Shown piece after piece: positions 1 to 64,000 of a stretch of 64,000 nucleotides of DNA. Origin of the DNA: Geobacter sp. (GTDB taxonomy: Bacteria; Desulfobacterota; Desulfuromonadia; Geobacterales; Geobacteraceae); NCBI GenBank assembly GCA_003574885.1, contig PJFC01000002.1, forward strand, positions 124,001 to 188,000, read 5' to 3'. The translations under genes were made by a program, and so were the position numbers. Every line of letters starts with the position of its first letter. The first letter of the stretch is position 1. The notes beneath the pieces were generated by a model. It saw only the letters and a list, made by a program, of their open reading frames with translations. It was not told the origin of the DNA and did not search any database.

Positions 1-1
1 G

Positions 2-799
2 GAAAGTGACCTTGATGCCTTCGAGGACATCATCAAACAACGCCGCGCATACTACGAGCCGCTCCTTCCCGTGATCGACCGTTCCTTCAGGGATCTCGAT
101 GCACACATGCGTTTGCGCCTGGAGCAACGGGAACGGGTCCGCAAGCGTTTGAATGCCTTGCTGACAGCACCGCGCCCCGAGTACCTGGCGACTGCGGAGG
201 AACGGATAGCTGCGGAGAAAATCGGACGCCTGGAACGGCCCATTGTTGCAAACGGCGGGACGGCGTCTGATGACATGAAAGAGCGGATCGAGCGTTTGCG
301 GGGGGTGCTCCTCTGGAACATCAGGACCGACTACGACCAGCGTCTCACGGATGCGTACAAGGACCTGCGTGCCCTGAACGAAGCGGTGGACCAGTTGAAA
401 AAACAGTACGAGTCCTTTGTCCGCACCCGACAGGCCGCCACGCAAAGCTATGAAGGGTATGACGACGTCATTCGAAGGGAGCGCAACCGGATTGCATCGG
501 CACAGGAAACGGTGAAGGTCTTGATGGCGCGTCAGGGGAACATGCTTGAAACCATGGCCGTCACTGAACTGGACAGGCGGCGGGAACGGCTGGAACAGTA
601 CCGGATTACTGCGCGTTTCGCCATAGCCGATAGTTATGACCGTGCCACCAGGGCACAGAGTGAAAAGAGCGTCGGTGCCGAGGCAGAGGGTGGTGGCAAA
701 CGGACTGATAACGGCGTCGGGGCTCAGACCGTAAAAAGCGACGATAACAAGATTGAAAAGAGTGTTGGTAACCAGACTGAAAAGAGTGTTGGCAAATGA
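2..799 (+). CDS. Coiled-coil protein, 5' end outside window (partial)
   Basis: The reading frame is open from the first bases of the window, so the true start lies upstream; a GTG at 71 is only an internal alternative. The visible 265 residues are highly charged and heptad-like, with long runs of E, R, K and Q and no membrane segment, as in an elongated coiled coil. The tail (about the last 50 residues) is a low-complexity repeat built from short units such as EKSVG and QTEKSVG. The stop overlaps the ATG of the next TPR lipoprotein gene by 4 bases (ATGA), which implies translational coupling and a shared operon with the envelope motor genes. No family was recognised; a structural or scaffold role is inferred from position only. 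Confidence 0.75.
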   Translation, partial: ESDLDAFEDIIKQRRAYYEPLLPVIDRSFRDLDAHMRLRLEQRERVRKRLNALLTAPRPEYLATAEERIAAEKIGRLERPIVANGGTASDDMKERIERLRGVLLWNIRTDYDQRLTDAYKDLRALNEAVDQLKKQYESFVRTRQAATQSYEGYDDVIRRERNRIASAQETVKVLMARQGNMLETMAVTELDRRRERLEQYRITARFAIADSYDRATRAQSEKSVGAEAEGGGKRTDNGVGAQTVKSDDNKIEKSVGNQTEKSVGK

Positions 800-3700
800 A
801 GCGAATCCTACTCTTAGCCTTTGTTGTTCCGACTATGTTCACCGCCTGTCAATCGGGCGGCAGCAGGGATACCATTGCCCGGTTGCGGAATGTGAATATT
901 GAGATCAAGGAAGAGACGATTCACGGCGGGCTCGAGGAAGCGATGGTGAGCTATCAGCGTTTTCTGGATGAAACTCCCGAATCGGCGCTGACTCCCGCGG
1001 CGATGCGTCGTCTTGCCGACCTGAAGATCGAGAAGGAATACGGCTACCTGACTGCGCCGGGGGCAACCCAGCCCTCACCCAGAGGGATTGAGCGGAGTAG
1101 TGCTGCGCTGAAGGCACCGGAACGTGCCCAGGACCCGAAGGTCTCTGCCGTTCGTCCGTCCGGGGTTCCGAAATCTCCCCAGGGCGAGTCGCAGGTGGAG
1201 TTTGAAAAAAGGGCGACTCAGAGCCCGCAGCTTGCCGCCACGGACGGAAAACCGGTGGGGAGTCCTGGAGTCGGTGCCGAAGAGTTGGAAAGGGGAGGGG
1301 CACTGGAGGCGATCGCACTTTACAAGAAGCTCCTGGAAAAATATCCGCACTACCCGGGGAACGACCAGGTCCTGTACCAGATGTCCCGTGCCTACGAGGA
1401 ACTGGGACAGGCTGAGGATGCCATGGACGTCATGGACCGGATGGTCCGGGACTTCCCGGATTCACGCTATATCGGCGAGGTGCGGTTCAGACGTGCCGAA
1501 TTCTTTTACGTCCGCAGGCGTTTCCTCGATGCGGAAGCGTCCTACAAGAGCCTCGTGGATATGGGAGTCTCGTCGCCTTACTACGAGCTCGCCCTGTACA
1601 AGCTTGGCTGGACTTTCTACAAGCAGGAGCTGTATGAGGATGCCCTGAAGCGGTTCATTGCGCTGCTGGACCGCAAGGTTGCGACGGGATACGATTTTGC
1701 CCAGACCAAGGACGACCAGGAACGGAAGCGTGTGGACGATACTTTCCGGGTCATCAGTCAGAGCTTCTCGTATCTTCACGGCGCCGACTCCGTGGTGGAG
1801 TACTTCGATACCAACGGCAAGCGGAGCTATGAGGACCTCGTCTACAGCAACCTCGGCGAATACTATTTTGACAAGCGCCGATACAGCGATGCCGCCAGCA
1901 CCTACAACGCATTCGTCAAGCGCAACCCATTCCACCGTGTCTCGCCGCAGTTTCACATGCGTGTCATTGAAATCCAGATGGCGGGCGGCTTCCCGAGCCT
2001 CGTGATCGATGCGAAGAAGCAGTTCGCACGAAATTACGGGCTGAAGGCCGAATACTGGAAACATTTCGAACCGAAGGCACGTCCCGAGGTCCTCGGTTTC
2101 CTGAAGACCAACCTCACCGACCTTGCCCATTACTACCACTCGGTCTACCAGGACCCGGAGCATGCTAAGGAAAAGAGTGAGAGCTTCCGGGAAGCCCTGC
2201 ACTGGTACGATGAGTTTCTCGTCTCCTTCTCGAAGGATGCCGAATCGCCGTTGATCAACTATCAGATGGCCGATCTGCTGCTGGAAGACCGCTCTTTCGC
2301 CAGGGCTGCGCTGGAATACGAAAAGACTGCCTACGGCTACCCGGTTCACGAAAAATCGTCCGCTGCCGGGTATGCCGCCATCTATGCCTATCGGGAATGT
2401 CTGCGCGAGGCTCCCCCGGCTGAGAAAGGCAAGGTCAAGAGCGAGACCGTGCGCAGTTCACTCAAATTCGCGGAAACCTACCCGAAACACGAGAAGGCCG
2501 CAATTGTCCTCGGTGCAGCCGCCGATGATCTGTACGACATGAAAGATTACACGCAGGCTCTCGCAGTTTCGCGCAAACTCATTCAGGCCTTCCCGGGTGC
2601 AGACAAGGAAACCCTCCGGTCGGCCTGGATTGTTGGTGGTCATTCCTGTTACGAGCTCAAGCAGTATGCCGAGGCCGAGGCCGCCTACGGGAAGGTCCTG
2701 ACGCTTCTTCCTGCGGACGACAAGAGCCGGGAAGCCTTCATCGACAACATTGCAGCTTCGATCTACAAACAGGGGGAGGAGGCTAACGCCAAAAAGGATT
2801 ATCTGGCTGCTGCAGACCATTTCCTGCGCGTCGGCCGCGTGGCTGCCACGTCGAAGATCAGGGTGAACGCCGAGTACGACGCCGCTGCGGCACTCATTCA
2901 GCTCAAGGACTGGAAAAGGGCTGCTACCGTTCTCACTGGCTTCCGGGAGCTCTTCCCCGGTCACAAGCTGCAGCCGGAGGTCACCCGGAAGATCGCCTAT
3001 GTTTACCGGGAAGATGGGAAACTTTCGCTTGCCGCCGGTGAATATGAACGGGTTGAGAGTGAATTCAAAGATGAGGATGTGCGGAGAGGTGCCCTCATGC
3101 TTGCGGCGGAACTGCATCAGCAGGCGGGGAACACCCGGCAGGCCCTCGCCGTATGTCGCCGGTTCATCGGCTTCTTTCCGCAACCGGTCGAGGTCAATCT
3201 GGAAATGCGGCACAAGATCGCCGAAATCCTGAAGGGTGAGAAGGATCAGAAAGGGTATCTGGCCGAGCTCAGGGAGATGGTCACGATCGATGAGAAGGCC
3301 GGGAAGGCGCGCACCCCGCGCACCCGGTATCTGGCAGGGAAGGCTGCCCTGGTGCTGACAGAGCAGACCTATGACCGGTTCAGGGAAGTCCGGCTCGTCA
3401 AGCCGTTTGACGCAAATCTGCGGAAGAAGAAAGAGTTGATGAAGGTGACGACCCAGGCGTTCAACAAGCTTGTGGATTATGAAGTGGGAGAGGTCACGTC
3501 AGCGGCAACGTTCTATCTTGCCGAGATCTATGCCCATTTCAGCAAGGCCCTTACAGACTCCGAGCGCCCAACCGACCTGAATGCCCAGGAATTGGAGGAG
3601 TACGAACTGGCCATCGAAGAACAGGCCTATCCTTTCGAAGAAAAGGCCATTCAGATTCACGAGAAGAATCTCGAACTGATCACGAAGGGTATTTACAACT

Positions 3701-4002
3701 CGTGGGTCGACAAGAGTCTCGGCAGACTGGCCAAGTTCGTGCCTGCCCGCTACGACAAACCGGAAGTTCCCAGTGATACCGTCGGTTCGCTGGACAGGTA
3801 TGCGTTCGTGATCGAAAGGCCGGCACCGCCCGTAGCGCCGATGGTGAAGGATGAGAATTCCGTCACAGGGACCATCGTGTCCTCTCCTCCTCTCGTCGTG
3901 CCACAAGTTGAGCCGCTCGTGGCAGGGACATCGAAGCAGCCCGCAGTGAACCCGCAGCGAGTGCAGGCGGACAAGAATCAGGGAACAAGCGCCAAACAAT
4001 GA
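796..4002 (+). CDS. Large TPR-repeat lipoprotein (GltE/AglT- or GltD-like position)
   Basis: This 1068-residue protein starts with a lipoprotein signal (MKRILLLAFVVPTMFTAC, lipobox FTAC, Cys18). After a low-complexity linker (about 90-165) most of the chain is tandem tetratricopeptide-type helical repeats, for example 'ALYKKLLEKYPHYPGN' and 'YKSLVDMG...YYELALYKLGWTFYK'. These resemble the YfgC/YbgF/BamD style of envelope TPR. The last 60 residues are proline/valine rich and disordered. It is expected to sit in the periplasm anchored by lipid, probably at the outer membrane, as a scaffold for partner binding. In Myxococcus the Agl-Glt machinery pairs large TPR proteins with a TolQ/TolR motor; the same pairing is seen here, but exact orthology to GltD or GltE cannot be assigned by eye. 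Confidence 0.85.
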   Translation: MKRILLLAFVVPTMFTACQSGGSRDTIARLRNVNIEIKEETIHGGLEEAMVSYQRFLDETPESALTPAAMRRLADLKIEKEYGYLTAPGATQPSPRGIERSSAALKAPERAQDPKVSAVRPSGVPKSPQGESQVEFEKRATQSPQLAATDGKPVGSPGVGAEELERGGALEAIALYKKLLEKYPHYPGNDQVLYQMSRAYEELGQAEDAMDVMDRMVRDFPDSRYIGEVRFRRAEFFYVRRRFLDAEASYKSLVDMGVSSPYYELALYKLGWTFYKQELYEDALKRFIALLDRKVATGYDFAQTKDDQERKRVDDTFRVISQSFSYLHGADSVVEYFDTNGKRSYEDLVYSNLGEYYFDKRRYSDAASTYNAFVKRNPFHRVSPQFHMRVIEIQMAGGFPSLVIDAKKQFARNYGLKAEYWKHFEPKARPEVLGFLKTNLTDLAHYYHSVYQDPEHAKEKSESFREALHWYDEFLVSFSKDAESPLINYQMADLLLEDRSFARAALEYEKTAYGYPVHEKSSAAGYAAIYAYRECLREAPPAEKGKVKSETVRSSLKFAETYPKHEKAAIVLGAAADDLYDMKDYTQALAVSRKLIQAFPGADKETLRSAWIVGGHSCYELKQYAEAEAAYGKVLTLLPADDKSREAFIDNIAASIYKQGEEANAKKDYLAAADHFLRVGRVAATSKIRVNAEYDAAAALIQLKDWKRAATVLTGFRELFPGHKLQPEVTRKIAYVYREDGKLSLAAGEYERVESEFKDEDVRRGALMLAAELHQQAGNTRQALAVCRRFIGFFPQPVEVNLEMRHKIAEILKGEKDQKGYLAELREMVTIDEKAGKARTPRTRYLAGKAALVLTEQTYDRFREVRLVKPFDANLRKKKELMKVTTQAFNKLVDYEVGEVTSAATFYLAEIYAHFSKALTDSERPTDLNAQELEEYELAIEEQAYPFEEKAIQIHEKNLELITKGIYNSWVDKSLGRLAKFVPARYDKPEVPSDTVGSLDRYAFVIERPAPPVAPMVKDENSVTGTIVSSPPLVVPQVEPLVAGTSKQPAVNPQRVQADKNQGTSAKQ

Positions 4003-4012
4003 CGCAAGGGGG

Positions 4013-4783
4013 ATGGCCATGGAGCAAGCGCATATCAAAGATGCAATGAAGAGAAAAGGGGTGGGGAGACGTTCCCGCTGCGCAGCGATTGCCGGTTACC
4101 TGCTGGTGGGTACAGGCCTATCGTTGCTCACAGGATGCGCTACTGCGGGTAAGGCCAAGGTGGAGACGGCTCAGCCATCGCATGTCGTAGCGACACAACT
4201 GTCTCCCGCCAAGCCTGTGGAACCTTCCGTGGTGCACTTTACCGATGGGCGTGAAGGGTTTGAGATCACGGAATCATACGGACTCAGTCCGCAGGTGCAG
4301 GGAGAGTTTGACCGGGCGAGCGTCCTGATCAGGGACGGGAAGTACGATACGGCAATTGCATTGCTGGAAAAGGTCATTGCTCAGGCACCGGGAATGACCG
4401 CGCCCCACATCAATATCGCTATTGCATACGGAAGGATAAACAAGCCGGAGCAGGCCGAGCAGCACTTGAAAAAAGCCCTTGAAATGATTGCCGGGCACCC
4501 GGTTGCGAGCAACGAATACGGCCTGCTGCTGCGCAAGGCTGGCCGTTTTGCCGAGAGCCGGAAGGTCTACGAACAGTCACTTCTCATCTTTCCCGAATAC
4601 TATCCGTTACAGAGAAATCTCGGGATCCTGTGCGACCTCTATCTGAAGGACGAGGCCTGTGCCATGAAACATTACGAGATCTACAGTAAAGCGATGCCCA
4701 AGGACCCGCAGGTGAAGCTCTGGATTGCTGACCTGCAGACCCGGATGGGAACAAACATGACGGCATCGGCCAATGAGAAGTAG
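4013..4783 (+). CDS. TPR-repeat lipoprotein
   Basis: 256 residues, with a signal peptide ending in a lipobox LLTGC (Cys about 43 from the first ATG). Starts at 4019 or 4046 would shorten the unusually long n-region; the G-rich stretch just before 4013-4019 is the only ribosome-binding candidate. The mature part carries about three TPRs between residues 100 and 240 (for example 'AIALLEKVIAQAPGMTAPHINIAIAYG' split by normal TPR spacing, with the W/L-G-Y/F-A-P pattern). It lies 10 bases after the large TPR lipoprotein and is surely co-transcribed. Small TPR lipoproteins of this type (PilF, GltE/AglT) assemble or stabilise envelope machines. That role is inferred. Confidence 0.85.
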   Translation: MAMEQAHIKDAMKRKGVGRRSRCAAIAGYLLVGTGLSLLTGCATAGKAKVETAQPSHVVATQLSPAKPVEPSVVHFTDGREGFEITESYGLSPQVQGEFDRASVLIRDGKYDTAIALLEKVIAQAPGMTAPHINIAIAYGRINKPEQAEQHLKKALEMIAGHPVASNEYGLLLRKAGRFAESRKVYEQSLLIFPEYYPLQRNLGILCDLYLKDEACAMKHYEIYSKAMPKDPQVKLWIADLQTRMGTNMTASANEK

Positions 4784-4899
4784 AACGGAACGGCGATACA
4801 CTGATTCGAAAGTTTTCTGATGCCCCCCTCACCCCCCCTCTCCCACAAGTGATGAGTGGCGGGCCGAAGGCCCGATGATGGGTGAACAGGAGTTACCAC

Positions 4900-5316
4900 A
4901 TGTCTCGAAAGTTGATTTTCACCCTCTGCCTGGTTCTGTTTTCGGTTGCCACGGTCATGGCGGAGGACACCGGACCCACCGCAACAACCGCAGCCGTTGC
5001 AGTCACTAAAACTGGCGCCGCCAACGGAAATGCAACCACCGCCGCCAACGGAACCGGCTCAACCGGAGATTCAGATGCCAAGACACTCCGGGGGATGTCG
5101 GTTCTTGGCAACAACGAGGCACCGATGTCGCTTTTCATCGTGCCTTGGAAGAGTTCTGAGCTCGGTGTGGAGGCGAATTTGACGAGGACGCTGAACGAGC
5201 GCGATATGCCTGTGGACCGGGAGGTTTTCATGCGGGAGATCGCTTTCTATCAGGTTAGTGTGGGGAGCAAAGCTCCGTTACCAGCGGCCGGCGCCAAAAT
5301 GTCAAAAGTAGATTAG
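4900..5316 (+). CDS. Small exported protein of unknown function
   Basis: The ATG at 4900 is preferred because CAGGAG lies 9 bases upstream; a GTG at 4882 is possible but has no clear ribosome-binding site. The 138-residue product begins with a classical Sec signal (KLIFTLCLVLFSVATVMA, cleavage near AMA/AED). A Thr/Ala/Asn/Gly-rich low-complexity stretch of about 50 residues follows, then a compact C-terminal part containing 'GMSVLGNNEAPMSLFIVPW'. I do not recognise a family. It sits between TPR lipoproteins and the proton channel subunits, so it is probably a periplasmic accessory subunit of the same machine. Confidence 0.7.
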   Translation: MSRKLIFTLCLVLFSVATVMAEDTGPTATTAAVAVTKTGAANGNATTAANGTGSTGDSDAKTLRGMSVLGNNEAPMSLFIVPWKSSELGVEANLTRTLNERDMPVDREVFMREIAFYQVSVGSKAPLPAAGAKMSKVD

Positions 5317-5415
5317 CACTGATCTTCCGCTTGGTCTTACCCCCTTTGCCATAGGGGGACTTAGCCAGCATAACAGCACCGCATCGCGCGGATCAATCAT
5401 GCAAGGAGGCACACG

Positions 5416-6060
5416 ATGTACTCATTGGTAAGGTTTTTTCAGATGGGAGGGTTCTTTATGTTCCCCATTCTCCTCACGTTGGCGGTCGGCATTGCCATCG
5501 CAGTCGAGCGCTGGAGGCATCTAAAGCGCGTCAAGGCTGAAAACAGCAGGGTATGGGACGAGGTACATCCGGTCCTGGTTGAGGGGGATTTCGACAAGGC
5601 ACGGGAGATGGTAAATGACGATGATTCGGCCATATCGCAGGTGCTGGCGATGGGGTTGGCGCGCCAGGGGGCAGTCAGGCGCCGGGATGACATCGAAATC
5701 GCCATGGAAGAGAGGATGATGGAGATCATTCCTCAACTGGAAAAACGGACGCCCTACCTGGCGCTCCTATCCAACATCGCCACCCTGTTCGGGCTTCTCG
5801 GCACCATTATGGGACTTATCTCGGCCTTCGCAGCGGTTGCCGGTGCGAGCCCGGCCGAAAAGGCGGCACTGCTGGCGGCCAGCATTTCGGAGGCAATGAA
5901 CTGCACGGCGTTCGGGCTGATGACGGCGATCCCGCTGTTGCTCCTCCATGCCCGTCTGACGTCGACCACCGGCCAAATAGTGAACAGCCTGGAGATGGCA
6001 TCAGTAAAGGCGCTCAATACGATCTCCACCTTTTCTAAGCGCCAGTACTCTGAGGTATAG
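5416..6060 (+). CDS. MotA/TolQ/ExbB family proton channel subunit
   Basis: At 214 residues this is the usual size for TolQ/ExbB/AglR. Three hydrophobic segments fit the family: residues about 10-30 (GGFFMFPILLTLAVGIAIAV), about 115-140 (LALLSNIATLFGLLGTIMGL) and about 160-185 (CTAFGLMTAIPLLLLH). The second carries the diagnostic 'ATLFGLLGTIMGLI' channel motif and the third the 'TAFGLMTAIP' motif. It conducts protons with the ExbD/TolR subunits and turns proton-motive force into movement of a periplasm-spanning partner. It is followed after 14 bases by two ExbD genes, as in Myxococcus aglRQS. An AAGGAGG ribosome-binding site precedes the ATG. Confidence 0.93.
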   Translation: MYSLVRFFQMGGFFMFPILLTLAVGIAIAVERWRHLKRVKAENSRVWDEVHPVLVEGDFDKAREMVNDDDSAISQVLAMGLARQGAVRRRDDIEIAMEERMMEIIPQLEKRTPYLALLSNIATLFGLLGTIMGLISAFAAVAGASPAEKAALLAASISEAMNCTAFGLMTAIPLLLLHARLTSTTGQIVNSLEMASVKALNTISTFSKRQYSEV

Positions 6061-6074
6061 ACAGGAGCCGAATA

Positions 6075-6542
6075 ATGGCAAGGCTACGAAGGAGAAAAAA
6101 AGAATCGATCGAGACGGATATCATGGAGCTCCTGAATCTAACGCCGATGATGGACGTTTTCACGGTTCTGGTGGTCTTTCTGCTCATCACCGCCGTCTTT
6201 ACGAGCATCACCATCATGGACCTGAGCGTCCCGACCAGTGCCGGCGGGGCCACTGCCGCCAAGCCGAACTTTGCCATCGAGGTGGTCGTCCGCAAAGCGG
6301 GGCTGGAAATCGCCAACGGGCGTGCCGTAGAGGCCGCCATTCCCAAGAAAGACGGTAAATATGATCTTCAGATGCTGACCGACCTGCTTCTCGCACTGAA
6401 GGCGAAGTACCCTGAGAAGGAAGACGCAACTGTCCTGATGGAACCGAAGATCGAATACGACTATTTGGTCCAGGTTATGGATACGGTCCGTGGCGTCAAA
6501 ACGCCCCTCTTTCCCAAGATATCCATAGGAGACGCGCCATGA
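6075..6542 (+). CDS. ExbD/TolR family biopolymer transport protein (first copy)
   Basis: 155 residues with the ExbD/TolR plan: a basic cytoplasmic N-terminus (MARLRRRKKE), then 'NLTPMMDVFTVLVVFLLITA' with the essential membrane aspartate in the MMD motif (about residue 25), then a periplasmic domain. The product would form the rotor or stator dimer inside the ExbB-type pentamer encoded just upstream. Its 3' end overlaps the next exbD gene by 4 bases (ATGA). Two different ExbD proteins beside one ExbB is the AglR-AglQ-AglS arrangement. Confidence 0.92.
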   Translation: MARLRRRKKESIETDIMELLNLTPMMDVFTVLVVFLLITAVFTSITIMDLSVPTSAGGATAAKPNFAIEVVVRKAGLEIANGRAVEAAIPKKDGKYDLQMLTDLLLALKAKYPEKEDATVLMEPKIEYDYLVQVMDTVRGVKTPLFPKISIGDAP

Positions 6543-7039
6543 GACAAAGCAGACGTTTGAAGCGCATGGAGCGGAACAACAAGAACCACTTTGTCAGACT
6601 GAACCTGATCCCGATGCTGGACGTCCTTTCGGTGCTGGTCTTCTTCCTCCTCTTTCATTCGTTCAACGGAGACATACCGGAACAGCACCTGGCTCTCCCT
6701 CAATCGATTGTGGAGACCAAGCCGCGGGGAACGGTCGCCATCTCCGTCACCCCCGATGCGGTTCTCATTCAGGGGGAACCCGTGATGAAGACCACTGCAC
6801 TTTATGACGATCGCCTCGGGACGGTCCCCGAGGTTACGAACCGGCTGGCGGAGATCCAGCGCAGTATGGCCAACGATGCCAGCACAAAGACGCTTGCGGC
6901 AAACGAGACCAGGGAAATTACACTTCTGGCCGACAAGAACATTCCGTTCACTGCCCTTAAAAAAATAATGACGAGCTGCACGGCCTCCGGATACGGGAAG
7001 ATTTCCCTTGCCGTCATCCAGAAGGCGGCGCACAGCTAG
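6539..7039 (+). CDS. ExbD/TolR family biopolymer transport protein (second copy)
   Basis: 166 residues. The N-terminus is basic, and the single membrane segment 'NLIPMLDVLSVLVFFLLFHS' keeps the catalytic aspartate (MLD). The periplasmic part, about residues 50-166, is divergent from the first copy. The ATG overlaps the stop of the upstream exbD, so the two are translated together and probably form a heterodimer in one channel, as inferred for AglQ and AglS. Confidence 0.92.
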   Translation: MRQSRRLKRMERNNKNHFVRLNLIPMLDVLSVLVFFLLFHSFNGDIPEQHLALPQSIVETKPRGTVAISVTPDAVLIQGEPVMKTTALYDDRLGTVPEVTNRLAEIQRSMANDASTKTLAANETREITLLADKNIPFTALKKIMTSCTASGYGKISLAVIQKAAHS

Positions 7040-7049
7040 CGAGTATACT

Positions 7050-8510
7050 GTGAACACACCATCATTACTACAACAGGAATTGGCGCCGCTGAATGCGCAG
7101 ATCGCAAAGGCCCGGGGCAGGCTCACCGTGCTGAAGACCGAGATAAGTGCTGTAGAAGCAGAGCTTGAAACCTTTTCGACGGACCGTCTCCGTTTCGGCT
7201 CCCTGCGGGAGGTCTGCAACCTTCTCGAACGTCTGGATGAACTGGATGCCGGGCAGCTTTTCTGGGGAGAGTCTTCGGAGATTAAGGATCCCGCCGGGCA
7301 CGTGACACGGCTACGGAATCGCATTGTCAGCTTCGACGCGGAAATCAGCGGCATACTGGAGCGACAGGCGCATCTCAAGGCGCAGGAAGACCAGCATCTC
7401 GACGAGCTCGATTATCTGTATGACCAGATTGATGAAGCGTACGATCGGGACGAGAGGCGCGACAGCGAGTTTGCGATCGTGAGGGAGCTTTCCGTTGTCT
7501 CCCACGAGTCGGTCATGCCGTGGTCTGTCGGGCCCGACGATCGCTTTCGCCGTACCCAGCTCATGGCAATGCTCCTCAGCCTCATTCTTGCCGTCGTCAT
7601 CCAGCTGGTGGTCGTGCCGAAGGCGGTCCGCCCGATCGTCGCCCAGATTCCGGAACGTCTGGCGATGATGGTCCGGCAGGAACATAAGCCGGAGCCGGCC
7701 AGGAAAGCCGCGGAAGAGAAAAAAGAGGCAAAAAAGGACGAGAAGGCGGGTGAGAAAAAGATCGCTAAAAACGAGCCTGTCCAGCCGGCGGCCGCGTCGT
7801 CACGGGCCAAGGCGGAGCGGGAGGAACAGTCGGCCGCACCCAGAAGGAGCCAAAACACGGGGGTCCTGGCGTTCAAGGAGACCTTCAAGGACCTACTCGA
7901 CGAGACGAATGTGCCCAAGCTCGGGACCGAAGCACGCATCTCCAGCAGTGCCAATCAGTCAGGGCAGGCTATGGCGAGCCGCTCGCTCGTTGCGATGAAC
8001 GGAAGCGGAGGGGCCGGAGGAGGTGGCGCCGCGTTCAGCCGGAATGTCGGCAGTGGCGGGATTGGTACTGCGGCAATCGGCAGGGGTGGGGGAGGCGGGG
8101 GGAACGGCGCCCGCATCGGTCGCGGGGGGAACGGCACCGCGCAGGTCAGGAGCGGCATCGCGGGCGCAGGAGGGAAGGGTGACGCTGCCAAACCTCTCAC
8201 TGGCGGCGGCAAACCGTCCCGGACCGACGAAGAGATCCAGCTCCTGTTCGACCGTTACAAGGCGGCGCTCTACCGCATCTACAATACCGAGCTGCGGAAG
8301 GACCCGACCCTGCGCGGTAAGATGGTGCTGCGGATCACGATCGAACCGAACGGGGCGGTCTCCGCCTGCGGTGCGGAATCAAGCAACATGAATGCACCCG
8401 GGTTCTCCGCCCAGATTGTCGAGAGGGTCAAGAAGTTCAACTTCGGCGCGAAGGATGGGGTGCCAAAGACGACGATCCTATATCCGATTGATTTTCTGCC
8501 AGCCAGGTAA
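7050..8510 (+). CDS. AgmX/PglI C-terminal (TonB-like) domain protein
   Basis: The GTG at 7050 is chosen because it follows the upstream stop; an in-frame TTG at 7008 would overlap that gene. The product has 486 residues, with four parts in order: a cytoplasmic coiled-coil region (1-160), one membrane segment near 175-195 (LMAMLLSLILAVVIQLVVVP), a charged K/E/A linker and a Gly-rich stretch (about 310-380), and a C-terminal domain (about 395-486). That domain has the AgmX/PglI pattern 'GKMVLRITIEPNGAVS' and 'VKKFNFGAKDG'. In Myxococcus, AgmX (GltJ) is the single-pass protein that links the TolQ/R-type motor to outer-membrane partners. The order here (TPR, TPR, ExbB, ExbD, ExbD, AgmX-like) supports that job. 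Confidence 0.88.
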   Translation: MNTPSLLQQELAPLNAQIAKARGRLTVLKTEISAVEAELETFSTDRLRFGSLREVCNLLERLDELDAGQLFWGESSEIKDPAGHVTRLRNRIVSFDAEISGILERQAHLKAQEDQHLDELDYLYDQIDEAYDRDERRDSEFAIVRELSVVSHESVMPWSVGPDDRFRRTQLMAMLLSLILAVVIQLVVVPKAVRPIVAQIPERLAMMVRQEHKPEPARKAAEEKKEAKKDEKAGEKKIAKNEPVQPAAASSRAKAEREEQSAAPRRSQNTGVLAFKETFKDLLDETNVPKLGTEARISSSANQSGQAMASRSLVAMNGSGGAGGGGAAFSRNVGSGGIGTAAIGRGGGGGGNGARIGRGGNGTAQVRSGIAGAGGKGDAAKPLTGGGKPSRTDEEIQLLFDRYKAALYRIYNTELRKDPTLRGKMVLRITIEPNGAVSACGAESSNMNAPGFSAQIVERVKKFNFGAKDGVPKTTILYPIDFLPAR

Positions 8511-8541
8511 AATTTACATTCTTCTCAAGGAGTGTATTGCT

Positions 8542-8637
8542 ATGATCAAAAGCTTCAGCTATACGAAGGGGCTGGTGATGGCGCTCGTGCCCACCGTCAT
8601 GGCATTCGGCGCATTACCGGGGCCGGAGGGATCGTGA
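8542..8637 (+). CDS. 31-residue hydrophobic peptide ORF upstream of the DUF4388 gene
   Basis: ATG at 8542 preceded by AAGGAG 10 bases upstream. The encoded peptide is MIKSFSYTKGLVMALVPTVM followed by AFGALPGPEGS. It looks like a short signal peptide or a single membrane helix with a lysine-containing start. Its TGA overlaps the GTG start of the next gene (GTGA). It could be a real small protein, or an upstream ORF whose translation carries ribosomes to the DUF4388 start. Confidence 0.5.
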   Translation: MIKSFSYTKGLVMALVPTVMAFGALPGPEGS

Positions 8638-10394
8638 CTGACGTGATCGCCGAGTTCATTGCGCCAAAGGCTGCATTCGTTGAGGCGACCTCCACAAAGG
8701 TCTATCGGGGAGGGGCCCCTACGATTTCTTTCACCGGAGATCTGGAGCACTTCCCAATCGTCGACGTCATCCAACTGCTCCACTCGACCAAAAAATCAGG
8801 CATTCTGCGGGTCGCCAGTCGCAAGGGGGAAAGTCAGCTGGTCTTCAAGAACGGCTGTATCGTCAGCGCCAATCACCTGAACAGCAGTGTCCGGATCGGC
8901 AAGATCCTCGTCGAACTCAACATTATTTCCCAGGAGACCCTGTCACGGGCACTGCAGGCCCAGTTCCGGGCCGGGACGGAACGCAAGCCCCTGATTGTCA
9001 TGCTGATCGAATGGGGGGTCGTCAAGGAGGGGGATGCCTACCGGGGGCTGGAACAGTTGATCGAGCTTACCGTCTTGGAAATACTTACCTGGAAAAAAGG
9101 GACCTTTACCCTGGAGGTTCTCTCTTCCGGCGTTTCCAACGACCACTGCTACTACCCGGAACGGATCAGCCGGGAAATCAACGTCGATACGCAAACGGTG
9201 TTGATGGACTCCCTCCGTATCTTCGACGAAAAGATGCGCGACGGTGAACTGGCCGAAAAGGATATTCCTGAAGAAGAGGGGCCGGCGGAATGCGATCCGG
9301 CCGCACTGCACCGGCAGAAACTGGAAGAATTCGCACCATCTGTTACTGCGCAGGAGCGGGAAGAACTGGCCGCGTTTCTCGGTGGTTTCTGCATCGCCCG
9401 GGAGACGGCAGGAGAGGCGCCCCGTTCGATGATCCTTTTTAGCCCCGACCGGTTGATCGGCTATGCCGTGACGGCTGTCTGTGCACCTGCCGGGATAACC
9501 GTGTCCGTCGCCAGTGAGGAACAGGACCTCGACCTGATAATCGTCAAGGCTCTCGCCGGCAACGATGTGCCAATCCTCGTCATCGACGCGCCGCGTCAGG
9601 CCGACGGCCGTTTTTCTCCGAAGGAGATCTCCTCCCTCCGGCAGCGAAAACAGGTGCACTACCCGAATATCGGTATCATTCAGCTTGTTGCGCCCGGTGA
9701 TGCCACATTCACACTGCACTCTTACAGTGACGGCGTCCGGGCCGTGCTCCCCCGGCCATCACTTTATGAACGGCGGGAGTCCTACGTGGCGGACACCATC
9801 CAGTTCCTGACGGCAATCCGGGTCTTTCTCATGGCAACGGCATTCGAGCGTGAATCATTCACCGCCGGCAGGCTCAAAGCCGCCATCACCCGCCTCGCTA
9901 ACCTCCGGGACCCCACCAAGTCGGTAGCCCGCAACCTCCTTGAAAGTGTGGCGGGAATATGCGAACGATCCCTGATTCTGATCGTCCACAATGAGGAACT
10001 GGTCGCCGACAAGTGGATCGGCATCGGCGGCGAAAGGATGGGGGGGATGGGACCGGCGCCGGGTCTGCGCATTCCCCTGGCGCGGCCGTCGCTTTTGAGC
10101 GACGTCATCGTGTGGGGTTACGTCTACTACGGGCCGACCGAGGATGAAACAGTCTGGAAGCATCTCTTTGCAGCGATCGGCCCCCCCTCCCGTTCGCTCG
10201 TACTCCTCCTTCCCTTGCGGAGACAGGGGGAAACCGTCGCCCTGATCTACGGCGACTTCGGCGGCAGGGAAGCGGTGCCGCTCGACGGCGGCCTGCTGGA
10301 AATCCTGGCGAGCCAGGCGGAACTGGTGTTGGAGAGCGCTCTTTGTCAGCAGAATCTGGCAATGACCGTCAGACAAGAGGGAGTCGACAGCTAA
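8634..10394 (+). CDS. DUF4388 (PATAN) domain protein
   Basis: The start is GTG 8634, with GGAGGG just upstream and 4 bases of overlap with the stop of the preceding small ORF. The product is 586 residues without signal or membrane segment. Residues about 30-200 match DUF4388 (PATAN): 'FTGDLEHFPIVDVIQLL', 'KSGILRVASRKGESQLVFKN', 'WKKGTFTLEVLSS'. Such domains are frequent in Deltaproteobacteria in signalling and gliding-associated proteins. The C-terminal 180 residues look GAF-like (hydrophobic core, 'SLVLLLPLRRQGETVALIYG'). It is likely a cytoplasmic regulator or polarity factor of the envelope machine encoded upstream. The domain call is firm; the role is inferred. Confidence 0.85.
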   Translation: MTDVIAEFIAPKAAFVEATSTKVYRGGAPTISFTGDLEHFPIVDVIQLLHSTKKSGILRVASRKGESQLVFKNGCIVSANHLNSSVRIGKILVELNIISQETLSRALQAQFRAGTERKPLIVMLIEWGVVKEGDAYRGLEQLIELTVLEILTWKKGTFTLEVLSSGVSNDHCYYPERISREINVDTQTVLMDSLRIFDEKMRDGELAEKDIPEEEGPAECDPAALHRQKLEEFAPSVTAQEREELAAFLGGFCIARETAGEAPRSMILFSPDRLIGYAVTAVCAPAGITVSVASEEQDLDLIIVKALAGNDVPILVIDAPRQADGRFSPKEISSLRQRKQVHYPNIGIIQLVAPGDATFTLHSYSDGVRAVLPRPSLYERRESYVADTIQFLTAIRVFLMATAFERESFTAGRLKAAITRLANLRDPTKSVARNLLESVAGICERSLILIVHNEELVADKWIGIGGERMGGMGPAPGLRIPLARPSLLSDVIVWGYVYYGPTEDETVWKHLFAAIGPPSRSLVLLLPLRRQGETVALIYGDFGGREAVPLDGGLLEILASQAELVLESALCQQNLAMTVRQEGVDS

Positions 10395-10622
10395 GGTTAC
10401 TCAACTATTGTAAAACTTTCGGAGGCAGACCTGGATTCTAACGGGATTATCTGTAAGTAGTCAAACAACTACAAAAAACCGAAAAAGAACTGTCCCTATT
10501 GTTGCAAGAAGATCCGGAATTCCTACGGAATCAATGTGGCAAAAGGGCATGATTTATACTGGCCTCTGAATAGACCCCCACGCTCCACTCCACGACTGGC
10601 CGATTGCCCCTGGATCGGCCCC

Positions 10623-11594
10623 TCAGTTGACCTCTTGCAGCATCCGGTTGTCTGAATCGCCCCTGCCTGCAATTTGACGCAAATTTGAGATGTCCCGCAA
10701 TGGCGGTGCGCCGAATAATCGACTGTATTCGCGACTGAACTGGGACGGACTCTCGTAGCCGACCTGGAACGCTGCGTTTGCAGCATCCAGACGTTCTGCC
10801 AGCATGAGGCGCCTGGCTTCCTGCAGGCGGAGCTGCTTCTGATACTGTAACGGGCTTAACGCTGTCATGGTCCGAAAATGGTGATGGAATGTTGAACTGC
10901 TCATGCGCGCCTGCGCAGCGAGATCGTCAATACGCAATGGTTGCGTGAAGTTAGTCTTCAGCCAATCGATTGCCCTCGCGATCTGATGACTCTGGCTCCC
11001 CGCCGCCGCAATCTGGCGTAAACGCTCCCCTTGATCGCCCACCAGTAAACGGTAGATAATTTCCCGCTGGATTACCGGCGCAAGGATCGGAATATCCTGT
11101 TGCTCATCGAGCAGGTCAATCAATCGTTGAAAGGCGGTGAGCAGCGGCAACGTCACCTCGCCGGTCGCCATGCCACGGCTCGATTGCAGCGTACGCGGGG
11201 AGGGAAGGCTGCTGTCCGCCATCAGTTGTGAAATCTCGCGTAAATCAAATTTCAATCTGAGCCCCAGGTAAGGCTTCTCACGGCTAGCCTCGATAATCTG
11301 CACGACCGTGGGTAAGTGTACGGAGGTGATCAAGTAATGGTGCGCATCATAGACAAAGGTGTCATCGCCGAGCAGGACGCGCTTGGCCCCTTGCGCAATC
11401 ATGCAAATGCTCGGTTCGTACATGCCGGTGATCGGTTCGGTCGGCTCCTCCCGCCGGAACAGTGACAAGCCTGGTATTGCGGTTGTATGCTGCTCCCCTG
11501 TTTCGGTGCATCGGGCAATTCTTATCCTCAAAGCCTCAAGCGCAATGTCCATACTGCTATTGTCATTATCTTTGATGTTCGCCTCGTTTCGCAT
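10623..11594 (-). CDS. AraC family transcriptional regulator
   Basis: The ATG at 11594 is preferred because GAGGAGGAA lies just before it; an upstream start would add 19 unlikely residues. The 323-residue protein has an AraC-type N-terminal sensor domain (about 30-190: 'MYEPSICMIAQGAKRVLLGD', 'HHYLITSVHLP') and a C-terminal double helix-turn-helix (about 215-315: 'LRIDDLAAQARMSSSTFHHH', 'AAFQVGYESPSQFSREYSRL'). It resembles the group of E. coli YqhC that activates aldehyde reductase genes. It is divergent from an aldo/keto reductase and zinc alcohol dehydrogenase operon, so an aldehyde-responsive activator is the best inference. Two 38-bp repeats in the intergenic region are its probable operators. 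Confidence 0.9.
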   Translation of the reverse strand: MRNEANIKDNDNSSMDIALEALRIRIARCTETGEQHTTAIPGLSLFRREEPTEPITGMYEPSICMIAQGAKRVLLGDDTFVYDAHHYLITSVHLPTVVQIIEASREKPYLGLRLKFDLREISQLMADSSLPSPRTLQSSRGMATGEVTLPLLTAFQRLIDLLDEQQDIPILAPVIQREIIYRLLVGDQGERLRQIAAAGSQSHQIARAIDWLKTNFTQPLRIDDLAAQARMSSSTFHHHFRTMTALSPLQYQKQLRLQEARRLMLAERLDAANAAFQVGYESPSQFSREYSRLFGAPPLRDISNLRQIAGRGDSDNRMLQEVN

Positions 11595-11657
11595 ACATTC
11601 CTCCTCTCTGAATAGTACATAACCCCTTTTCGCGTTACAACCACTTTTCAATGAACT

Positions 11658-11695
11658 GTACGATTAGGCAATAAACTAACAGGATCGTTCTACCG
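11658..11695 (+). promoter_or_regulatory. AraC operator-like direct repeat, copy 1
   Basis: A 38-bp element, identical at 32 of 38 positions to a second copy at 11849-11886 in the same orientation. The invariant cores are GTACGATTAGGCAATAAA, CAGGAT and TCTACCG. The two-block, non-palindromic form is typical of AraC-family direct-repeat sites. It lies about 64 bases upstream of the araC-type start, which would suit autoregulation. Confidence 0.65.
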
Positions 11696-11729
11696 CAATT
11701 GTTATTAGTAGGGTAGGCTGAGATCACAA

Positions 11730-11751
11730 AAAGGGCAAAATTTTCCCCTTT
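11730..11751. repeat. Near-perfect palindrome between the two operator repeats
   Basis: AAAGGG-CAAAATTTTC-CCCTTT: 22 bases with only one mismatched pair (C opposite C). It sits midway between the divergent genes. It could be a second regulator's site or a weak terminator; nothing else supports either reading. Confidence 0.35.
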
Positions 11752-11848
11752 CATCACTCTCGCATGTTTTCGCAATATTTTACCCCTATTCATTCTTCTT
11801 TAAATTCTGCCAGACCAAACCTTCATTACATCCATTATCCAGCGCATC

Positions 11849-11916
11849 GTACGATTAGGCAATAAATGGGCAGGATTGGTCTACCGGCCCGTGCTTTTCC
11901 TGGAGTATTGTATAAT
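11849..11916 (+). promoter_or_regulatory. AraC operator copy 2 and promoter of the reductase operon
   Basis: The second 38-bp element occupies 11849-11886. A consensus -10 (TATAAT) lies at 11911-11916. With a 17-base spacer the -35 would fall at 11888-11893 (CGTGCT), which is a poor match, so the operator ends immediately next to a missing -35. That is the geometry of a class II activator-dependent promoter. The first gene it serves starts at 11957. Confidence 0.6.
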
Positions 11917-11956
11917 CATCATCAAGGTAATTCTGCACAGGTAATAGGAGAACCCA

Positions 11957-13266
<1,310 letters not shown>

Positions 13267-13335
13267 ACTATTCCGCGTCAGGTCAGCGACGAACAACACC
13301 CTCAGTTGTAAGAGACCAAACAGGAGGATACCTTC

Positions 13336-14394
13336 ATGTTCAATGCAAAAGCTTACTCCGCTGCCAGTGCCACATCGCCGCTGGCCTCCACCACGATCCC
13401 GCGACGTGAAGCAACCGAACGCGACGTGCAGATCGAAATCCTTTTCTGTGGCATCTGTCACTCCGACCTCCACACGGTCCGTGACGAATGGCACAGCATC
13501 ATGCCCACGGTCTACCCCTGCGTCCCCGGTCACGAGATCGTCGGCCGGGTCACCAGGGTCGGCTCCGCAGTCACGAAGTTCAAACAGGGCGACCTTGCCG
13601 GGGTCGGCTGCCTGGTCGATTCCGACCACACCTGCCCCAATTGCCAGGACGGCCTGGAACAGTTGTGTCCGAACCAGACCCTCACCTTCAACTCTCCGGA
13701 CAAGCACCTGGGAGGGGTCACCTATGGTGGCTACTCCGAAAGCATCGTCGTCGATGAGAGTTTTGTCCTGCGCGTACCCGCCAACCTCAACCTTGCCGGA
13801 GTCGCGCCGCTGCTCTGCGCCGGCATTACGACCTACTCCCCCATCCGCCGCTGGGGGGACATAACGGGGAAGAAGGTCGGTGTGGTCGGCCTCGGTGGCC
13901 TGGGTCACATGGGAGTCAAGTTCGCCCGGGCCTTCGGCGCCCACGTCGTGGTCTTTACCACCTCACCCGGCAAGAAGGAGGATGCGCTCCGTCTGGGCGC
14001 CCATGAGGTCATCGTTTCCACCAACGCCGAGGAGATGCAGCGGCACGCGGGCAGCTTCGCCTTCATCCTCGACACCATCGCCGCCGACCACGATATCAAC
14101 GCCTATATCAACATGCTCGGCCGGGACGGCAACATCACCCTCGTCGGTGCGCCGGAGAAGCCGCTTGCCGTCTCTGCCTTTGCGCTGCTGTTCGGGCGTC
14201 GCAGCCTTTCCGGGTCGATCATCGGCGGCATTGCCGAGACCCAGGAGATGCTCGACTTCTGCGGCGACCACACCATCACCGCCGATGTGGAAGTCATCCC
14301 GATCCAGAAGGTGAACGAAGCCTACGAGAGACTGGTCAAGTCCGATGTGAAGTACCGCTTTTCTATCGATATGGCGTCGCTCAAATCCGAGTAA
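13336..14394 (+). CDS. Zinc-dependent alcohol dehydrogenase, cinnamyl-alcohol/YahK type
   Basis: 352 residues. Catalytic zinc ligands are visible in 'FCGICHSDLH', 'PGHEIVGRV' and the downstream 'GVGCLVDS'. The Rossmann fold motif is 'GLGGLGHMGVKFA'. It is closest in pattern to E. coli YahK, an NADPH aldehyde reductase. The structural-zinc loop reads D-x2-C-x2-C-x7-C instead of four cysteines: the first ligand is replaced by Asp. It is preceded by AGGAGG and lies 69 bases after the aldo/keto reductase in the same operon. It would reduce aldehydes to alcohols in the cytosol. Confidence 0.92.
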   Translation: MFNAKAYSAASATSPLASTTIPRREATERDVQIEILFCGICHSDLHTVRDEWHSIMPTVYPCVPGHEIVGRVTRVGSAVTKFKQGDLAGVGCLVDSDHTCPNCQDGLEQLCPNQTLTFNSPDKHLGGVTYGGYSESIVVDESFVLRVPANLNLAGVAPLLCAGITTYSPIRRWGDITGKKVGVVGLGGLGHMGVKFARAFGAHVVVFTTSPGKKEDALRLGAHEVIVSTNAEEMQRHAGSFAFILDTIAADHDINAYINMLGRDGNITLVGAPEKPLAVSAFALLFGRRSLSGSIIGGIAETQEMLDFCGDHTITADVEVIPIQKVNEAYERLVKSDVKYRFSIDMASLKSE

Positions 14395-14550
14395 GAAGAA
14401 GGTCAAGTCGCTCCGCAGAGGATGCAGAGATTCGCAGAGAAGTCACGATTATGGGAAGAATATCCAATTCCTGGACGGGTGAATCGTTATTGTGTTGTAT
14501 CCCTTTGCGTTACGCTTCACACTCTGCGGTGTCTGCTTTCCACGAATCAG

Positions 14551-14634
14551 GACGAAGCCCACAGGATGGTTGTTGCAGACAACGTGAAATTCAGATACGT
14601 TATCGACTTGAAATTGCTGGAAGCGAAGCTTTGA
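14551..14634 (+). pseudogene. Relic of the 3' end of a second zinc alcohol dehydrogenase
   Basis: The 27 codons before the TGA read DEAHRMVVADNVKFRYVIDL then KLLEAKL. This matches the C-terminal pattern of the intact neighbour (EAYERLVKSDVKYRFSIDMAS). No other dehydrogenase sequence remains upstream: the preceding 150 bases (14400-14550) hold only short 'GCAGAG'-type repeats in both orientations. It looks like what is left after deletion of a tandem paralogue. Confidence 0.6.
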
Positions 14635-14659
14635 TGATTGCCAGGAAGAGAGCCTCACC

Positions 14660-15907
14660 ATGAATGATACTACTGGAGCAGGGCAGATCAGCTCGGTGAA
14701 ACTGGTACTTGTCCTTGGTGCATTGACCGCCTTCAACTCAATGTCCATCGACATGTACCTGCCGTCATTTCCGCAGATAGCCCGGGATCTCTCAGTCCCA
14801 ATCGGGACAGTTCAACTGTCCGTGTCCGCCTTTTTGTTCGGCTCGGCGATCGGTCAGCTGTTTTATGGCCCGCTGGCGGATCGCTGGGGAAGAAAATTCC
14901 CCTTGCTGTTCGGGTTGGGGCTGTATGTTGTTTCCACCGTCGGGTGTGCCCTTGTCCGTTCCGGCGAAGGGCTGCTGTTCTGGCGGGTCGTCATGGCCCT
15001 GGGAGGTGGCGCCAGTATTGTCATCTCCCGTGCTGTCGTTCGTGATCTTTACGATACAGCCGAAGCTGCACGGATGTTTTCCCTCCTTATGCTGGTGATG
15101 GGAGCGGCTCCGATTCTCGCACCTCTCGCTGGCGGCCAGCTTCTTTTGTTTACAGGCTGGCGTGGTATTTTCGCCTTTCTGGGGATTTTCGGTGTCATCT
15201 CATTCTGTGCGGCAGTGATATGGCTTCCCGAGTCTTTGCCTGTGGAAAAGCGCATACAGCACAGTATCCGTGAAATGGTAACCTGTTACGGCAGTCTCAT
15301 CAGGAACCGCCAGTATCTTTATTATGCCATTGCGCTGGGAGCTGTGGCCGGTTTCAATTTCTCTTACATCGCGGGGGCACCACATTTTTTCATCGAGCTG
15401 CACGGGATTTCCCCCCAGCACTTCGGCATCATCTTCGGGCTCAATGCCAGCGGGCTGATCGGTGCTTCGCAGCTGAACCGTAAACTGTTGCGCCATTATT
15501 CGGCAACGCGGATTCTGGGCGGCGCTTTTGCCGTTAACCTGCTGGCTGTAGTTCTGTTGATGGCGGCGGTGGCAACTGGTATTGGCGGCTTTACTCTGCA
15601 GCTCATTTTGATGTTTAGCTGTCTGTGTACAACCGGACTCCTCTACCCGAACATAACGGCTCTCGCCTTGGCACCATTTGAGACTTCAGCCGGGAGTGCC
15701 TCTGCGCTCCTGGGAACGATTCAATACACGATTGGTGCCACGGCCGGAGCTTTCGTGGGTATGTTTCATAACGGTACCGGGTTGCCGATGGTCCTGACCA
15801 TGGCATGCTGTGCCTTTGTGGGGAGTAGTGCTGTCATGTGCACGCACAGGTTGAACAGTAGTCAGCACGCTACGCTTAGATCCTTTGATGCAGAAACTGA
15901 AGCCTGA
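14660..15907 (+). CDS. Bcr/CflA family multidrug efflux MFS transporter
   Basis: 415 residues with twelve hydrophobic segments. The family signatures include 'SIDMYLPSFPQIARDL', the loop 2-3 MFS motif 'GQLFYGPLADRWGRK' and the Bcr-type motif 'LAPLAGGQLL'. It is a proton-coupled exporter of the inner membrane. It follows the dehydrogenase relic in the same orientation and is likely read from the AraC-controlled promoter or a weak internal one. Export of the alcohol product or of the inducer is a reasonable inference; bicyclomycin or chloramphenicol-type substrates are known for the family. Confidence 0.92.
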   Translation: MNDTTGAGQISSVKLVLVLGALTAFNSMSIDMYLPSFPQIARDLSVPIGTVQLSVSAFLFGSAIGQLFYGPLADRWGRKFPLLFGLGLYVVSTVGCALVRSGEGLLFWRVVMALGGGASIVISRAVVRDLYDTAEAARMFSLLMLVMGAAPILAPLAGGQLLLFTGWRGIFAFLGIFGVISFCAAVIWLPESLPVEKRIQHSIREMVTCYGSLIRNRQYLYYAIALGAVAGFNFSYIAGAPHFFIELHGISPQHFGIIFGLNASGLIGASQLNRKLLRHYSATRILGGAFAVNLLAVVLLMAAVATGIGGFTLQLILMFSCLCTTGLLYPNITALALAPFETSAGSASALLGTIQYTIGATAGAFVGMFHNGTGLPMVLTMACCAFVGSSAVMCTHRLNSSQHATLRSFDAETEA

Positions 15908-16247
15908 TAGTGAAACCTGACAGAAACCGGGGAAAGCGATCACATCAGCTTCCAATGCCATTCTCAAACTTCAGCAGTTATTGACCAGTAATATAATCCT
16001 CAGTAGTTGAAATCCATGGGTTTTTTCGGATTCAGTTTCCCATTTTAAAAATAAATTAACGGTTTAGGCAATTTGCCGCCACTTTCCGCTGTTCTGAATC
16101 GTTCTGAATCACCAATCCATGCTGCCTGATCAGCATAAATGGTTTCCGATTCGTTGTTTTTTTAATTTTCTGTAATTTTATCTCGTACTATGGTATATTT
16201 CGTCTGACGTGCCAGGTTTAAGGTTTTGTGAGCTGAGAGGGTGTGAC
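15908..16247. other. AT-rich intergenic region with a 10-bp tandem repeat
   Basis: 340 bases without a credible ORF. It marks a drop in GC compared with the flanks. At 16091-16110 the unit GTTCTGAATC occurs twice in tandem. AT-rich sequence just upstream of 16200 (TATGGTATATTTC) is a plausible promoter for the PilZ gene, but no full consensus could be assigned. Confidence 0.4.
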
Positions 16248-16514
16248 ATGTCAGAACACAGGATTCACGATAGGGAATATTGCGAGATAAAATGCAATAT
16301 GCATCGGGGATTTTTGTATTACCCCGCCATGGTAAAGAATATTTCGTCCGGTGGCGCTCTTGTTAGTTTCTACATCACACACCCGAACCTTCATGTTGGT
16401 GATAATTGCGAAATTTATATTGGCGGAGAGAACCTTCGCAAATATTCATGCGAGATTGTACGGGTACAGTCTTTGAATGTTGCCTTAAAGTTCATCGACA
16501 TGCACACACGTTAG
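16248..16514 (+). CDS. PilZ domain protein (c-di-GMP binding)
   Basis: The ATG at 16248 is used because a GAGAGGG sequence lies shortly before it; the frame is open from 16209. The 88-residue product is a single PilZ domain. It contains the arginine motif R-x3-R (HRIHDR, residues 4-8) and the second motif N-x-S-x-x-G (NISSGG, about 33-38), both of which contact cyclic di-GMP. It is a stand-alone receptor whose target is unknown. A strong terminator follows directly, so it is monocistronic. Confidence 0.85.
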   Translation: MSEHRIHDREYCEIKCNMHRGFLYYPAMVKNISSGGALVSFYITHPNLHVGDNCEIYIGGENLRKYSCEIVRVQSLNVALKFIDMHTR

Positions 16515-16545
16515 ACGGTGATTGCGCTGCCATTCTGCTCTCGAA

Positions 16546-16585
16546 GCCGGGTTCCCTGTCAGGGGAGGCCCGGCCTCTTTTTTTT
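16546..16585 (+). terminator. Rho-independent terminator after the PilZ gene
   Basis: GCCGGG (16546) pairs with CCCGGC (to 16574), with an inner TCCCT/AGGGGA extension, followed by eight T. Confidence 0.85.
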
Positions 16586-16626
16586 GCATGAATTAAGACA
16601 AAGAGGTCACGCCCTCATGCTCCAAC

Positions 16627-16660
16627 AAAAGACCGGCCCCTTGTCGGAGGCCGGTCTTTT
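16627..16660. terminator. Bidirectional terminator
   Basis: AAAAGACCGGCC and GGCCGGTCTTTT form a 12-bp perfect stem with A and T flanks, so it can stop transcription from both sides. It separates the PilZ gene from the minus-strand lipoprotein gene. Confidence 0.85.
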
Positions 16661-16696
16661 ATTCTCAGAGAGGGCTCTGATCCTTTTGTTCTCTAA

Positions 16697-16840
16697 CTAG
16701 TGGCGTTGCCCCCGGTGAAGCCCGTTGTCATGATGGCCACAAAAAGCATTGTCCCACCAACCAGGCCAACCACAACAACCAGACAGCGTAAACATGACCA
16801 GAATAAGTACTATCCCATACAGTAATTGTCGCGTTTTCAT
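16697..16840 (-). CDS. Tiny tryptophan- and histidine-rich lipoprotein
   Basis: 47 codons. The start has AAGGGGA nine bases upstream. The peptide begins MKTRQLLYGIVLILVMFTLS with a lipobox LSGC (Cys22). The mature part of only about 26 residues is CCGWPGWWDNAFCGHHDNG and a short basic tail. It would be an acyl-anchored periplasmic or outer-membrane peptide. Three Trp, three Cys and several His in so short a chain suggest metal, haem or redox contact, but this is a guess. It ends close to the bidirectional terminator at 16627-16660. Confidence 0.65.
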   Translation of the reverse strand: MKTRQLLYGIVLILVMFTLSGCCGWPGWWDNAFCGHHDNGLHRGQRH

Positions 16841-16992
16841 TCTCTCATCCCCTTAATGTAATAAATAAACGAACAGGAAGGATTATGCGACAACCTTTTG
16901 AGTTTTGCAAGATGACGGTTACCGATGCCTCTGGTTGGTGGATTAGATACCCTGCTGCTCTCCCTATTGACTGATCCTTCGCCAAAAGTTGG

Positions 16993-17727
16993 TTATCTCT
17001 CAGCTGGAAACAGCAATTCAGCCAAATGCTTCACATCCTTTCCGCCAAGCTGAAGGCCTTCCGCACAATAATGGCAATAGGCGACGACTTTATCAGTTAT
17101 AATTTCCTGACCATGTTTCCGCATAAGCTCCACTTTTTCTTCCCCAGTCCGCGAAATAAATTTACCTGCTGCGTTCTCAATGAACCTTCTGGGAGCCAGG
17201 TTCAAATTCCGTTTCGGTGAAGGCTGATAAATTGATACTCCGCAGAATTGTGTTTTGTCGTAGTTTTGCTCCATTTCGACAACATCTATGTTCATCTTGT
17301 TCAATAACGTACGGACGGCTTCTTGTTCAACACGATTATCGTATGAGCGCCAGCAGTCCTGGACTGTTATATTTTCGTGAAAATAATCAGGGTACTGAAA
17401 TTTTTTATCCTCCAGGATAATCTCCCATAGTGAAATTATTTTTACATCCGGCATAGTTTCAAGAAAAATAGCAGAACAATTATGGCATATATATACCATC
17501 CTATTGTTTTGAGTAAATTTATCATAGGAAGGTAGACTTTTCCATTCTGCCCTGACACATTCGGGCATGCTATTTTCAAATTCCTGTATTTTATAATCAG
17601 GTACGCAACACCGTATGATCTTCATATTAAAGCGTTTCTTCAGGTATTCCTGAATTCTCATGCTTAGTTCAGGATAATTCTTTGTGAATACGCAGCTGGC
17701 AATGTAAATATAATCTGTATAATCCAT
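16993..17727 (-). CDS. Cysteine-motif protein of unknown function (CCG-domain-like)
   Basis: The ATG at 17727 is preferred since GAGGT lies 6 bases upstream; another ATG at 17739 overlaps that site. 244 residues, soluble. Cysteine pairs at 'IRCCVPD', 'YICHNCSAIF', 'VQDCWRSYDNRVEQ' and 'AYCHYCAEGL' resemble the spacing in heterodisulfide-reductase subunit B type cysteine-rich (CCG) domains, which bind an Fe-S cluster and hold thiols. The match is partial and I see no HdrA or HdrC partner nearby. The gene is in an AT-rich patch and uses more A/T-ending codons than its neighbours, a sign of different origin. Confidence 0.65.
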   Translation of the reverse strand: MDYTDYIYIASCVFTKNYPELSMRIQEYLKKRFNMKIIRCCVPDYKIQEFENSMPECVRAEWKSLPSYDKFTQNNRMVYICHNCSAIFLETMPDVKIISLWEIILEDKKFQYPDYFHENITVQDCWRSYDNRVEQEAVRTLLNKMNIDVVEMEQNYDKTQFCGVSIYQPSPKRNLNLAPRRFIENAAGKFISRTGEEKVELMRKHGQEIITDKVVAYCHYCAEGLQLGGKDVKHLAELLFPAER

Positions 17728-17885
17728 AGTTGACCTCATTTGTGTCCCTGGTATCGAATAATATTGTTATGGACATTGATCAAGAACAGTGACCGTTTCG
17801 GGCATTATATCCCTCATCCCCACCGATCTCTTTGCTTACGGCGACCTGTGCTGGGATGAATGCCGCTCGCCAGGAAATCTCCCCG

Positions 17886-17928
17886 TTGACATCAAGCCTC
17901 CTCCGGTGTAGTGTACAAATATACACTA
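17886..17928 (+). promoter_or_regulatory. lexA promoter with palindromic LexA operator
   Basis: A perfect -35 (TTGACA, 17886-17891) is followed after 17 bases by a symmetric element TAGTGTA-N6-TACACTA (17909-17928), which covers the -10 and ends 16 bases before the lexA ATG. Its position fits autorepression. The sequence differs from the GGTTN2CN4GN3ACC box reported for Geobacter sulfurreducens LexA. Confidence 0.7.
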
Positions 17929-17944
17929 TGTCGGAGAATAGACC

Positions 17945-18595
17945 ATGGAAGACATAACCCCCCGCCAACGACAGGTCCTCGACTTTATCGCTGCATACCA
18001 GCACCGATTTGGCTATCCCCCCTCAATGCGGGAGATTGCGGACGGCCTGGGGGTCAGGAACCTCTTCGGAATCCAGCGGCACATGGCAGCGCTGGAGAAG
18101 AAAGGGGCTATCGAACGTTCCCCCGGGAGTTCCCGGGGGATCAGGCTCAACAACGGCATAGCCTATCCCGGGCAGGAAGAGCAATTGTACCACGGAGATG
18201 AGCCCCTGGCACATTATCTTCCCATTGTCGGCACGGTACGGGCCGGTATGCCCCAGACGCCGGTGGAGGATATCCAGGGCTACTACTCCATCGACCGCAA
18301 CGTGGCGCGGTCCGGAGGTACCTTCTTTTTGCGGGTGAAGGGGGACTCGATGATCAATGCCTCCATATGCGAAGGGGACCTGGCGCTGATACGTCCCCAG
18401 GAAGTGGCGAATAATCGGGATATCGTGGTTGCCCTGGTGGAGGGGGAGGCAACCCTGAAACGCTTCTATCGGGAAAACGGCCGTATCCGCCTGCAGCCGG
18501 AAAACCCCAATTACCCCCCGATCATCATCAGTGGCGACGACGGCGATGTCTCCATAGTCGGTAAAGTGGTCGGCATCTATCGTTCACTGGACTAG
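17945..18595 (+). CDS. lexA: LexA repressor
   Basis: 216 residues. The N-terminal winged helix (1-70) includes 'MREIADGLGVRNLFGIQRHM'. The autocleavage bond is Ala100-Gly101 (VRAGMP). The protease dyad is Ser135 (KGDSM) and Lys172 (ATLKRF). It represses SOS genes and is self-cleaved on RecA filaments. The start is ATG 17945 just downstream of a palindromic operator. The next small gene begins 5 bases after the stop and dinB follows beyond a convergent gene, so this is an SOS mutagenesis neighbourhood. Geobacteraceae often carry more than one LexA; whether this is the principal copy cannot be judged from the window. Confidence 0.95.
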   Translation: MEDITPRQRQVLDFIAAYQHRFGYPPSMREIADGLGVRNLFGIQRHMAALEKKGAIERSPGSSRGIRLNNGIAYPGQEEQLYHGDEPLAHYLPIVGTVRAGMPQTPVEDIQGYYSIDRNVARSGGTFFLRVKGDSMINASICEGDLALIRPQEVANNRDIVVALVEGEATLKRFYRENGRIRLQPENPNYPPIIISGDDGDVSIVGKVVGIYRSLD

Positions 18596-18600
18596 CTGCC

Positions 18601-18849
18601 ATGATGCTGCGCACTTCCCACATACGGGTGGCCGTGCTCTTCGGCCCCGGACACTCGATCAAGCCGGTCTGGTTCGACTGGGAGCGGCGCAAGCACACCA
18701 TCCTGGAGACCACCTACACCTGGGAGGACCGCAAGGGCGATACGAAGTTGCTGCACTTTGCCGTGCGGGACGAAGGCGGACTGTATGAGCTGATCTTCGA
18801 TACCGACGAACAGACCTGGTCGCTGGAGGGTATTGCTGCCAACCCTTGA
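18601..18849 (+). CDS. Small DUF6504-like protein linked to lexA and dinB
   Basis: 82 residues, starting at one of two adjacent ATG codons 5 bases after lexA. It contains 'KPVWFDWERRKHTILETTYTW' split by a conserved W-x-R core, then 'GGLYELIFDTDEQTWSLEGI', a beta-rich arrangement. That resembles the DUF6504 family, whose members are often encoded beside Y-family polymerases in other bacteria. The similarity was judged by eye and is tentative. Co-transcription with lexA makes it SOS-induced. Confidence 0.6.
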   Translation: MMLRTSHIRVAVLFGPGHSIKPVWFDWERRKHTILETTYTWEDRKGDTKLLHFAVRDEGGLYELIFDTDEQTWSLEGIAANP

Positions 18850-18853
18850 AGAA

Positions 18854-19309
18854 TCAGAATTTCGGCAACAATCGTTCGCGATACGCTTTGAAATCCGGGA
18901 CGATCCTTTCATAGTCGGATGACATGAGAGGAGAAGAGATCAGGAAATCGGCCGTTGCCCGGTTGCAGGCAACCGGTATGTTCCAGACGACCGCAATCCG
19001 TAGTAACGCCTTGACATCGGGATCATGGGGCTGTGATTCCAGCGGATCCCAGAAAAAGATGACAAAATCAAGCCCCCCTTCGGCGATCTTCGCCCCGATC
19101 TGCTGATCCCCGCCCAAGGGACCACTCAGCAGTTTGGTTACGGGCAGAGCCAGGGTTTTTTCCAGAAGGGCTCCCGTCGTTCCTGTGGCATAAAGTTCAT
19201 GCCCTGCGAGAGAGTCGCGGTTGAGTCCAACCCACTCCAGAAGATCCCGCTTCATGTTGTCGTGGGCAATGAGTGCAATGTGTTTTTTCCTTGGGATATG
19301 CTGCTGCAT
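18854..19309 (-). CDS. mgsA: Methylglyoxal synthase
   Basis: The ATG at 19309 is chosen because CAGGAGGCC lies about 10 bases upstream; an ATG at 19348 has no such site. The 151-residue product matches E. coli MgsA in length and motifs: '[13 protein letters not shown]', '[12 protein letters not shown]', '[18 protein letters not shown]' with the catalytic Asp, and '[20 protein letters not shown]'. It converts dihydroxyacetone phosphate to methylglyoxal plus phosphate, a bypass of lower glycolysis when phosphate is short. It is convergent with the DUF6504-like gene, ending 4 bases from it. Confidence 0.95.
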
Positions 19310-19414
19310 GAATAGCTGGCCTCCTGGCTTTTGGTAGGATAGGGACATGATAATAGCACGGATTTACAGCAGTGACCGGTCAGAAAAGCAAAAATTTGCG
19401 ATTGGGTTCATCCC

Positions 19415-20641
19415 ATGAATCAGCGCCTCATCCTGCACGTAGACATGAACGCTTTTTTCGCTTCGGTTGAGCAGCAGTCCAACCCTGAACTGCGGGGAAA
19501 GCCGATTGCGGTCATCGGCCGTGGGCGCACGGTCGTCACCACCGCTTCCTACGAGGCTCGGGCCTTCGGGGTCAAGACCGGCATGAACACCTGGCAGGCG
19601 AAGCAGGCCTGCCCGCATGTCATCTTCGTCATCGGCGACAACCGTAAGTACACCCACACCTCCACCCAGATCATGCAGATGATGCGCGACTATACCCCCC
19701 TGGTGGAGGTCTTCTCCATCGACGAGGCCTGGCTCGACGTCACCCACTCGCTGGCCCTGTTCGGTTCGGCCGAGCGGATCGCCTACCTTCTGAAAGCCCG
19801 TATCAGGCAACGCTTCGGCATCACCTGTTCCATAGGTATCGCCCCCAACAAGCTGCTTGCCAAACTGGCCAGCGAAATGAAGAAGCCGGACGGGCTGACC
19901 ATCATACGGCCGGATGACGTGCCCCGTGTCCTGGAGACGTTGCCGGTCGGCGATCTCTGCGGCATCGGCAGGAAAGTGGAGCAGCACCTCTTCCTGATGG
20001 GGATTCGTACCTGTGGTGAGCTGGGACGCTACCCGGTTGAACGGTTGACACGGAAGTTCGGGATCGTCGGCGAGCGGCTGCAGCAGATGGGGAAGGGGGT
20101 GGATGACAGCCCCGTGATGCCGGTCGAGGATGAAGAGGAGGTCAAGAGCGTCGGTCACAGCATGACCCTGGAACGGGATATATCTTTACATAATGACATA
20201 TGTAAATATTTACTTCAGCTTTCCGAGATGGTGGGGCGCAGGGCAAGGCGTTATGGGGTGGCCGGCAAGACGGTACACCTGACGGTACGCTATGCGGACT
20301 TTTCGACTATCGGCAGGCAGCAGACCCGGAAGGGATACACCAACCAGAGCGAGGAGATCTTCCGGGAGGCGGTCAGCATCCTGGACAGCCTGGAGATCAG
20401 TCAACCGGTCCGGCTCCTGGGGGTGCGGATTACGAATCTCAGCTACCAGTCTGAACAGCTCCCTCTGTTCGAGGATGAACGGCGGAAGGTGCTGGCCACA
20501 TCGGCCATGGACGAGGTGAACGACCGGTTCGGTAACTTCACGGTGACCTACGGAAGCGTGCTGGACAACGAGGAGAAGGGGTCGTTCGTTATCTCGCCGG
20601 CCTGGCGACCGGACGGGATCAGGAAGGTGGATGTGGAGTAA
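19415..20641 (+). CDS. dinB: DNA polymerase IV (Y family)
   Basis: 408 residues. Catalytic acidic residues are in 'LHVDMNAFFASVEQ' (Asp10) and 'FSIDEAWLDVT' (Asp and Glu near 105). The helix-hairpin-helix and little-finger domains follow. A sliding-clamp binding motif is visible near residue 348 (EQLPLFED). It performs error-prone translesion synthesis past lesions such as alkylated bases. I could not find a copy of the lexA operator palindrome in the 66 bases before the start, so SOS control through that element is not supported here. Confidence 0.95.
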   Translation: MNQRLILHVDMNAFFASVEQQSNPELRGKPIAVIGRGRTVVTTASYEARAFGVKTGMNTWQAKQACPHVIFVIGDNRKYTHTSTQIMQMMRDYTPLVEVFSIDEAWLDVTHSLALFGSAERIAYLLKARIRQRFGITCSIGIAPNKLLAKLASEMKKPDGLTIIRPDDVPRVLETLPVGDLCGIGRKVEQHLFLMGIRTCGELGRYPVERLTRKFGIVGERLQQMGKGVDDSPVMPVEDEEEVKSVGHSMTLERDISLHNDICKYLLQLSEMVGRRARRYGVAGKTVHLTVRYADFSTIGRQQTRKGYTNQSEEIFREAVSILDSLEISQPVRLLGVRITNLSYQSEQLPLFEDERRKVLATSAMDEVNDRFGNFTVTYGSVLDNEEKGSFVISPAWRPDGIRKVDVE

Positions 20642-20741
20642 GGTGCGTTTCCCTTGAATTTTAGACGATGGAAAATGAGGTGACGGGCCTTTCTTTCTGT
20701 CACCGGTCGTGTTATTTGAAACTGAAAGGATATATTTATCT

Positions 20742-21284
20742 ATGGCATTACCATCAACTGTTTACAAGGTTTCCATCCAGCTGTCCGATGTGGACCGCGG
20801 CGTCTATGAATCATTGCAGGCAACGGTCGCCCGGCACCCGTCGGAAACGGCGGAACGGCTTGTCACCCGGTTGCTGGCGTTTGCACTCTTCCATGAACCG
20901 GAGTTGTCTTTCACCAAAGGAATCAGCGCTACCGACGAACCGGACCTGTGGGTGAAGGGGCCCGACGGGAGGGTCCGCTTCTGGGTCGAGGTCGGCCTGC
21001 CGGAAGCGGACCGCATCATCAAGGCGAGCCGGCATGCGGAACGGGTTGCACTGCTGGCGTCTGGCAGGGCTCTTGCTGTCTGGGACCAGCAGCATCTGGG
21101 CAAGATGGGGAAGGTAGCCAATCTCGTCGTTGTCAGCATCGACCAGGCGTTCATCAATCAGTTGGTAGACAGGCTGGAGCGCTCCATAGCCTGGTCCATA
21201 ACCATAACGGAAGGGCTCTTGTATCTGGCCGTAAACGGAGAAACCCTGGAAACTGTTATCCAGGTGAAGGTGGGAAGCCGGTGA
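20742..21284 (+). CDS. yaeQ: YaeQ family protein
   Basis: The ATG at 20742 gives the standard YaeQ start (MALPSTVYKVSIQLSDVDRG) and a 180-residue product. Typical motifs are 'HPSETAERLVTRLLAFALFH', 'DEPDLWVKGPDGR' and 'WVEVGLPEADRIIKAS', the PD-(D/E)XK-like core. The family has a nuclease-like fold but its biochemical role is not established; E. coli YaeQ was first noted as an RfaH suppressor. It follows dinB by 100 bases. Confidence 0.92.
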   Translation: MALPSTVYKVSIQLSDVDRGVYESLQATVARHPSETAERLVTRLLAFALFHEPELSFTKGISATDEPDLWVKGPDGRVRFWVEVGLPEADRIIKASRHAERVALLASGRALAVWDQQHLGKMGKVANLVVVSIDQAFINQLVDRLERSIAWSITITEGLLYLAVNGETLETVIQVKVGSR

Positions 21285-21317
21285 ATCGTTTGCATGACCT
21301 GTGGGTTATAACACATC

Positions 21318-21917
21318 CTACGGTGGTGAGGCGAGAATGCCTTGGGTGAATATGGCAGCGTACTGCCGGATCAGCTCTTCGTCGTTCTCGGCGGAATGAC
21401 TGACCAGGTTTTCGGTGGCGAGGGTGCTGAGAAAGAAGTAATTTGCCATACCGGCGAGGGCCAGGGCGGCATTGCCGGTATGGAGCTCCTTTCGGAACTG
21501 CTGACGCCGGATGCCATCGTCAAGAACGTCAATCAGTATCCTGATTATCTTTTCTATAGCCGGTTGGACGATGGTGTGAAACCATAGGGTCGGATTGGTG
21601 AGTTCGCTCGTGTAGAATCGCAGAAGGTAGGGGTTGTTCCGGTGGCGCTGAAGGGTCCAGCGGATGTATCCTTCGATCACATCCAACGGCTCGGCCCCCT
21701 GTTTTCTGATCTCTTCGATCTGGTCGAAGCAGGCAAACTGCTCCTGAAGCACCGCGGAGTAAAGCCCCTCCTTCCCTCCGAAATAATAGGAGATCATGGA
21801 GATGCTCGCCCCTGCTTCTTGGGAGAGCTCCCGAATACTGACGCCGTGGAGTCCCCGCTCGGCAAACAGGCGCGTTCCGATCTCCATCAACTTGGTCCGG
21901 CAGTCGTTTTTGGCCAT
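21318..21917 (-). CDS. TetR family transcriptional regulator
   Basis: 199 residues. The N-terminal helix-turn-helix is 'GLHGVSIRELSQEAGASISM' followed by 'ISYYFGGKEGLYSAVL', the most diagnostic TetR segment. The C-terminal ligand domain is helical. It is divergent from the CoA-transferase gene with 300 bases between starts. A palindrome at 22066-22081 is its candidate operator. It is likely a local repressor of the CoA-transferase, responding to a carbon signal. Confidence 0.92.
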   Translation of the reverse strand: MAKNDCRTKLMEIGTRLFAERGLHGVSIRELSQEAGASISMISYYFGGKEGLYSAVLQEQFACFDQIEEIRKQGAEPLDVIEGYIRWTLQRHRNNPYLLRFYTSELTNPTLWFHTIVQPAIEKIIRILIDVLDDGIRRQQFRKELHTGNAALALAGMANYFFLSTLATENLVSHSAENDEELIRQYAAIFTQGILASPP

Positions 21918-22065
21918 TCAATTACCCTCCGTGAAGGTAGCTGCAAAGCTACCCAATATCAGCTTCTAAATCAAGCTTTTTGACCGATCCCCCGATACTC
22001 CCGCCACCCGCCCAAGTTCAGTTGCCCGACGCTCAATTCATCAATTTTACAAGGATTATGTTATT

Positions 22066-22081
22066 GCAAACTCATGTTTGC
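22066..22081. promoter_or_regulatory. Perfect palindrome, candidate TetR operator
   Basis: GCAAAC-TCAT-GTTTGC, with 6-bp perfect arms, lies between the divergent TetR gene and the CoA-transferase gene, 136 bases before the latter's ATG. Confidence 0.45.
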
Positions 22082-22217
22082 GGTGTTAGTATACGCTTCA
22101 ATCGAACGTTTGTTATAAAAAATTGAGCACGGTTGCCACCTCTCTCTTCATGCAGGGGTAACGCGCCAAAATCTGCGTTCAGTACGCTGATACCACGTTG
22201 AAGGAGGATTTGGAAAG

Positions 22218-23780
22218 ATGTCGGAAATTCACAAGAGAATCAGGAGAAGCAGCTTTCACGACAAAATCGTGAAGGTCGAGGAGGTCATCCCCCTGTTCAA
22301 GAACGGGATGAATGTCGGCTGGTCGGGATTTACCCCTGCCGGCTACCCCAAGGTGGTCCCTATCGCCCTGGCCGACCATGTGGAGAAAAACCAGCTGCAG
22401 GGCAAATTGAGATTCAACCTGTTCATCGGCGCCTCTGTTGGTGTCGAAACCGAGGACCGGTGGGCATCTCTTGACATGGTCGATCGCCGCTGGCCGTACC
22501 AGACCGGAAAGAACATCCAGGCAGGCATCAACGAAGGTCGCATCAGGATGGGTGACAAGCACCTCTCCATGTTCGCCCAGGACCTGGGATACGGGTTCTA
22601 CACCAAGGATAACGGCGGGCGCCTGGACATCGCCATCATCGAATGCTCGGCCATTACCGAGGACGGCGGACTGGTTCTGACAGCGTCCTGCGGCGCCGTG
22701 CCCGAGATGGTCCAGATTGCCGACAAGATCATCATTGAGCTGAACACGTCAATTCCCAGCTTTGAAGGGTTGCACGATATCATTGAGCCGATTAATCCTC
22801 CCCATCGGCAGCCTTACCTCATCAGTCGCGTAGACGACCGGGCCGGTTCCCCCTATGTCCGTATCGACACGGACAAGGTCGTCGCCATCGTAGAATCGAC
22901 ACTGCCGGACAACGGCCGCTCTTTCAGCGAGCAGGATTCTACCTCCGAAGCTATTGCCAACCACATTGTCGATTTCTTCAAGTTCGAAGTGGACAACGGC
23001 CGTCTGCCGAAAAGCCTGCTGCCGCTTCAGTCGGGCGTCGGCTCCATTGCTAATGCCGTCATCGGCGGCCTGGCCAAGGGACCGTTCTCCGGCCTGAATG
23101 TCTGGACCGAGGTGCTCCAGGACACTATGCTCGATTTCTTCGATTCGGGGAAACTGGATTTTGCCTCCACGGTGTCCCTCTCTTTCTCGGTGGACGGTTT
23201 CAAGCGTTTCTACGATAACTGGGACAAATACAGCAACAAGGTGCTCATGCGCCCCCTCTCCATTGCCAACCATCCGGAACCGATCCGTCGTCTGGGGTGC
23301 ATCGCCATGAACACTCCTGTCGAGTTTGATATCTATGCCCATGCCAACTCCACTCTTGTTGGTGGTACGCGCATGATCAACGGCATCGGAGGCTCCGGCG
23401 ATTTCCTCCGCAATGCCTATCTTTCTATCATGCATACTCCTGCGGCCCGTCCGACCAAAACCGATCCGACCGGGATTACCTGTGTCGTACCACACGTGCC
23501 GCATGTTGACCATACGGAGCATGACCTTGACGTGCTCGTTACGGACCAGGGGCTTGCCGACCTGCGCGGACTCGACCCGAAAAGCCGTGCCCAGCTCATC
23601 ATCGACAAGTGCGCCCATCCGGATTACAAACCGCTCCTCCAGGAGTATTTCGACATGGCGAAGAAAGACTGTCTGGCGAGAAAGGCCGGTCACGAACCGC
23701 AACTGCTTGATCGTGTCTTCAAGATGCAGGTGAACCTTGCTAAAAAAGGAACCATGAAGATCGACAACTGGGATATCTGA
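22218..23780 (+). CDS. Succinyl-CoA:acetate CoA-transferase (acetyl-CoA hydrolase/transferase family)
   Basis: 520 residues, typical for the Cat1/AarC family. Motifs include '[20 protein letters not shown]', '[21 protein letters not shown]', '[20 protein letters not shown]' and '[20 protein letters not shown]'. In acetate-oxidising Geobacteraceae this enzyme activates acetate to acetyl-CoA with succinyl-CoA and so replaces succinyl-CoA synthetase in the citric acid cycle. A strong ribosome-binding site (GAAGGAGGA) precedes the ATG. The family also contains acetyl-CoA hydrolases, so the substrate is inferred from organism type. Confidence 0.92.
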
Positions 23781-23796
23781 AAATAGAGACAAAATG

Positions 23797-23851
23797 GGGG
23801 CGGAGATCTACGGCGCCGGCAGTCGATTGAGCGCGGTGACTCCGCCCCTTT
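23797..23851 (+). terminator. Hairpin terminator after the CoA-transferase
   Basis: GGGGCGGAG pairs exactly with CTCCGCCCC across an internal loop or secondary hairpin, followed by TTTCCCCCC; the T run is short. Confidence 0.6.
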
Positions 23852-23936
23852 CCCCCCCCTTTCCCTTTTATGGGAAAACGGGGGAGGCTGCCGTTCGGCA
23901 CTCTTGCATCATGAGGGCGCAATCTCCATAAAGGTA

Positions 23937-23966
23937 TTGATTTATACATCCGATGGATGTATAAAT
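23937..23966 (+). promoter_or_regulatory. Sigma-70 promoter overlapping a perfect palindrome
   Basis: TTGATT (23937-23942) and TATAAA (23960-23965) are spaced by exactly 17 bases. A perfect 12-bp inverted repeat with a 3-base centre, ATTTATACATCC-GAT-GGATGTATAAAT (23940-23966), fills the spacer and -10. A repressor could bind here and shut the promoter. The start site is predicted near 23973. The next gene is yacG. Confidence 0.6.
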
Positions 23967-24019
23967 TCTCCTTCGCTTCCGGCTCTTCAAATTCCCTTTA
24001 GCTGTACCAGTAAACATAT

Positions 24020-24050
24020 CCCCCGGATGCCGCGGCGCCTGGGGGTTTTT
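24020..24050 (+). terminator. Intrinsic terminator in the yacG leader
   Basis: CCCCCGG and CCTGGGGG pair across a GC-rich loop, followed by TTTTT. It lies between the promoter at 23937-23966 and the yacG start, only 18 bases before the ATG. It could act as an attenuator or end a short RNA of about 75 bases. Confidence 0.6.
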
Positions 24051-24067
24051 CTTTGAGGTAAGTCTCT

Positions 24068-24247
24068 ATGGCAATGCCAAAGACGGTGAAATGTCCCCGC
24101 TGTGGGCAGGATGGGGAGTGGACGGGGAATCCGTTCCGTCCCTTCTGCTCCGAGAGATGCAAGATGGCCGATCTCGGGGGGTGGTTTTCCGAGGAATACC
24201 GGATTGCCAGCGATACCAAACCTGTCGAGGAAGATGAAGACGAGTGA
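24068..24247 (+). CDS. yacG: DNA gyrase inhibitor YacG (zinc protein)
   Basis: 59 residues. Zinc ligands are 'VKCPRCGQ' and '[17 protein letters not shown]', the invariant YacG pattern of CxxC then CxxxC, followed by an acidic tail (EEDEDE). In E. coli YacG binds gyrase and blocks DNA binding. The ribosome-binding site is GAGG 10 bases upstream. A terminator hairpin precedes it, so expression may be attenuated. Confidence 0.9.
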
Positions 24248-24375
24248 CCTCATGCCAAGGAAACACGTTTGAGGAAAACGTAAGTCTTGTAAAGTAAGAA
24301 TTATTCTTGAAATCAAGTGGACAGCGGGCGTTCGCTTCACGACGCGCAGCGTCTGTTCATTCAAAGGAGTAACCC

Positions 24376-25776
24376 ATGTCCGAAGTACGTCTCCGTTTCG
24401 CCCCCAGTCCCACCGGCTATCTCCATGTGGGGGGAGCCCGCACCGCCCTGTTCAACTGGCTCCTGGCCAGGAAGGAGGGCGGGAAGTTTATTCTCCGCAT
24501 CGAGGATACGGACGTGGCCCGCTCGACCCAGGAATCGGTGGATGCCATCCTGGACGGGATGCGCTGGCTGGGGCTCGACTGGGACGAGGGGCCTTACTAC
24601 CAGTCGGACAATTTCCCTCTCTACAAGGAGCATGTCGAAAAACTTTTGGCGGCAGGGAAGGCCTACAAGTGCTATTGCACCGCAGATGAGCTGGAGGCAA
24701 AGCGGGAAAAGGCACTGCTGGAAGGGCGCAAGCCGAAATACGACGGCACCTGTCGGGAGCTTTCCGGGGAGCAGCCGGACAAGCCGTATGTGGTTCGCTT
24801 CAAGGCCCCTCAGGATGGTGTGACTGCCTTCGACGACCTGATCAAGGGGCGGATATCGTTCAACAACGAGGAACTGGACGACCTGATTATCCAGCGGAGC
24901 GACGGCACCCCTACCTACAATTTCGTGGTGGTGATCGACGATGCCTCCATGGCAATCACCACCGTCATCCGGGGTGACGACCATGTGAACAATACTCCCC
25001 GCCAGATACTTCTCTACGAGGCTCTTGGCTATCCGGTCCCCCGCTTTGCCCATGTTCCCATGATCCTGGGAGCCGACAAGACACGGCTTTCCAAGCGACA
25101 TGGCGCAACCAGCGTCATGGCCTATCGCGATATGGGGTTCCTCCCTGAGGCGTTGGTCAATTACCTGGTGCGGTTGGGGTGGAGCTACGGCGACGAGGAG
25201 ATCTTCAGCCGGGACGAACTGGTGGAGAAATTCTCGATCGAAAATGTCGGCCGGTCTGCAGGGGTGTTCAATCCGGACAAGCTCCTCTGGCTCAACGCAC
25301 ATTATATCAAGAGCGGCGACCCCGCCCGGCTTGCCGGGCTGCTCGGCCCCTTTCTTGCGGAACGGGGTATCGACCCGACCACCGGCCCCGACCTGGTGGC
25401 GGTGGTCAAGACTCTTCAGGAGCGTGCGAGGACCATGCTGGAGCTTGCGGATGGCGCGGCCTTCTACTACTGGCGGGAGTTCGAGTACGAAGAGCAGGCG
25501 GCGGCCAAATTCCTGAAGCCAGAAGTGGCGCCTCTCTACGAAGCGCTCATGGCGAAACTGGCGACGCTCTCATCCTTCACCCACGATGGGATCGAGGCGA
25601 CCTTCAAGGGGTTTTGTGAAGAGCAGGGGATAAAGATGGGGCAGATTGGCCCGCCGGTGCGGATAGCCCTCTGCGGAGGGACGACGTCACCGGGTATCTA
25701 CGAGGTCATGGAGGTGCTGGGTGCAGCGGAGACCATGCGGCGCCTGGAACGGGCAGTAGCAAAACTTCGCGGGTGA
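24376..25776 (+). CDS. gltX: Glutamyl-tRNA synthetase
   Basis: 466 residues, class I synthetase. The HIGH motif appears as '[17 protein letters not shown]' near residue 17 and the KMSKS motif as '[11 protein letters not shown]' near residue 240. The C-terminal anticodon-binding region is helical. It charges tRNA-Glu. The start has AAAGGAG 6 bases upstream. A strong bidirectional terminator follows the stop. The two halves of the catalytic domain and the zinc-like cysteines 'CYCTADE' are intact. Confidence 0.97.
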
Positions 25777-25786
25777 GCTGGAAGAG

Positions 25787-25823
25787 AAAAACGGCCGCCG
25801 GGGACATCTCGGCGGCCGTTTTT
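25787..25823. terminator. Bidirectional terminator between gltX and the MshEN-REC gene
   Basis: A perfect 14-bp stem, AAAAACGGCCGCCG with CGGCGGCCGTTTTT, serves both convergent genes. Confidence 0.9.
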
Positions 25824-26657
25824 CTATTTGTACTTTTTCAGGAGTTCGAGAGCCCGCTTGACACGGGAGACCACCCTGATCGGCTGGACCGGCTTGGGGA
25901 TGAAGTCAATGAACCCAATTTCCAGAGCTTTCTGCTCATCCTCTCCGGAGGCCTTGGAGGTGAGAAGTATCATGGGGACATCTTCTATGGCGGGATTTCC
26001 CTTGATTGCCCGCATGAGACCGTAGCCATCCATGCGCGGCATTACTGAATCGCAGATGATAAGGTCCGGCTTGGTTGTCATGGCCAACTTCAACCCTTCC
26101 AGGCCATCATGGGCGACGTCAACGTCGAATCCCTCCTTCTGCAGGGCCACCTGGATGATGGTGGCGATGGGCTGGGAGTCGTCGACCACGAGAATCCTTA
26201 TCTTGTCATTGGAAGCCACCTGCCCGAGCAGATAGCTTTTCTTGAGCGCTTCACCAACCTCCTTTCGGGTTGCCAGAACCGGAAAGACTTTCTTCCCTGA
26301 TTTCTTGGCAATGAAGTCGAAGGTGTCATTGTCGAAGGGGTCGGTGACCGCAATGGCCAGCATGCCGTCTTTTTCCTTGATAGGGAAGAGCTGCTTCTGT
26401 ACTGCCAGGTCCTCCGGAACCATGTCGAGAAGTTCCCGGGGGAAACTTGCAGTGCTGAATCCTTTGACGGTCTTGAAACCGAACTGCTTGGCCAGGGCGT
26501 CCACCAGTTCCTCATCGGTAATGACTCCCATCTCTTCCAGCACGAGGCCGAGACGTTTGCCGCTCCCCTTCTGCCGTTCCAGTGCTCGCTCAAGAGTCTT
26601 GACGGTGATAATCCCCGCCTCCACCAACAGGTCTCCCAACTGCTTCTTTTCGGCCAT
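25824..26657 (-). CDS. MshEN (GspE N-terminal) domain fused to a response-regulator receiver
   Basis: 277 residues. The first 145 residues form an MshEN/GspE-N module ('LGDLLVEAGIITVKTLERAL', 'RLGLVLEEMGVITDEELVDA'), a fold that binds c-di-GMP in some type II secretion and pilus ATPases. Residues 152-277 are a receiver domain with acidic pocket 'ILVVDDSQP', phospho-acceptor Asp in 'LIICDSVMPRMDG' and Lys in 'FIPKPVQP'. There is no DNA-binding or enzymatic output. It may sense both a second messenger and phosphorylation and act through protein contacts. Confidence 0.9.
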   Translation of the reverse strand: MAEKKQLGDLLVEAGIITVKTLERALERQKGSGKRLGLVLEEMGVITDEELVDALAKQFGFKTVKGFSTASFPRELLDMVPEDLAVQKQLFPIKEKDGMLAIAVTDPFDNDTFDFIAKKSGKKVFPVLATRKEVGEALKKSYLLGQVASNDKIRILVVDDSQPIATIIQVALQKEGFDVDVAHDGLEGLKLAMTTKPDLIICDSVMPRMDGYGLMRAIKGNPAIEDVPMILLTSKASGEDEQKALEIGFIDFIPKPVQPIRVVSRVKRALELLKKYK

Positions 26658-26753
26658 AAGAGGTCCTTTACTTTTATTGACTTGTTCATACTAACATTGC
26701 TGAAGTATAAAACAAATGTAAAATATTTCCAGGCTTTTGTTAAGGGGGGAAAT

Positions 26754-26781
26754 GGAAAAAGACCTGTGAAGGTCTTTTTCC
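26754..26781. terminator. Terminator after amt
   Basis: GGAAAAAGACC and GGTCTTTTTCC form an 11-bp perfect stem with a 6-base loop, between the minus-strand amt gene and the MshEN-REC gene. Confidence 0.8.
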
Positions 26782-26841
26782 TGAGATAATACTCTGGGGG
26801 TTGAGCTGTTTTTATGCCGCTGTCAGGTCGCCGATATAGGT

Positions 26842-28059
26842 TTACCTGATGTGGTCCTCAGGGTAGGCACCGATGTGGTGGATCGACAGATCTGCGCCGG
26901 CGAATTCCTCGTCCTCGTTAAGGCGGATACCGACCGTTTTGGAAAGCAGGCCGTAGACGATGAAACTGCATGCCAGGGCGAACAGGATAGCACATAACGT
27001 CCCCAGAAGCTGGGAGACGAAGGAGATTCCTCCCATCCCCCCCAGTTCCTTGAGACCAAAAATTCCTGCCGCGATGCCTCCCCAGGAACCGATGATGCCG
27101 TGGAGGGGCCAGACACCCAGGACGTCGTCGATGTGCAGTTTTTCCTGCTCGATGTGGAACCCGTAGACGAATATTACCGCTGCGATGCATCCGGTCAGAA
27201 ATGCACCGAGGGGGTGCATGATGTCACTGCCGGCGCAGACGGCGATGAGGCCGGCCAGAGCGCCGTTATGGACGAAGCCCGGGTCGTTCTTTCCTGCCAC
27301 GAGGGCTGCCAGTATGCCTCCGACCATGGCCATCAGGGAGTTGACGGCCACCAGTCCCGATATTTTATCCAGATGGCCGGCGCTCATGACGTTGAAGCCG
27401 AACCAGCCCACTGCCAGTATCCAGGAGCCGAGGGCGAGGAAAGGGATATTGCTGACCGGGATAGGGTGGGATTTCCCCCGCAGGTAGCGCCCCATGCGCG
27501 GGCCGAGGATCAACACTGCCGGCAGGGCGAGCCAGCCGCCGATAGAGTGGACAACCACCGATCCCGCATAGTCATGGAATTCGGCGCCACCCACCGACTT
27601 GAAGAAATTCTGGAGTATGGAGGCGTTTTTCCCCCATATAAGGGATTCGAACAACGGGTAGACGAGGGCGGCAAAGATGCCTCCGGCGATTACCTGTGGC
27701 CAGAACTTGGCCCGTTCGGCAATTCCACCGGAGATGATGGCTGGTATGCAGGCGGCAAAGCAGAGGAGAAAGAAGTAGTGGACCAAGTCGTACCCCTGGC
27801 TGGCCATTATGTCACCGGCCGGTTTGAGGAACGAGATGCCGTAGGCCAGGGGGAATCCGATGATGAAATAAAGTATGGTGGAAACCGACCAGTCAGTGAT
27901 GATTTTGACAAAAGCGTTGACCTGGTTCTTCTTGCGGACCGTCCCGACTTCGAGGAAAGCGAATCCTGCGTGCATTGCGAATACCATGACCGCACCCAGC
28001 ATCAGAAACAGCACATCGGTACTGCTTTGCAGCGTTGTCATCCTTGACAGTGCATCCAT
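26842..28059 (-). CDS. amt: Ammonium transporter (Amt/Rh family)
   Basis: The ATG at 28059 is chosen because GGAGG lies 7 bases before it; upstream ATGs would place that site inside the gene. The 405-residue product has eleven hydrophobic segments. Signatures include 'MLGAVMVFAMHAGFAFLEVG', 'DYAGSVVVHSIGGWLALPAV', 'GFNVMSAGHLDKISG' and 'WPLHGIIGSWGGIAAGIFG', with the twin pore histidines. It moves ammonium into the cell. No glnB/glnK gene is adjacent, unlike the common glnK-amt pair. A sigma-54 promoter lies upstream. Confidence 0.95.
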   Translation of the reverse strand: MDALSRMTTLQSSTDVLFLMLGAVMVFAMHAGFAFLEVGTVRKKNQVNAFVKIITDWSVSTILYFIIGFPLAYGISFLKPAGDIMASQGYDLVHYFFLLCFAACIPAIISGGIAERAKFWPQVIAGGIFAALVYPLFESLIWGKNASILQNFFKSVGGAEFHDYAGSVVVHSIGGWLALPAVLILGPRMGRYLRGKSHPIPVSNIPFLALGSWILAVGWFGFNVMSAGHLDKISGLVAVNSLMAMVGGILAALVAGKNDPGFVHNGALAGLIAVCAGSDIMHPLGAFLTGCIAAVIFVYGFHIEQEKLHIDDVLGVWPLHGIIGSWGGIAAGIFGLKELGGMGGISFVSQLLGTLCAILFALACSFIVYGLLSKTVGIRLNEDEEFAGADLSIHHIGAYPEDHIR

Positions 28060-28118
28060 AGACATACCTCCATTGGTATAAGGCAATCACCCCCCGTCGG
28101 GTAAGCCCATCCGTCATA

Positions 28119-28134
28119 AGCAACCTCTCTGCCA
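28119..28134 (-). promoter_or_regulatory. Sigma-54 promoter of amt
   Basis: On the minus strand the sequence is TGGCAG-AGAGG-TTGCT. It keeps GG at -24 and GC at -12 with the required 10-base spacing and 14 of the consensus features. It is about 60 bases upstream of the amt start, fitting control by NtrC-type activators under nitrogen limitation. Confidence 0.7.
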
Positions 28135-28325
28135 AAACTGTAAGTGGTCAATATTTCATGAGTCATGTCAAGAATCAGGGGGACGGTATCCATCCTGTTG
28201 CCCGTTTGTTCGGCATATCTGCTCAATTAAGTGGCTCATGGGCGAGGAAATAGGGGTTGACGCTCATCGGGTATCGTTGTAGATTCAGTAAATTAAGGGT
28301 TTTCAACCTGTCATGGATGTACGCG

Positions 28326-29462
28326 ATGAAAACCGCTCTTATCTATTCCAAGGATTTCAGCAACTGCTGCTTCGGTGTGGACCACCCGTTCAAGGTTCAG
28401 CGTTACCGCCTTGCGTACGAGCTGATGCGCGCCTACGGCCTGACTGACGGGGCAGGGATGATGGTAGAGGAGTACCCGCCCGTCAGCGATGCAGATCTCC
28501 TCACCTTCCATTCCCCGGATTATCTGGCGCGGCTCAAGGAATTCAATACTGCCGTTGAACCACGGGCCGATTTCCGGTATGGTCTGGGGGACGTGGAAAA
28601 TCCTGTCTTCCCCGGTTTTTTCGACTGGGCGTGCCTGGGTACGTCCGGAACCGTCGAGGCGGTTCGCCTGGTTACCCAGGAAGGATTTGACTGCGCGTTC
28701 AACCTGGCGGGGGGATGGCACCACGCACACCGAAGCAGGGCGTCGGGCTTTTCCTACGTGAACGACGCGGTGGTGGCCATCAACAGGCTCATTGCCGGGG
28801 GGAAGCGGGTAGTCTACCTGGATATCGATGCCCATCACGGGGACGGTGTCCAGGAAGCCTTTTACGACACCGACAGGGTCCTTACCATCTCACTCCACGA
28901 GAGCGGGATCTATTTCTTTCCGGGGACCGGTTTCGAGAACGAGACAGGGACGGGGAAGGGGAAAGGGTACGCCGTCAATGTGCCCCTTCTCCAGCATACG
29001 GATGACGCCCTGTTCATGAAGGCGTTCGATGAGGTGGCCTTTCCCCTCATCGCAGCCTACGACCCTGACGTGCTCGTCACCCAGATCGGTGCGGATACGT
29101 TCCGTACCGACCCCCTGACACAGCTTGAAATAACGACCCACAGCTATTCCTACATCATGCGGAAGCTCAAGGCGTTGCGGATTCCCTGGGTGGCACTGGG
29201 AGGGGGAGGGTATGACATGATCAACGTGGCACGGGCCTGGACCATTGCCTGGGGGTGCATGAACGGTGTCGATCTCTCCCCCCGCCTTCCCGCTTCCTTT
29301 ATGAAGCTCATTGCTCCCATGGGATACGCGAACCGGATGCTCCTCGATGCCATGCACTGGTCCCCTGAGGATGATCGTAACCGGGCCCTCGACGCGGTGG
29401 AAAAGAGCATTGCCGCTATCCGCGCGAAGATTTTTCCCGTCATAATCGGCAGCCGTGGCTAA
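28326..29462 (+). CDS. Histone deacetylase family protein (AcuC-like)
   Basis: 378 residues from the ATG at 28326; the frame is open upstream but no better start is visible. The zinc and catalytic residues of class I deacetylases are intact: 'GGWHHAHRSRASGFSYVND' and 'VYLDIDAHHGDGVQEAFY', then 'GADTFRTDPL' and 'GGGGYDMINVARAW'. The substrate in bacteria may be acetylated proteins (for example acetyl-CoA synthetase, as for Bacillus AcuC) or polyamines. Its stop overlaps the start of the next gene by 8 bases, so the two are coupled. Confidence 0.9.
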   Translation: MKTALIYSKDFSNCCFGVDHPFKVQRYRLAYELMRAYGLTDGAGMMVEEYPPVSDADLLTFHSPDYLARLKEFNTAVEPRADFRYGLGDVENPVFPGFFDWACLGTSGTVEAVRLVTQEGFDCAFNLAGGWHHAHRSRASGFSYVNDAVVAINRLIAGGKRVVYLDIDAHHGDGVQEAFYDTDRVLTISLHESGIYFFPGTGFENETGTGKGKGYAVNVPLLQHTDDALFMKAFDEVAFPLIAAYDPDVLVTQIGADTFRTDPLTQLEITTHSYSYIMRKLKALRIPWVALGGGGYDMINVARAWTIAWGCMNGVDLSPRLPASFMKLIAPMGYANRMLLDAMHWSPEDDRNRALDAVEKSIAAIRAKIFPVIIGSRG

Positions 29463-30303
29463 GCTCTCCGGCAATGCGCAGCTGACAAGCGCAGATGGTC
29501 GCCCCCTGTTCAGCCTGAGGGATGTCAATGCGCTTCCGAAGGAGGAAAAGAACCGCATTTATGGCGGGCTCATTCCTCCACGCCTGTTTGAGTTGTTTGC
29601 CATCTCCCCCCGGACGTTCCGTGGACGGGACGGAGGGGAGAAGCTGAAGGTTATTGCCCCGGCAGGACTTGGTCTTATGCGCATGGAGGTTCGGCTCCAT
29701 CCCGACGATAGGGATGCTGTCTTCTTCCTCGATATTACCGAGACCCATTACCGGCAGATGGATCTGGCTTTCTGCATCATAACCGACCCTCGAGCCCCTC
29801 GCTTCGACGTGGATATGGACAGTGCCGGACAGAACAATTATTTTGCCACCCATGGACGTAACCTCGCCGAGGAAGTGCGATCCATGGCGGCGGGGCTTTT
29901 CCCCAATCAGACCAGGCGGGGATTAAGGATGTTCGGGGAATTCTTCACCCTTTTCGAGCGATTCGTGGACTCCCTCGGGATGGAGATGATCGTGGCTGAG
30001 CCCCTCACCTACGACAATGCTGTCCGCTACGAAAAGTTCGGGTTTGACTACCTGACAGGACGGCGTCTCATGGAGGCGATCAACGGGTGGTTTCAGCCGG
30101 GAGGGGAATTGACCCTGCGCCTCGACGGCTCTACCCCTTTTCGTTGTCCGGGGCAGGAAAAGACCGTTCGCGGCAGGAGCTGGGCCATTCACGACGGCAT
30201 CATGGACGAGCCGTGGGATGATGTGCGAATCTACAAAATGGTCGGCGAGAGTGCCGGCCTAAATACCTTCCCGGACAGGGAAAACGAAAAGGAGTTGCCG
30301 TAA
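29455..30303 (+). CDS. Protein of unknown function with a GNAT-like segment
   Basis: 282 residues, starting at GTG 29455 inside the end of the deacetylase gene. It is soluble. The stretch 'DNAVRYEKFGFDYLTGRRLM' near residues 188-207 resembles the last helix and strand of GNAT acetyltransferases (the NA-x-R-x-YEK-x-GF pattern). The N-terminal half has 'VIAPAGLGLMRMEVRLHPDD', which I do not recognise. If it is an acetyltransferase, the pair would add and remove the same acetyl group, as AcuA and AcuC do. That is an inference; the fold is not established. Confidence 0.6.
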   Translation: MAKLSGNAQLTSADGRPLFSLRDVNALPKEEKNRIYGGLIPPRLFELFAISPRTFRGRDGGEKLKVIAPAGLGLMRMEVRLHPDDRDAVFFLDITETHYRQMDLAFCIITDPRAPRFDVDMDSAGQNNYFATHGRNLAEEVRSMAAGLFPNQTRRGLRMFGEFFTLFERFVDSLGMEMIVAEPLTYDNAVRYEKFGFDYLTGRRLMEAINGWFQPGGELTLRLDGSTPFRCPGQEKTVRGRSWAIHDGIMDEPWDDVRIYKMVGESAGLNTFPDRENEKELP

Positions 30304-30308
30304 CTGCC

Positions 30309-31265
30309 ATGAACAGTATGAAACCTGCTCCCGTCAAGGGAATCACGTATTTCACGCCGCCACCCGCAACGGTAATAAGCGGACTGGACGGTAACGTGCA
30401 GATAACCTGTGGTGACGTTCCCCTGCCGCTCCTCGACGAGGATTTTGCCGTGATGGACGGTGATGGACCTACCTATGACATGGTCGGACGCGGGGTCTAT
30501 CATATTCTGCGGGCCGCACCCGATTCCCCTCACTGCGCCCGTTATGCCGAAATACTCCGTGACGCCTATCCACACCATCTTTCCGAGCTTGCCACCCATA
30601 TCGTCATGCTGGACAAAAAAGATGTGGACATAGCGTACCTGGACCGCGAGATCAATTACCTCAAGATATTCGCCCTGTTGGAACCGGATAATCCTCAACT
30701 GCAGTATTCCATCGGGAACACCTATCTGGAGAAGGGACTGATGTTGTCGGCCCTCCACCTGGCCACGGTGACGATCTTTCGGGCGGAAAAGTTCCTGAAA
30801 CGCGCTCTGGAACTGGCCCCTGCCGACGCTGCCATCCTTCAGAAGATGGGGGAGTTTTCCTATCTGGTGGGGCGTTATGAGGATGCCGTCCGTTATTGGT
30901 CCGAAGCCCTCCGAAATCAGGGCGATTCTCCCGCCGGCCAATCAAAAAGCCGTTTGGAGCGTGTGACCGCCGGTGTGACCCCGCGTATTCCGGTTGTCGA
31001 TTACCTGGAGGCGGTACGGGTTGCACTGGAGTGTCTGGAACGCAAGGAGGCGCAGGAGGCTGCAGCCATCCTGCTGGATGTTCTGGATGATGGGGTCTTT
31101 TGTGAAGAGTTTCCCCTGGCCGAAATACCCTATTTCCTTGGCATCTGTTACCGTGATATGTCCATGCCCGACTATGCGGAGGAATACCTGCAGGGGGCGC
31201 TCAGCATCGATCCGGCGCATGCCGATGCCCGTCGTCTTCTCGACGAAATTCACACTAATAGGTGA
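30309..31265 (+). CDS. TPR-repeat protein
   Basis: 318 residues with no signal peptide. The N-terminal 90 residues are unlike known domains. From residue about 115 there are TPR-like helices ('DNPQLQYSIGNTYLEKGLML', 'KFLKRALELAPADAAILQKM', 'DYAEEYLQGALSIDPAHADA'). It begins 5 bases after the GNAT-like gene and is followed directly by a very small membrane protein gene. It is probably an adaptor for the deacetylase pair. Confidence 0.75.
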   Translation: MNSMKPAPVKGITYFTPPPATVISGLDGNVQITCGDVPLPLLDEDFAVMDGDGPTYDMVGRGVYHILRAAPDSPHCARYAEILRDAYPHHLSELATHIVMLDKKDVDIAYLDREINYLKIFALLEPDNPQLQYSIGNTYLEKGLMLSALHLATVTIFRAEKFLKRALELAPADAAILQKMGEFSYLVGRYEDAVRYWSEALRNQGDSPAGQSKSRLERVTAGVTPRIPVVDYLEAVRVALECLERKEAQEAAAILLDVLDDGVFCEEFPLAEIPYFLGICYRDMSMPDYAEEYLQGALSIDPAHADARRLLDEIHTNR

Positions 31266-31273
31266 GGAGTGTC

Positions 31274-31375
31274 ATGTTCGGTTTCAGTGTTGCAGACTGG
31301 ATTTTCATTGGGGGAGTGCTGGTGGTCATATGCGTCTGTGTGTCCATCAGCGACATGCGGAAGAAAAAACCGTAA
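31274..31375 (+). CDS. 33-residue single-pass membrane peptide
   Basis: ATG with GAGGAG 7 bases upstream, 8 bases after the TPR gene stop. Sequence MFGFSVADWIFIGGVLVVIC then VCVSISDMRKKKP: one hydrophobic helix followed by a basic tail, giving an N-out, C-in orientation. No family is recognisable at this size. It completes a four-gene operon. Confidence 0.6.
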   Translation: MFGFSVADWIFIGGVLVVICVCVSISDMRKKKP

Positions 31376-31503
31376 AATGCGGGACGGAGCACAATACCAG
31401 ATATAGAGGAATGTTCCTGGCACCAGACGCAATGTTACCGCTTTGTAAATCTTCCCTTGTGTCGCTGTCTCTCTGCTGATAGAATGCTCATGATAGTCAT
31501 ATC

Positions 31504-31971
31504 ATGATCCAAGGCCAGGGAATGATCACTGTGGACGAACATGACGATGAGATGCGCCGGCCGTTGGGGCTTACCCTTCTGGCCGGCCTTTACCTGTTTT
31601 TTTTCCTTCTGAGTGCGTCCACTTTTGGTTACCCCTTCCCGTTTCTTGGCCAGATCCACAATGGCATTATTGCCAAGGCCCTCATATTGGCGGACAGTCT
31701 TATCTGTCTTTATCTCTTTCTAGGAGTTTTCAAGCGTCAGCTTCTAACCTGGTATCTACTCATAGCCTATAATCTCTTTCAGGTCGTCAACACGATCATC
31801 AATCTGTCGTTTATATCGACATCTGAACTGGAAAAGGTAGTCGGGGAGAAGGTTGATCAGGATGCCCTGATTATCAATAACATTGCTGCGGCACTGGCTA
31901 TCCTTCTTCTGACCCAGTACATTTACCGGCACAGGGATTTCTTTACCAACAAGCAGAAATACCTCTTCTAG
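31504..31971 (+). CDS. Four-helix membrane protein of unknown function
   Basis: 155 residues. Four hydrophobic segments fall near residues 20-40, 55-75, 82-102 and 125-145 ('LTLLAGLYLFFFLLSAS', 'AKALILADSLICLYLFLGVF', 'LTWYLLIAYNLFQVVNTIIN', 'AAALAILLLTQYIY'), a spacing shared with DUF2569-like small membrane proteins. The start may be the ATG at 31504 or 31522. It precedes the ABC ATPase by 84 bases in the same direction; it does not look like an MlaE permease. Confidence 0.6.
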   Translation: MIQGQGMITVDEHDDEMRRPLGLTLLAGLYLFFFLLSASTFGYPFPFLGQIHNGIIAKALILADSLICLYLFLGVFKRQLLTWYLLIAYNLFQVVNTIINLSFISTSELEKVVGEKVDQDALIINNIAAALAILLLTQYIYRHRDFFTNKQKYLF

Positions 31972-32055
31972 GAGAGATACATTCGTCGGGTGGGTTGCTC
32001 CCCGGGTGGAACATCTGCTATATTGACACCCACTTTTTTCGGTCGAGGAACGTCC

Positions 32056-32931
32056 ATGTTTTTGAAGATGTTAAAAGATGATGCCATGCTTAACAGTGGT
32101 GTTTTTCACAAGTTGATGCATGGTCTCACTGGCTCGATTTTTCAGGATGACGGCTGCGAGTGCCGGGTGAACCTGGATGATACCCATGGAGTGAGTATCA
32201 GAATCGAGCATCTGAACAAGTTCTACGGGAAAAACCACGTCCTGAAGGATGTGAGTCTGGAAATATTCTCAGGAGAGACATTTTCCATAATCGGACCGTC
32301 CGGTACCGGTAAGAGCGTGCTTCTGAAGCATGTAGTCAAGCTTGAAACTCCGGATAGCGGCGAGATATTCATAGACGATGTTCCAGTGTTCGCCAGCCCG
32401 GCAGAATCTCAACGGGACTACCGCTACAGTATGGTCTTCCAGTCATCAGCTCTCTTTAATTCACTGACAGTGGGGGAGAACGTCGGACTGTGGCTTCGGG
32501 AAAAGCGGATCTGCAAGGAAGCCAAAATCAGGGATATCATCAGGGAAAAACTTGCCAAGGTAGGACTGGAGGGGACGGAGCAGCTGCGCACCTCGGAGCT
32601 TTCAGGCGGCATGAAGAAACGGGTGGCAATTGCACGCTCACTGGCGATGAATCCGGACCTCATCCTGTATGACGAGCCTACGGCGGAACTTGATCCCGTT
32701 ACCACCGATGAACTGGCCAACACGATCCTGAAGCTGAAAGAGACAACAAAAAACACGACGGTCATTGTAACCCATGACCTGAACTTCGCCCTTTACATAT
32801 CGGACCGGATCGGCATGATGCATGACGGTCGCATCATCGAGATCGGTACTCCGGCCGAAATCAAGGCGAGCCAGAACCCTATTGTAAAGGCCTTTATCTA
32901 CACTACCACCAAGGGGATCAAGGGTGATTGA
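32056..32931 (+). CDS. ABC transporter ATP-binding protein, MlaF type
   Basis: The ATG at 32056 has GAGGAAC just upstream. 291 residues with Walker A 'GPSGTGKSVLLKH', Q loop 'MVFQSSALF', signature 'SELSGGMKKRVAIARSLA', Walker B 'LILYDEPTAELDP' and switch His 'VIVTHDLNF'. These variants are typical of MlaF/MetN-like ATPases that drive phospholipid or toluene-tolerance transport with MlaE and MlaD. No permease or MlaD gene is beside it, so it is an orphan in this window. A 45-residue N-terminal extension precedes the fold. Confidence 0.88.
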   Translation: MFLKMLKDDAMLNSGVFHKLMHGLTGSIFQDDGCECRVNLDDTHGVSIRIEHLNKFYGKNHVLKDVSLEIFSGETFSIIGPSGTGKSVLLKHVVKLETPDSGEIFIDDVPVFASPAESQRDYRYSMVFQSSALFNSLTVGENVGLWLREKRICKEAKIRDIIREKLAKVGLEGTEQLRTSELSGGMKKRVAIARSLAMNPDLILYDEPTAELDPVTTDELANTILKLKETTKNTTVIVTHDLNFALYISDRIGMMHDGRIIEIGTPAEIKASQNPIVKAFIYTTTKGIKGD

Positions 32932-33030
32932 CCTGGAAGCTTTGCACGGCACAGCCGGTTATCCGTGCTCCTTGCCGATTGCGAACAAGGGGCAGGTAAA
33001 GCCTCTCTCCAAGGACAGGAGGATCAGAAC

Positions 33031-34020
33031 GTGCGCCGAATTCTTCCCCGCCTGATACTGCTCGGCAGTCTGCCCATGCTGGCCGTTGCGTGTGCTGCAA
33101 TCAAGGACAGCAAGCCGATTATGCCCATCCGTCAGTACGAAATGATGCTCGTCGGCCGCGTGGATGCGGAGTACGTGGGGACAGACAACTGTGTCGCCAA
33201 ATGCCACCACCACGACAAAATCGCCGACGATTTCAAGCACAGTGTCCATGGCGAGCAGATCAAGCCCGAAACAGGTCTTCCCTTGGTCAACTGTGAGTCG
33301 TGCCACGGTGCCGGGAGCCTCGCCATCGCTAATCTTGACGACGACCCCGAACTTAATGATGCGCAGAAAAAGAAGTGTGATACAGCCACCTTCCTCGATA
33401 TTATGAATCTCCCTCCCCAGGCCCAGTCGCTCATCTGTCTCAAATGTCACTCAGCTGCATCGACACCGAGCCTTACCCACTGGAATGCCAGTTCCCATGC
33501 CATGAACGACGTCAGCTGCTTCGATTGTCACAAACTACATCGGGGTCCACAGCAGAAAGTGAGCCGGGACGAGATGTCTGCGCTCTGTTATGGTTGTCAT
33601 CCGGACGTAAAAGCGGAGAATCAGCTTTTTTCCCACCATCCGTTGCGTGAAAAGAAAATGGCCTGTGTAGACTGCCATGAACCCCACGGCTCCGTACAGG
33701 ATAAGCTCCTGAAGGGGATGACCCCCAAGGAGACCTGCACCCGATGCCACATGGAGAAACAGGGCCCCTTTGCCTACGAACATGGGGATGTCATGGAGAA
33801 TTGTGCCAACTGTCACACCCCCCATGGGTCGGTCGTCAACAATCTTCTGAATGCGGCTATGCCCGCCCTCTGCTTCCAATGCCATGGCGGTCATACCCTG
33901 GACAATTCGGCTGGCGCCAAGCAGCTGTTTGTCAACCGTTGCACAGACTGCCACTCCCAGGTCCACGGAACGGATATCCCTTTCCCTGCGGGCACTGGGA
34001 ACGGAACTCTGCGCCAGTAG
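33031..34020 (+). CDS. Decahaem c-type cytochrome lipoprotein (DmsE/MtrA-like)
   Basis: The GTG at 33031 is chosen because GGAGG lies 8 bases upstream. The 329-residue product has a lipoprotein signal (RRILPRLILLGSLPMLAVAC, lipobox AVAC). Ten haem sites are visible: nine CxxCH (CESCH, CLKCH, CFDCH, CYGCH, CVDCH, CTRCH, CANCH, CFQCH, CTDCH) and one with an extra residue, CVAKCH, near residue 54. The size and haem number match DmsE/MtrA cytochromes, which insert in an MtrB barrel to pass electrons across the outer membrane. The next gene encodes that barrel. Confidence 0.93.
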   Translation: MRRILPRLILLGSLPMLAVACAAIKDSKPIMPIRQYEMMLVGRVDAEYVGTDNCVAKCHHHDKIADDFKHSVHGEQIKPETGLPLVNCESCHGAGSLAIANLDDDPELNDAQKKKCDTATFLDIMNLPPQAQSLICLKCHSAASTPSLTHWNASSHAMNDVSCFDCHKLHRGPQQKVSRDEMSALCYGCHPDVKAENQLFSHHPLREKKMACVDCHEPHGSVQDKLLKGMTPKETCTRCHMEKQGPFAYEHGDVMENCANCHTPHGSVVNNLLNAAMPALCFQCHGGHTLDNSAGAKQLFVNRCTDCHSQVHGTDIPFPAGTGNGTLRQ

Positions 34021-34054
34021 CGGCGTTGCCTAACTTTTCGCAAAGGAGCTACGC

Positions 34055-36172
34055 GTGATCGCCCAAATCAAGTTTGTCCGAAGGCTTTTGTTGGCGGCAC
34101 TTCTGGTGATTGTGACAGCGATATCCCTCCGTGCGGAGGTTGCCGAGCCTGCAGTCTCTGACAGTGTGGTTGAAGAGCTGCAACTGGCAGAGGACAATGG
34201 TGAAATTGTCGAGCCGGTGTCTGTGGATACAGCCCTTCCCGAGAGCAAGGTGGAAACTCATACCATAATGGGGGCCTCTGCAGGATACCGGTTTTTCTCT
34301 CTTGACGAAGATGCAGGCAGGGCGGCCCAGTTCGAATATCTCCATTCGAGTCCTGTTTTCAACGCAGGAATAAACTCCCTGGGGATGGATAGCAAGTTTG
34401 TCCTGGAAGGTATGTATCTGAATGAAAAGGATTACCACGGCGACCTCTATTATGATTACAAAGGGGCTTACCGGTTGCACCTGCGCACGGAATCTCTCTT
34501 TCATAACCTGTTTGCGGAACGGCTCTTTACACCGGATGCCCCTGGTCTGTTCGGATCGAACTATCTTGCCCGGGACCTGAACCCCGGTGCCAGGTACGGG
34601 CTGAGTGCCGAACAGGACCAGGCGGAGTTCCGGTATAAACTGAACGATTACCCCATCCATCTTAATCTCGGTTACTGGCGTCAGGTCAAAAGCGGAAATG
34701 CCCAGCTTATCTTTGCCGACCACGCTTTCGAACCGCTTGGTGTGGATAATACTGTTTATGCAGCCTCACGGAGGATCGACCGGCAGACCCATGAGGGTAA
34801 CCTGGGGTTGGATGCCCACCTTGGGCCGGTGGATATTATTTATGGATTCAAAATCCGGCAGTTCGACAACCGTGCCGATACTCCCCGCGACTTTTTTATT
34901 TCGCGACCGGAATCGGCCAATGAATTCATTCCCCGCATTGGCGGTTACCAGCAGCACAACGAAGACCCGGACAGCCGCTACTATTCCCATACGGTCAAGA
35001 TACATACCTCTCTGACCGGAGGGATCGTCGGTGCTGCCTCCTATACCATTGGTAAACGCGATAACCGCTCCTCTCTCACCGACATTGGAGGAGCGAATCG
35101 AACAAGCGATACCTTGCAGAACGTGGCTGGCGATTTCGTCTATACACCCTGCATGTGGTTTTCTGCTGCCCTTAAGTACCGACGTCAGGAGGTTGACCGT
35201 GACAATCCCGCAACCATAACCAGCATATTCGCCGCTACGCCCCTTGCCGTCAGGCCTGCCATTGACACAAGCCGGGATGTGATTACGGCGACCTTTTCTC
35301 TGCGGCCCAACTCTCTGGTGACGTTCAAGGGAGAGTATAAGGGCGAGTTCACCAAGCGCGACAATCTGGCATTCTGGGTTAGGCCTGGTATATCTGCCAC
35401 GGTAGGGCTTCCGGAGAACTCCATGGTCAACAGGGGGACGTTCACCATCCTCAGTCGTCCCGTCAAGGGGTTGCGACTCAAGGCACTCTATGGTTATACG
35501 GCGACCAACCATCCTGGCTATGGCAATTCTTTCGACAAGAAACATGAAGGGCAGTTGCTCGCCACATACGCATACCAGTCGCGGTGGGGGGCTACCGCTT
35601 ACTATCGCGTTACGCGGGAGAACAATGATTCCAAGTCCATAACGACACTCTCCCTTTTCAACCCTTCGGTGACGTATGCGATGCCGCTGCAGAAGCGGGT
35701 AAACAATGCCACTGCCAGTGTCTGGGTTTCCCCCCTTGACAGGCTCACACTGACCGCGAGCTACAGTCTGCTCCGGTGGAAGGCTGACCAGACTGTGCTG
35801 TTCTCAGGGACGCAACCGGGTAGTAACGTCGGTGCCACGGATACCAATCAGTCGCAGATGTTTTCGGTGAATTCAACTTATCGTTACAATGACAGGCTGG
35901 ATCTTTCCCTTGTCCTGCAACAGATTCATTCCCGTGCTGATTTTGACCCGATCTTCATGTCACTCAGTCCCACGGAAAGCACTCTCGGCGTGCGTGACGG
36001 GAGCAAGATCAAGCTCGTGGAGAGTTCTGTTGCTGCCAGGGCGGATTACAGCTTCAGCAAGAACCTGACCTGCTCTGTCGAATATTCCTACCGGGATTAT
36101 GATGACAGGTATTCGTCGTTGTACGATGGGACTGTGCAGATCGTTACGGCCCTGGTGGGCGCAAAATGGTGA
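34055..36172 (+). CDS. MtrB/PioB family outer-membrane beta-barrel
   Basis: Start GTG 34055 with AAAGGAG 9 bases upstream. 705 residues, matching the 28-strand MtrB barrel. A Sec signal (LLLAALLVIVTAISLRA) is followed by amphipathic strands such as 'YYDYKGAYRLHLRTESLFHN' and a terminal 'VTALVGAKW'. It forms the sheath around the cytochrome encoded just upstream. The N-terminal CxxC found in Shewanella MtrB is absent; only two cysteines remain in the whole protein. The next gene overlaps its stop by 7 bases. Confidence 0.9.
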   Translation: MIAQIKFVRRLLLAALLVIVTAISLRAEVAEPAVSDSVVEELQLAEDNGEIVEPVSVDTALPESKVETHTIMGASAGYRFFSLDEDAGRAAQFEYLHSSPVFNAGINSLGMDSKFVLEGMYLNEKDYHGDLYYDYKGAYRLHLRTESLFHNLFAERLFTPDAPGLFGSNYLARDLNPGARYGLSAEQDQAEFRYKLNDYPIHLNLGYWRQVKSGNAQLIFADHAFEPLGVDNTVYAASRRIDRQTHEGNLGLDAHLGPVDIIYGFKIRQFDNRADTPRDFFISRPESANEFIPRIGGYQQHNEDPDSRYYSHTVKIHTSLTGGIVGAASYTIGKRDNRSSLTDIGGANRTSDTLQNVAGDFVYTPCMWFSAALKYRRQEVDRDNPATITSIFAATPLAVRPAIDTSRDVITATFSLRPNSLVTFKGEYKGEFTKRDNLAFWVRPGISATVGLPENSMVNRGTFTILSRPVKGLRLKALYGYTATNHPGYGNSFDKKHEGQLLATYAYQSRWGATAYYRVTRENNDSKSITTLSLFNPSVTYAMPLQKRVNNATASVWVSPLDRLTLTASYSLLRWKADQTVLFSGTQPGSNVGATDTNQSQMFSVNSTYRYNDRLDLSLVLQQIHSRADFDPIFMSLSPTESTLGVRDGSKIKLVESSVAARADYSFSKNLTCSVEYSYRDYDDRYSSLYDGTVQIVTALVGAKW

Positions 36173-37140
36173 TGTTTAGGATGCCAGGCATGCTTGTTCG
36201 CATACTCATTGTTATAGCTGTTATCAGCATGATGTCGTTGCCGGCCTTTGCTGCGGAAAAGCTTGTCGCTGCTATATTAACCAGCGATCTTTCCCGTTAC
36301 CGGGACGCCCATCGTGCATTTATCAAAACTCTTGCCCAGAAGGGGTATGACCAGCGCAATGTGGATATTATCCTGCAGAGTCCCAATCCGGATCCCATCT
36401 CTTGGGCGAACACTATCAGAAAGTTTAATGCAATCGGTGCCGATCTGATTGTTTCCTATGGGGCACCTGCCACCCAGACTGCCATGCGGGAAGTGGAAGA
36501 GGCTCCAATCCTCTTTGTGGATGTGTACGGTCCTGTTGAAGCCGGCATTACCCGGAGTCTTACCACGACCGGTCGGAACATGACTGGGGTCAGCTCCAAG
36601 GTCCCTATGGTAACCCTTGTGAAGGCGCTTATGGATATCAGGCCGGTCAAGACAATGGGAGTACTTTATAATTCCCGTGAAGTCGGTTCAGTCGTTCAGT
36701 TGAAAGAGTTGAAGCGGGTAGCCTCGCAGCAGGGTTTTACCGTAGTGGAGTCCAGTGTTTCTTCCCAGGCAGGCCTCGATGCGGCGCTGAATTCCCTCCT
36801 GACCCAAGTTGACAGCATATACGTGGCTGAAAGTTCCCTCGTCTGCCGTAGTTTCGAAAAGATTGTCCACCGTGCCAGCGCTCAAAAGGTCCCGGTTATT
36901 TCCCAGATGCCCGATGCCTCCGACAAGGGGGCACTTGTTGCCCTTGAGGTCAATACGGCTGAACAGGGGCAGATTGCCGGCGACTACGCGGCAAAGATAC
37001 TTGGCGGCAGGAAGGCGTCCCAGTTGCCTATTCTTACCCCGCACAAGGTCGATCTCGTTATCAACCTGCGTACGGCCAGGATTCTTGACCTTCATGTAAA
37101 TTTCCAGGCCCTGAGCCTGGCAACAAGGGTCCTTAAGTGA
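36166..37140 (+). CDS. ABC transporter substrate-binding protein (TrpX/DUF534 type)
   Basis: 324 residues. A Sec signal (MLVRILIVIAVISMMSLPAF) ends near residue 28. The rest has two alpha/beta lobes with 'LVAAILTSDLSRYRDAHRAF', 'GADLIVSYGAPATQTAMREV' and 'ILFVDVYGPVEAG', as in the ABC_sub_bind family. No permease or ATPase for it is nearby apart from the unrelated MlaF-like gene. It starts within the barrel gene's end and is followed by a receiver-domain gene, so a periplasmic sensing role is as likely as transport. Confidence 0.85.
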   Translation: MVMFRMPGMLVRILIVIAVISMMSLPAFAAEKLVAAILTSDLSRYRDAHRAFIKTLAQKGYDQRNVDIILQSPNPDPISWANTIRKFNAIGADLIVSYGAPATQTAMREVEEAPILFVDVYGPVEAGITRSLTTTGRNMTGVSSKVPMVTLVKALMDIRPVKTMGVLYNSREVGSVVQLKELKRVASQQGFTVVESSVSSQAGLDAALNSLLTQVDSIYVAESSLVCRSFEKIVHRASAQKVPVISQMPDASDKGALVALEVNTAEQGQIAGDYAAKILGGRKASQLPILTPHKVDLVINLRTARILDLHVNFQALSLATRVLK

Positions 37141-37209
37141 TAACGGATAGTTACAGATAATCTGTCCTGAACAGTCAGGATGCCTGAAGAGCAGGTTGAC
37201 GAGGAGTTG

Positions 37210-37593
37210 ATGGGGAAGATTCTTATAATCGACGATGATAAAATGTTTACCGATGTGCTGAGCGGTTACATTCATCAATACTATCCATTATTGCAGGTCG
37301 AAACCTGCACCAATCCGCTTCTGGCTCTTCCTGCCATGAAACGGGGGGGGCTGGCCCTGTTACTGGTGGATCTCGAAATGCCCTATCTGGACGGTAACAA
37401 GATTTTCAGGTTTGCAACCGAATCGGGGATCGATAAAAACCGGATAGTGATTCTTTCCGGTCGGGATGCGGAGTATCTCCATGAACGCTTCCCCATGGGG
37501 TCCTGTCTTGCCGTACTCAACAAGTATGAAGTGAAACAGAAGGCAGTGCTCGACATGATCTTCAGTTCCTTGCAGCGCAAGGCCGGAAGTTGA
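37210..37593 (+). CDS. Single-domain response regulator
   Basis: The ATG at 37210 is chosen because GACGAGGAG lies just before it; an upstream start would add a non-receiver tail. 127 residues with acidic pocket 'ILIIDDDKM', phospho-acceptor Asp in 'LLLVDLEMPYLDG', switch Ser 'IVILSGRD' and Lys 'AVLNKYEV'. It has no output domain. It follows the solute-binding protein and could be a CheY-type relay of that sensory pair. Confidence 0.88.
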   Translation: MGKILIIDDDKMFTDVLSGYIHQYYPLLQVETCTNPLLALPAMKRGGLALLLVDLEMPYLDGNKIFRFATESGIDKNRIVILSGRDAEYLHERFPMGSCLAVLNKYEVKQKAVLDMIFSSLQRKAGS

Positions 37594-37632
37594 AGCGGGG
37601 AGTTCTGCGGCTATTCGTGGAGAGAAAACAAA

Positions 37633-38022
37633 ATGGCGAAAAAAATGGTGGTGACGTTTTACCGGCAAAAACACTTGCGACCGGATTGGCAGGTCGAATT
37701 CTCAGGGCACAGGTTTGATCTTTTTTTCGTGGAACTGGCTGATGATCTCGCAAGATTCGGCATAGATCTGTCTGTGGCCCATAATCACGACGTAACGATC
37801 GACATTAACAGCTATGCCGATCTGCTGAACGCGGTGCGCATCTCCTCTCCTGCTGACGGTTTTGCCAGTATCTGCGTCGGGCATGTCATAGGGAAGAGCC
37901 CGAACCTGGATGTTTACGAGGACATCAAGCGGGCTATAAATCGTCTGGCTTTCGCTCCTGAAACCATTGCACCTGATGAGGAAAACCGCCGTGTCTGCCA
38001 CAATTGCGGCTGTGGCTGCTGA
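37633..38022 (+). CDS. Protein of unknown function with a Cys-rich tail
   Basis: 129 residues, ATG 14 bases after a GAGAGA-like sequence. The main body, about 115 residues, is soluble, alternating alpha/beta, with several His (HLRPDW, VAHNHDVTID). The last six residues before the stop are part of 'RRVCHNCGCGC', that is C-x2-C-x-C-x-C, which would suit binding of a metal or Fe-S cluster at the very C-terminus. I recognise no family. It is near the porin-cytochrome operon and may belong to it. Confidence 0.6.
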   Translation: MAKKMVVTFYRQKHLRPDWQVEFSGHRFDLFFVELADDLARFGIDLSVAHNHDVTIDINSYADLLNAVRISSPADGFASICVGHVIGKSPNLDVYEDIKRAINRLAFAPETIAPDEENRRVCHNCGCGC

Positions 38023-38033
38023 CAGGCCTGCTG

Positions 38034-38504
38034 TCACTCTACGGAGACAATTTCAGCGGATATGCGGTTGCCGCTAATAATGAGTCGGGCAAAACTTTTC
38101 GTGGTGCATGCTTCGGCAAGTGATCCGGGGTTGACGAACAAAATACCTTCACTACGGGTTATATCGGCCATGTGGGTGTGGCCGTAGAGTACAACGTGGG
38201 ACTTTGTGCTGCGGGCTTTCTTTCGGAGTTGGGATAGCCCGCTTTTGACATTGTAACTGTCGCCATGGGTAATGAAGATGTTCCTGCCGGCAAACGAAAT
38301 ACAGAGTTCTTTCGGGACTGTGGATGTCGGGTCGCAGTTGCCGGCCACCTTTATCACACTCTTTCCCAGCGCGTGCTCCATCGCGGTTGCGTCATCGGCA
38401 ACATCCCCCAGGTGGATGATGTGGTCGGACTGTCCGGCCTGGTCAATGGCCCTGACTGCTGACGGGTAGTTGCCATGGGTGTCGGAAATTACGAGTATTC
38501 TCAT
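38034..38504 (-). CDS. Metallophosphoesterase, YfcE/MJ0936 type
   Basis: 156 residues. Dinuclear metal-binding motifs are all present: 'VISDTHGN', 'IIHLGDVADD', 'VAGNCDPTS', 'FITHGDSYN' and 'LYGHTHMADI'. The family hydrolyses phosphodiesters such as bis-pNPP; the natural substrate is unknown. It is convergent with the previous gene, 11 bases apart. Confidence 0.93.
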   Translation of the reverse strand: MRILVISDTHGNYPSAVRAIDQAGQSDHIIHLGDVADDATAMEHALGKSVIKVAGNCDPTSTVPKELCISFAGRNIFITHGDSYNVKSGLSQLRKKARSTKSHVVLYGHTHMADITRSEGILFVNPGSLAEACTTKSFARLIISGNRISAEIVSVE

Positions 38505-38630
38505 CGGGCTAGCATAGGTAAACGGCGTTCAGCCGTCAAGCCGATTCGTGTGGCCTGTGGTACTATTACCGGGTATTCAGTGTTCGATTAACTGTGTTCA
38601 ATGGTGAATTGATGAAAAAATGGAGCCCAC

Positions 38631-39524
38631 ATGAAAAATAAATGGATATGGGTGTGGATCGCCGTACCGCTCTGCATGATCCTCCTTTTTGGTGCCTCGG
38701 TGTATATTGCATCCGTACTGCTGGGGGAAAAGGGGCGATTTGTGACGGGAGGAGGGGTCGGTCTTCTGGAAGTCAGGGGGCCCATCCTGGAATCCCAGGA
38801 AACCATACGGCAGGTACGGGAGTTGAAAGAGGATACCAACGTGAAGGCGGTGGTCCTGCGGATTGAGTCTCCTGGCGGCGGAGTGGGCCCTTCTCAGGAA
38901 ATATACGAAGAGATAAAAAAGCTTGCCGCGCAAAAAAAGGTGGTTGTCTCCATGGGGAGCGTTGCTGCATCGGGAGGATATTATATTGCCGCACCCGCTT
39001 CGGTGATATATGCCAACCCTGGAACCATTACCGGCAGTATCGGGGTACTTATGAAATTCGCCACCATGGAAGGGCTCATGAATAAAATTGGGGTGAAGGC
39101 CCAAACTATAAAAAGCGGTGAATTCAAGGATATAGGTTCACCGGCACGTCCCATGACCGAGAAGGAACGGGCAATGCTGCAGGGAGTGATCGACAGCACC
39201 TATGGCCAGTTTGTAAAGGCTGTTGCCGAGGGGAGAAAGCTCCCTGTCGATGAAGTGAAAAACCTGGCTGATGGCCGTATCTATACCGGCGAGCAGGCAA
39301 AGGAGCTGAAGCTTGTGGACAAGCTCGGGAATCTTGAGGATGCCGTTGCCGAAGCGGGACGTCTGGCCGGCCTGAAGGGCGAACCTCAGGTCATAAAGCC
39401 GACCAAAAAGAAAAAGATACTTCTGGATATGCTGGTGGAGGAAAGTGCCGGAAGGCTCGGTAACTTCGTGAAGAAGGAGAGCGGCCTCAGCGTAAACTAT
39501 GAACTGGACGGATTTATCAATTAG
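38631..39524 (+). CDS. sppA: Signal peptide peptidase SppA (S49, short form)
   Basis: 297 residues with one N-terminal membrane helix (VWIAVPLCMILLFGASVYIA). The catalytic serine lies in 'SMGSVAASGGYYIAAPA' and the general-base lysine in 'KSGEFKDIGSP'. The ClpP-like core includes 'LRIESPGGGVGPSQEIYEEI'. It degrades cleaved signal peptides in the inner membrane. The length is that of the half-size SppA forms that make octamers. The next gene (yhbY) is in the same direction 51 bases away. Confidence 0.93.
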   Translation: MKNKWIWVWIAVPLCMILLFGASVYIASVLLGEKGRFVTGGGVGLLEVRGPILESQETIRQVRELKEDTNVKAVVLRIESPGGGVGPSQEIYEEIKKLAAQKKVVVSMGSVAASGGYYIAAPASVIYANPGTITGSIGVLMKFATMEGLMNKIGVKAQTIKSGEFKDIGSPARPMTEKERAMLQGVIDSTYGQFVKAVAEGRKLPVDEVKNLADGRIYTGEQAKELKLVDKLGNLEDAVAEAGRLAGLKGEPQVIKPTKKKKILLDMLVEESAGRLGNFVKKESGLSVNYELDGFIN

Positions 39525-39575
39525 AAGACGACATGATGAAAGAACGTAACACACCACGACACGAAAGCGAGACGC

Positions 39576-39878
39576 ATGGAATTGACCGGTAAGCAGAAAA
39601 GATTTCTCAGGGGGCTCGGGCATGGACTCAAGCCCGTTGTAACTGTCGGAAAAAACGAAGTAAATGCTGCGCTTGTGCAGCAAACTGACGAAGCGCTGTC
39701 TTCTCACGAACTGGTCAAGATCAAGATCCTCGAAAGTTGCCTTCTTGATCGTCACGAAGTTGCGGAGGAACTGGCGACTACGTGCGGTGCGCAGGTAGCC
39801 CAGGTACTGGGGCGGACCGTCCTTCTCTATCGACCGGCAATGGAACCGAAACTTGAACTTCCCTCGGGTAAAAAATAG
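39576..39878 (+). CDS. yhbY: Ribosome assembly RNA-binding protein YhbY (CRM domain)
   Basis: 100 residues beginning MELTGKQKRFLRGLGHGLKP, then 'VTVGKNEVNAALVQQTDEAL' and 'HELVKIKILE', all typical CRM/YhbY motifs. It binds precursors of the 50S subunit. The start has GACGC before it and no stronger site. A hairpin begins at its stop codon. Confidence 0.93.
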   Translation: MELTGKQKRFLRGLGHGLKPVVTVGKNEVNAALVQQTDEALSSHELVKIKILESCLLDRHEVAEELATTCGAQVAQVLGRTVLLYRPAMEPKLELPSGKK

Positions 39879-39902
39879 GGACGCCCGGAAAGGGCGCCCC
39901 TA
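39876..39902 (-). terminator. Terminator at the convergent yhbY/proline-rich gene junction
   Basis: TAGGGACGCCC and GGGCGCCCCTA form an 11-bp stem with one mismatch. On the minus strand it is followed by a T run (A run at 39869-39875 on plus), so it mainly serves the minus gene and overlaps the end of yhbY. Confidence 0.65.
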
Positions 39903-39929
39903 TCAGAAGAGACAGACACGAACCGGTTT

Positions 39930-40511
39930 CTAGTCGTCATGTCTGTCGTGCTTGTTTCTCTTTCGTTCTTCCTTTTCCCTCTTTTTTTCTTCCTTCCAAT
40001 CTTCCTTGCGGTTTTTCTTCCAGGTCTTGTCGGGACGAAAGTATTTCCCCCGGTAGTGTTCACGGTCATCACGGTAGTGATCGTACTCCACATCCCGGTA
40101 GTGGCGGATCTGTTCATAGCGGTATTTGCGGAGACCGGGAGGGAGCCTGCGCTCAGGCACCACAACCCACGGGCCGTTATAATTGGTCCCGCGATACCAT
40201 GCACCATCGTTGAAGAGGTAGTATCGACCGGAGACGTAAACCATGTCGTAGGGAATGTCAACAGCAACGTGAAAGCCGAGTTCAGGGGGTTCGAGAAACA
40301 CTGGCGGTTGCTGGATGATGATCCGTGGCGGAGCAGGAGGGGCGTAGACAGGTGGCGGGGGAGCATAGACCGGCGGAGGAGCGTAGACTGGTGGAGGAGG
40401 TGGCACCGGGTCGCCGCTGTGAATGTTGATGTCGAAGCCGACATTGGCACCGAAGGCGGCACTGGTGGCAAGGGAGAATGCCAGGGTAAGGGTGAACAGG
40501 GTGCGTTTCAT
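39930..40511 (-). CDS. Proline-rich exported protein controlled by a GEMM-I riboswitch
   Basis: The ATG at 40511 is used because AGGAGG lies 9 bases upstream; the open frame extends further but through the riboswitch leader. 193 residues with a Sec signal (RTLFTLTLAFSLATSAAFGA). Then come 'PPPPPVYAPPPVYAPPPPVY', a strand region with 'DGAWYRGTNYNGPWVVVPE', and a long basic tail (RDDREHYRGKYFRPDKTWKK). It resembles the YXWGXW/proline-rich exported proteins seen in Geobacter. It is likely periplasmic or surface-exposed, and its control by a cyclic dinucleotide links it to surface life or extracellular electron transfer. Confidence 0.85.
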   Translation of the reverse strand: MKRTLFTLTLAFSLATSAAFGANVGFDINIHSGDPVPPPPPVYAPPPVYAPPPPVYAPPAPPRIIIQQPPVFLEPPELGFHVAVDIPYDMVYVSGRYYLFNDGAWYRGTNYNGPWVVVPERRLPPGLRKYRYEQIRHYRDVEYDHYRDDREHYRGKYFRPDKTWKKNRKEDWKEEKKREKEERKRNKHDRHDD

Positions 40512-40574
40512 AACTGATGACCTCCTGGGTAGAGTTGTTCCCGATTCTGCCGGAACAGGGGCAGCGGTAAAATT

Positions 40575-40627
40575 GAAAAAGCCGCATTGCCGGTGTATAT
40601 CTGTAGAAGATATTTCGGCAACCCGGC
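40575..40627 (-). terminator. Riboswitch expression-platform terminator
   Basis: On the minus strand GCCGGGTTGCCG (40627-40616) can pair with CGGCAATGCGGC (40592-40581), 11 of 12 positions, followed by TTTTTC. The first arm is also the 3' end of the aptamer, so aptamer and terminator exclude each other. Ligand binding would then favour read-through (an ON switch). Confidence 0.7.
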
Positions 40628-40700
40628 TGTCTTCGTGAGACCCTGTAGGCTTTCCGTCCCACCCTCGCGGGTGGTTTAGTATTATCGTGTATCCAACAGT
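40610..40700 (-). ncRNA. GEMM-I (cyclic dinucleotide) riboswitch, GEMM-Ib/cGAMP type
   Basis: Read on the minus strand, the hallmarks are in order: AATACTAAACC, then a P2 hairpin ACCCGCGAGGGT, then GGGACGGAAAGCC joining to a second hairpin CAGGGTCTC/GAGACAGCC-like arm, ending GCCGGGTTGCCGA. The position equivalent to G20 of the Vc2 aptamer, just before the two bases preceding AAACC, is A. In Geobacter this A20 group is known to sense 3',3'-cGAMP. It lies in the 5' leader of the proline-rich gene. Confidence 0.88.
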
Positions 40701-40720
40701 CCTGAACTTTCTCATGAATC

Positions 40721-40749
40721 AAATAACGTATCTTAATGGTTGAAGTCAA
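40721..40749 (-). promoter_or_regulatory. Sigma-70 promoter of the riboswitch transcript
   Basis: On the minus strand TTGACT (40749-40744), a 17-base spacer and TTATTT (40726-40721). The start near 40714 would include the whole aptamer in the leader. Confidence 0.55.
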
Positions 40750-40855
40750 GTTTTTTATGGCAGGGTAGCCAGGCTGTGCCGTTGAGGATATGCGTGGCAT
40801 GGTAGTATCTAAGAGAGTCAGAGGATGAATACAAGAACGAGAGGAGTTACGATAT

Positions 40856-41044
40856 ATGGCAAGGATTGTCTGGGTGGATCGAGATGAATGTATCAGCTGC
40901 GGGCTCTGCGTGTCGTTATTGCCGGAAGTGTTCCGTTTCGAGGGGGATAAATCGGAAGCGTACAATCCGACTGGGGCGCCGGAAGAGAAGATACAGGAGT
41001 GCGTCGATGGCTGTCCGGTGGGGGCGATCCACTGGAAGGATTGA
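40856..41044 (+). CDS. Small [4Fe-4S] ferredoxin
   Basis: 62 residues. The cluster ligands are C12, C15 and C18 in 'ECISCGLCVSLLPEVF' and the CxxxCP cysteine near 53 ('CVDGCPVGAI'). It has a single cluster and the extra Cys49 typical of Desulfovibrio ferredoxin I-like proteins. It carries low-potential electrons in the cytosol. GAGAGGAG lies 12 bases before the ATG. It is convergent with the dGTPase gene. Confidence 0.9.
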   Translation: MARIVWVDRDECISCGLCVSLLPEVFRFEGDKSEAYNPTGAPEEKIQECVDGCPVGAIHWKD

Positions 41045-41076
41045 GTGAGCCGTGATAGAGGATTGGCAAAGGTCCG

Positions 41077-42225
41077 TCAAACGCGCTCATAGGGTTCAAA
41101 CAGGCGCTTGAACTCGTCAAGGGCATAGCGGTCGGTCATTCCCGCGATGTAGTCACAGATGACCCGTTCCCGCCCTGCACCATCCATTTTATGCAGGTAT
41201 TTGCGGGGTAGAAGGGTGGGGTGGTTGAGGTATGCCTCGAACAGATTCGAAAGATAACGTTCCGCCTTGACCCTCATCCGCTCGACTTTGTAGTGACGAT
41301 AGAGGTTTTCCAACAGGAAGCGTTTCAGCTCCTTGTTCTTCCGGGCAAGTTCGGAGCTCAGGCTTACCACCGGCCGGTTCACGCATCTCAGCTCGTCGAG
41401 GCTCCCGATGTCGTATTCTGCAATCGTGGCTAGGGTGGTGGCTGTGAGATCGTTTATGAAGATGCCGATGAGGGCGCTGATGGTCTGGTACTTTTTCCGC
41501 TCGGCGTCGGTCGACGGGTACCTGGCGCAGACGGTGCCGTAAACCTCCTGCCATAACTCCACCTGCTGCAGTTGTTCGAGGGTGATGTAGCCGGATTTCA
41601 GACCGTCGTCGATGTCGTGGTTATTATAGGCGATCTCGTCGGCAAAATTGATGAGTTGCGCCTCTATTGTCGGCACCACGCCCGGATTGAAGTCGGCAAT
41701 GATCTCCACGGGGCGGTCGTAAGGGGATGAGTGCTTGATGATCCCCTCTCGCACTTCCCAGGAGAGGTTGAGGCCGTTGAAACCGGGATATTTTTCCTCA
41801 AGTTCGTCCACGACCCGCAGGGACTGGAGATTGTGCTCAAAACCGCCATGGCATTTCATGAGGCGATTGAGGACTTCTTCGCCGGTATGACCGAAGGGGG
41901 TATGCCCCAGGTCGTGGGCAAGGGCCATTGCTTCGGTCAGTTCCTCGTTGAGTTTGAGCCTGCGCGCAATAGCCTTGCCGATCTGGGCCACTTCCAGTGA
42001 ATGGGTAAGTCGGGTCCGGTAGTAATCCCCCTCGTGATTAACGAAGACCTGGGTCTTGTATTCCAGACGCCGGAAGGCGGCGCAGTGAATTATGCGGTCC
42101 CGGTCGCGCTCAAAGGCCGGCCGGTCATCGCGCAGTTCTTCCGGGTACTTTCTCCCTAACGATTGGGAGCTCCGGGCAGCGTAGGGAGCCAGGTCGGGTC
42201 GTTCCGAGGGGGTGGTTGAGTTCAT
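41077..42225 (-). CDS. dgt: Deoxyguanosinetriphosphate triphosphohydrolase-like protein
   Basis: 382 residues of the HD superfamily. Motifs: 'DRIIHCAAFRRLEYKTQVF', 'YYRTRLTHSLEVAQIG', 'MALAHDLGHTPFGHTGE' and 'EIAYNNHDIDDGL', which supply the HD metal ligands. The length is that of the type 2 (shorter) dGTPase family. It cleaves dNTPs to deoxynucleosides and triphosphate and trims dNTP pools. The start has AAGGAAG 8 bases upstream. Confidence 0.93.
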   Translation of the reverse strand: MNSTTPSERPDLAPYAARSSQSLGRKYPEELRDDRPAFERDRDRIIHCAAFRRLEYKTQVFVNHEGDYYRTRLTHSLEVAQIGKAIARRLKLNEELTEAMALAHDLGHTPFGHTGEEVLNRLMKCHGGFEHNLQSLRVVDELEEKYPGFNGLNLSWEVREGIIKHSSPYDRPVEIIADFNPGVVPTIEAQLINFADEIAYNNHDIDDGLKSGYITLEQLQQVELWQEVYGTVCARYPSTDAERKKYQTISALIGIFINDLTATTLATIAEYDIGSLDELRCVNRPVVSLSSELARKNKELKRFLLENLYRHYKVERMRVKAERYLSNLFEAYLNHPTLLPRKYLHKMDGAGRERVICDYIAGMTDRYALDEFKRLFEPYERV

Positions 42226-42421
42226 GGGTGTCTTCCTTGGGGGGGTAAATACTCAGGATCTCCTGCTGTTAGGGATGGGTCCTCACCATGTGACGTCGTA
42301 TTTAAACCTGCTCTGCCGGGGGTGTCAACTACAAAGATTGCTTGACTCGATTTCAACCAGCATGGTAAATTTAAAACCTTTCTAAGAACTAATTAACGGA
42401 TTCTACCACGGTATACATACA

Positions 42422-43516
42422 ATGACAAAACAATTGCTGGAGCGGGTTCCCGACAGTATCAGGCATAAGCTTGGCGCGAAAAGCGGCGTATGTCTGCTCA
42501 ACGGCCGCGATGTGTTCACTTCTCTTGCAGGGGAACAGCTGATCATCATGGCGTGCAATGCACGGATAAAGCACGTTATTCCCGGTATATTGCATGCTGC
42601 CGAGGAACTCGATGCCGTTGTCGCCTTCGAGCTGACCAGGACCGAAGGAGGGGTGGATGGCGGCTATACCGGCCAAACACCTGATCTGTATTTTGCCACT
42701 GTGGTGGAGTATGCCGAACGCTGCGGCTTCACCAAGCCGTTCATACTGCATGGCGACCATATTACGGTTAAAAACAGCGATGCCGCAGAATTTGCGGATG
42801 CTGAGCGTCTTCTGGCAGTCCAGATGGCAGCAGGCTTCACTTCCTTTGCCATTGATGCCTCATTCAATCCTCTTGCTGCCAACATCGATATTGTTACACG
42901 TCTTGCCGGCCCGGTGTGCGATGCCGGTTTTGGCCTCGAGGTAGAGTTGGGAGAAGTTCGCCCGGTCGGGAGCGACTCTAATCTGACTACAGTCGAGGAG
43001 GCACGGGAGTTTCTGGCTACCATTGCTTCAAAGGGTGTGTGCCCCCAACTTCTCGCCATTGATAATGGTTCAAAGACCGGCAACTATCTTGACGGGCAGA
43101 TGGTGAAGATTGACCTGGATCGGACCAGGGAGATCTACGCCGCAGCCGTTGCCGCCGGTCTTGCCGGCCTGGTGCAGCACGGCATCACCGGCACCCCATT
43201 GCGGATCGTGGGAAAGCTTGCCGAATACGGGATTCGCAAGGGGAATATTGGCACCCTTTGGCAGAATGTCGCCCATGCAGGGCTGCCGCTCGATCTCATG
43301 GATGCCATGCGCCACTGGGCAAAGGAGAATCGACAGGATATCAAGTATGCGACCCGTGTCTTCAAGACGGAGATCGATGCCATTCCGGAGGAAAATGCCC
43401 GACAGATACAGGATATGGCGTATCGGGAAGCGAAAGAGTTTATAACGGCATTCCGTTCCGCCGGGAGCGCCGGCAAGCTTGAACGACTTCTTGGACACGG
43501 GCAATGCGCATCATAA
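42422..43516 (+). CDS. Class II aldolase family protein (fructose-bisphosphate/tagatose-bisphosphate type)
   Basis: 364 residues. The two class II aldolase signatures are present: 'KPFILHGDHITVKN' (H-x-D-H) near residue 115, and 'FGLEVELGEVRPVG' (E-x-E-x-G) near 176, supplying zinc ligands. Later comes 'VQHGITGTPLRIV', where the third zinc ligand His is expected. The usual 'GSVHG' loop reads 'NGSKTGN', so the substrate may be unlike fructose-1,6-bisphosphate. It overlaps rsmD by 13 bases. Confidence 0.85.
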   Translation: MTKQLLERVPDSIRHKLGAKSGVCLLNGRDVFTSLAGEQLIIMACNARIKHVIPGILHAAEELDAVVAFELTRTEGGVDGGYTGQTPDLYFATVVEYAERCGFTKPFILHGDHITVKNSDAAEFADAERLLAVQMAAGFTSFAIDASFNPLAANIDIVTRLAGPVCDAGFGLEVELGEVRPVGSDSNLTTVEEAREFLATIASKGVCPQLLAIDNGSKTGNYLDGQMVKIDLDRTREIYAAAVAAGLAGLVQHGITGTPLRIVGKLAEYGIRKGNIGTLWQNVAHAGLPLDLMDAMRHWAKENRQDIKYATRVFKTEIDAIPEENARQIQDMAYREAKEFITAFRSAGSAGKLERLLGHGQCAS

Positions 43517-44064
43517 GCGGCTCTGCCCGGGGGCGCCGGCTGTTAGCACCGACGAATCAACGGGTACGTCCCACCGCCGACCGTGTGAAGGAATCACTCT
43601 TCAATATCCTGGCGGGCCTGGTCGATTTTCCCGGCTGCCGGGTGCTCGATATCTTCGCGGGTACCGGCAATCTCGGTATCGAGTCGCTCAGCAGGGGTGC
43701 CGGCGTCGCGGTTTTTGTGGACAGTCATCGGGATTCCACTTTGCTCATCAGGAAAAACCTCACCCTCGTCGGCCTTGAGGCACTGGGGCGCATTGTTGAA
43801 CGGGAAGCTCTGGTTGCCCTTGGAATACTTGAAAAGGAGGGTGAGGCGTTCGATCTGGTGTTTCTTGATCCTCCTTACGCTCAGGGTCTTGCGGAAAAAA
43901 CGTTACGGTATCTGGCCGGCTCGAGTCTGCTCCATGCCGGCAGTGTGGTAATGGCCGAAGTGTCAGGCAGGGAAGAGGTCCCTGATGCTTACGGTACCCT
44001 TGTTCAGTTCGACAGACGCATCTATGGCGATACCGCATTGCTGTTCTATTCCCTCGTGGAATAG
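43504..44064 (+). CDS. rsmD: 16S rRNA (guanine966-N2)-methyltransferase
   Basis: 186 residues. It starts MRIISGSARGRRLLAP, the RsmD signature, followed by 'VRPTADRVKESLFNIL'. The SAM-binding motif is 'VLDIFAGTGNLGIESL' and the catalytic motif 'VFLDPPYAQ'. It modifies G966 of 16S rRNA. It overlaps the aldolase gene's end and is followed 51 bases later by coaD, the common rsmD-coaD pair. Confidence 0.95.
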   Translation: MRIISGSARGRRLLAPTNQRVRPTADRVKESLFNILAGLVDFPGCRVLDIFAGTGNLGIESLSRGAGVAVFVDSHRDSTLLIRKNLTLVGLEALGRIVEREALVALGILEKEGEAFDLVFLDPPYAQGLAEKTLRYLAGSSLLHAGSVVMAEVSGREEVPDAYGTLVQFDRRIYGDTALLFYSLVE

Positions 44065-44115
44065 CTCTGGTTCCGGTAAGGGACGTATAATCACATCGTA
44101 CGGAAAAGGTCGCGC

Positions 44116-44601
44116 ATGCCGTTAAAAATTGCCGTTTACCCCGGTTCCTTTGATCCCATAACCTTCGGCCATCTGGACATCATCAACCGCGGCCTGAAAA
44201 TTTTCGACAGCGTGGTGATTGCCGTGGCGAAAAATTCCACCAAAAATGCCCTCTTTACCATCGATGAACGGATCGGTCTCATCAGGGAGGTGCTGAAGGG
44301 GAATGACCGGGCCAAGGTTGACACCTTCGACGGCCTTCTGGTAGACTACGTTCGCGCCCAGCAGGCAACGGTCATCATCAGGGGGTTGCGGGCGGTGTCG
44401 GACTTCGAATACGAATTCCAGATCGCCCAGATGAACCGGAGCATCACCCAGGATGTGGAAACGCTATTCATGATGACCTCGGTTCCCTACAGTTATCTTT
44501 CGTCGTCTATCGTCAAGGAAGTGAGTTCACTGAACGGTCCGGTGGACGGACTGGTGCCGCCGCTCGTCAAACAAGCCCTTATCAACAAGTTTTCTTCATA
44601 A
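44116..44601 (+). CDS. coaD: Phosphopantetheine adenylyltransferase
   Basis: 161 residues. The nucleotidyltransferase motif T/H-x-G-H is 'SFDPITFGHLDII', and 'VIIRGLRAVSDFEYEFQIAQ' is the family's phosphopantetheine-binding region; 'TSVPYSYLSSSIVKEV' carries the C-terminal ISSS-like motif. It makes dephospho-CoA in coenzyme A synthesis. Confidence 0.96.
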   Translation: MPLKIAVYPGSFDPITFGHLDIINRGLKIFDSVVIAVAKNSTKNALFTIDERIGLIREVLKGNDRAKVDTFDGLLVDYVRAQQATVIIRGLRAVSDFEYEFQIAQMNRSITQDVETLFMMTSVPYSYLSSSIVKEVSSLNGPVDGLVPPLVKQALINKFSS

Positions 44602-44624
44602 TCACCCATAACAAGGAGACCCGC

Positions 44625-45929
44625 ATGAATCCGTTAGCCGTAGAACTTAACGAAATGCTCACCCAAAGCAACCCTTATGTTCTGGATATGCTGTCCGATC
44701 TGGGCAAGAACCTTTTCTTCCCCAAGGGAATTCTGACCCAGTCGGCCGAAGCCAAGGAAAAGGCCCACAAATTCAACGCCACCATAGGGATCGCCACCGA
44801 AAAAGGCGGCCCGATGTACCTCCAGTGCATCCAGGACAAGCTCACCGCCTTCGACCCGAAGGACATCTACCCCTATGCGCCGCCGGCCGGCAAGCCGGAA
44901 CTGCGCGCCCTCTGGCGGGAGAAGCAGCTGCGGGAGAATCCGAGCCAGCAGGGGAAACATTTCAGCAACCCGATCGTCACCAACGCCCTCACCCACGGCC
45001 TCTCAATCGTTGCCGACATGTTCGTGGACGCTGGTGACCACGTGATCCTGCCGGACATGCTCTGGGGGAACTACAACCTGACCTTCGGCACCTGCTCCGG
45101 TGCCGTCATGCGAAAATTCCCGACCTTCACCGTGGCTGGCGGCTTTGACGTCGACGCATTCAAGGCCGAGCTGAAAAACAGTGCCGAGGAAAAGGGGAAA
45201 GCCATCGTCATCCTGAACTTCCCCAACAACCCGAGCGGCTACACCCCGACTGTCGCCGAAGGTGATGCCATTGTTGCCGCCATCAAGGAAGTAGCCGAGG
45301 GCGGCTGCAACGTCGTCGCCGTCACCGACGACGCTTACTTCGGCCTCTTTTACGAGGACAGCCTGAAGGAGTCGCTCTTCGGCAAGCTCGCCAACATCCA
45401 CCCGCGCATCCTGGCGGTCAAGCTCGACGGCGCCACCAAGGAGGAGTTCGTCTGGGGCTTCCGGACTGGCTTCATCACTTTTGCCGACGGCAACAGCTTC
45501 GAGAACGCCCGGGTCATGACCGCTCTGGAGAAGAAGGCTATGGGGATCATCCGTGCACGGATCTCCAACTGCCCCCACCCTTCCCAGACCTTCGCCATCG
45601 AGGCGCTTCGCTCCCCGAAATTCCTCGAACAGAAGGAGGAGAAGTTCCAGGTGCTGAAAGGCCGCGCTCTCAAGGTCAAGGAAGTCCTCAATAGCGGCAA
45701 GTACGATTCCGCCTGGACTTACTACCCGTTCAACTCCGGCTACTTCATGTGTCTCAAGTTGAAGACCGTCGATGCCGAGAAACTGCGGGTCCACATCCTT
45801 GAAAAATACGGCGTCGGTGGCATTTCCATCGGCAAGACCGACCTGCGGATTGCCTTCTCCTGCCTTGAGGAGAAGGATATCTCTGAACTGTTCGATCTCA
45901 TCTACCAAGGGGTACAGGATCTCGCATGA
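44625..45929 (+). CDS. Class I/II pyridoxal-phosphate aminotransferase
   Basis: 434 residues. Motifs: 'NALTHGLSIVADMFVDAGDH' and 'DMLWGNYNLTF' for the PLP ring, 'VILNFPNNPSGYTP' (fold type I Asn), 'VTDDAYFGLFYED' (Asp-Tyr pair), and the probable Schiff-base lysine in 'VKLDGATKEEFVWGFRTGFI'. The C-terminal Arg for the carboxylate is 'TDLRIAFSCLEE'. It is an aspartate or aromatic type enzyme; the donor cannot be decided by eye. AAGGAG precedes the ATG. A hairpin after the stop (46002-46032) ends the transcript. Confidence 0.9.
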   Translation: MNPLAVELNEMLTQSNPYVLDMLSDLGKNLFFPKGILTQSAEAKEKAHKFNATIGIATEKGGPMYLQCIQDKLTAFDPKDIYPYAPPAGKPELRALWREKQLRENPSQQGKHFSNPIVTNALTHGLSIVADMFVDAGDHVILPDMLWGNYNLTFGTCSGAVMRKFPTFTVAGGFDVDAFKAELKNSAEEKGKAIVILNFPNNPSGYTPTVAEGDAIVAAIKEVAEGGCNVVAVTDDAYFGLFYEDSLKESLFGKLANIHPRILAVKLDGATKEEFVWGFRTGFITFADGNSFENARVMTALEKKAMGIIRARISNCPHPSQTFAIEALRSPKFLEQKEEKFQVLKGRALKVKEVLNSGKYDSAWTYYPFNSGYFMCLKLKTVDAEKLRVHILEKYGVGGISIGKTDLRIAFSCLEEKDISELFDLIYQGVQDLA

Positions 45930-46001
45930 CCCTCCTGCTTAACGTCAGGACGGGGATGGATCGCATCGAAGAGGCGTGAAGTAACCAGGTAAGAGCATAA
46001 G

Positions 46002-46032
46002 CAAAGGCGGGGGATTAGGCTCCCCGCCTTTG
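46002..46032. terminator. Hairpin after the aminotransferase gene
   Basis: CAAAGGCGGGGGA and TCCCCGCCTTTG form an almost perfect 12-bp stem with a 6-base loop. A long T run is missing on the plus strand, so efficiency is uncertain. Confidence 0.6.
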
Positions 46033-46047
46033 CAGCATGGAGTTACT

Positions 46048-46245
46048 ATGATCACGAAAGATATGACCATCGGCGACATAATGCGCCGCTACCCGAAGAC
46101 TCTGGAGATATTCGAACGTTTCGGCCTTGATTGCAGCGATTGCCAGATTGCCGACTTCGAGGAACTTGCACATGGTGCAGGTGTCCACAAAGTTGACATC
46201 GAACAACTTCTGGCCGATCTGAACCGGGTCGCCGGGTTGTTGTGA
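46048..46245 (+). CDS. DUF1858 domain protein
   Basis: The ATG at 46048 has GGAG 5 bases before it. 65 residues, a complete DUF1858/ScdA-N-like domain: 'MTIGDIMRRYPKTLEIFERF', then 'GLDCSDCQIADFEELAHGAG' and 'VDIEQLLADLNR'. The paired cysteines in CSDC are the family hallmark. Such proteins accompany hybrid-cluster or nitrosative-stress proteins in other genomes, but no such partner is seen here. Confidence 0.88.
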   Translation: MITKDMTIGDIMRRYPKTLEIFERFGLDCSDCQIADFEELAHGAGVHKVDIEQLLADLNRVAGLL

Positions 46246-46686
46246 CTGCTTTGACTTTGTAGTCGGTGCAATCAGGCAGTCCCTGATCCGCCTTCTGCTG
46301 ACTGACCGATTGTACACTATGTTCTCTCTTTGAGTTCCTTCCCTCATAACAACCTACCCCCCACGTTTTCTTCCCGTTGACGATATCTCCTCCACCCGTG
46401 CTGATTTGTGCGTCAGAAACCAGTTTGCGCTGACGTGTGTAGTTTTAGTGTGTGGTGGTGAGTTTCCTGAGTACTCATTAAGCTGCTTTTGTGGCCACAG
46501 GGAAGACGTGCTGTGAATATTTGTATGTAAAAGGTTTTGGTTGTCAATAAAATGACTCGTATTTACGGCTAGTTATACGGCAGTCGGATCAATATCTTCA
46601 TTGTGGCACATAAATCGCACTAGGAGATCACGTGGATTTGTCAGCAGTGCGGGTGCGATTCCCGCGGTGCATACGGAGGTTGCAAG
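46246..46686. other. Intergenic region and structured leader before the glutamate synthase operon
   Basis: 441 bases without a supported ORF. It holds a sigma-54 promoter (46604-46619) and, between the predicted start and the GTG, a stem-loop GCGGG-TGCGATT-CCCGC (46649-46665) plus a longer GCACT/AGTGC pairing (46616-46650). The stem-loop resembles a T-arm but there is no tRNA body around it. Confidence 0.45.
46604..46619 (+). promoter_or_regulatory. Sigma-54 promoter of the glutamate synthase operon
   Basis: TGGCAC-ATAAA-TCGCA. The -24 half is perfect and the -12 half differs by one base (TCGCA for TTGCA). The GG and GC spacing is the required 10 bases. It is 68 bases upstream of the GTG. 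Confidence 0.65.
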
Positions 46687-48216
46687 GTGCTCTACAAAAG
46701 TGTCAACGAATCGTTCAACGAGTTTCTTATCGACCGGGCAGATGCGAAGTGTATTCGCTGCAAGGTCTGTGTAAGGCAGTGCGCCTATGATGTCCATGCC
46801 TACCTCGCCGGCGAAGATGTCCTGATAGAGGATAACAGCCTTTGTATCGGCTGTCGTCGCTGCTCGTCCCTCTGTCCGACCGGAGCCATAACCATCAGGT
46901 CCAACGAGGAAAGTTTCAAGGCAAATGCGTCATGGTCAGGTGCCCATATCCGCAACCTTTACGCCCAGGCCGATACCGGGGGGATCCTGTTGGCAGCTAT
47001 GGGTAATCCTGCCAAGTATCCCATCTACTGGGACCACCTTCTCCTCGATGCTTCCCAGGTGACCAATCCCTCCATCGACCCGCTCCGTGAACCGATGGAA
47101 CTCAGGACATACCTCGGGAAGAAACCCCACGCTGTCGAGGTGGTGAAGGACAAAGCAACCGGCAAGGTGAAGCTGGCCACTAAACTGTCCCCCCAGCTCA
47201 AGCTTGAGTACCCTTTTATCTTTTCCGCCATGAGCTATGGCGCTCTGAACCTTAACGCCCACAAGGCAATGGCTGCTGCGGCCCAGGAACTCGGGACCCT
47301 GTATAACACGGGTGAGGGCGGGCTTCACAAGGACCTCTATCAGTACGGCAAGAACGTCATCGTGCAGGTCGCGTCCGGTCGTTTCGGTGTCAGCGAGCAG
47401 TATCTGAACGCTGGAGTCGGGATCGAGATCAAGGTGGGGCAGGGGGCAAAACCGGGGATCGGTGGCCATCTGCCGGGGGAAAAGGTCAACGACCAGATTT
47501 CCGAAACCCGCATGATACCCATGGGAAGCGATGCCATTTCGCCGGCGCCCCATCACGATATTTACTCCATCGAGGACCTGCGTCAGCTGATCTATGCCCT
47601 CAAGGAAGCCACCAACTACGAGAAACCGGTTTCGGTCAAGATCGCCGCCGTTCACCATGTGGCCGCCATTGCCTCCGGCATCGCCCGGGCGGGTGCGGAC
47701 ATCATCACCATCGATGGGTTCCGGGGAGGGACCGGCGCTGCGCCCCAGGTTATCCGCGACAACGTCGGTATCCCTATGGAGCTGGCCTTGGCTGCCGTTG
47801 ATGCCCGATTGCGGGACGAAGGTATCCGCAACCAGGTCTCCATTGTCGTCGGAGGCGGAGTCAGGAATTCCAGCGACGCAATCAAGGCAATCGCGCTGGG
47901 TGCCGACGCCATCAACCTGGGGACTTCCGCCCTCCTGGCCATGGGATGTACCCTCTGCCAGCGCTGCTATACCGGCAAGTGCCCCTGGGGGATCACCACC
48001 AACAATCCCTATCTCGCCAAACGTCTTAATCCGGAGATCGGCGCGGAGCGTCTGGTGAACCTGGTTCATGCCTGGGGGCACGAGATGAAGGAAATACTCG
48101 GCGGCATGGGGTTGAACGCGCTGGAGTCTCTGCGCGGTAACCGATACAAGCTCCGGGCCGTCGGCTTGTCGGAACAGGCCATGAACCTGCTCGGCGTCAT
48201 GCCGGCGGGAGAATAA
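46687..48216 (+). CDS. Glutamate synthase, FMN domain with two ferredoxin motifs (GltB2 type)
   Basis: 509 residues, starting at GTG 46687 with CGGAGG 9 bases upstream. The N-terminus (residues 18-75) has two [4Fe-4S] motifs: 'CIRCKVCVRQCAYDV' and 'CIGCRRCSSLCPTGAI'. The rest is the glutamate synthase central domain with the FMN site 'SAMSYGALNLNAHKAMAAAA', 'TGEGGLHKDLYQYG' and 'GFRGGTGAAPQVIRDNVGIP', and a 3Fe-4S set 'CTLCQRCYTGKCPWGI' near 430. It combines 2-oxoglutarate and ammonia into glutamate. Split subunits of this form are typical of archaea and some Deltaproteobacteria. Confidence 0.93.
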   Translation: MLYKSVNESFNEFLIDRADAKCIRCKVCVRQCAYDVHAYLAGEDVLIEDNSLCIGCRRCSSLCPTGAITIRSNEESFKANASWSGAHIRNLYAQADTGGILLAAMGNPAKYPIYWDHLLLDASQVTNPSIDPLREPMELRTYLGKKPHAVEVVKDKATGKVKLATKLSPQLKLEYPFIFSAMSYGALNLNAHKAMAAAAQELGTLYNTGEGGLHKDLYQYGKNVIVQVASGRFGVSEQYLNAGVGIEIKVGQGAKPGIGGHLPGEKVNDQISETRMIPMGSDAISPAPHHDIYSIEDLRQLIYALKEATNYEKPVSVKIAAVHHVAAIASGIARAGADIITIDGFRGGTGAAPQVIRDNVGIPMELALAAVDARLRDEGIRNQVSIVVGGGVRNSSDAIKAIALGADAINLGTSALLAMGCTLCQRCYTGKCPWGITTNNPYLAKRLNPEIGAERLVNLVHAWGHEMKEILGGMGLNALESLRGNRYKLRAVGLSEQAMNLLGVMPAGE

Positions 48217-48303
48217 TAACCTTCAACGTGTGCCGTGAAGATTCCCCTTTGACGGGGCGTAAATGTACGCATCACGTAGTACTCAGCACGAAAAGGATAG
48301 AGT

Positions 48304-48753
48304 ATGAAACGTATCTACACGATAGAAGATGCCTGTATCGGTTGTCACCTGTGCGAAGTCGGGTGCATCACCGAACATTCACAGTCTAAGGACCCTGTCA
48401 GGGCTTTCCTCCATGAGCAGGTCCGTCCTCTGTCCCGCTGTACTGTCGAGGAAGGGGACGGGGGGGTTATTTCTCTCTCTACAACCTGCCGGCACTGCGA
48501 TGAGCCGGACTGCCTGCGGGCCTGTATTTCCGGGGCGATCCAGAAGAACGATGCCGGGGTGGTGCGGATAGACACCGAGCAGTGCGTCGGCTGCTGGTCC
48601 TGTGTCATGGCCTGCCCCTACGGTGCCGTGCAGAGGAACCTGGCAAAGAAAAAGGCGAACAAGTGCGACCTCTGTCCGGACCGGAAGAGCCCCGCCTGCG
48701 TGGATGCCTGTCCAAACCGGGCGCTGGTGTACAAGGAGGGGAGCCAGAAATGA
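48304..48753 (+). CDS. 4Fe-4S ferredoxin of the glutamate synthase operon (HycB/CooF type)
   Basis: 149 residues with four sets of cluster cysteines: 'CIGCHLCEVGCITEH', 'CRHCDEPDCLRACISGAI', 'CVGCWSCVMACPYGAV' and 'KCDLCPDRKSPACVDACPNR'. It likely ferries electrons between the flavoprotein encoded next and the FMN domain. Its stop overlaps the flavoprotein ATG by 4 bases. Confidence 0.92.
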   Translation: MKRIYTIEDACIGCHLCEVGCITEHSQSKDPVRAFLHEQVRPLSRCTVEEGDGGVISLSTTCRHCDEPDCLRACISGAIQKNDAGVVRIDTEQCVGCWSCVMACPYGAVQRNLAKKKANKCDLCPDRKSPACVDACPNRALVYKEGSQK

Positions 48754-50027
48754 ATTACGTGATCATTGGCAATTCAGTCGCCGCGGTCGGCGCCATACGC
48801 GGCATCCGCAGGGTGGACGAGAAGGGAAACATAACCGTCATCTCCCGCGAGCGGCACATCGCCTACGGCCGTCCTCTCATTTCCTACCTGCTCGGCGGGC
48901 TCATCACCGAGAAACGGATGGCTTACCTGCCGGAGGATTTTTACGAGAAAAACAGGGTGAACCTCCTCCTTGACGCAGAGGTCGTCGGGGTCGATAGCGC
49001 CAGGAAGCAGGTTAAGCTTGCAGCCGGAGATTCCATCGGATTTGACAAGCTCCTCGTCGCCACCGGCGGCGACCCGTTTGTGCCCCCTATCGAAGGACTC
49101 GCCGGAAAAGAGCGGATCTTCACCTTTACCACCTGGGACGATGCGGAGAAACTGAAGGCAATCGCGGCCGATGTGGAAAGAGTGGTTGTTATCGGTGGCG
49201 GTCTCATCGGCCTCAAGGCGGCCGAAGGGCTTCACCTCCTCGATAAAAAGATCACTATTGTTGAACTGGCTGACCGAATCCTGTCGGCAGCCTTCGATCG
49301 GCCGGCGGGGCGGGTGGTGGCCAAGAAGATGAAGGCCAACGGGATCGACGTCATTACCGAGGATACGGTGGTGCGGATTGAGGGGGACGGTGCACGGATA
49401 AGCGGCGTAACTCTCAAGTCGGGAGACTATATTCCCTGTGATACGGTCGTTGTGGCCATCGGCGTACGCCCGGCCGCCGGCTTCCTCAAAGGGAGCAAGG
49501 TGGACGTGAACCGGGGGATCGTGGTGAATGACAGCATGGAGACCTCGGTGAAAGGTATCTATGCCGCCGGTGACGTGACTGAGGCGAGCGACTTTTTCTC
49601 CGGCCAGAAAAACCCTATGCCGATCTGGCCCGACGCCTATATTCAGGGCGACGTGGCAGGTACCGCCATGGCTGGAGGGGAGAAGGCTTATGTCGGCGGT
49701 CTGGCCATGAACTCCATTGAACTGTTCAAGGTGTCGACCATTTCCATGGGAATTACCAACCCCGTAGAGCCGAAAGAGTACGAAATTGTCACCTACCAGG
49801 ATCTGGAAAACTACCAGTACCGCAAGATCGTTCTTCAGGATAGTCGATTGGTAGGCGCAGTCCTGGTAGGACAGGTGGACCGGGCCGGTATTTTTTCCGG
49901 CCTTATACGGGAGAAGGTCGATGTCACACCGTTCAAGGAGCACCTCCTGGCTCCTGATTTCGGTTTTATTCACCTGACAAAAGAAATCCGGAACACGCTG
50001 TTTGCTCCCTACGGCAAAGTGGCCTGA
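48750..50027 (+). CDS. FAD/NAD(P)-dependent oxidoreductase of the glutamate synthase operon
   Basis: 425 residues from the ATG at 48750, which overlaps the ferredoxin stop (ATGA). It has an FAD motif 'YVIIGNSVAAVGAIRGIR' (first G replaced in the usual GxGxxG), a second dinucleotide motif 'VVVIGGGLIGLKAAEGLHLL', and the late FAD motif 'GIYAAGDVTEASDF'. This is the pattern of rubredoxin/NADH reductases and NADH oxidases. It should feed electrons from NAD(P)H to the ferredoxin and FMN subunits. Confidence 0.9.
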   Translation: MNYVIIGNSVAAVGAIRGIRRVDEKGNITVISRERHIAYGRPLISYLLGGLITEKRMAYLPEDFYEKNRVNLLLDAEVVGVDSARKQVKLAAGDSIGFDKLLVATGGDPFVPPIEGLAGKERIFTFTTWDDAEKLKAIAADVERVVVIGGGLIGLKAAEGLHLLDKKITIVELADRILSAAFDRPAGRVVAKKMKANGIDVITEDTVVRIEGDGARISGVTLKSGDYIPCDTVVVAIGVRPAAGFLKGSKVDVNRGIVVNDSMETSVKGIYAAGDVTEASDFFSGQKNPMPIWPDAYIQGDVAGTAMAGGEKAYVGGLAMNSIELFKVSTISMGITNPVEPKEYEIVTYQDLENYQYRKIVLQDSRLVGAVLVGQVDRAGIFSGLIREKVDVTPFKEHLLAPDFGFIHLTKEIRNTLFAPYGKVA

Positions 50028-50072
50028 TCTGGTTTCAATGAGACAACTATCAGTAAATCCATAGAGGAACCC

Positions 50073-51194
50073 ATGAAGAATAACCTGAAGCCAACCCATA
50101 GATTCGAAAAGGACATCTCCAACTGCGGTCTGACCGGTTTTATCTCCAAGTCCGGCCAACTGGTTGAGGGGAGCGTCATCATCAAGTCGATTGCCCTCAT
50201 GCATGACCGGGGGAATGGCCTGGGAGGTGGCTTTGCCGCCTACGGGATCTACCCCGAATTCAAGGAGTTCTTTGCCTTTCATCTCATGTATGAAAGTGGC
50301 ATGGCCCTTCAGTTGACCGAGGAGTACCTCGCCGAGAATTTTCACATAGATCACCACGAGGAGATTCCGACCCGGCGCAATGCGGCTATTACCAATCCGC
50401 CGGCGTTCCGGCGCTACTTCGTGAAACCGCTGGAGACTGCCGAGTACAAAGAGGCGCGTGAATTCCAGAATATGACTGACGAGGACATCATCGTCACCCA
50501 CGTCATGCGGATCAATAACGAGATCGAGGGGGCCTTTGTCGTATCGTCAGGCAGGAACATGGGAGCATTCAAGGGGGTGGGGTACCCTGAGGATATTGCC
50601 GATTTCTTCCGCCTTGAAGAGTACAGCGGCTACATCTGGACTGCCCATAACCGCTTCCCGACCAATACACCGGGGTGGTGGGGAGGAGCGCACCCTTTTA
50701 CCCTTCTGGACTGGTCAATTGTACACAACGGCGAAATATCCTCTTATGGCATAAACAAGCGCTACCTGGAGATGTATGGCTATCTCTGCACCATGCTTAC
50801 CGACACCGAGGTGGTTGCCTACATGCTCGACCTTCTCATCCGCAAGCACGGACTGACTCCCGAGTTGGCCAGCATGGCCCTGGCTGCGCCTTTCTGGGAG
50901 AAGATCGACAGCCTTCCCAAGGATGACCGCGAGCTCCTGACGGCCATCCGGCAGGTCTACGGCAGCGGTCTCCTGAACGGTCCCTTCGCCATCCTCTTTG
51001 CCAGCAACGAGGGGCTCATCGGTCTAAACGACCGGGTCAAGCTTCGACCGCTTGTCTGTGCCACCAAGGACGATTTTCTCTACATGGCGTCTGAAGAGGC
51101 GGCAATTCGCGAGATATGTTCCCAACCCGACCGGGTCTGGTCGCCCCGCGGTGGAGAACCGGTCATCGCCCGGCTGAATCCCGGAGTCATCTAA
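50073..51194 (+). CDS. Glutamate synthase, glutamine amidotransferase domain (GltB1 type)
   Basis: 373 residues of the class II glutamine amidotransferase (Ntn hydrolase) fold. The catalytic cysteine is Cys18 in 'ISNCGLTGFISKSG', so 17 residues would have to be cut off to expose it. Other motifs are 'IALMHDRGNGLGGGFAAYG', 'TAHNRFPTNTPGWWGGAHPF' and 'VHNGEISSYG'. It releases ammonia from glutamine for the FMN subunit. It lies 46 bases after the flavoprotein gene. Confidence 0.92.
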   Translation: MKNNLKPTHRFEKDISNCGLTGFISKSGQLVEGSVIIKSIALMHDRGNGLGGGFAAYGIYPEFKEFFAFHLMYESGMALQLTEEYLAENFHIDHHEEIPTRRNAAITNPPAFRRYFVKPLETAEYKEAREFQNMTDEDIIVTHVMRINNEIEGAFVVSSGRNMGAFKGVGYPEDIADFFRLEEYSGYIWTAHNRFPTNTPGWWGGAHPFTLLDWSIVHNGEISSYGINKRYLEMYGYLCTMLTDTEVVAYMLDLLIRKHGLTPELASMALAAPFWEKIDSLPKDDRELLTAIRQVYGSGLLNGPFAILFASNEGLIGLNDRVKLRPLVCATKDDFLYMASEEAAIREICSQPDRVWSPRGGEPVIARLNPGVI

Positions 51195-51284
51195 CGACAG
51201 TGAAAAGTGAACAGTGAATGGTGAATTGAATAATCGCGATGTCACCTTTCATTTTATCTTTTCACCTTTCACGAGGTGTTTATT
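51195..51284. repeat. Short GTGAA-type repeats between glutamate synthase genes
   Basis: The junction has a string of GTGAA-like words on one side (GTGAAAAGTGAACAGTGAA) and TTCACCTTTCAC on the other, which are partial reverse complements. AATGGTGAATTGA occurs also at 38600 before sppA. It looks like a widespread intergenic repeat. Confidence 0.4.
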
Positions 51285-52031
51285 ATGAAAATCGACGCTC
51301 AGGGCGTTTATTACAAGGACTTGAATAATCAGATCCGTTCCGCCGTTTCAGCCGGCGCCGAAAAGATCGAGCTGGTCAACGTCAACGGCCAGTATTTCAT
51401 CGGCGACGGGATCAACCTGCCGGTCACCATATCCATCAAGGGGGTTCCGGGAAACGATCTGGGAGCCTTTATGAATGGTGCGACAATCATTGTCCATGAC
51501 AATGCCCAGGATAACATCGGCAATACCATGAACGCGGGAAAGGTTGTTGTGCACGGCCATGCGGGTGATGTCCTCGGCTACGGCATGCGGGGAGGGAGGA
51601 TCCATATCCTCAACGACGTGGGGTACCGGGTCGGCATCCATATGAAGTCATACCAGGAAAATAAACCGGTGCTCATAGCCGGCGGCAAGGCGGGGGATTT
51701 CTTCGGAGAGTACATGGCTGGCGGCGTACTCGTGCTGCTGGGGATGTTCAGCGATGACCCCGAAAAACCGGTCCACGGGTATTGTTTCGGCACGGGAATG
51801 CATGGAGGCACCATCTTTGTTCGTGGGGGGGTCGATGAAGCGAAGCTCTCGCGGGAAGTGGGGGTGTTCGAACTGACTGCCGGGGACCGACTGGAATTGG
51901 AGGGGTATCTGAAGGAGTACTGCAGGGACCTGAAGATCGACCTGAAGGAGGTTCTCGCGGAGAAGTTCGTCAAGGTCCTTCCCAAGAGCAAACGCCCCTA
52001 CGGCGATCTCTATTGCCCCATGCCGCGGTAG
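51285..52031 (+). CDS. Glutamate synthase alpha C-terminal domain protein (GltB3 type, GXGXG)
   Basis: The ATG at 51285 has GAGG 11 bases upstream. 248 residues forming the right-handed GXGXG beta-helix ('GNTMNAGKVVVHGHAGDVLG', 'YGMRGGRIHILNDVGYRVG', 'GEYMAGGVLVLLGMFSD'). In full-length GltB this domain is structural and shields the ammonia tunnel. It closes the split operon. A strong terminator follows. Confidence 0.93.
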   Translation: MKIDAQGVYYKDLNNQIRSAVSAGAEKIELVNVNGQYFIGDGINLPVTISIKGVPGNDLGAFMNGATIIVHDNAQDNIGNTMNAGKVVVHGHAGDVLGYGMRGGRIHILNDVGYRVGIHMKSYQENKPVLIAGGKAGDFFGEYMAGGVLVLLGMFSDDPEKPVHGYCFGTGMHGGTIFVRGGVDEAKLSREVGVFELTAGDRLELEGYLKEYCRDLKIDLKEVLAEKFVKVLPKSKRPYGDLYCPMPR

Positions 52032-52054
52032 GTGGGCTGTTCGAGAGCATACGA

Positions 52055-52094
52055 ACACCGGTTGTGCACACAGCGCAGCCGGTGTTTTTTTTTT
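52055..52094 (+). terminator. Terminator of the glutamate synthase operon
   Basis: ACACCGG and CCGGTGT pair around an 17-base loop region, followed by ten T. Confidence 0.88.
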
Positions 52095-52122
52095 ATGCAT
52101 TTTACCGGATTGATCAGACTGG

Positions 52123-52440
52123 TTATACGTAGACGATCTCGACTCTGGCAAGGTAATCTTCCAGTTCACCGGTAAGATTACGCATGGCATTATCGTTCTG
52201 CTCCAGTGCTGCTGTTTCAAGATCCAGGCCTATACGGGATACCTCGTCAAATCCGTAACTGCCGCCGGAACCTTTGATGTTATGTCCCAGACGTTTGACC
52301 TGGTCATAATCCTTGTCATTCAGCGCCGTCATGATCTCGGCGATGTTCTTTTTACGCAGTTCAAGAAAGAAAGGAATCGCCTCCTGAATCTCCGCGTCAA
52401 CCTGCACAACGATCCGGTCGGACTTTTCGGCGTTCTTCAC
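52123..52440 (-). CDS. Hpt domain phosphotransfer protein
   Basis: 105 residues, one Hpt helical bundle. The phospho-accepting histidine is in 'VKRLGHNIKGSGGSYGFDEV' near residue 52, the normal LGHxLKGxxxxxGF pattern. Its ATG overlaps the stop of the upstream hybrid kinase by 4 bases. It probably takes phosphate from the kinase receiver and passes it on to an unseen response regulator. Confidence 0.92.
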   Translation of the reverse strand: MKNAEKSDRIVVQVDAEIQEAIPFFLELRKKNIAEIMTALNDKDYDQVKRLGHNIKGSGGSYGFDEVSRIGLDLETAALEQNDNAMRNLTGELEDYLARVEIVYV

Positions 52441-55265
52441 ATCACACCTCCGGCTGTATTGACTATCGTCTCGATAAGTTTATCCTTTCTGACCGGTTTG
52501 GAAATGTGGAGATTGCATCCCGCGGCCAGGCAATTCTGAATGTCTTCGGTTGAAGTAAAGGCTGTCAATGCAATTATCGGCGTGGGGGAGAGTGCCCGTT
52601 CCCGCTCCAGTTGACGGATTGCCCGTGTAGCGCTGAGTCCGTCCATGATTGGCATCTGCATATCCATGAGGACCATGGAGTACGAGCCGGCCTTGAATTT
52701 TTCTACCGCAACCGCTCCGTTTTCCGCCTCGTCGAGATCGAAGCGGGTGTTTTTCAGAAACAGCCTGAAAATATTTCTATTATCTTCCGCATCCTCGGCC
52801 AGGAGAATCCGGACCATATCCTGAGGGGGAGGGGGCGTAAGGGTTGCGTTCTTCTCTGTTTTCAACGGGAGAGGGCTCTGGTGGACGTTGAGCATTTTTG
52901 CAATTGTCTGGCTCAGTTCCCGCCGCTTGAGTGGCTTCTGCAGGTGGTTGGTGATTCCGAGTTCATAGAGTCGCTTGATGTCACTCGACGGGTGATCTGC
53001 GGAGAGCATCATGACAGTTCCCTGAAGGAGTGACCTGTCTTGATGCAGCAGCTGTTCCATTACCTTTATTCCGTCCATGGTAGCAAGCCGGCTGTCCATC
53101 AGGAGCAACCGGTAGGGTTCGCCTGCTTCACGCGCGCTATTCAATGCCGCCAGTGCCCCGTCTCCATCTGCGGCCATATCAGTCTTGGCGCCCCAACTGG
53201 CCAGTAATTCCCGTGTTATGGCACGGGCGTTAGCATAGTCGTCCACAATGAGCGCCTTGACACCCTCAAGGCTCATGGGAGTGAACTCGCTGCCGAGGGG
53301 GGGGGCAGTCTGTTGATCGAGACGGGCTGTGACGTAAAAAGTGCTTCCCTCTCCGACCTGACTTTCAACCCGGATATTTCCGTCCATCTGTTCCAGAAGC
53401 AGCTTGGAAATGGCAAGACCGAGGCCGCTTCCTCCGTATTTGCGCGTGATGGAGGAATCGGCCTGGCTGAACTTTTCGAAAATTGCGTCAATTTTATCGG
53501 GTGGTATGCCGATTCCCGTGTCGGAAACAACAAACCGGATTTCGATTTTGCCCTGTTCGACGGGACCTGATTCCACCGCAAGGCTGATTTCGCCAGTTGC
53601 AGTGAATTTGATAGCATTGCCTATGAGGTTTGTTAACACCTGCCGCAGCCGATTGGGGTCCCCCAACAGGAACAGGGGGGTGTCGGGAGCAATCCGGCAG
53701 GTCAGTTCCAACCTCTTCTCATGTGCCTTGACTGCCAGCATTTCGCAGGTCAGGTCGATCACTTCTTCCAGGTCGAACGGTATAGTTTCAAGTTCCATAC
53801 GTCCGGCCTCTATTTTGGTGAGATCAAGAAGGTCCCGGATGAGTTCCAGGAGGGTCAGGCCGGAGCGATGGAGGATACCGAGGTATTCCTGTTGTTCGGG
53901 AGTCATGTCGGATTCCCGCAGCATATCTGCCATGCCGATGACTGCATTGAGCGGCGTACGGATTTCGTGGCTCATGTTGGCGAGGAATATGCTTTTCGCA
54001 CGGTTGGCCACCTCCGCCATCTCTTTGGCATGGAGCAGTTCCTGCTCGGCCCGCTTCCGTTCGACAATCTCTTTCTGCAGTCCTTCATTTGACCTGGCAA
54101 GTTGCCGGGTACGTATCTGGACGGTTTCTTCCAGACTTTGATTCAATTCCTCCAGTTCCTCGCCCTTGAGCTGCAGTTCTCGTTCCGTCTGCTTCAGACT
54201 GCTAATGTCCTGGGCAGCACAGATAATGCCCTGCAGTTTGCCCGATTCGTCGATCATTTCCGCAAGGGAGACAAGAACGGGTATCTCCGTGCCGTCTTTT
54301 CTGCAATAGGTCTGCTCTACACCTTCGATGAACCCGTCCTGTGCAAGACGGCCTGTCTGTTCACGATTAAGGAAGTCCTTGCCCTGGGGGAAAAATATTC
54401 CTGCCGGTTTGCCGAACAGTTTTGAACTATCGTAACTGAGCAGTTCGCAGAAAGCCCGGTTCATCGATTGGATGGTGTGATCGGGGGAAAAGACAACAAG
54501 TGCATCATGCATGGTGTTGAGCAGGCGGTCCATGTATTCTTTCGATACCGTGGTCCGCTGAAGGTTTTCGGTCATCTGATTGAACGCCTCTGCCAGTTGC
54601 CCCACCTCATCCCGTTCGCTGATCTGGATACGGTGAGACAGATTCCCCCTGCCGACAGTTTCGGCACCTATGGCAAGTGCCTGGAGCGACCGGGTAAGAG
54701 CTCTGGCAAAAAAAACAGCGATCAGACTCACCAGGACAATTGCGGCGATAATGATCCTTGTTGTCCAGCCGGTTATGTTGTCGATACTTTTCCTGATAGA
54801 GTCCGCGGACATTCCGCAGTGCACTACTCCCAGTTCCCCCTGCATGACCGGGACCGCGATGTCGTAGACAAGCCCCTTCTCAGTTTTCAGGGGTACAATG
54901 CTGTAGGGTTGGCCGGGAAGAATCCTGTTGACGGTAAGGAGATCCGTTGGAAATGTTTTGCCGAAAGTCTGGGCGACAACTTCATTTTTCTGGTCAACTG
55001 CGAAGATATAGGTCAGGTCGTCTTCATGTTCGAGATAGTCATCTGCCAGCATTTCCACAAGGATGGTGGATTCTGTCAGGAAGGGGTTGGTGGCGACTTC
55101 GGCGAAATGCCGGGCTATAGAGACGCCGCGCAGCTGCAATTCCTTCACCAGACGGTCATGAACGGTCGTCTGGATAAGTACGATGAAGATCGCTCCTAAC
55201 AGCATCAGGAGGCTGACGACCCCAAGGAGGAATTTGCTCCGAATGCTGATCGTTTTCGTGGGCAC
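52437..55265 (-). CDS. Hybrid sensor histidine kinase with two receiver domains
   Basis: GTG 55265 is chosen: it lies one base after the upstream stop with GGGAAA before it, whereas the longer frame would overlap that gene. The 942 residues contain, in order, TM1 (about 10-33), a periplasmic sensor region, TM2 (about 180-205), HAMP, PAS (about 265-385), coiled coil, HisKA with 'FLANMSHEIRTPLNAVIGMA', HATPase ('TDTGIGIPPDKIDAIFEKF', 'GGSGLGLAISKLL'), and two receivers. Phospho-Asp residues are in 'LLLMDSRLATMDG' and 'MVLMDMQMPIMDG'. It is membrane-bound and couples a periplasmic signal to a phosphorelay. Confidence 0.95.
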   Translation of the reverse strand: MPTKTISIRSKFLLGVVSLLMLLGAIFIVLIQTTVHDRLVKELQLRGVSIARHFAEVATNPFLTESTILVEMLADDYLEHEDDLTYIFAVDQKNEVVAQTFGKTFPTDLLTVNRILPGQPYSIVPLKTEKGLVYDIAVPVMQGELGVVHCGMSADSIRKSIDNITGWTTRIIIAAIVLVSLIAVFFARALTRSLQALAIGAETVGRGNLSHRIQISERDEVGQLAEAFNQMTENLQRTTVSKEYMDRLLNTMHDALVVFSPDHTIQSMNRAFCELLSYDSSKLFGKPAGIFFPQGKDFLNREQTGRLAQDGFIEGVEQTYCRKDGTEIPVLVSLAEMIDESGKLQGIICAAQDISSLKQTERELQLKGEELEELNQSLEETVQIRTRQLARSNEGLQKEIVERKRAEQELLHAKEMAEVANRAKSIFLANMSHEIRTPLNAVIGMADMLRESDMTPEQQEYLGILHRSGLTLLELIRDLLDLTKIEAGRMELETIPFDLEEVIDLTCEMLAVKAHEKRLELTCRIAPDTPLFLLGDPNRLRQVLTNLIGNAIKFTATGEISLAVESGPVEQGKIEIRFVVSDTGIGIPPDKIDAIFEKFSQADSSITRKYGGSGLGLAISKLLLEQMDGNIRVESQVGEGSTFYVTARLDQQTAPPLGSEFTPMSLEGVKALIVDDYANARAITRELLASWGAKTDMAADGDGALAALNSAREAGEPYRLLLMDSRLATMDGIKVMEQLLHQDRSLLQGTVMMLSADHPSSDIKRLYELGITNHLQKPLKRRELSQTIAKMLNVHQSPLPLKTEKNATLTPPPPQDMVRILLAEDAEDNRNIFRLFLKNTRFDLDEAENGAVAVEKFKAGSYSMVLMDMQMPIMDGLSATRAIRQLERERALSPTPIIALTAFTSTEDIQNCLAAGCNLHISKPVRKDKLIETIVNTAGGVM

Positions 55266-55266
55266 G

Positions 55267-56202
55267 TTATTTCCCTTTTCCTCGGGCAATCCAGGCATTC
55301 ATTTCGCGTATTGAGTCGTAGTCACGGTCATTTCCGCCGTCAAAGCGGTCAATCATCATGCCGGCGAGTATTTCCCGTCCGCGAGGGTTTTCGTGCATGT
55401 GCAGAAGGATATTACGGACCCTGATCTTGAGGTCTTTGTCGACACCCGCGCGGACAACGAGGGGGGGGATGCCGTAGGGGGGGGACGTGGCCACTATCCT
55501 GGTCTTCGCGGTCAGTTCGGGGTGCTCCCACTGGAGATACTCAAAAATGAGACTGTCTACGGCGGCTCCGTCCACTATTTTTCTTGCTACGGCATTGATT
55601 GACTTGTCGTGGCCGTAGGTATAGATACGTTTACTGAAAAAAGAAATGGGGGTTTCGCCCATTCGGGAGAGCATGTAGGTGGGGACCAGGCAGCCACTGT
55701 TGGATTTTGGGTCGGCAAAGGCGAAGGACTTTCCCCTGAGTCCCGAGAAATCCCGCACCGGGCTATCCTTGGGGACAATGATATAGGAATGGTAGAACGG
55801 TTCGCCGTGGGCCAGGGGAACGGCCAGAAGTTCCAGGCCGAATTTCTCATGCCCTTCCACATAAGGGCCGGAACAGATGAACGCCATATCCAGCTCGCTC
55901 GACTTCAGGAGCTTGTTGACCTGATCGTAGTTTTCCCGGTCCACCAAATGGATCGGTTGGTCGAGCTTCTCCTCAAGGTAGTCTTTGAGTTGTTTATAGT
56001 AGATGTATCCTTCCTTGGGGGTGATCATGGCTCCCATGCCGAGGCGCAGGGGCGTACGCACCGAAGCGGATGAGGCACGCTTGAGGACGTGCTGCCGATC
56101 CAGTCGGACCTCCTGTGCATTTTTTTCAGAGCAGGCGGTCAGTGTTACAAGGGATAGTATGGCTAAATGGCAGAGTAAGCGCCTGGCATCAATCGGGAAC
56201 AT
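55267..56202 (-). CDS. PhnD-like periplasmic solute-binding lipoprotein
   Basis: The ATG at 56202 is used (AAAGGA upstream; a TTG three codons earlier is possible). 311 residues. The signal ends at lipobox LTAC (Cys24). The body has PhnD/Phosphonate-BD motifs 'LDMAFICSGPYVEGHEKFG', 'GLRGKSFAFADPKSNSGCLV' and 'DGAAVDSLIFEYLQWEHP'. No ABC permease or ATPase is near, and the next two genes are a hybrid kinase and an Hpt protein. It is therefore most likely the ligand-binding input of the kinase rather than an uptake protein. The ligand class could be a phosphonate, phosphite, phosphate or another anion. Confidence 0.88.
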   Translation of the reverse strand: MFPIDARRLLCHLAILSLVTLTACSEKNAQEVRLDRQHVLKRASSASVRTPLRLGMGAMITPKEGYIYYKQLKDYLEEKLDQPIHLVDRENYDQVNKLLKSSELDMAFICSGPYVEGHEKFGLELLAVPLAHGEPFYHSYIIVPKDSPVRDFSGLRGKSFAFADPKSNSGCLVPTYMLSRMGETPISFFSKRIYTYGHDKSINAVARKIVDGAAVDSLIFEYLQWEHPELTAKTRIVATSPPYGIPPLVVRAGVDKDLKIRVRNILLHMHENPRGREILAGMMIDRFDGGNDRDYDSIREMNAWIARGKGK

Positions 56203-56264
56203 GATGTCCAATTCCTTTCATCATGCAAGCATTGATCAACAGTTAGCAATCTGTGACCAGTGCG

Positions 56265-56293
56265 ATTGTAGTAATTACTTTTAAATTTTGCAA
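56265..56293 (-). promoter_or_regulatory. Sigma-70 promoter of the PhnD-kinase-Hpt operon
   Basis: On the minus strand TTGCAA (56293-56288), a 17-base spacer and TACAAT (56270-56265), about 60 bases before the lipoprotein ATG. Confidence 0.6.
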
Positions 56294-56389
56294 TATTTAT
56301 ACCTCTTTCCTTTTCGATACCCCACGAAAATGACGTGCGTCGTGACGGGAAACAGTCCGTGCAGCCGTGAAGAGGAGGGGAGAAAACCC

Positions 56390-56419
56390 TTTACAAGCCG
56401 GCCGCTGTTAATATATTAT
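56390..56419 (+). promoter_or_regulatory. Probable lepA promoter
   Basis: TTTACA (56390-56395), an 18-base spacer and TATTAT (56414-56419), 33 bases before the lepA ATG. Confidence 0.45.
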
Positions 56420-56451
56420 TCATCGGTTACGCTCACGCAGACAAAGGATTT

Positions 56452-58254
56452 ATGAAGATAGACAATATTCGCAATTTTTCCATCATAGCCCACATCGATC
56501 ACGGCAAATCGACCCTGGCGGACCGTTTGCTGGAGTATACCGGTGCCCTGTCCGACAGGGAAAAGCAGGATCAGTTCCTGGACAAGATGGACCTGGAACG
56601 GGAGCGGGGGATCACCATCAAGGCTCAGACCGTCCGCCTTGTCTACCGGGCAGACGACGGCCGTGACTATATCCTCAACCTGATCGACACTCCGGGCCAC
56701 GTTGACTTCACCTATGAGGTCTCGCGCTCCCTTACCGCCTGCGAGGGTGCGCTTCTTGTTGTCGACGCCTCTCAGGGTGTTGAGGCCCAGACCCTGGCCA
56801 ACGTCTATCTCGCCATCGACACCAACCTGGAGGTCTTCCCGGTTCTCAACAAGATCGATCTGCCGGCGGCTGAGCCGGAGCGGGTCAAGCACGAGATCGA
56901 GGAGATCATCGGCATCGATGCCCACGATGCGGTGTTGGCCAGCGCCAAGGAGGGGATCGGAACCAGGGAGATACTGGAGGAGATCGTCTCCAAGATTCCA
57001 CCACCGGTGGGGGATCCGGGAAAGCCCCTGCAGGCGCTTCTCTTTGATTCCTGGTACGACCAGTACCAGGGGGTTATCGTGCTGGTCCGGATCATCGATG
57101 GAACGGTGAAAAAAGGGGAGAAGATCCTCCTCATGTCCAACAAGAAGAGCTACGAGGTGCTGAAGGTCGGGGTTTTCTCGCCGGCAATGTGCGAGGTACC
57201 GGCACTCACCGCCGGCGAGGTCGGTTTCCTCATCGCAGGTATCAAGGATGTGCAGGACGCCAAGGTGGGTGATACGGTGACCCATCAGCACAACCCCTGT
57301 GCCGCGCCGCTCCCCGGTTACAAAGAGGTGAAGCCGATGGTCTTTTCCGGCCTCTACCCCATTGATACCGCTCAGTACGAGCAGTTGCGCGACGCACTGG
57401 CCAAACTGAAGCTGAACGATTCCTCCTTCTCTTACGAGCCGGAGACCTCCCTGGCTCTCGGGTTCGGCTTCCGCTGCGGATTCCTGGGGCTTCTCCACAT
57501 GGAGATCATCCAGGAGCGGTTGGAGCGGGAGTTCAATCTCGATCTGATAACTACCGCGCCTACCGTTGTCTACCGGGTCCATAAGGTTGGTGGCGAGGTG
57601 TTCACCATCGAGAGCGCCAACCAGATGCCTGAACCGCAGCACATCGACTTCATCGAGGAGCCGTTCATCCTTGCCTCTATCCACGTTCCCAACGAGTACG
57701 TGGGGGGGATTCTTGCTCTGTGCGAGGAGAAGCGGGGGATGCAACGGGAGATAAAGTACCTCACCCCGACACGGGTCATGGTTATCTACGAACTGCCTCT
57801 CAATGAAGTTGTGCTCGATTTCTACGACCGCCTCAAGTCCATTACCAAGGGGTACGCCTCCCTCGATTACGAACAGCTGGACTATCGCAGGAGCGAGCTG
57901 GTGCGGATGAACATCATGATCAACGGCGAGGTGGTGGATGCCCTCTCCCTCATCATCCACCGGGACAAGGCGTATTACCGCGGACGTGACCTGGTGGCCA
58001 AGATGAAGGAGCTGATACCCCGCCAGATGTTCGAGATTGCCATTCAGGCTGCCATCGGCAACAAGGTGATCGCCCGGGAGACGGTGAAGGCTATGCGCAA
58101 GGACGTGCTCGCCAAGTGTTACGGCGGTGACATCACCCGCAAGCGGAAACTCCTGGAGAAGCAGAAGGAAGGTAAGAAGCGGATGAAGAACATCGGCAAT
58201 GTAGAGCTCCCCCAGGAGGCGTTCCTCGCCATCCTGAAGGTTGAAGACAAGTAG
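56452..58254 (+). CDS. lepA: Elongation factor 4 (LepA)
   Basis: 600 residues, the standard length. GTPase motifs: '[20 protein letters not shown]' (G1), '[12 protein letters not shown]' (G3), '[10 protein letters not shown]' (G4). The LepA-specific C-terminal domain ('[20 protein letters not shown]') is complete. It helps ribosome function under stress and ion imbalance and in initiation. It forms the lepA-lepB operon with the signal peptidase gene 30 bases downstream. Confidence 0.97.
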
Positions 58255-58284
58255 GAAAATTACCCCGCAAAGGATCCGTGACCA

Positions 58285-58950
58285 ATGGACGATTACAAGG
58301 ACAAGCCGGCAGGCATCAGCGACAGCGCTGTTGCACACCCCATTACTAAAAAACACATTGTTCGTGAGTATGCCGAATCGATTATCATAGCGGTCATCCT
58401 CGCCCTGATCATCCGCACCTTTCTGGTGCAGGCCTTCAAGATTCCCTCCGGTTCCATGGAGGACACCCTGGCCATCGGCGACCACATCCTGGTGAGCAAG
58501 TTCATCTATGGCACCAAGATTCCCTTCACTTCCACGCGATTGCTCAAGTTCCGCGATCCGCGCCGGGGTGATGTGATCGTCTTCGAGTATCCTGAGGACA
58601 CGAGTAAGGATTTCATCAAGCGGGTAATCGGAACTCCCGGGGACGAGGTGCAGGTGATAAACAAGAAAGTCTTCGTAAACGGCAAGCCCTACGAAAACCC
58701 CCATGAAGTGCACAAGGAGAAAGAGGTTATCCCGAAAGAGCAGAATCAGCGGGACAATTTCGGGCCGGTCAAGGTACCGGAAAATTCCTATTTCGTCATG
58801 GGAGACAACCGGGACCGTTCCTATGACAGCCGCTTTTGGGGCTTCGTAACGAACGACAAGATCAAGGGACTCGCATTCATAAAATACTGGTCATGGGACA
58901 AGGACAAGTTCCGGGTCAGGTGGGGGAGCATCGGTAAACTGATCCACTGA
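58285..58950 (+). CDS. lepB: Signal peptidase I
   Basis: 221 residues with one membrane helix near 30-52 ('ESIIIAVILALIIRTFLVQA'). The catalytic serine is in 'IPSGSMEDTLAIGDHILVSK' and the lysine in 'DFIKRVIGTPGDEV'. The conserved 'GDNRDRSYDSRFWG' box E is intact. It cleaves Sec signals at the outer face of the inner membrane. The partner lepA precedes it. Confidence 0.96.
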   Translation: MDDYKDKPAGISDSAVAHPITKKHIVREYAESIIIAVILALIIRTFLVQAFKIPSGSMEDTLAIGDHILVSKFIYGTKIPFTSTRLLKFRDPRRGDVIVFEYPEDTSKDFIKRVIGTPGDEVQVINKKVFVNGKPYENPHEVHKEKEVIPKEQNQRDNFGPVKVPENSYFVMGDNRDRSYDSRFWGFVTNDKIKGLAFIKYWSWDKDKFRVRWGSIGKLIH

Positions 58951-58970
58951 CAGTGGGTCGGTACGTGGGG

Positions 58971-59014
58971 AACAACAAGGCCATCCGGGAAGAATTCCGG
59001 GTGGCCTTGTTGTT
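58971..59014. terminator. Bidirectional hairpin between lepB and hsp20
   Basis: AACAACAAGGCCATCCGG pairs with CCGGGTGGCCTTGTTGTT over 18 positions with one wobble pair, serving both convergent genes. Confidence 0.8.
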
Positions 59015-59034
59015 GCGGTCAGCGTGCATCGCTT

Positions 59035-59586
59035 TTATTCAAGCTTTAGCTGTCGACCGATATTCTGGGTTGTGGTTTTCGGTATCCGAACCTCAAGAAC
59101 GCCATCCCTGAAACTGGCCTTGGCGTGTTCGGTATCTATACCGCCCGGCAGATTCAATGTCCGAGTGAACGTACCATGGGACCGTTCCATCCGGAAGTAG
59201 TCCTTTCGCTCCAGCTTCTCTTCGGTTTTTTTCTCGCCGGAGATAATGATGGAATTGCCCACAAGGCGCACATCAATGTCATTCCGTTCCGTGCCGGGGA
59301 GTTCCGCCTTGACCACGATACTATCTTTCTCCTCGTACACATCCACGGATGGATAGACCATTGAACTGCTTCCGAGTTCATGGAACAACCGCCTTAGGGG
59401 AAGCACCCCTGTTGAGAAGAAGGGCCGGTTGAAGGAGTCCTCCATGAACTGTTCCATTTCGTCCATCAGGGCAGGCAGACCGCTTCTCACCTTTTGATCC
59501 GCATCGCCCGTGATAGCCCCTTTTCTCGCTTCTTCGTTCTCAGGATGGTCCCTGCTGACCGCTTTCAGCAACGTGTTTTTTCTCAT
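59035..59586 (-). CDS. Hsp20/alpha-crystallin family small heat-shock protein
   Basis: The ATG at 59586 is used since GAGGAGGT lies 7 bases upstream; the longer frame overlaps this site. 183 residues. The alpha-crystallin core is 'SVDVYEEKDSIVVKAELPGT' through 'ARASFRDGVLEVRIPK'-like ending; the visible motifs are 'GNSIIISGEKKTEEK', 'GTFTRTLNLPGGIDTEHAKA' and 'DGVLEVRIPKT'. It is a cytosolic ATP-independent chaperone holding unfolded proteins. The extended N-terminus of about 80 residues is longer than in Hsp18 proteins. Confidence 0.92.
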   Translation of the reverse strand: MRKNTLLKAVSRDHPENEEARKGAITGDADQKVRSGLPALMDEMEQFMEDSFNRPFFSTGVLPLRRLFHELGSSSMVYPSVDVYEEKDSIVVKAELPGTERNDIDVRLVGNSIIISGEKKTEEKLERKDYFRMERSHGTFTRTLNLPGGIDTEHAKASFRDGVLEVRIPKTTTQNIGRQLKLE

Positions 59587-59736
59587 TTTCGACACCTCCT
59601 CAGTCGTGGTGCATGCTGCTTTCACTTGTAATTATACAGATATTGAAAAAGAAATTCAATATCTGTATTTCCGCACCGGTCGTTATTCCCTTGTCTCAGC
59701 TCTTGTGGTATTGTTGGTTCAAACAAAGGAGGGTTG

Positions 59737-60651
59737 ATGTTGGTAACGGGAATCGGGCAGTGCTGCTGGGACTTCCTTGCGTTGGTAGAGGCCTATCCTT
59801 CCGCTGACAGCAAACAGGAAGTGTTTCAGTGGGAAGAGCAGGGAGGGGGGCCAGTTGCGACTGCACTTGTGGCACTTTCGCGGCTCGGCGTGGCATGCAG
59901 GTTCCATGGCGTTATTGGTGATGACGGCCTGGGTGAGCTTGTTCTCGGTTCGCTCGTCAACGAAGGTATTGATTGTCAGGGTGTTGTCTTACGTTCCGGA
60001 TCGAACTCCCAACGGGCCTTCATCGTGGTCGAAAAGGAAAACGCAAACCGCACTATTTTCTGGCAGCGGCCGACCGGGGAGCCGCTCTCTCCTGAGGAGC
60101 TACCGGAAGATTATTTGAATGACTGTCGTCTTCTCCTGCTCGACGGCCTCATGGTGGATGTCTCCCTTGCTGCGGCCAGGGATGCCAGCCGGCACGGCGT
60201 CCCGGTGATGCTCGATGCGGGGAGGCTTCGTCCCGGCATGGCCGAACTGGCCAGGTTGTGCTCTTACGTGGTGGCTGGTGAACAGTTCGCCTTCGATCTG
60301 GGGTGGGACGGAAAAGATGAATCCTTTGCGTCGGTAGCATCATCCCTGGGTGCCCCGGTCGTCACCGTAACCTGCGGAGTGAGGGGGAGCCTGACCTGGA
60401 GGGAAAGAGGGGTTATACGTCAACCGGCCTTCCCGGTGCCGGTGATCGACACGACGGGAGCCGGGGATGTCTTTCATGGCGGTTACGTGTACGGTCTGCT
60501 GAAGGGGTGGGAACTGCCTTCCGTGCTCACTTTCGCCGGTGCCATGGCAGCGATCAAGTGTACACGACCAGGGGGACGGAGTGGTATCCCCGACTTGCCT
60601 CAGGTATTGAATTTTTTACGGGAAAGGGGTGTTCCTATGCCGCAGATTTAG
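59737..60651 (+). CDS. PfkB family carbohydrate kinase
   Basis: The ATG at 59737 is preferred over TTG 59734; GGAGGG lies just before. 304 residues. The first PfkB motif region has 'EEQGGGPVATALVALSRLGV', and the ATP/catalytic motif is 'VIDTTGAGDVFHGGYVYGLL' with the catalytic Asp. The substrate class (sugar, nucleoside or sugar phosphate) is not decided by sequence. It stands alone with a terminator on its far side. Confidence 0.9.
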   Translation: MLVTGIGQCCWDFLALVEAYPSADSKQEVFQWEEQGGGPVATALVALSRLGVACRFHGVIGDDGLGELVLGSLVNEGIDCQGVVLRSGSNSQRAFIVVEKENANRTIFWQRPTGEPLSPEELPEDYLNDCRLLLLDGLMVDVSLAAARDASRHGVPVMLDAGRLRPGMAELARLCSYVVAGEQFAFDLGWDGKDESFASVASSLGAPVVTVTCGVRGSLTWRERGVIRQPAFPVPVIDTTGAGDVFHGGYVYGLLKGWELPSVLTFAGAMAAIKCTRPGGRSGIPDLPQVLNFLRERGVPMPQI

Positions 60652-60696
60652 GCGTGTGCGCCATCGGGGGAGCGGGGATGGTGTAGTATCAAAAAG

Positions 60697-60736
60697 GAAC
60701 AAGGGGAAGCATCCCGGCGGGAGCTTCCCCTTGTTC
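60697..60736. terminator. Bidirectional terminator
   Basis: GAACAAGGGGAAGC pairs perfectly with GCTTCCCCTTGTTC across a 12-base loop; an A run before it provides a T run for the minus strand. Confidence 0.85.
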
Positions 60737-60759
60737 ATCTTGAGGCGAAGGGGGGCGGT

Positions 60760-61212
60760 TCAGTTTTCGGTCAGGACGTGTTCGTCGTAGAGATTCTCTA
60801 CCCTGAGTTTGTGCCCTTTTTCCACATCGGCAAAGACCTGGAGCGTCTTTTTCAGTTTCGGGTCATCGGTCATTTCCGCCGCCGCCTTGTAGAGCTGGTA
60901 AGCACTTTCCTCGGTCTTTATGGCGTAGGTGAGAATCTCCTGGTAGGTCATGTTCGCCCGGAGCGGGATATCAACCAGATATTCACTCAGTTTCATGTCA
61001 GGTGCGGTGCGGGCACCAAAACCTACGGCCTCGGCCAGGTCGAGCTTGCTGAAAACCTCCTTGTGACCTTTTTCCTCGGCGGCCATTTCTTCGAACATCT
61101 TGCGGGCGGCGATGCTCGTGCTCGTCTCCGCCGCACTCTTGTATAGCTGATAGGCGGTTTCCTCTCGCTGTACGGCGAATTTTATGATCTCTTCCAGTGT
61201 CGTAAATCCCAT
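60760..61212 (-). CDS. Ferritin-like rubrerythrin domain protein
   Basis: 150 residues with two similar halves. Each carries E-x-x-A-Y-Q-L-Y-K-x-A-A-E: 'REETAYQLYKSAAETSTSIA' and 'TEESAYQLYKAAAEMTDDPK', each followed by an E-x2-H-like helix ('AAEEKGHKEVF', 'ADVEKGHKLRV'). These supply the diiron ligands of rubrerythrin. It lacks the C-terminal rubredoxin of classical rubrerythrin; a separate rubredoxin gene lies just upstream. It should scavenge hydrogen peroxide in this anaerobe. Confidence 0.9.
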   Translation of the reverse strand: MGFTTLEEIIKFAVQREETAYQLYKSAAETSTSIAARKMFEEMAAEEKGHKEVFSKLDLAEAVGFGARTAPDMKLSEYLVDIPLRANMTYQEILTYAIKTEESAYQLYKAAAEMTDDPKLKKTLQVFADVEKGHKLRVENLYDEHVLTEN

Positions 61213-61245
61213 CAGTATCTCCTTTTAATTTGACCAGGGTATGTT

Positions 61246-61359
61246 CTACCCCGTGTATTCCTCGAAATTATCGCGGCTGGCACCGCACTCAGGGCAAGTT
61301 TCCGGAGGCTCAGGGCCTTCATGGATGTAATCGCAGATGATACATCTCCATTTTTTCAT
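61246..61359 (-). CDS. Small rubredoxin-like protein
   Basis: The start at 61359 has AAGGGAGA 5 bases upstream. 37 residues: MKKWRCIICDYIHEGPEPPE and then 'TCPECGASRDNFEEYTG'. The two CxxC pairs bind one iron. It equals the minimal rubredoxin tail of rubrerythrin. It probably donates electrons to the ferritin-like protein encoded 33 bases downstream. Confidence 0.88.
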   Translation of the reverse strand: MKKWRCIICDYIHEGPEPPETCPECGASRDNFEEYTG

Positions 61360-61481
61360 GCTGTCTCCCTTCACGTCATTCAGGTACAGGTAACCAGCGG
61401 TTAATACATTGCAGTATGGTGGGTGCAAAATTATGGTAAGTCGCACAGATTGTCAATAGAGTTTTAAGATTGCGTCGTGAC

Positions 61482-64000
61482 TCATTTGACGTTTGCACCC
61501 AATTCTACCCTGCTTCTCCGCTCTTCTTTCTTTGCCGGCGCTTTATAGATATCGTCGCGCTTAAGGAATAGCCTCTCCGCCGGCATCTTTCCCTTTTCCA
61601 CGAGGTAATTCTTCACTGCCGTCGCACGGTCACTGGCCAGGGTTCCCAGTTGTTCGTCACCGACCTTCGTATTTGTGATGATCAGCTTCTTCATCTCCTC
61701 GTCGGGAAGGTCCTTGACCAACCCGATGATGTTACGGGGCTTCGGGAATTTTTCCTTCCGATACACCTCTTTGAGCAGGCGTGAATATTCATCAGGGAGG
61801 ACCTCCACGTTGTCGGGGGTCTGTTCTGGCTTGTTCAGTTTGCTCTTGACCAGCATTTGAAATTTTTCCGCTTTGAGCTTCCTGTTAAGGAGTTCAGACC
61901 GATATCCTTCCCGGTCCTTTTCGCGGTCAACGAAACCGGATATCTCTAGATTTATGGACGGCCGATCATTGAGGGATCCGGCAAGCTTGAGGAGTTTTTC
62001 CTGTTCTGCCGGGGAGAGTGACGCGCTCCCCGGAGTGAAGCCTACGCTGCTGAAATCGTCACTGCCGCCGAATGAGGAGAGGAGGGCGAGTGGTGAGGTT
62101 GCAGCCTTCACGAGAAGATTTTTCAGCATCTGGAGGACCACGCTCCAGACACTGAATTTCGGGTCATCGGTCCGTCCGGTCACCGGCAGGTCTAGGTGGA
62201 TCTCTCCCTTGCGGTCCTTCAGAAGCGCCACGGCCAGACGTACAGGGAGATTGGTCGCTCGTTCGCTCTCTACTTTTTTACCGAAGGTAAACTGGTCAAT
62301 GAACACTTTGTTTTCCGAGCTGAGAGCCTTCTTGTCGATGAGATATTTCAGGTCGAGGGAGAGTTTCCCTTTCTCCACCGTGTACCCCAGATAGGTGCCG
62401 GAGTAAGGAGTGACAGGGGTGAGGTCGATGTCGGTGAAACTCACCTTGAGGTCGGCATACAGGTCGTTCCGGAGTGGGTTGAGTGTGCCGGTAATCTGGA
62501 GCGGCGACTGGTTTTCCAGGTTTCCCCTCAGATCGACGTCGGCGAAACGGTTCTCTTCCGAAGAGAGCCCGCTTACCCGTCCCCCCAAGTGGTAGAAGGT
62601 AGTGGCGAAGCCGCCGGGAAGATGGCGGTCGCTGAAGGCGAGAGTGCCTTCCTGGATGGTCACAGCGCCGATGCGGACCTGGGGTGCCGCCGGGACTGAA
62701 GAAGGTGGCGTTTGCGCCGATGAGGGTGATGAAGGTTGTATCGTGGCCGCGGCCGCCTGCTGGGGTGCGGGGACGGTTTCTTTTTTCGTCAGGTTCTGGA
62801 GATTGAGAGTGCCATCCTTGTTTATCACGATGCGGGAGTAGACGTTGTTGAGTGCAACCTCATTAATGGAAAGGGAGAAGGGGGCTAGCGTTCCTTTGAT
62901 ATTGTCCAGTTGCAGGCTTTCCCACTTGAGGAGGTCCTCCGATTCAACCGTATCAAGGCAATAGAAAGAGCGGACGCCGAGGTTGCCGTTGTAGCTCCCG
63001 GAAAGTTCTTTGCCCGGCTCCTTGGACAGGGCAATTGCCATGCGGGTGTCTATGGTCCCGTCCGCCACGTAGAGGTTGAGATTTTCCGGCAGGTATGCTT
63101 CGAAGTCGCGGAGAGCAATCTTTTTGAGTTCAACGTTTCCTTTGAGCTTCAGTGGTGATGGGATGACAGTTCCGTTTGTCCGGATAGTCCCCTGTTTGCC
63201 GAGTTGGCTGATCAGGGTGAAAGGAATCGACCCGAACCGGGGGCCGGTGATGTTTGCAAGGGCGAATTGCAGCCGCCGCAGGCTGATGACTGCGGTTTCA
63301 TTCTGTGCCCGGTCGGTGAAGGTTATTCCGATTCCGCTGCCGCCGACCTTGCGGAGCTTGTAGCTGAAAGGCTTTGGCGCTTTCTTTTTCGGAGTTCCAA
63401 CTGTTGCCGTGGCAGTCCTTGTGCCAGCTGACGTGCGGAGCAACCGCATGGGGGAAAAAGTGCCGTCTTTTTCGCGGGTAATCTGAACGGACGCCCCTTT
63501 GATTTCTACCTGTTCGACAGTGGCATTTTGTCCCTTAAGGTTGACGCCCACTCCTCCGATCGCCAGCCTGTTCATCCGGATACCTTCTCCAGGAGCAAAG
63601 GTAGAAGCAATGTTGTTGCCGGTCAACGCAAGCCGTTCGAGGGTAAGTCCCGCATTCCGGTCAAAGGCAAGGTGGCCGTTCAGGTCGACCGTGCCGGTTA
63701 TCGGTGCGGTCAGCACACCGGCCAGGTAGGGATAGTAGGCGCCAAGTGCAATCCCCCGCGCGGTCAGGTCAGTGGTGACGGCCAGTGGCTCAACCGTTGC
63801 CGTTCCTGTCGCATCAATGGACTCGTTGCGACCGCTCGTGCATGCGAAGCTCCATTTGGCGTTACCCCCCCCTGCCGTGCTGAAGTCGTTAAGAGACAGA
63901 GTAACCTTTTCAAGCTTTCCGTGGAATCCCCCGGGAGGAACACGGTCGACGAACCGGATTGAGCCATTGGTAAATTTCAGTGAAGAGAGCTTTATCGCTG
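61482..64000 (-). CDS. Large AsmA/DUF748-like envelope protein (5' end outside window)
   Basis: The reading frame is open to the last base of the window, so the N-terminus is missing; at least 839 residues are visible. The body is repetitive beta-strand DUF748/AsmA-type sequence ('LTARGIALGAYYPYLAG', 'ITGTVDLNGHLAFDRNAG', 'VDLRGNLENQSPLQITGTLN'). The last 200 residues are OmpA-like ('NLEISGFVDREKDREGYRSE', 'ASDRATAVKNYLVEKGKMPA'), which could bind peptidoglycan. Relatives (YdbH, TamB, AsmA) bridge the periplasm and take part in lipid transport. It is probably anchored in the inner membrane by the missing N-terminus. Confidence 0.85.
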   Translation of the reverse strand, partial: AIKLSSLKFTNGSIRFVDRVPPGGFHGKLEKVTLSLNDFSTAGGGNAKWSFACTSGRNESIDATGTATVEPLAVTTDLTARGIALGAYYPYLAGVLTAPITGTVDLNGHLAFDRNAGLTLERLALTGNNIASTFAPGEGIRMNRLAIGGVGVNLKGQNATVEQVEIKGASVQITREKDGTFSPMRLLRTSAGTRTATATVGTPKKKAPKPFSYKLRKVGGSGIGITFTDRAQNETAVISLRRLQFALANITGPRFGSIPFTLISQLGKQGTIRTNGTVIPSPLKLKGNVELKKIALRDFEAYLPENLNLYVADGTIDTRMAIALSKEPGKELSGSYNGNLGVRSFYCLDTVESEDLLKWESLQLDNIKGTLAPFSLSINEVALNNVYSRIVINKDGTLNLQNLTKKETVPAPQQAAAATIQPSSPSSAQTPPSSVPAAPQVRIGAVTIQEGTLAFSDRHLPGGFATTFYHLGGRVSGLSSEENRFADVDLRGNLENQSPLQITGTLNPLRNDLYADLKVSFTDIDLTPVTPYSGTYLGYTVEKGKLSLDLKYLIDKKALSSENKVFIDQFTFGKKVESERATNLPVRLAVALLKDRKGEIHLDLPVTGRTDDPKFSVWSVVLQMLKNLLVKAATSPLALLSSFGGSDDFSSVGFTPGSASLSPAEQEKLLKLAGSLNDRPSINLEISGFVDREKDREGYRSELLNRKLKAEKFQMLVKSKLNKPEQTPDNVEVLPDEYSRLLKEVYRKEKFPKPRNIIGLVKDLPDEEMKKLIITNTKVGDEQLGTLASDRATAVKNYLVEKGKMPAERLFLKRDDIYKAPAKKEERRSRVELGANVK

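Follow-up and report, generated by a model that had tools for sequence, protein, structure and literature searches.

Within the window, the 64-kb stretch of DNA that was analysed, the locus of interest consists of a leader with a predicted RNA switch and the gene that follows it. Its features are:

40744–40749, minus strand: TTGACT, a −35-like hexamer, invariant in all four species of the genus and with no convincing −10 (four-species alignment)
40614–40690, minus strand: GEMM-I aptamer of the A20 (GEMM-Ib, cGAMP) type, with UACU at positions 19–22 (RF01051 and alignment with the genome's 22 other aptamers)
40581–40628, minus strand: terminator hairpin that reuses the 3′ arm of the aptamer, arms 40628–40616 and 40592–40581 (RNA fold)
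40576–40580, minus strand: T5 tract of the terminator (sequence)
40521–40526, minus strand: AGGAGG ribosome-binding site (sequence)
39930–40511, minus strand: gene for a 193-residue, apparently exported protein, ATG at 40511 (open reading frame and translation)

The next gene-like open reading frame (ORF) downstream (39576–39878) lies on the opposite strand, and the transcription unit is therefore probably a single gene; a terminator scan found none after the 39930–40511 gene. On the other side of the riboswitch, a divergent 62-residue ORF (40856–41044 of the window) reads in translation like a 4Fe-4S ferredoxin. The promoter predicted ahead of the switch held up in part. TTGACT does stand at 40749, and TTGACTT is invariant in the alignment of four species, but no good candidate for a −10 hexamer follows it and a sigma-70 pattern scan returned no promoter. 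A promoter before the riboswitch is thus weakly suggested.

The protein product begins with a signal-peptide-like stretch. PPPVYAPP repeats follow, residues 35–70 containing 19 prolines, and then a conserved domain with a WXXGXW-type stretch; the tail is rich in K, R, E and D. This agrees with the proline-rich exported protein of the original prediction, export being putative and read from the N-terminus; the arginine-rich tail that it also described is rich in arginine only as part of the K/R/E/D mixture. PF12779 (WXXGXW) matched residues 95–116, only 22 residues, with a score of 18.2 bits that barely exceeds the cut-off of 18; it also matched 14 of 26 homologues at E 0.1 or better. This short stretch is all that Pfam names in the product, and all that the product has in common with the PF12779 family. 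A six-frame search with PF12779 gave nothing at E 0.001 in the same genome or in 14 control genomes, and NCBIfam had no match for any of the three homologues submitted. As the product contains no cysteine, and so no haem motif, we rejected both a lipoprotein and a c-type cytochrome; none of the 26 homologues has CXXCH either.

For the predicted structure we used 26 of 30 homologues (leaving out L033, L039, L043 and L050). The AlphaFold2 model reached a mean pLDDT of 78, with high values between about residues 61 and 190, and consists of a small beta domain followed by helices. In the homologue alignment the invariant residues, the first residue excepted, lie between positions 70 and 160. A profile of the 26 homologues had no sequence relative among solved structures at E 1, and Foldseek returned no match to the model at E 0.001. 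The best VIA-align match was 8a0k_A (Z 4.4, r.m.s.d. 3.8, 71 residues aligned), which may reflect a mere common arrangement, and a series of polo-box domains followed at Z of about 3 to 4; the lack of a better structural match is not evidence of a new fold.

A full GEMM-I aptamer had been predicted on the minus strand, and a covariance-model scan of the 64-kb window recovered it. RF01051 matched 40614–40690 over its full length (model positions 1–87 of 87) and scored 50.3 bits, where the gathering score is 35 (E = 7.3e-7); it is the sole gathering-level Rfam match in the window. Under lax filters the top-ranked clan member was c-di-GMP-I-GGC (RF03167), slightly above RF01051, but its 52.7 bits fall below its own gathering score of 59 and so do not confer membership. 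Folded alone, the aptamer reached a z of only −1.35. Three species of the genus share its sequence letter for letter and the fourth departs from it at one base, while the flanks vary.

The same genome (3.47 Mb, 23 contigs) contains 23 RF01051 matches above the cut-off, the window aptamer included. When these were aligned, the window aptamer had UACU where the canonical rows have GGGC, and A in alignment column 11, where eight aptamers of the genome have G. We take column 11 to be the position of G20 in the Vc2 numbering. With UACU at positions 19–22 the G20 position is occupied by A, and the UACU block and the column 11 alignment agree on the substitution that had been predicted. At this position A occurs in 15 of the 23 aptamers and G in 8; the UACU block is found in 14 of the 15, including that of the window, and the fifteenth (L013) has GAGC instead. 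The column assignment also agrees with the published equivalence of Cd1 G11 and Vc2 G20, our alignment being one without Cd1 (PMC9262584).

Downstream of the aptamer, AGCCGGGUUGCCG (starting at 40628) pairs with CGGCAAUGCGGC (40592–40581), and T5 follows at 40580–40576, matching the alternative pairing of the 3′ arm and the run of five T that had been described. One G-G mismatch interrupts the stem, which also has a possible G-U pair. A fold of 40570–40632 gave −24.8 kcal/mol with a z of −6.3, and none of 200 shuffles was as good; in the fold of the whole leader, this hairpin displaces the aptamer's own 3′ pairing. A pattern scan with a loop limit of 8 bases did not list the terminator at 40581–40628. 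The alignment of the genus's four species shows the hairpin to be kept. Each of the 14 UACU aptamers in the genome likewise has, at most 60 nt on, a hairpin built on the same arm, with T4 or more behind it. The UACU sibling hairpins range from −16.0 to −33.5 kcal/mol, and that of the window has −22.7 in the same measure. By fold and coordinates alike, the terminator shares bases with the ligand-binding fold. Because terminator and aptamer share the 3′ arm, the switch is predicted to be of the ON type, a reading that the sibling switches and the published pilM switch support.

The pilM GEMM-Ib riboswitch of Geobacter metallireducens has the same parts: a cGAMP-type aptamer, a terminator built from its own 3′ arm, mutually exclusive folds and an ON response, and it sequesters the ligand-pairing C75 in that terminator (PMC9262584). 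It controls pilus genes where the switch in the window precedes a WXXGXW-type gene, and its mechanism was measured, whereas here we infer cGAMP-dependent read-through because the anatomy matches. The pgcA (GSU1761) and Gmet_0970 riboswitches are likewise of the GEMM-Ib type and respond to cGAMP, pgcA being turned on by anti-termination; the gene downstream of the pgcA switch encodes a cytochrome, unlike the gene in the window (PMC6456294, PMC8835794).

We therefore regard the leader as a candidate GEMM-Ib (cGAMP-type) transcriptional ON riboswitch for the gene of a small, apparently exported WXXGXW-type protein, and consider this reading very probable. In the absence of ligand, the nascent RNA would pair the 3′ arm of the aptamer with the downstream arm, and transcription would stop at the T tract. 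The arm sequestered in this way would include cytosines near its 3′ end, the counterpart of the ligand-pairing cytosine in the pilM switch. When 3′,3′-cGAMP is present, the aptamer would keep its 3′ arm, the hairpin would be blocked, and polymerase would pass and read the gene.

The ligand is the point at which this reading is most open to an alternative, namely that c-di-GMP is the main ligand of a switch of the same build, or acts on it about as strongly as cGAMP does. At least one GEMM-I switch of G. sulfurreducens, that of the OmcST operon, is reported to be sensitive to both dinucleotides (PMC6456294), and membership of GEMM-Ib consequently does not prove selectivity. The position equivalent to G20 has been termed a selectivity factor and not a hard filter (PMC9262584), and the Rfam parent families carry c-di-GMP in their name. 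However, the A20G exchange alone swaps the selectivity of the Gmet_0970 riboswitch, turning it from cGAMP to c-di-GMP (PMC6456294), and 14 of the 23 aptamers in the present genome, that of the window among them, combine A20 with the complete UACU block, beside eight aptamers with G20; a GacA-like gene is also present. On balance, we consider a c-di-GMP or dual response improbable.

Still less credence, and very little in absolute terms, goes to a genuine GEMM-I aptamer that is now a relic or acts chiefly on translation instead of on termination. A weak promoter would suit such an element, as would a terminator whose stem has a G-G mismatch and whose tract is no longer than five T, but the aptamer is near-identical across the four species of the genus while its flanks vary, the hairpin is kept with a stability inside the UACU sibling range, and the ribosome-binding site lies about 50 nt past the T tract. 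The element in the window is most likely a GEMM-Ib switch of textbook type with cGAMP as its presumed ligand, and the assignment to the Hypr/cGAMP subclass made in the original prediction draws its support from the anatomy, the 13 UACU sibling switches, the GacA-like gene and the published pilM switch.

We searched the genome for a source of the ligand with PF00990, which gave 18 match rows, and 17 GGDEF loci were translated. The motif GHxxGD was replaced by GHLVGS in L070 and by GHFAGT in L071. Hypr enzymes have Ser (or Thr) where this motif otherwise has Asp, and by this mark both loci encode putative Hypr GGDEF cyclases. L070 is a REC-GGDEF protein whose best match among solved structures is 6d9m (E = 1.3e-72); GHLVGS is present in both, where PleD has GHDIGD. 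The record name of 6d9m describes a fusion of endolysin with a response receiver sensor diguanylate cyclase, presumably a Geobacter GacA construct. The Hypr-defining serine is spoken of in PMC8835794. Judged by its sequence, the GacA-like L070 is most likely the protein that makes 3′,3′-cGAMP, a prediction that gives the proposed switch a ligand source in the same cell. The gene directly downstream of L070 reads in translation like a histidyl-tRNA synthetase.

Six of nine products encoded behind UACU siblings scored over a Pfam cut-off (fn3, LysM/YkuD/SPOR, PilM, DUF4382, PAS/HisKA and cytochrome) and three did not; the translations of two of these three (behind L015 and L018) show CXXCH stretches. 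A PilM gene of the genome itself stands behind one of these switches (L010). These targets resemble the G. sulfurreducens regulon, which includes L,D-transpeptidases, pilMNOP with a regulator, PgcA and other cytochromes (PMC6456294). Because cytochrome, fn3, PilM and L,D-transpeptidase genes stand behind sibling switches, a role of the WXXGXW-type product in surface contact or electron transfer is suggested, and the protein may work alongside the cytochromes, pili and fn3 proteins under the same kind of control, in the cell envelope or on the cell surface.

To survey how often switch and gene occur together, we searched 97 genomes, three of them from the same genus as the genome of the window, and found homologues of the product in 85. 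The region of the best match was inspected in 78 of these 85, in 30 by way of loci L024–L053 and in 48 by way of fetched upstream stretches; the remaining seven, each with a match, are G006, G014, G051, G054, G072, G074 and G088. L054 and L055 were excluded from the counts, their printed stretches being identical to L025 and L027. L055 is the locus of Geomobilimonas luticola JCM 17780 and L027 comes from one of the three genomes of the window's genus, and we therefore assign the genome of the window to Geomobilimonas, within Geobacteraceae. A GEMM-I aptamer lay directly upstream of the best homologue in 32 of the 78, always with UACU. L048 provides a 33rd case, in which the aptamer (697–773, UACU) precedes a tandem homologue that itself stands before the best one. 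For the other 45 best homologues no upstream GEMM-I was counted; an aptamer downstream of the homologue (L029) and one at a distance of about 700 nt upstream, where the intervening stretch has no clear homologue (L092), were left out as upstream aptamers.

The pairing was unevenly distributed. With L048 counted, it was seen in 27 of 45 genomes of family f1, 5 of 8 of f3, 1 of 23 of f4 and neither of the two of f2. Direct pairing occurred in 12 of 25 genera (13 with L048), reaching 4/4 in the genus of the window, 5/5 in g10 and 7/7 in g11, and only 5/19 in g13. Among second or later homologues of their genomes, 4 of the 12 looked at had an aptamer upstream. The genome of the window has such a second homologue (L139, G000:C9:473839-474183; 37% identity), with no RF01051 match nearby. 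UACU was present in 39 of 40 printed aptamer rows, which include some not upstream of a best homologue. The UACU motif was found somewhere in 92 of the 97 genomes, and a reversed control pattern in none, so the homologues without a switch mostly belong to genomes with such switches elsewhere. Since 45 of 78 best homologues nevertheless have no GEMM-I upstream, the pairing of GEMM-I with the WXXGXW-type gene is recurrent but not obligatory.

The RNA itself is a textbook GEMM-Ib switch; the interest of the locus may lie in its target gene. Control of an uncharacterised gene by cGAMP is not new in itself, because the 17 GEMM-I riboswitches published for G. sulfurreducens include some before hypothetical genes (PMC6456294); GSU1018 (PMC10599522) and KN400_1038 (PMC13194489) are two hypothetical genes said to have a GEMM riboswitch. 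The papers cited here treat the cGAMP regulon chiefly in terms of its cytochromes, pili and L,D-transpeptidases, and the hypothetical genes are set aside. Among the literature matches listed and in the papers cited here, the WXXGXW-type family is not named as a cGAMP target, and as far as we found the family is uncharacterised. Since the same switch directly precedes it in 32 of the 78 genomes inspected and in 12 of 25 genera, the family is a candidate target for genetic work on cGAMP effects beyond cytochromes. A bolder proposal is that the WXXGXW-type protein is a core cGAMP effector across the order, located in the envelope or at the surface, produced when cells turn to contact-dependent respiration on solid minerals, and no less typical a target than cytochromes and pili; we regard this as conceivable but rather doubtful.

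The survey of the genome's own aptamers yielded several further arrangements. L013 (G000:C10:348094-348170), whose context (GAGC) is canonical apart from A20, lies upstream of a multihaem CXXCH protein, and no T4 tract was found 20 to 60 nt past the aptamer. A further sequence type, AGCC at positions 19–22, is represented by L014 and L016 (G000:C10:197656-197734 and C1:348948-349026). L009 and L001 (G000:C10:101927-102002 and 102124-102213) combine a UACU (A20) aptamer with a canonical G20 aptamer about 120 nt on, both upstream of one ORF resembling the fn3 ORF behind L012, and form a possible two-signal (cGAMP plus c-di-GMP) tandem. L022 and L007 (G000:C1:4983-5059 and 5201-5276) are tandem UACU aptamers before the LysM/YkuD/SPOR protein; tandem switches have also been reported in G. 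sulfurreducens (PMC6456294).
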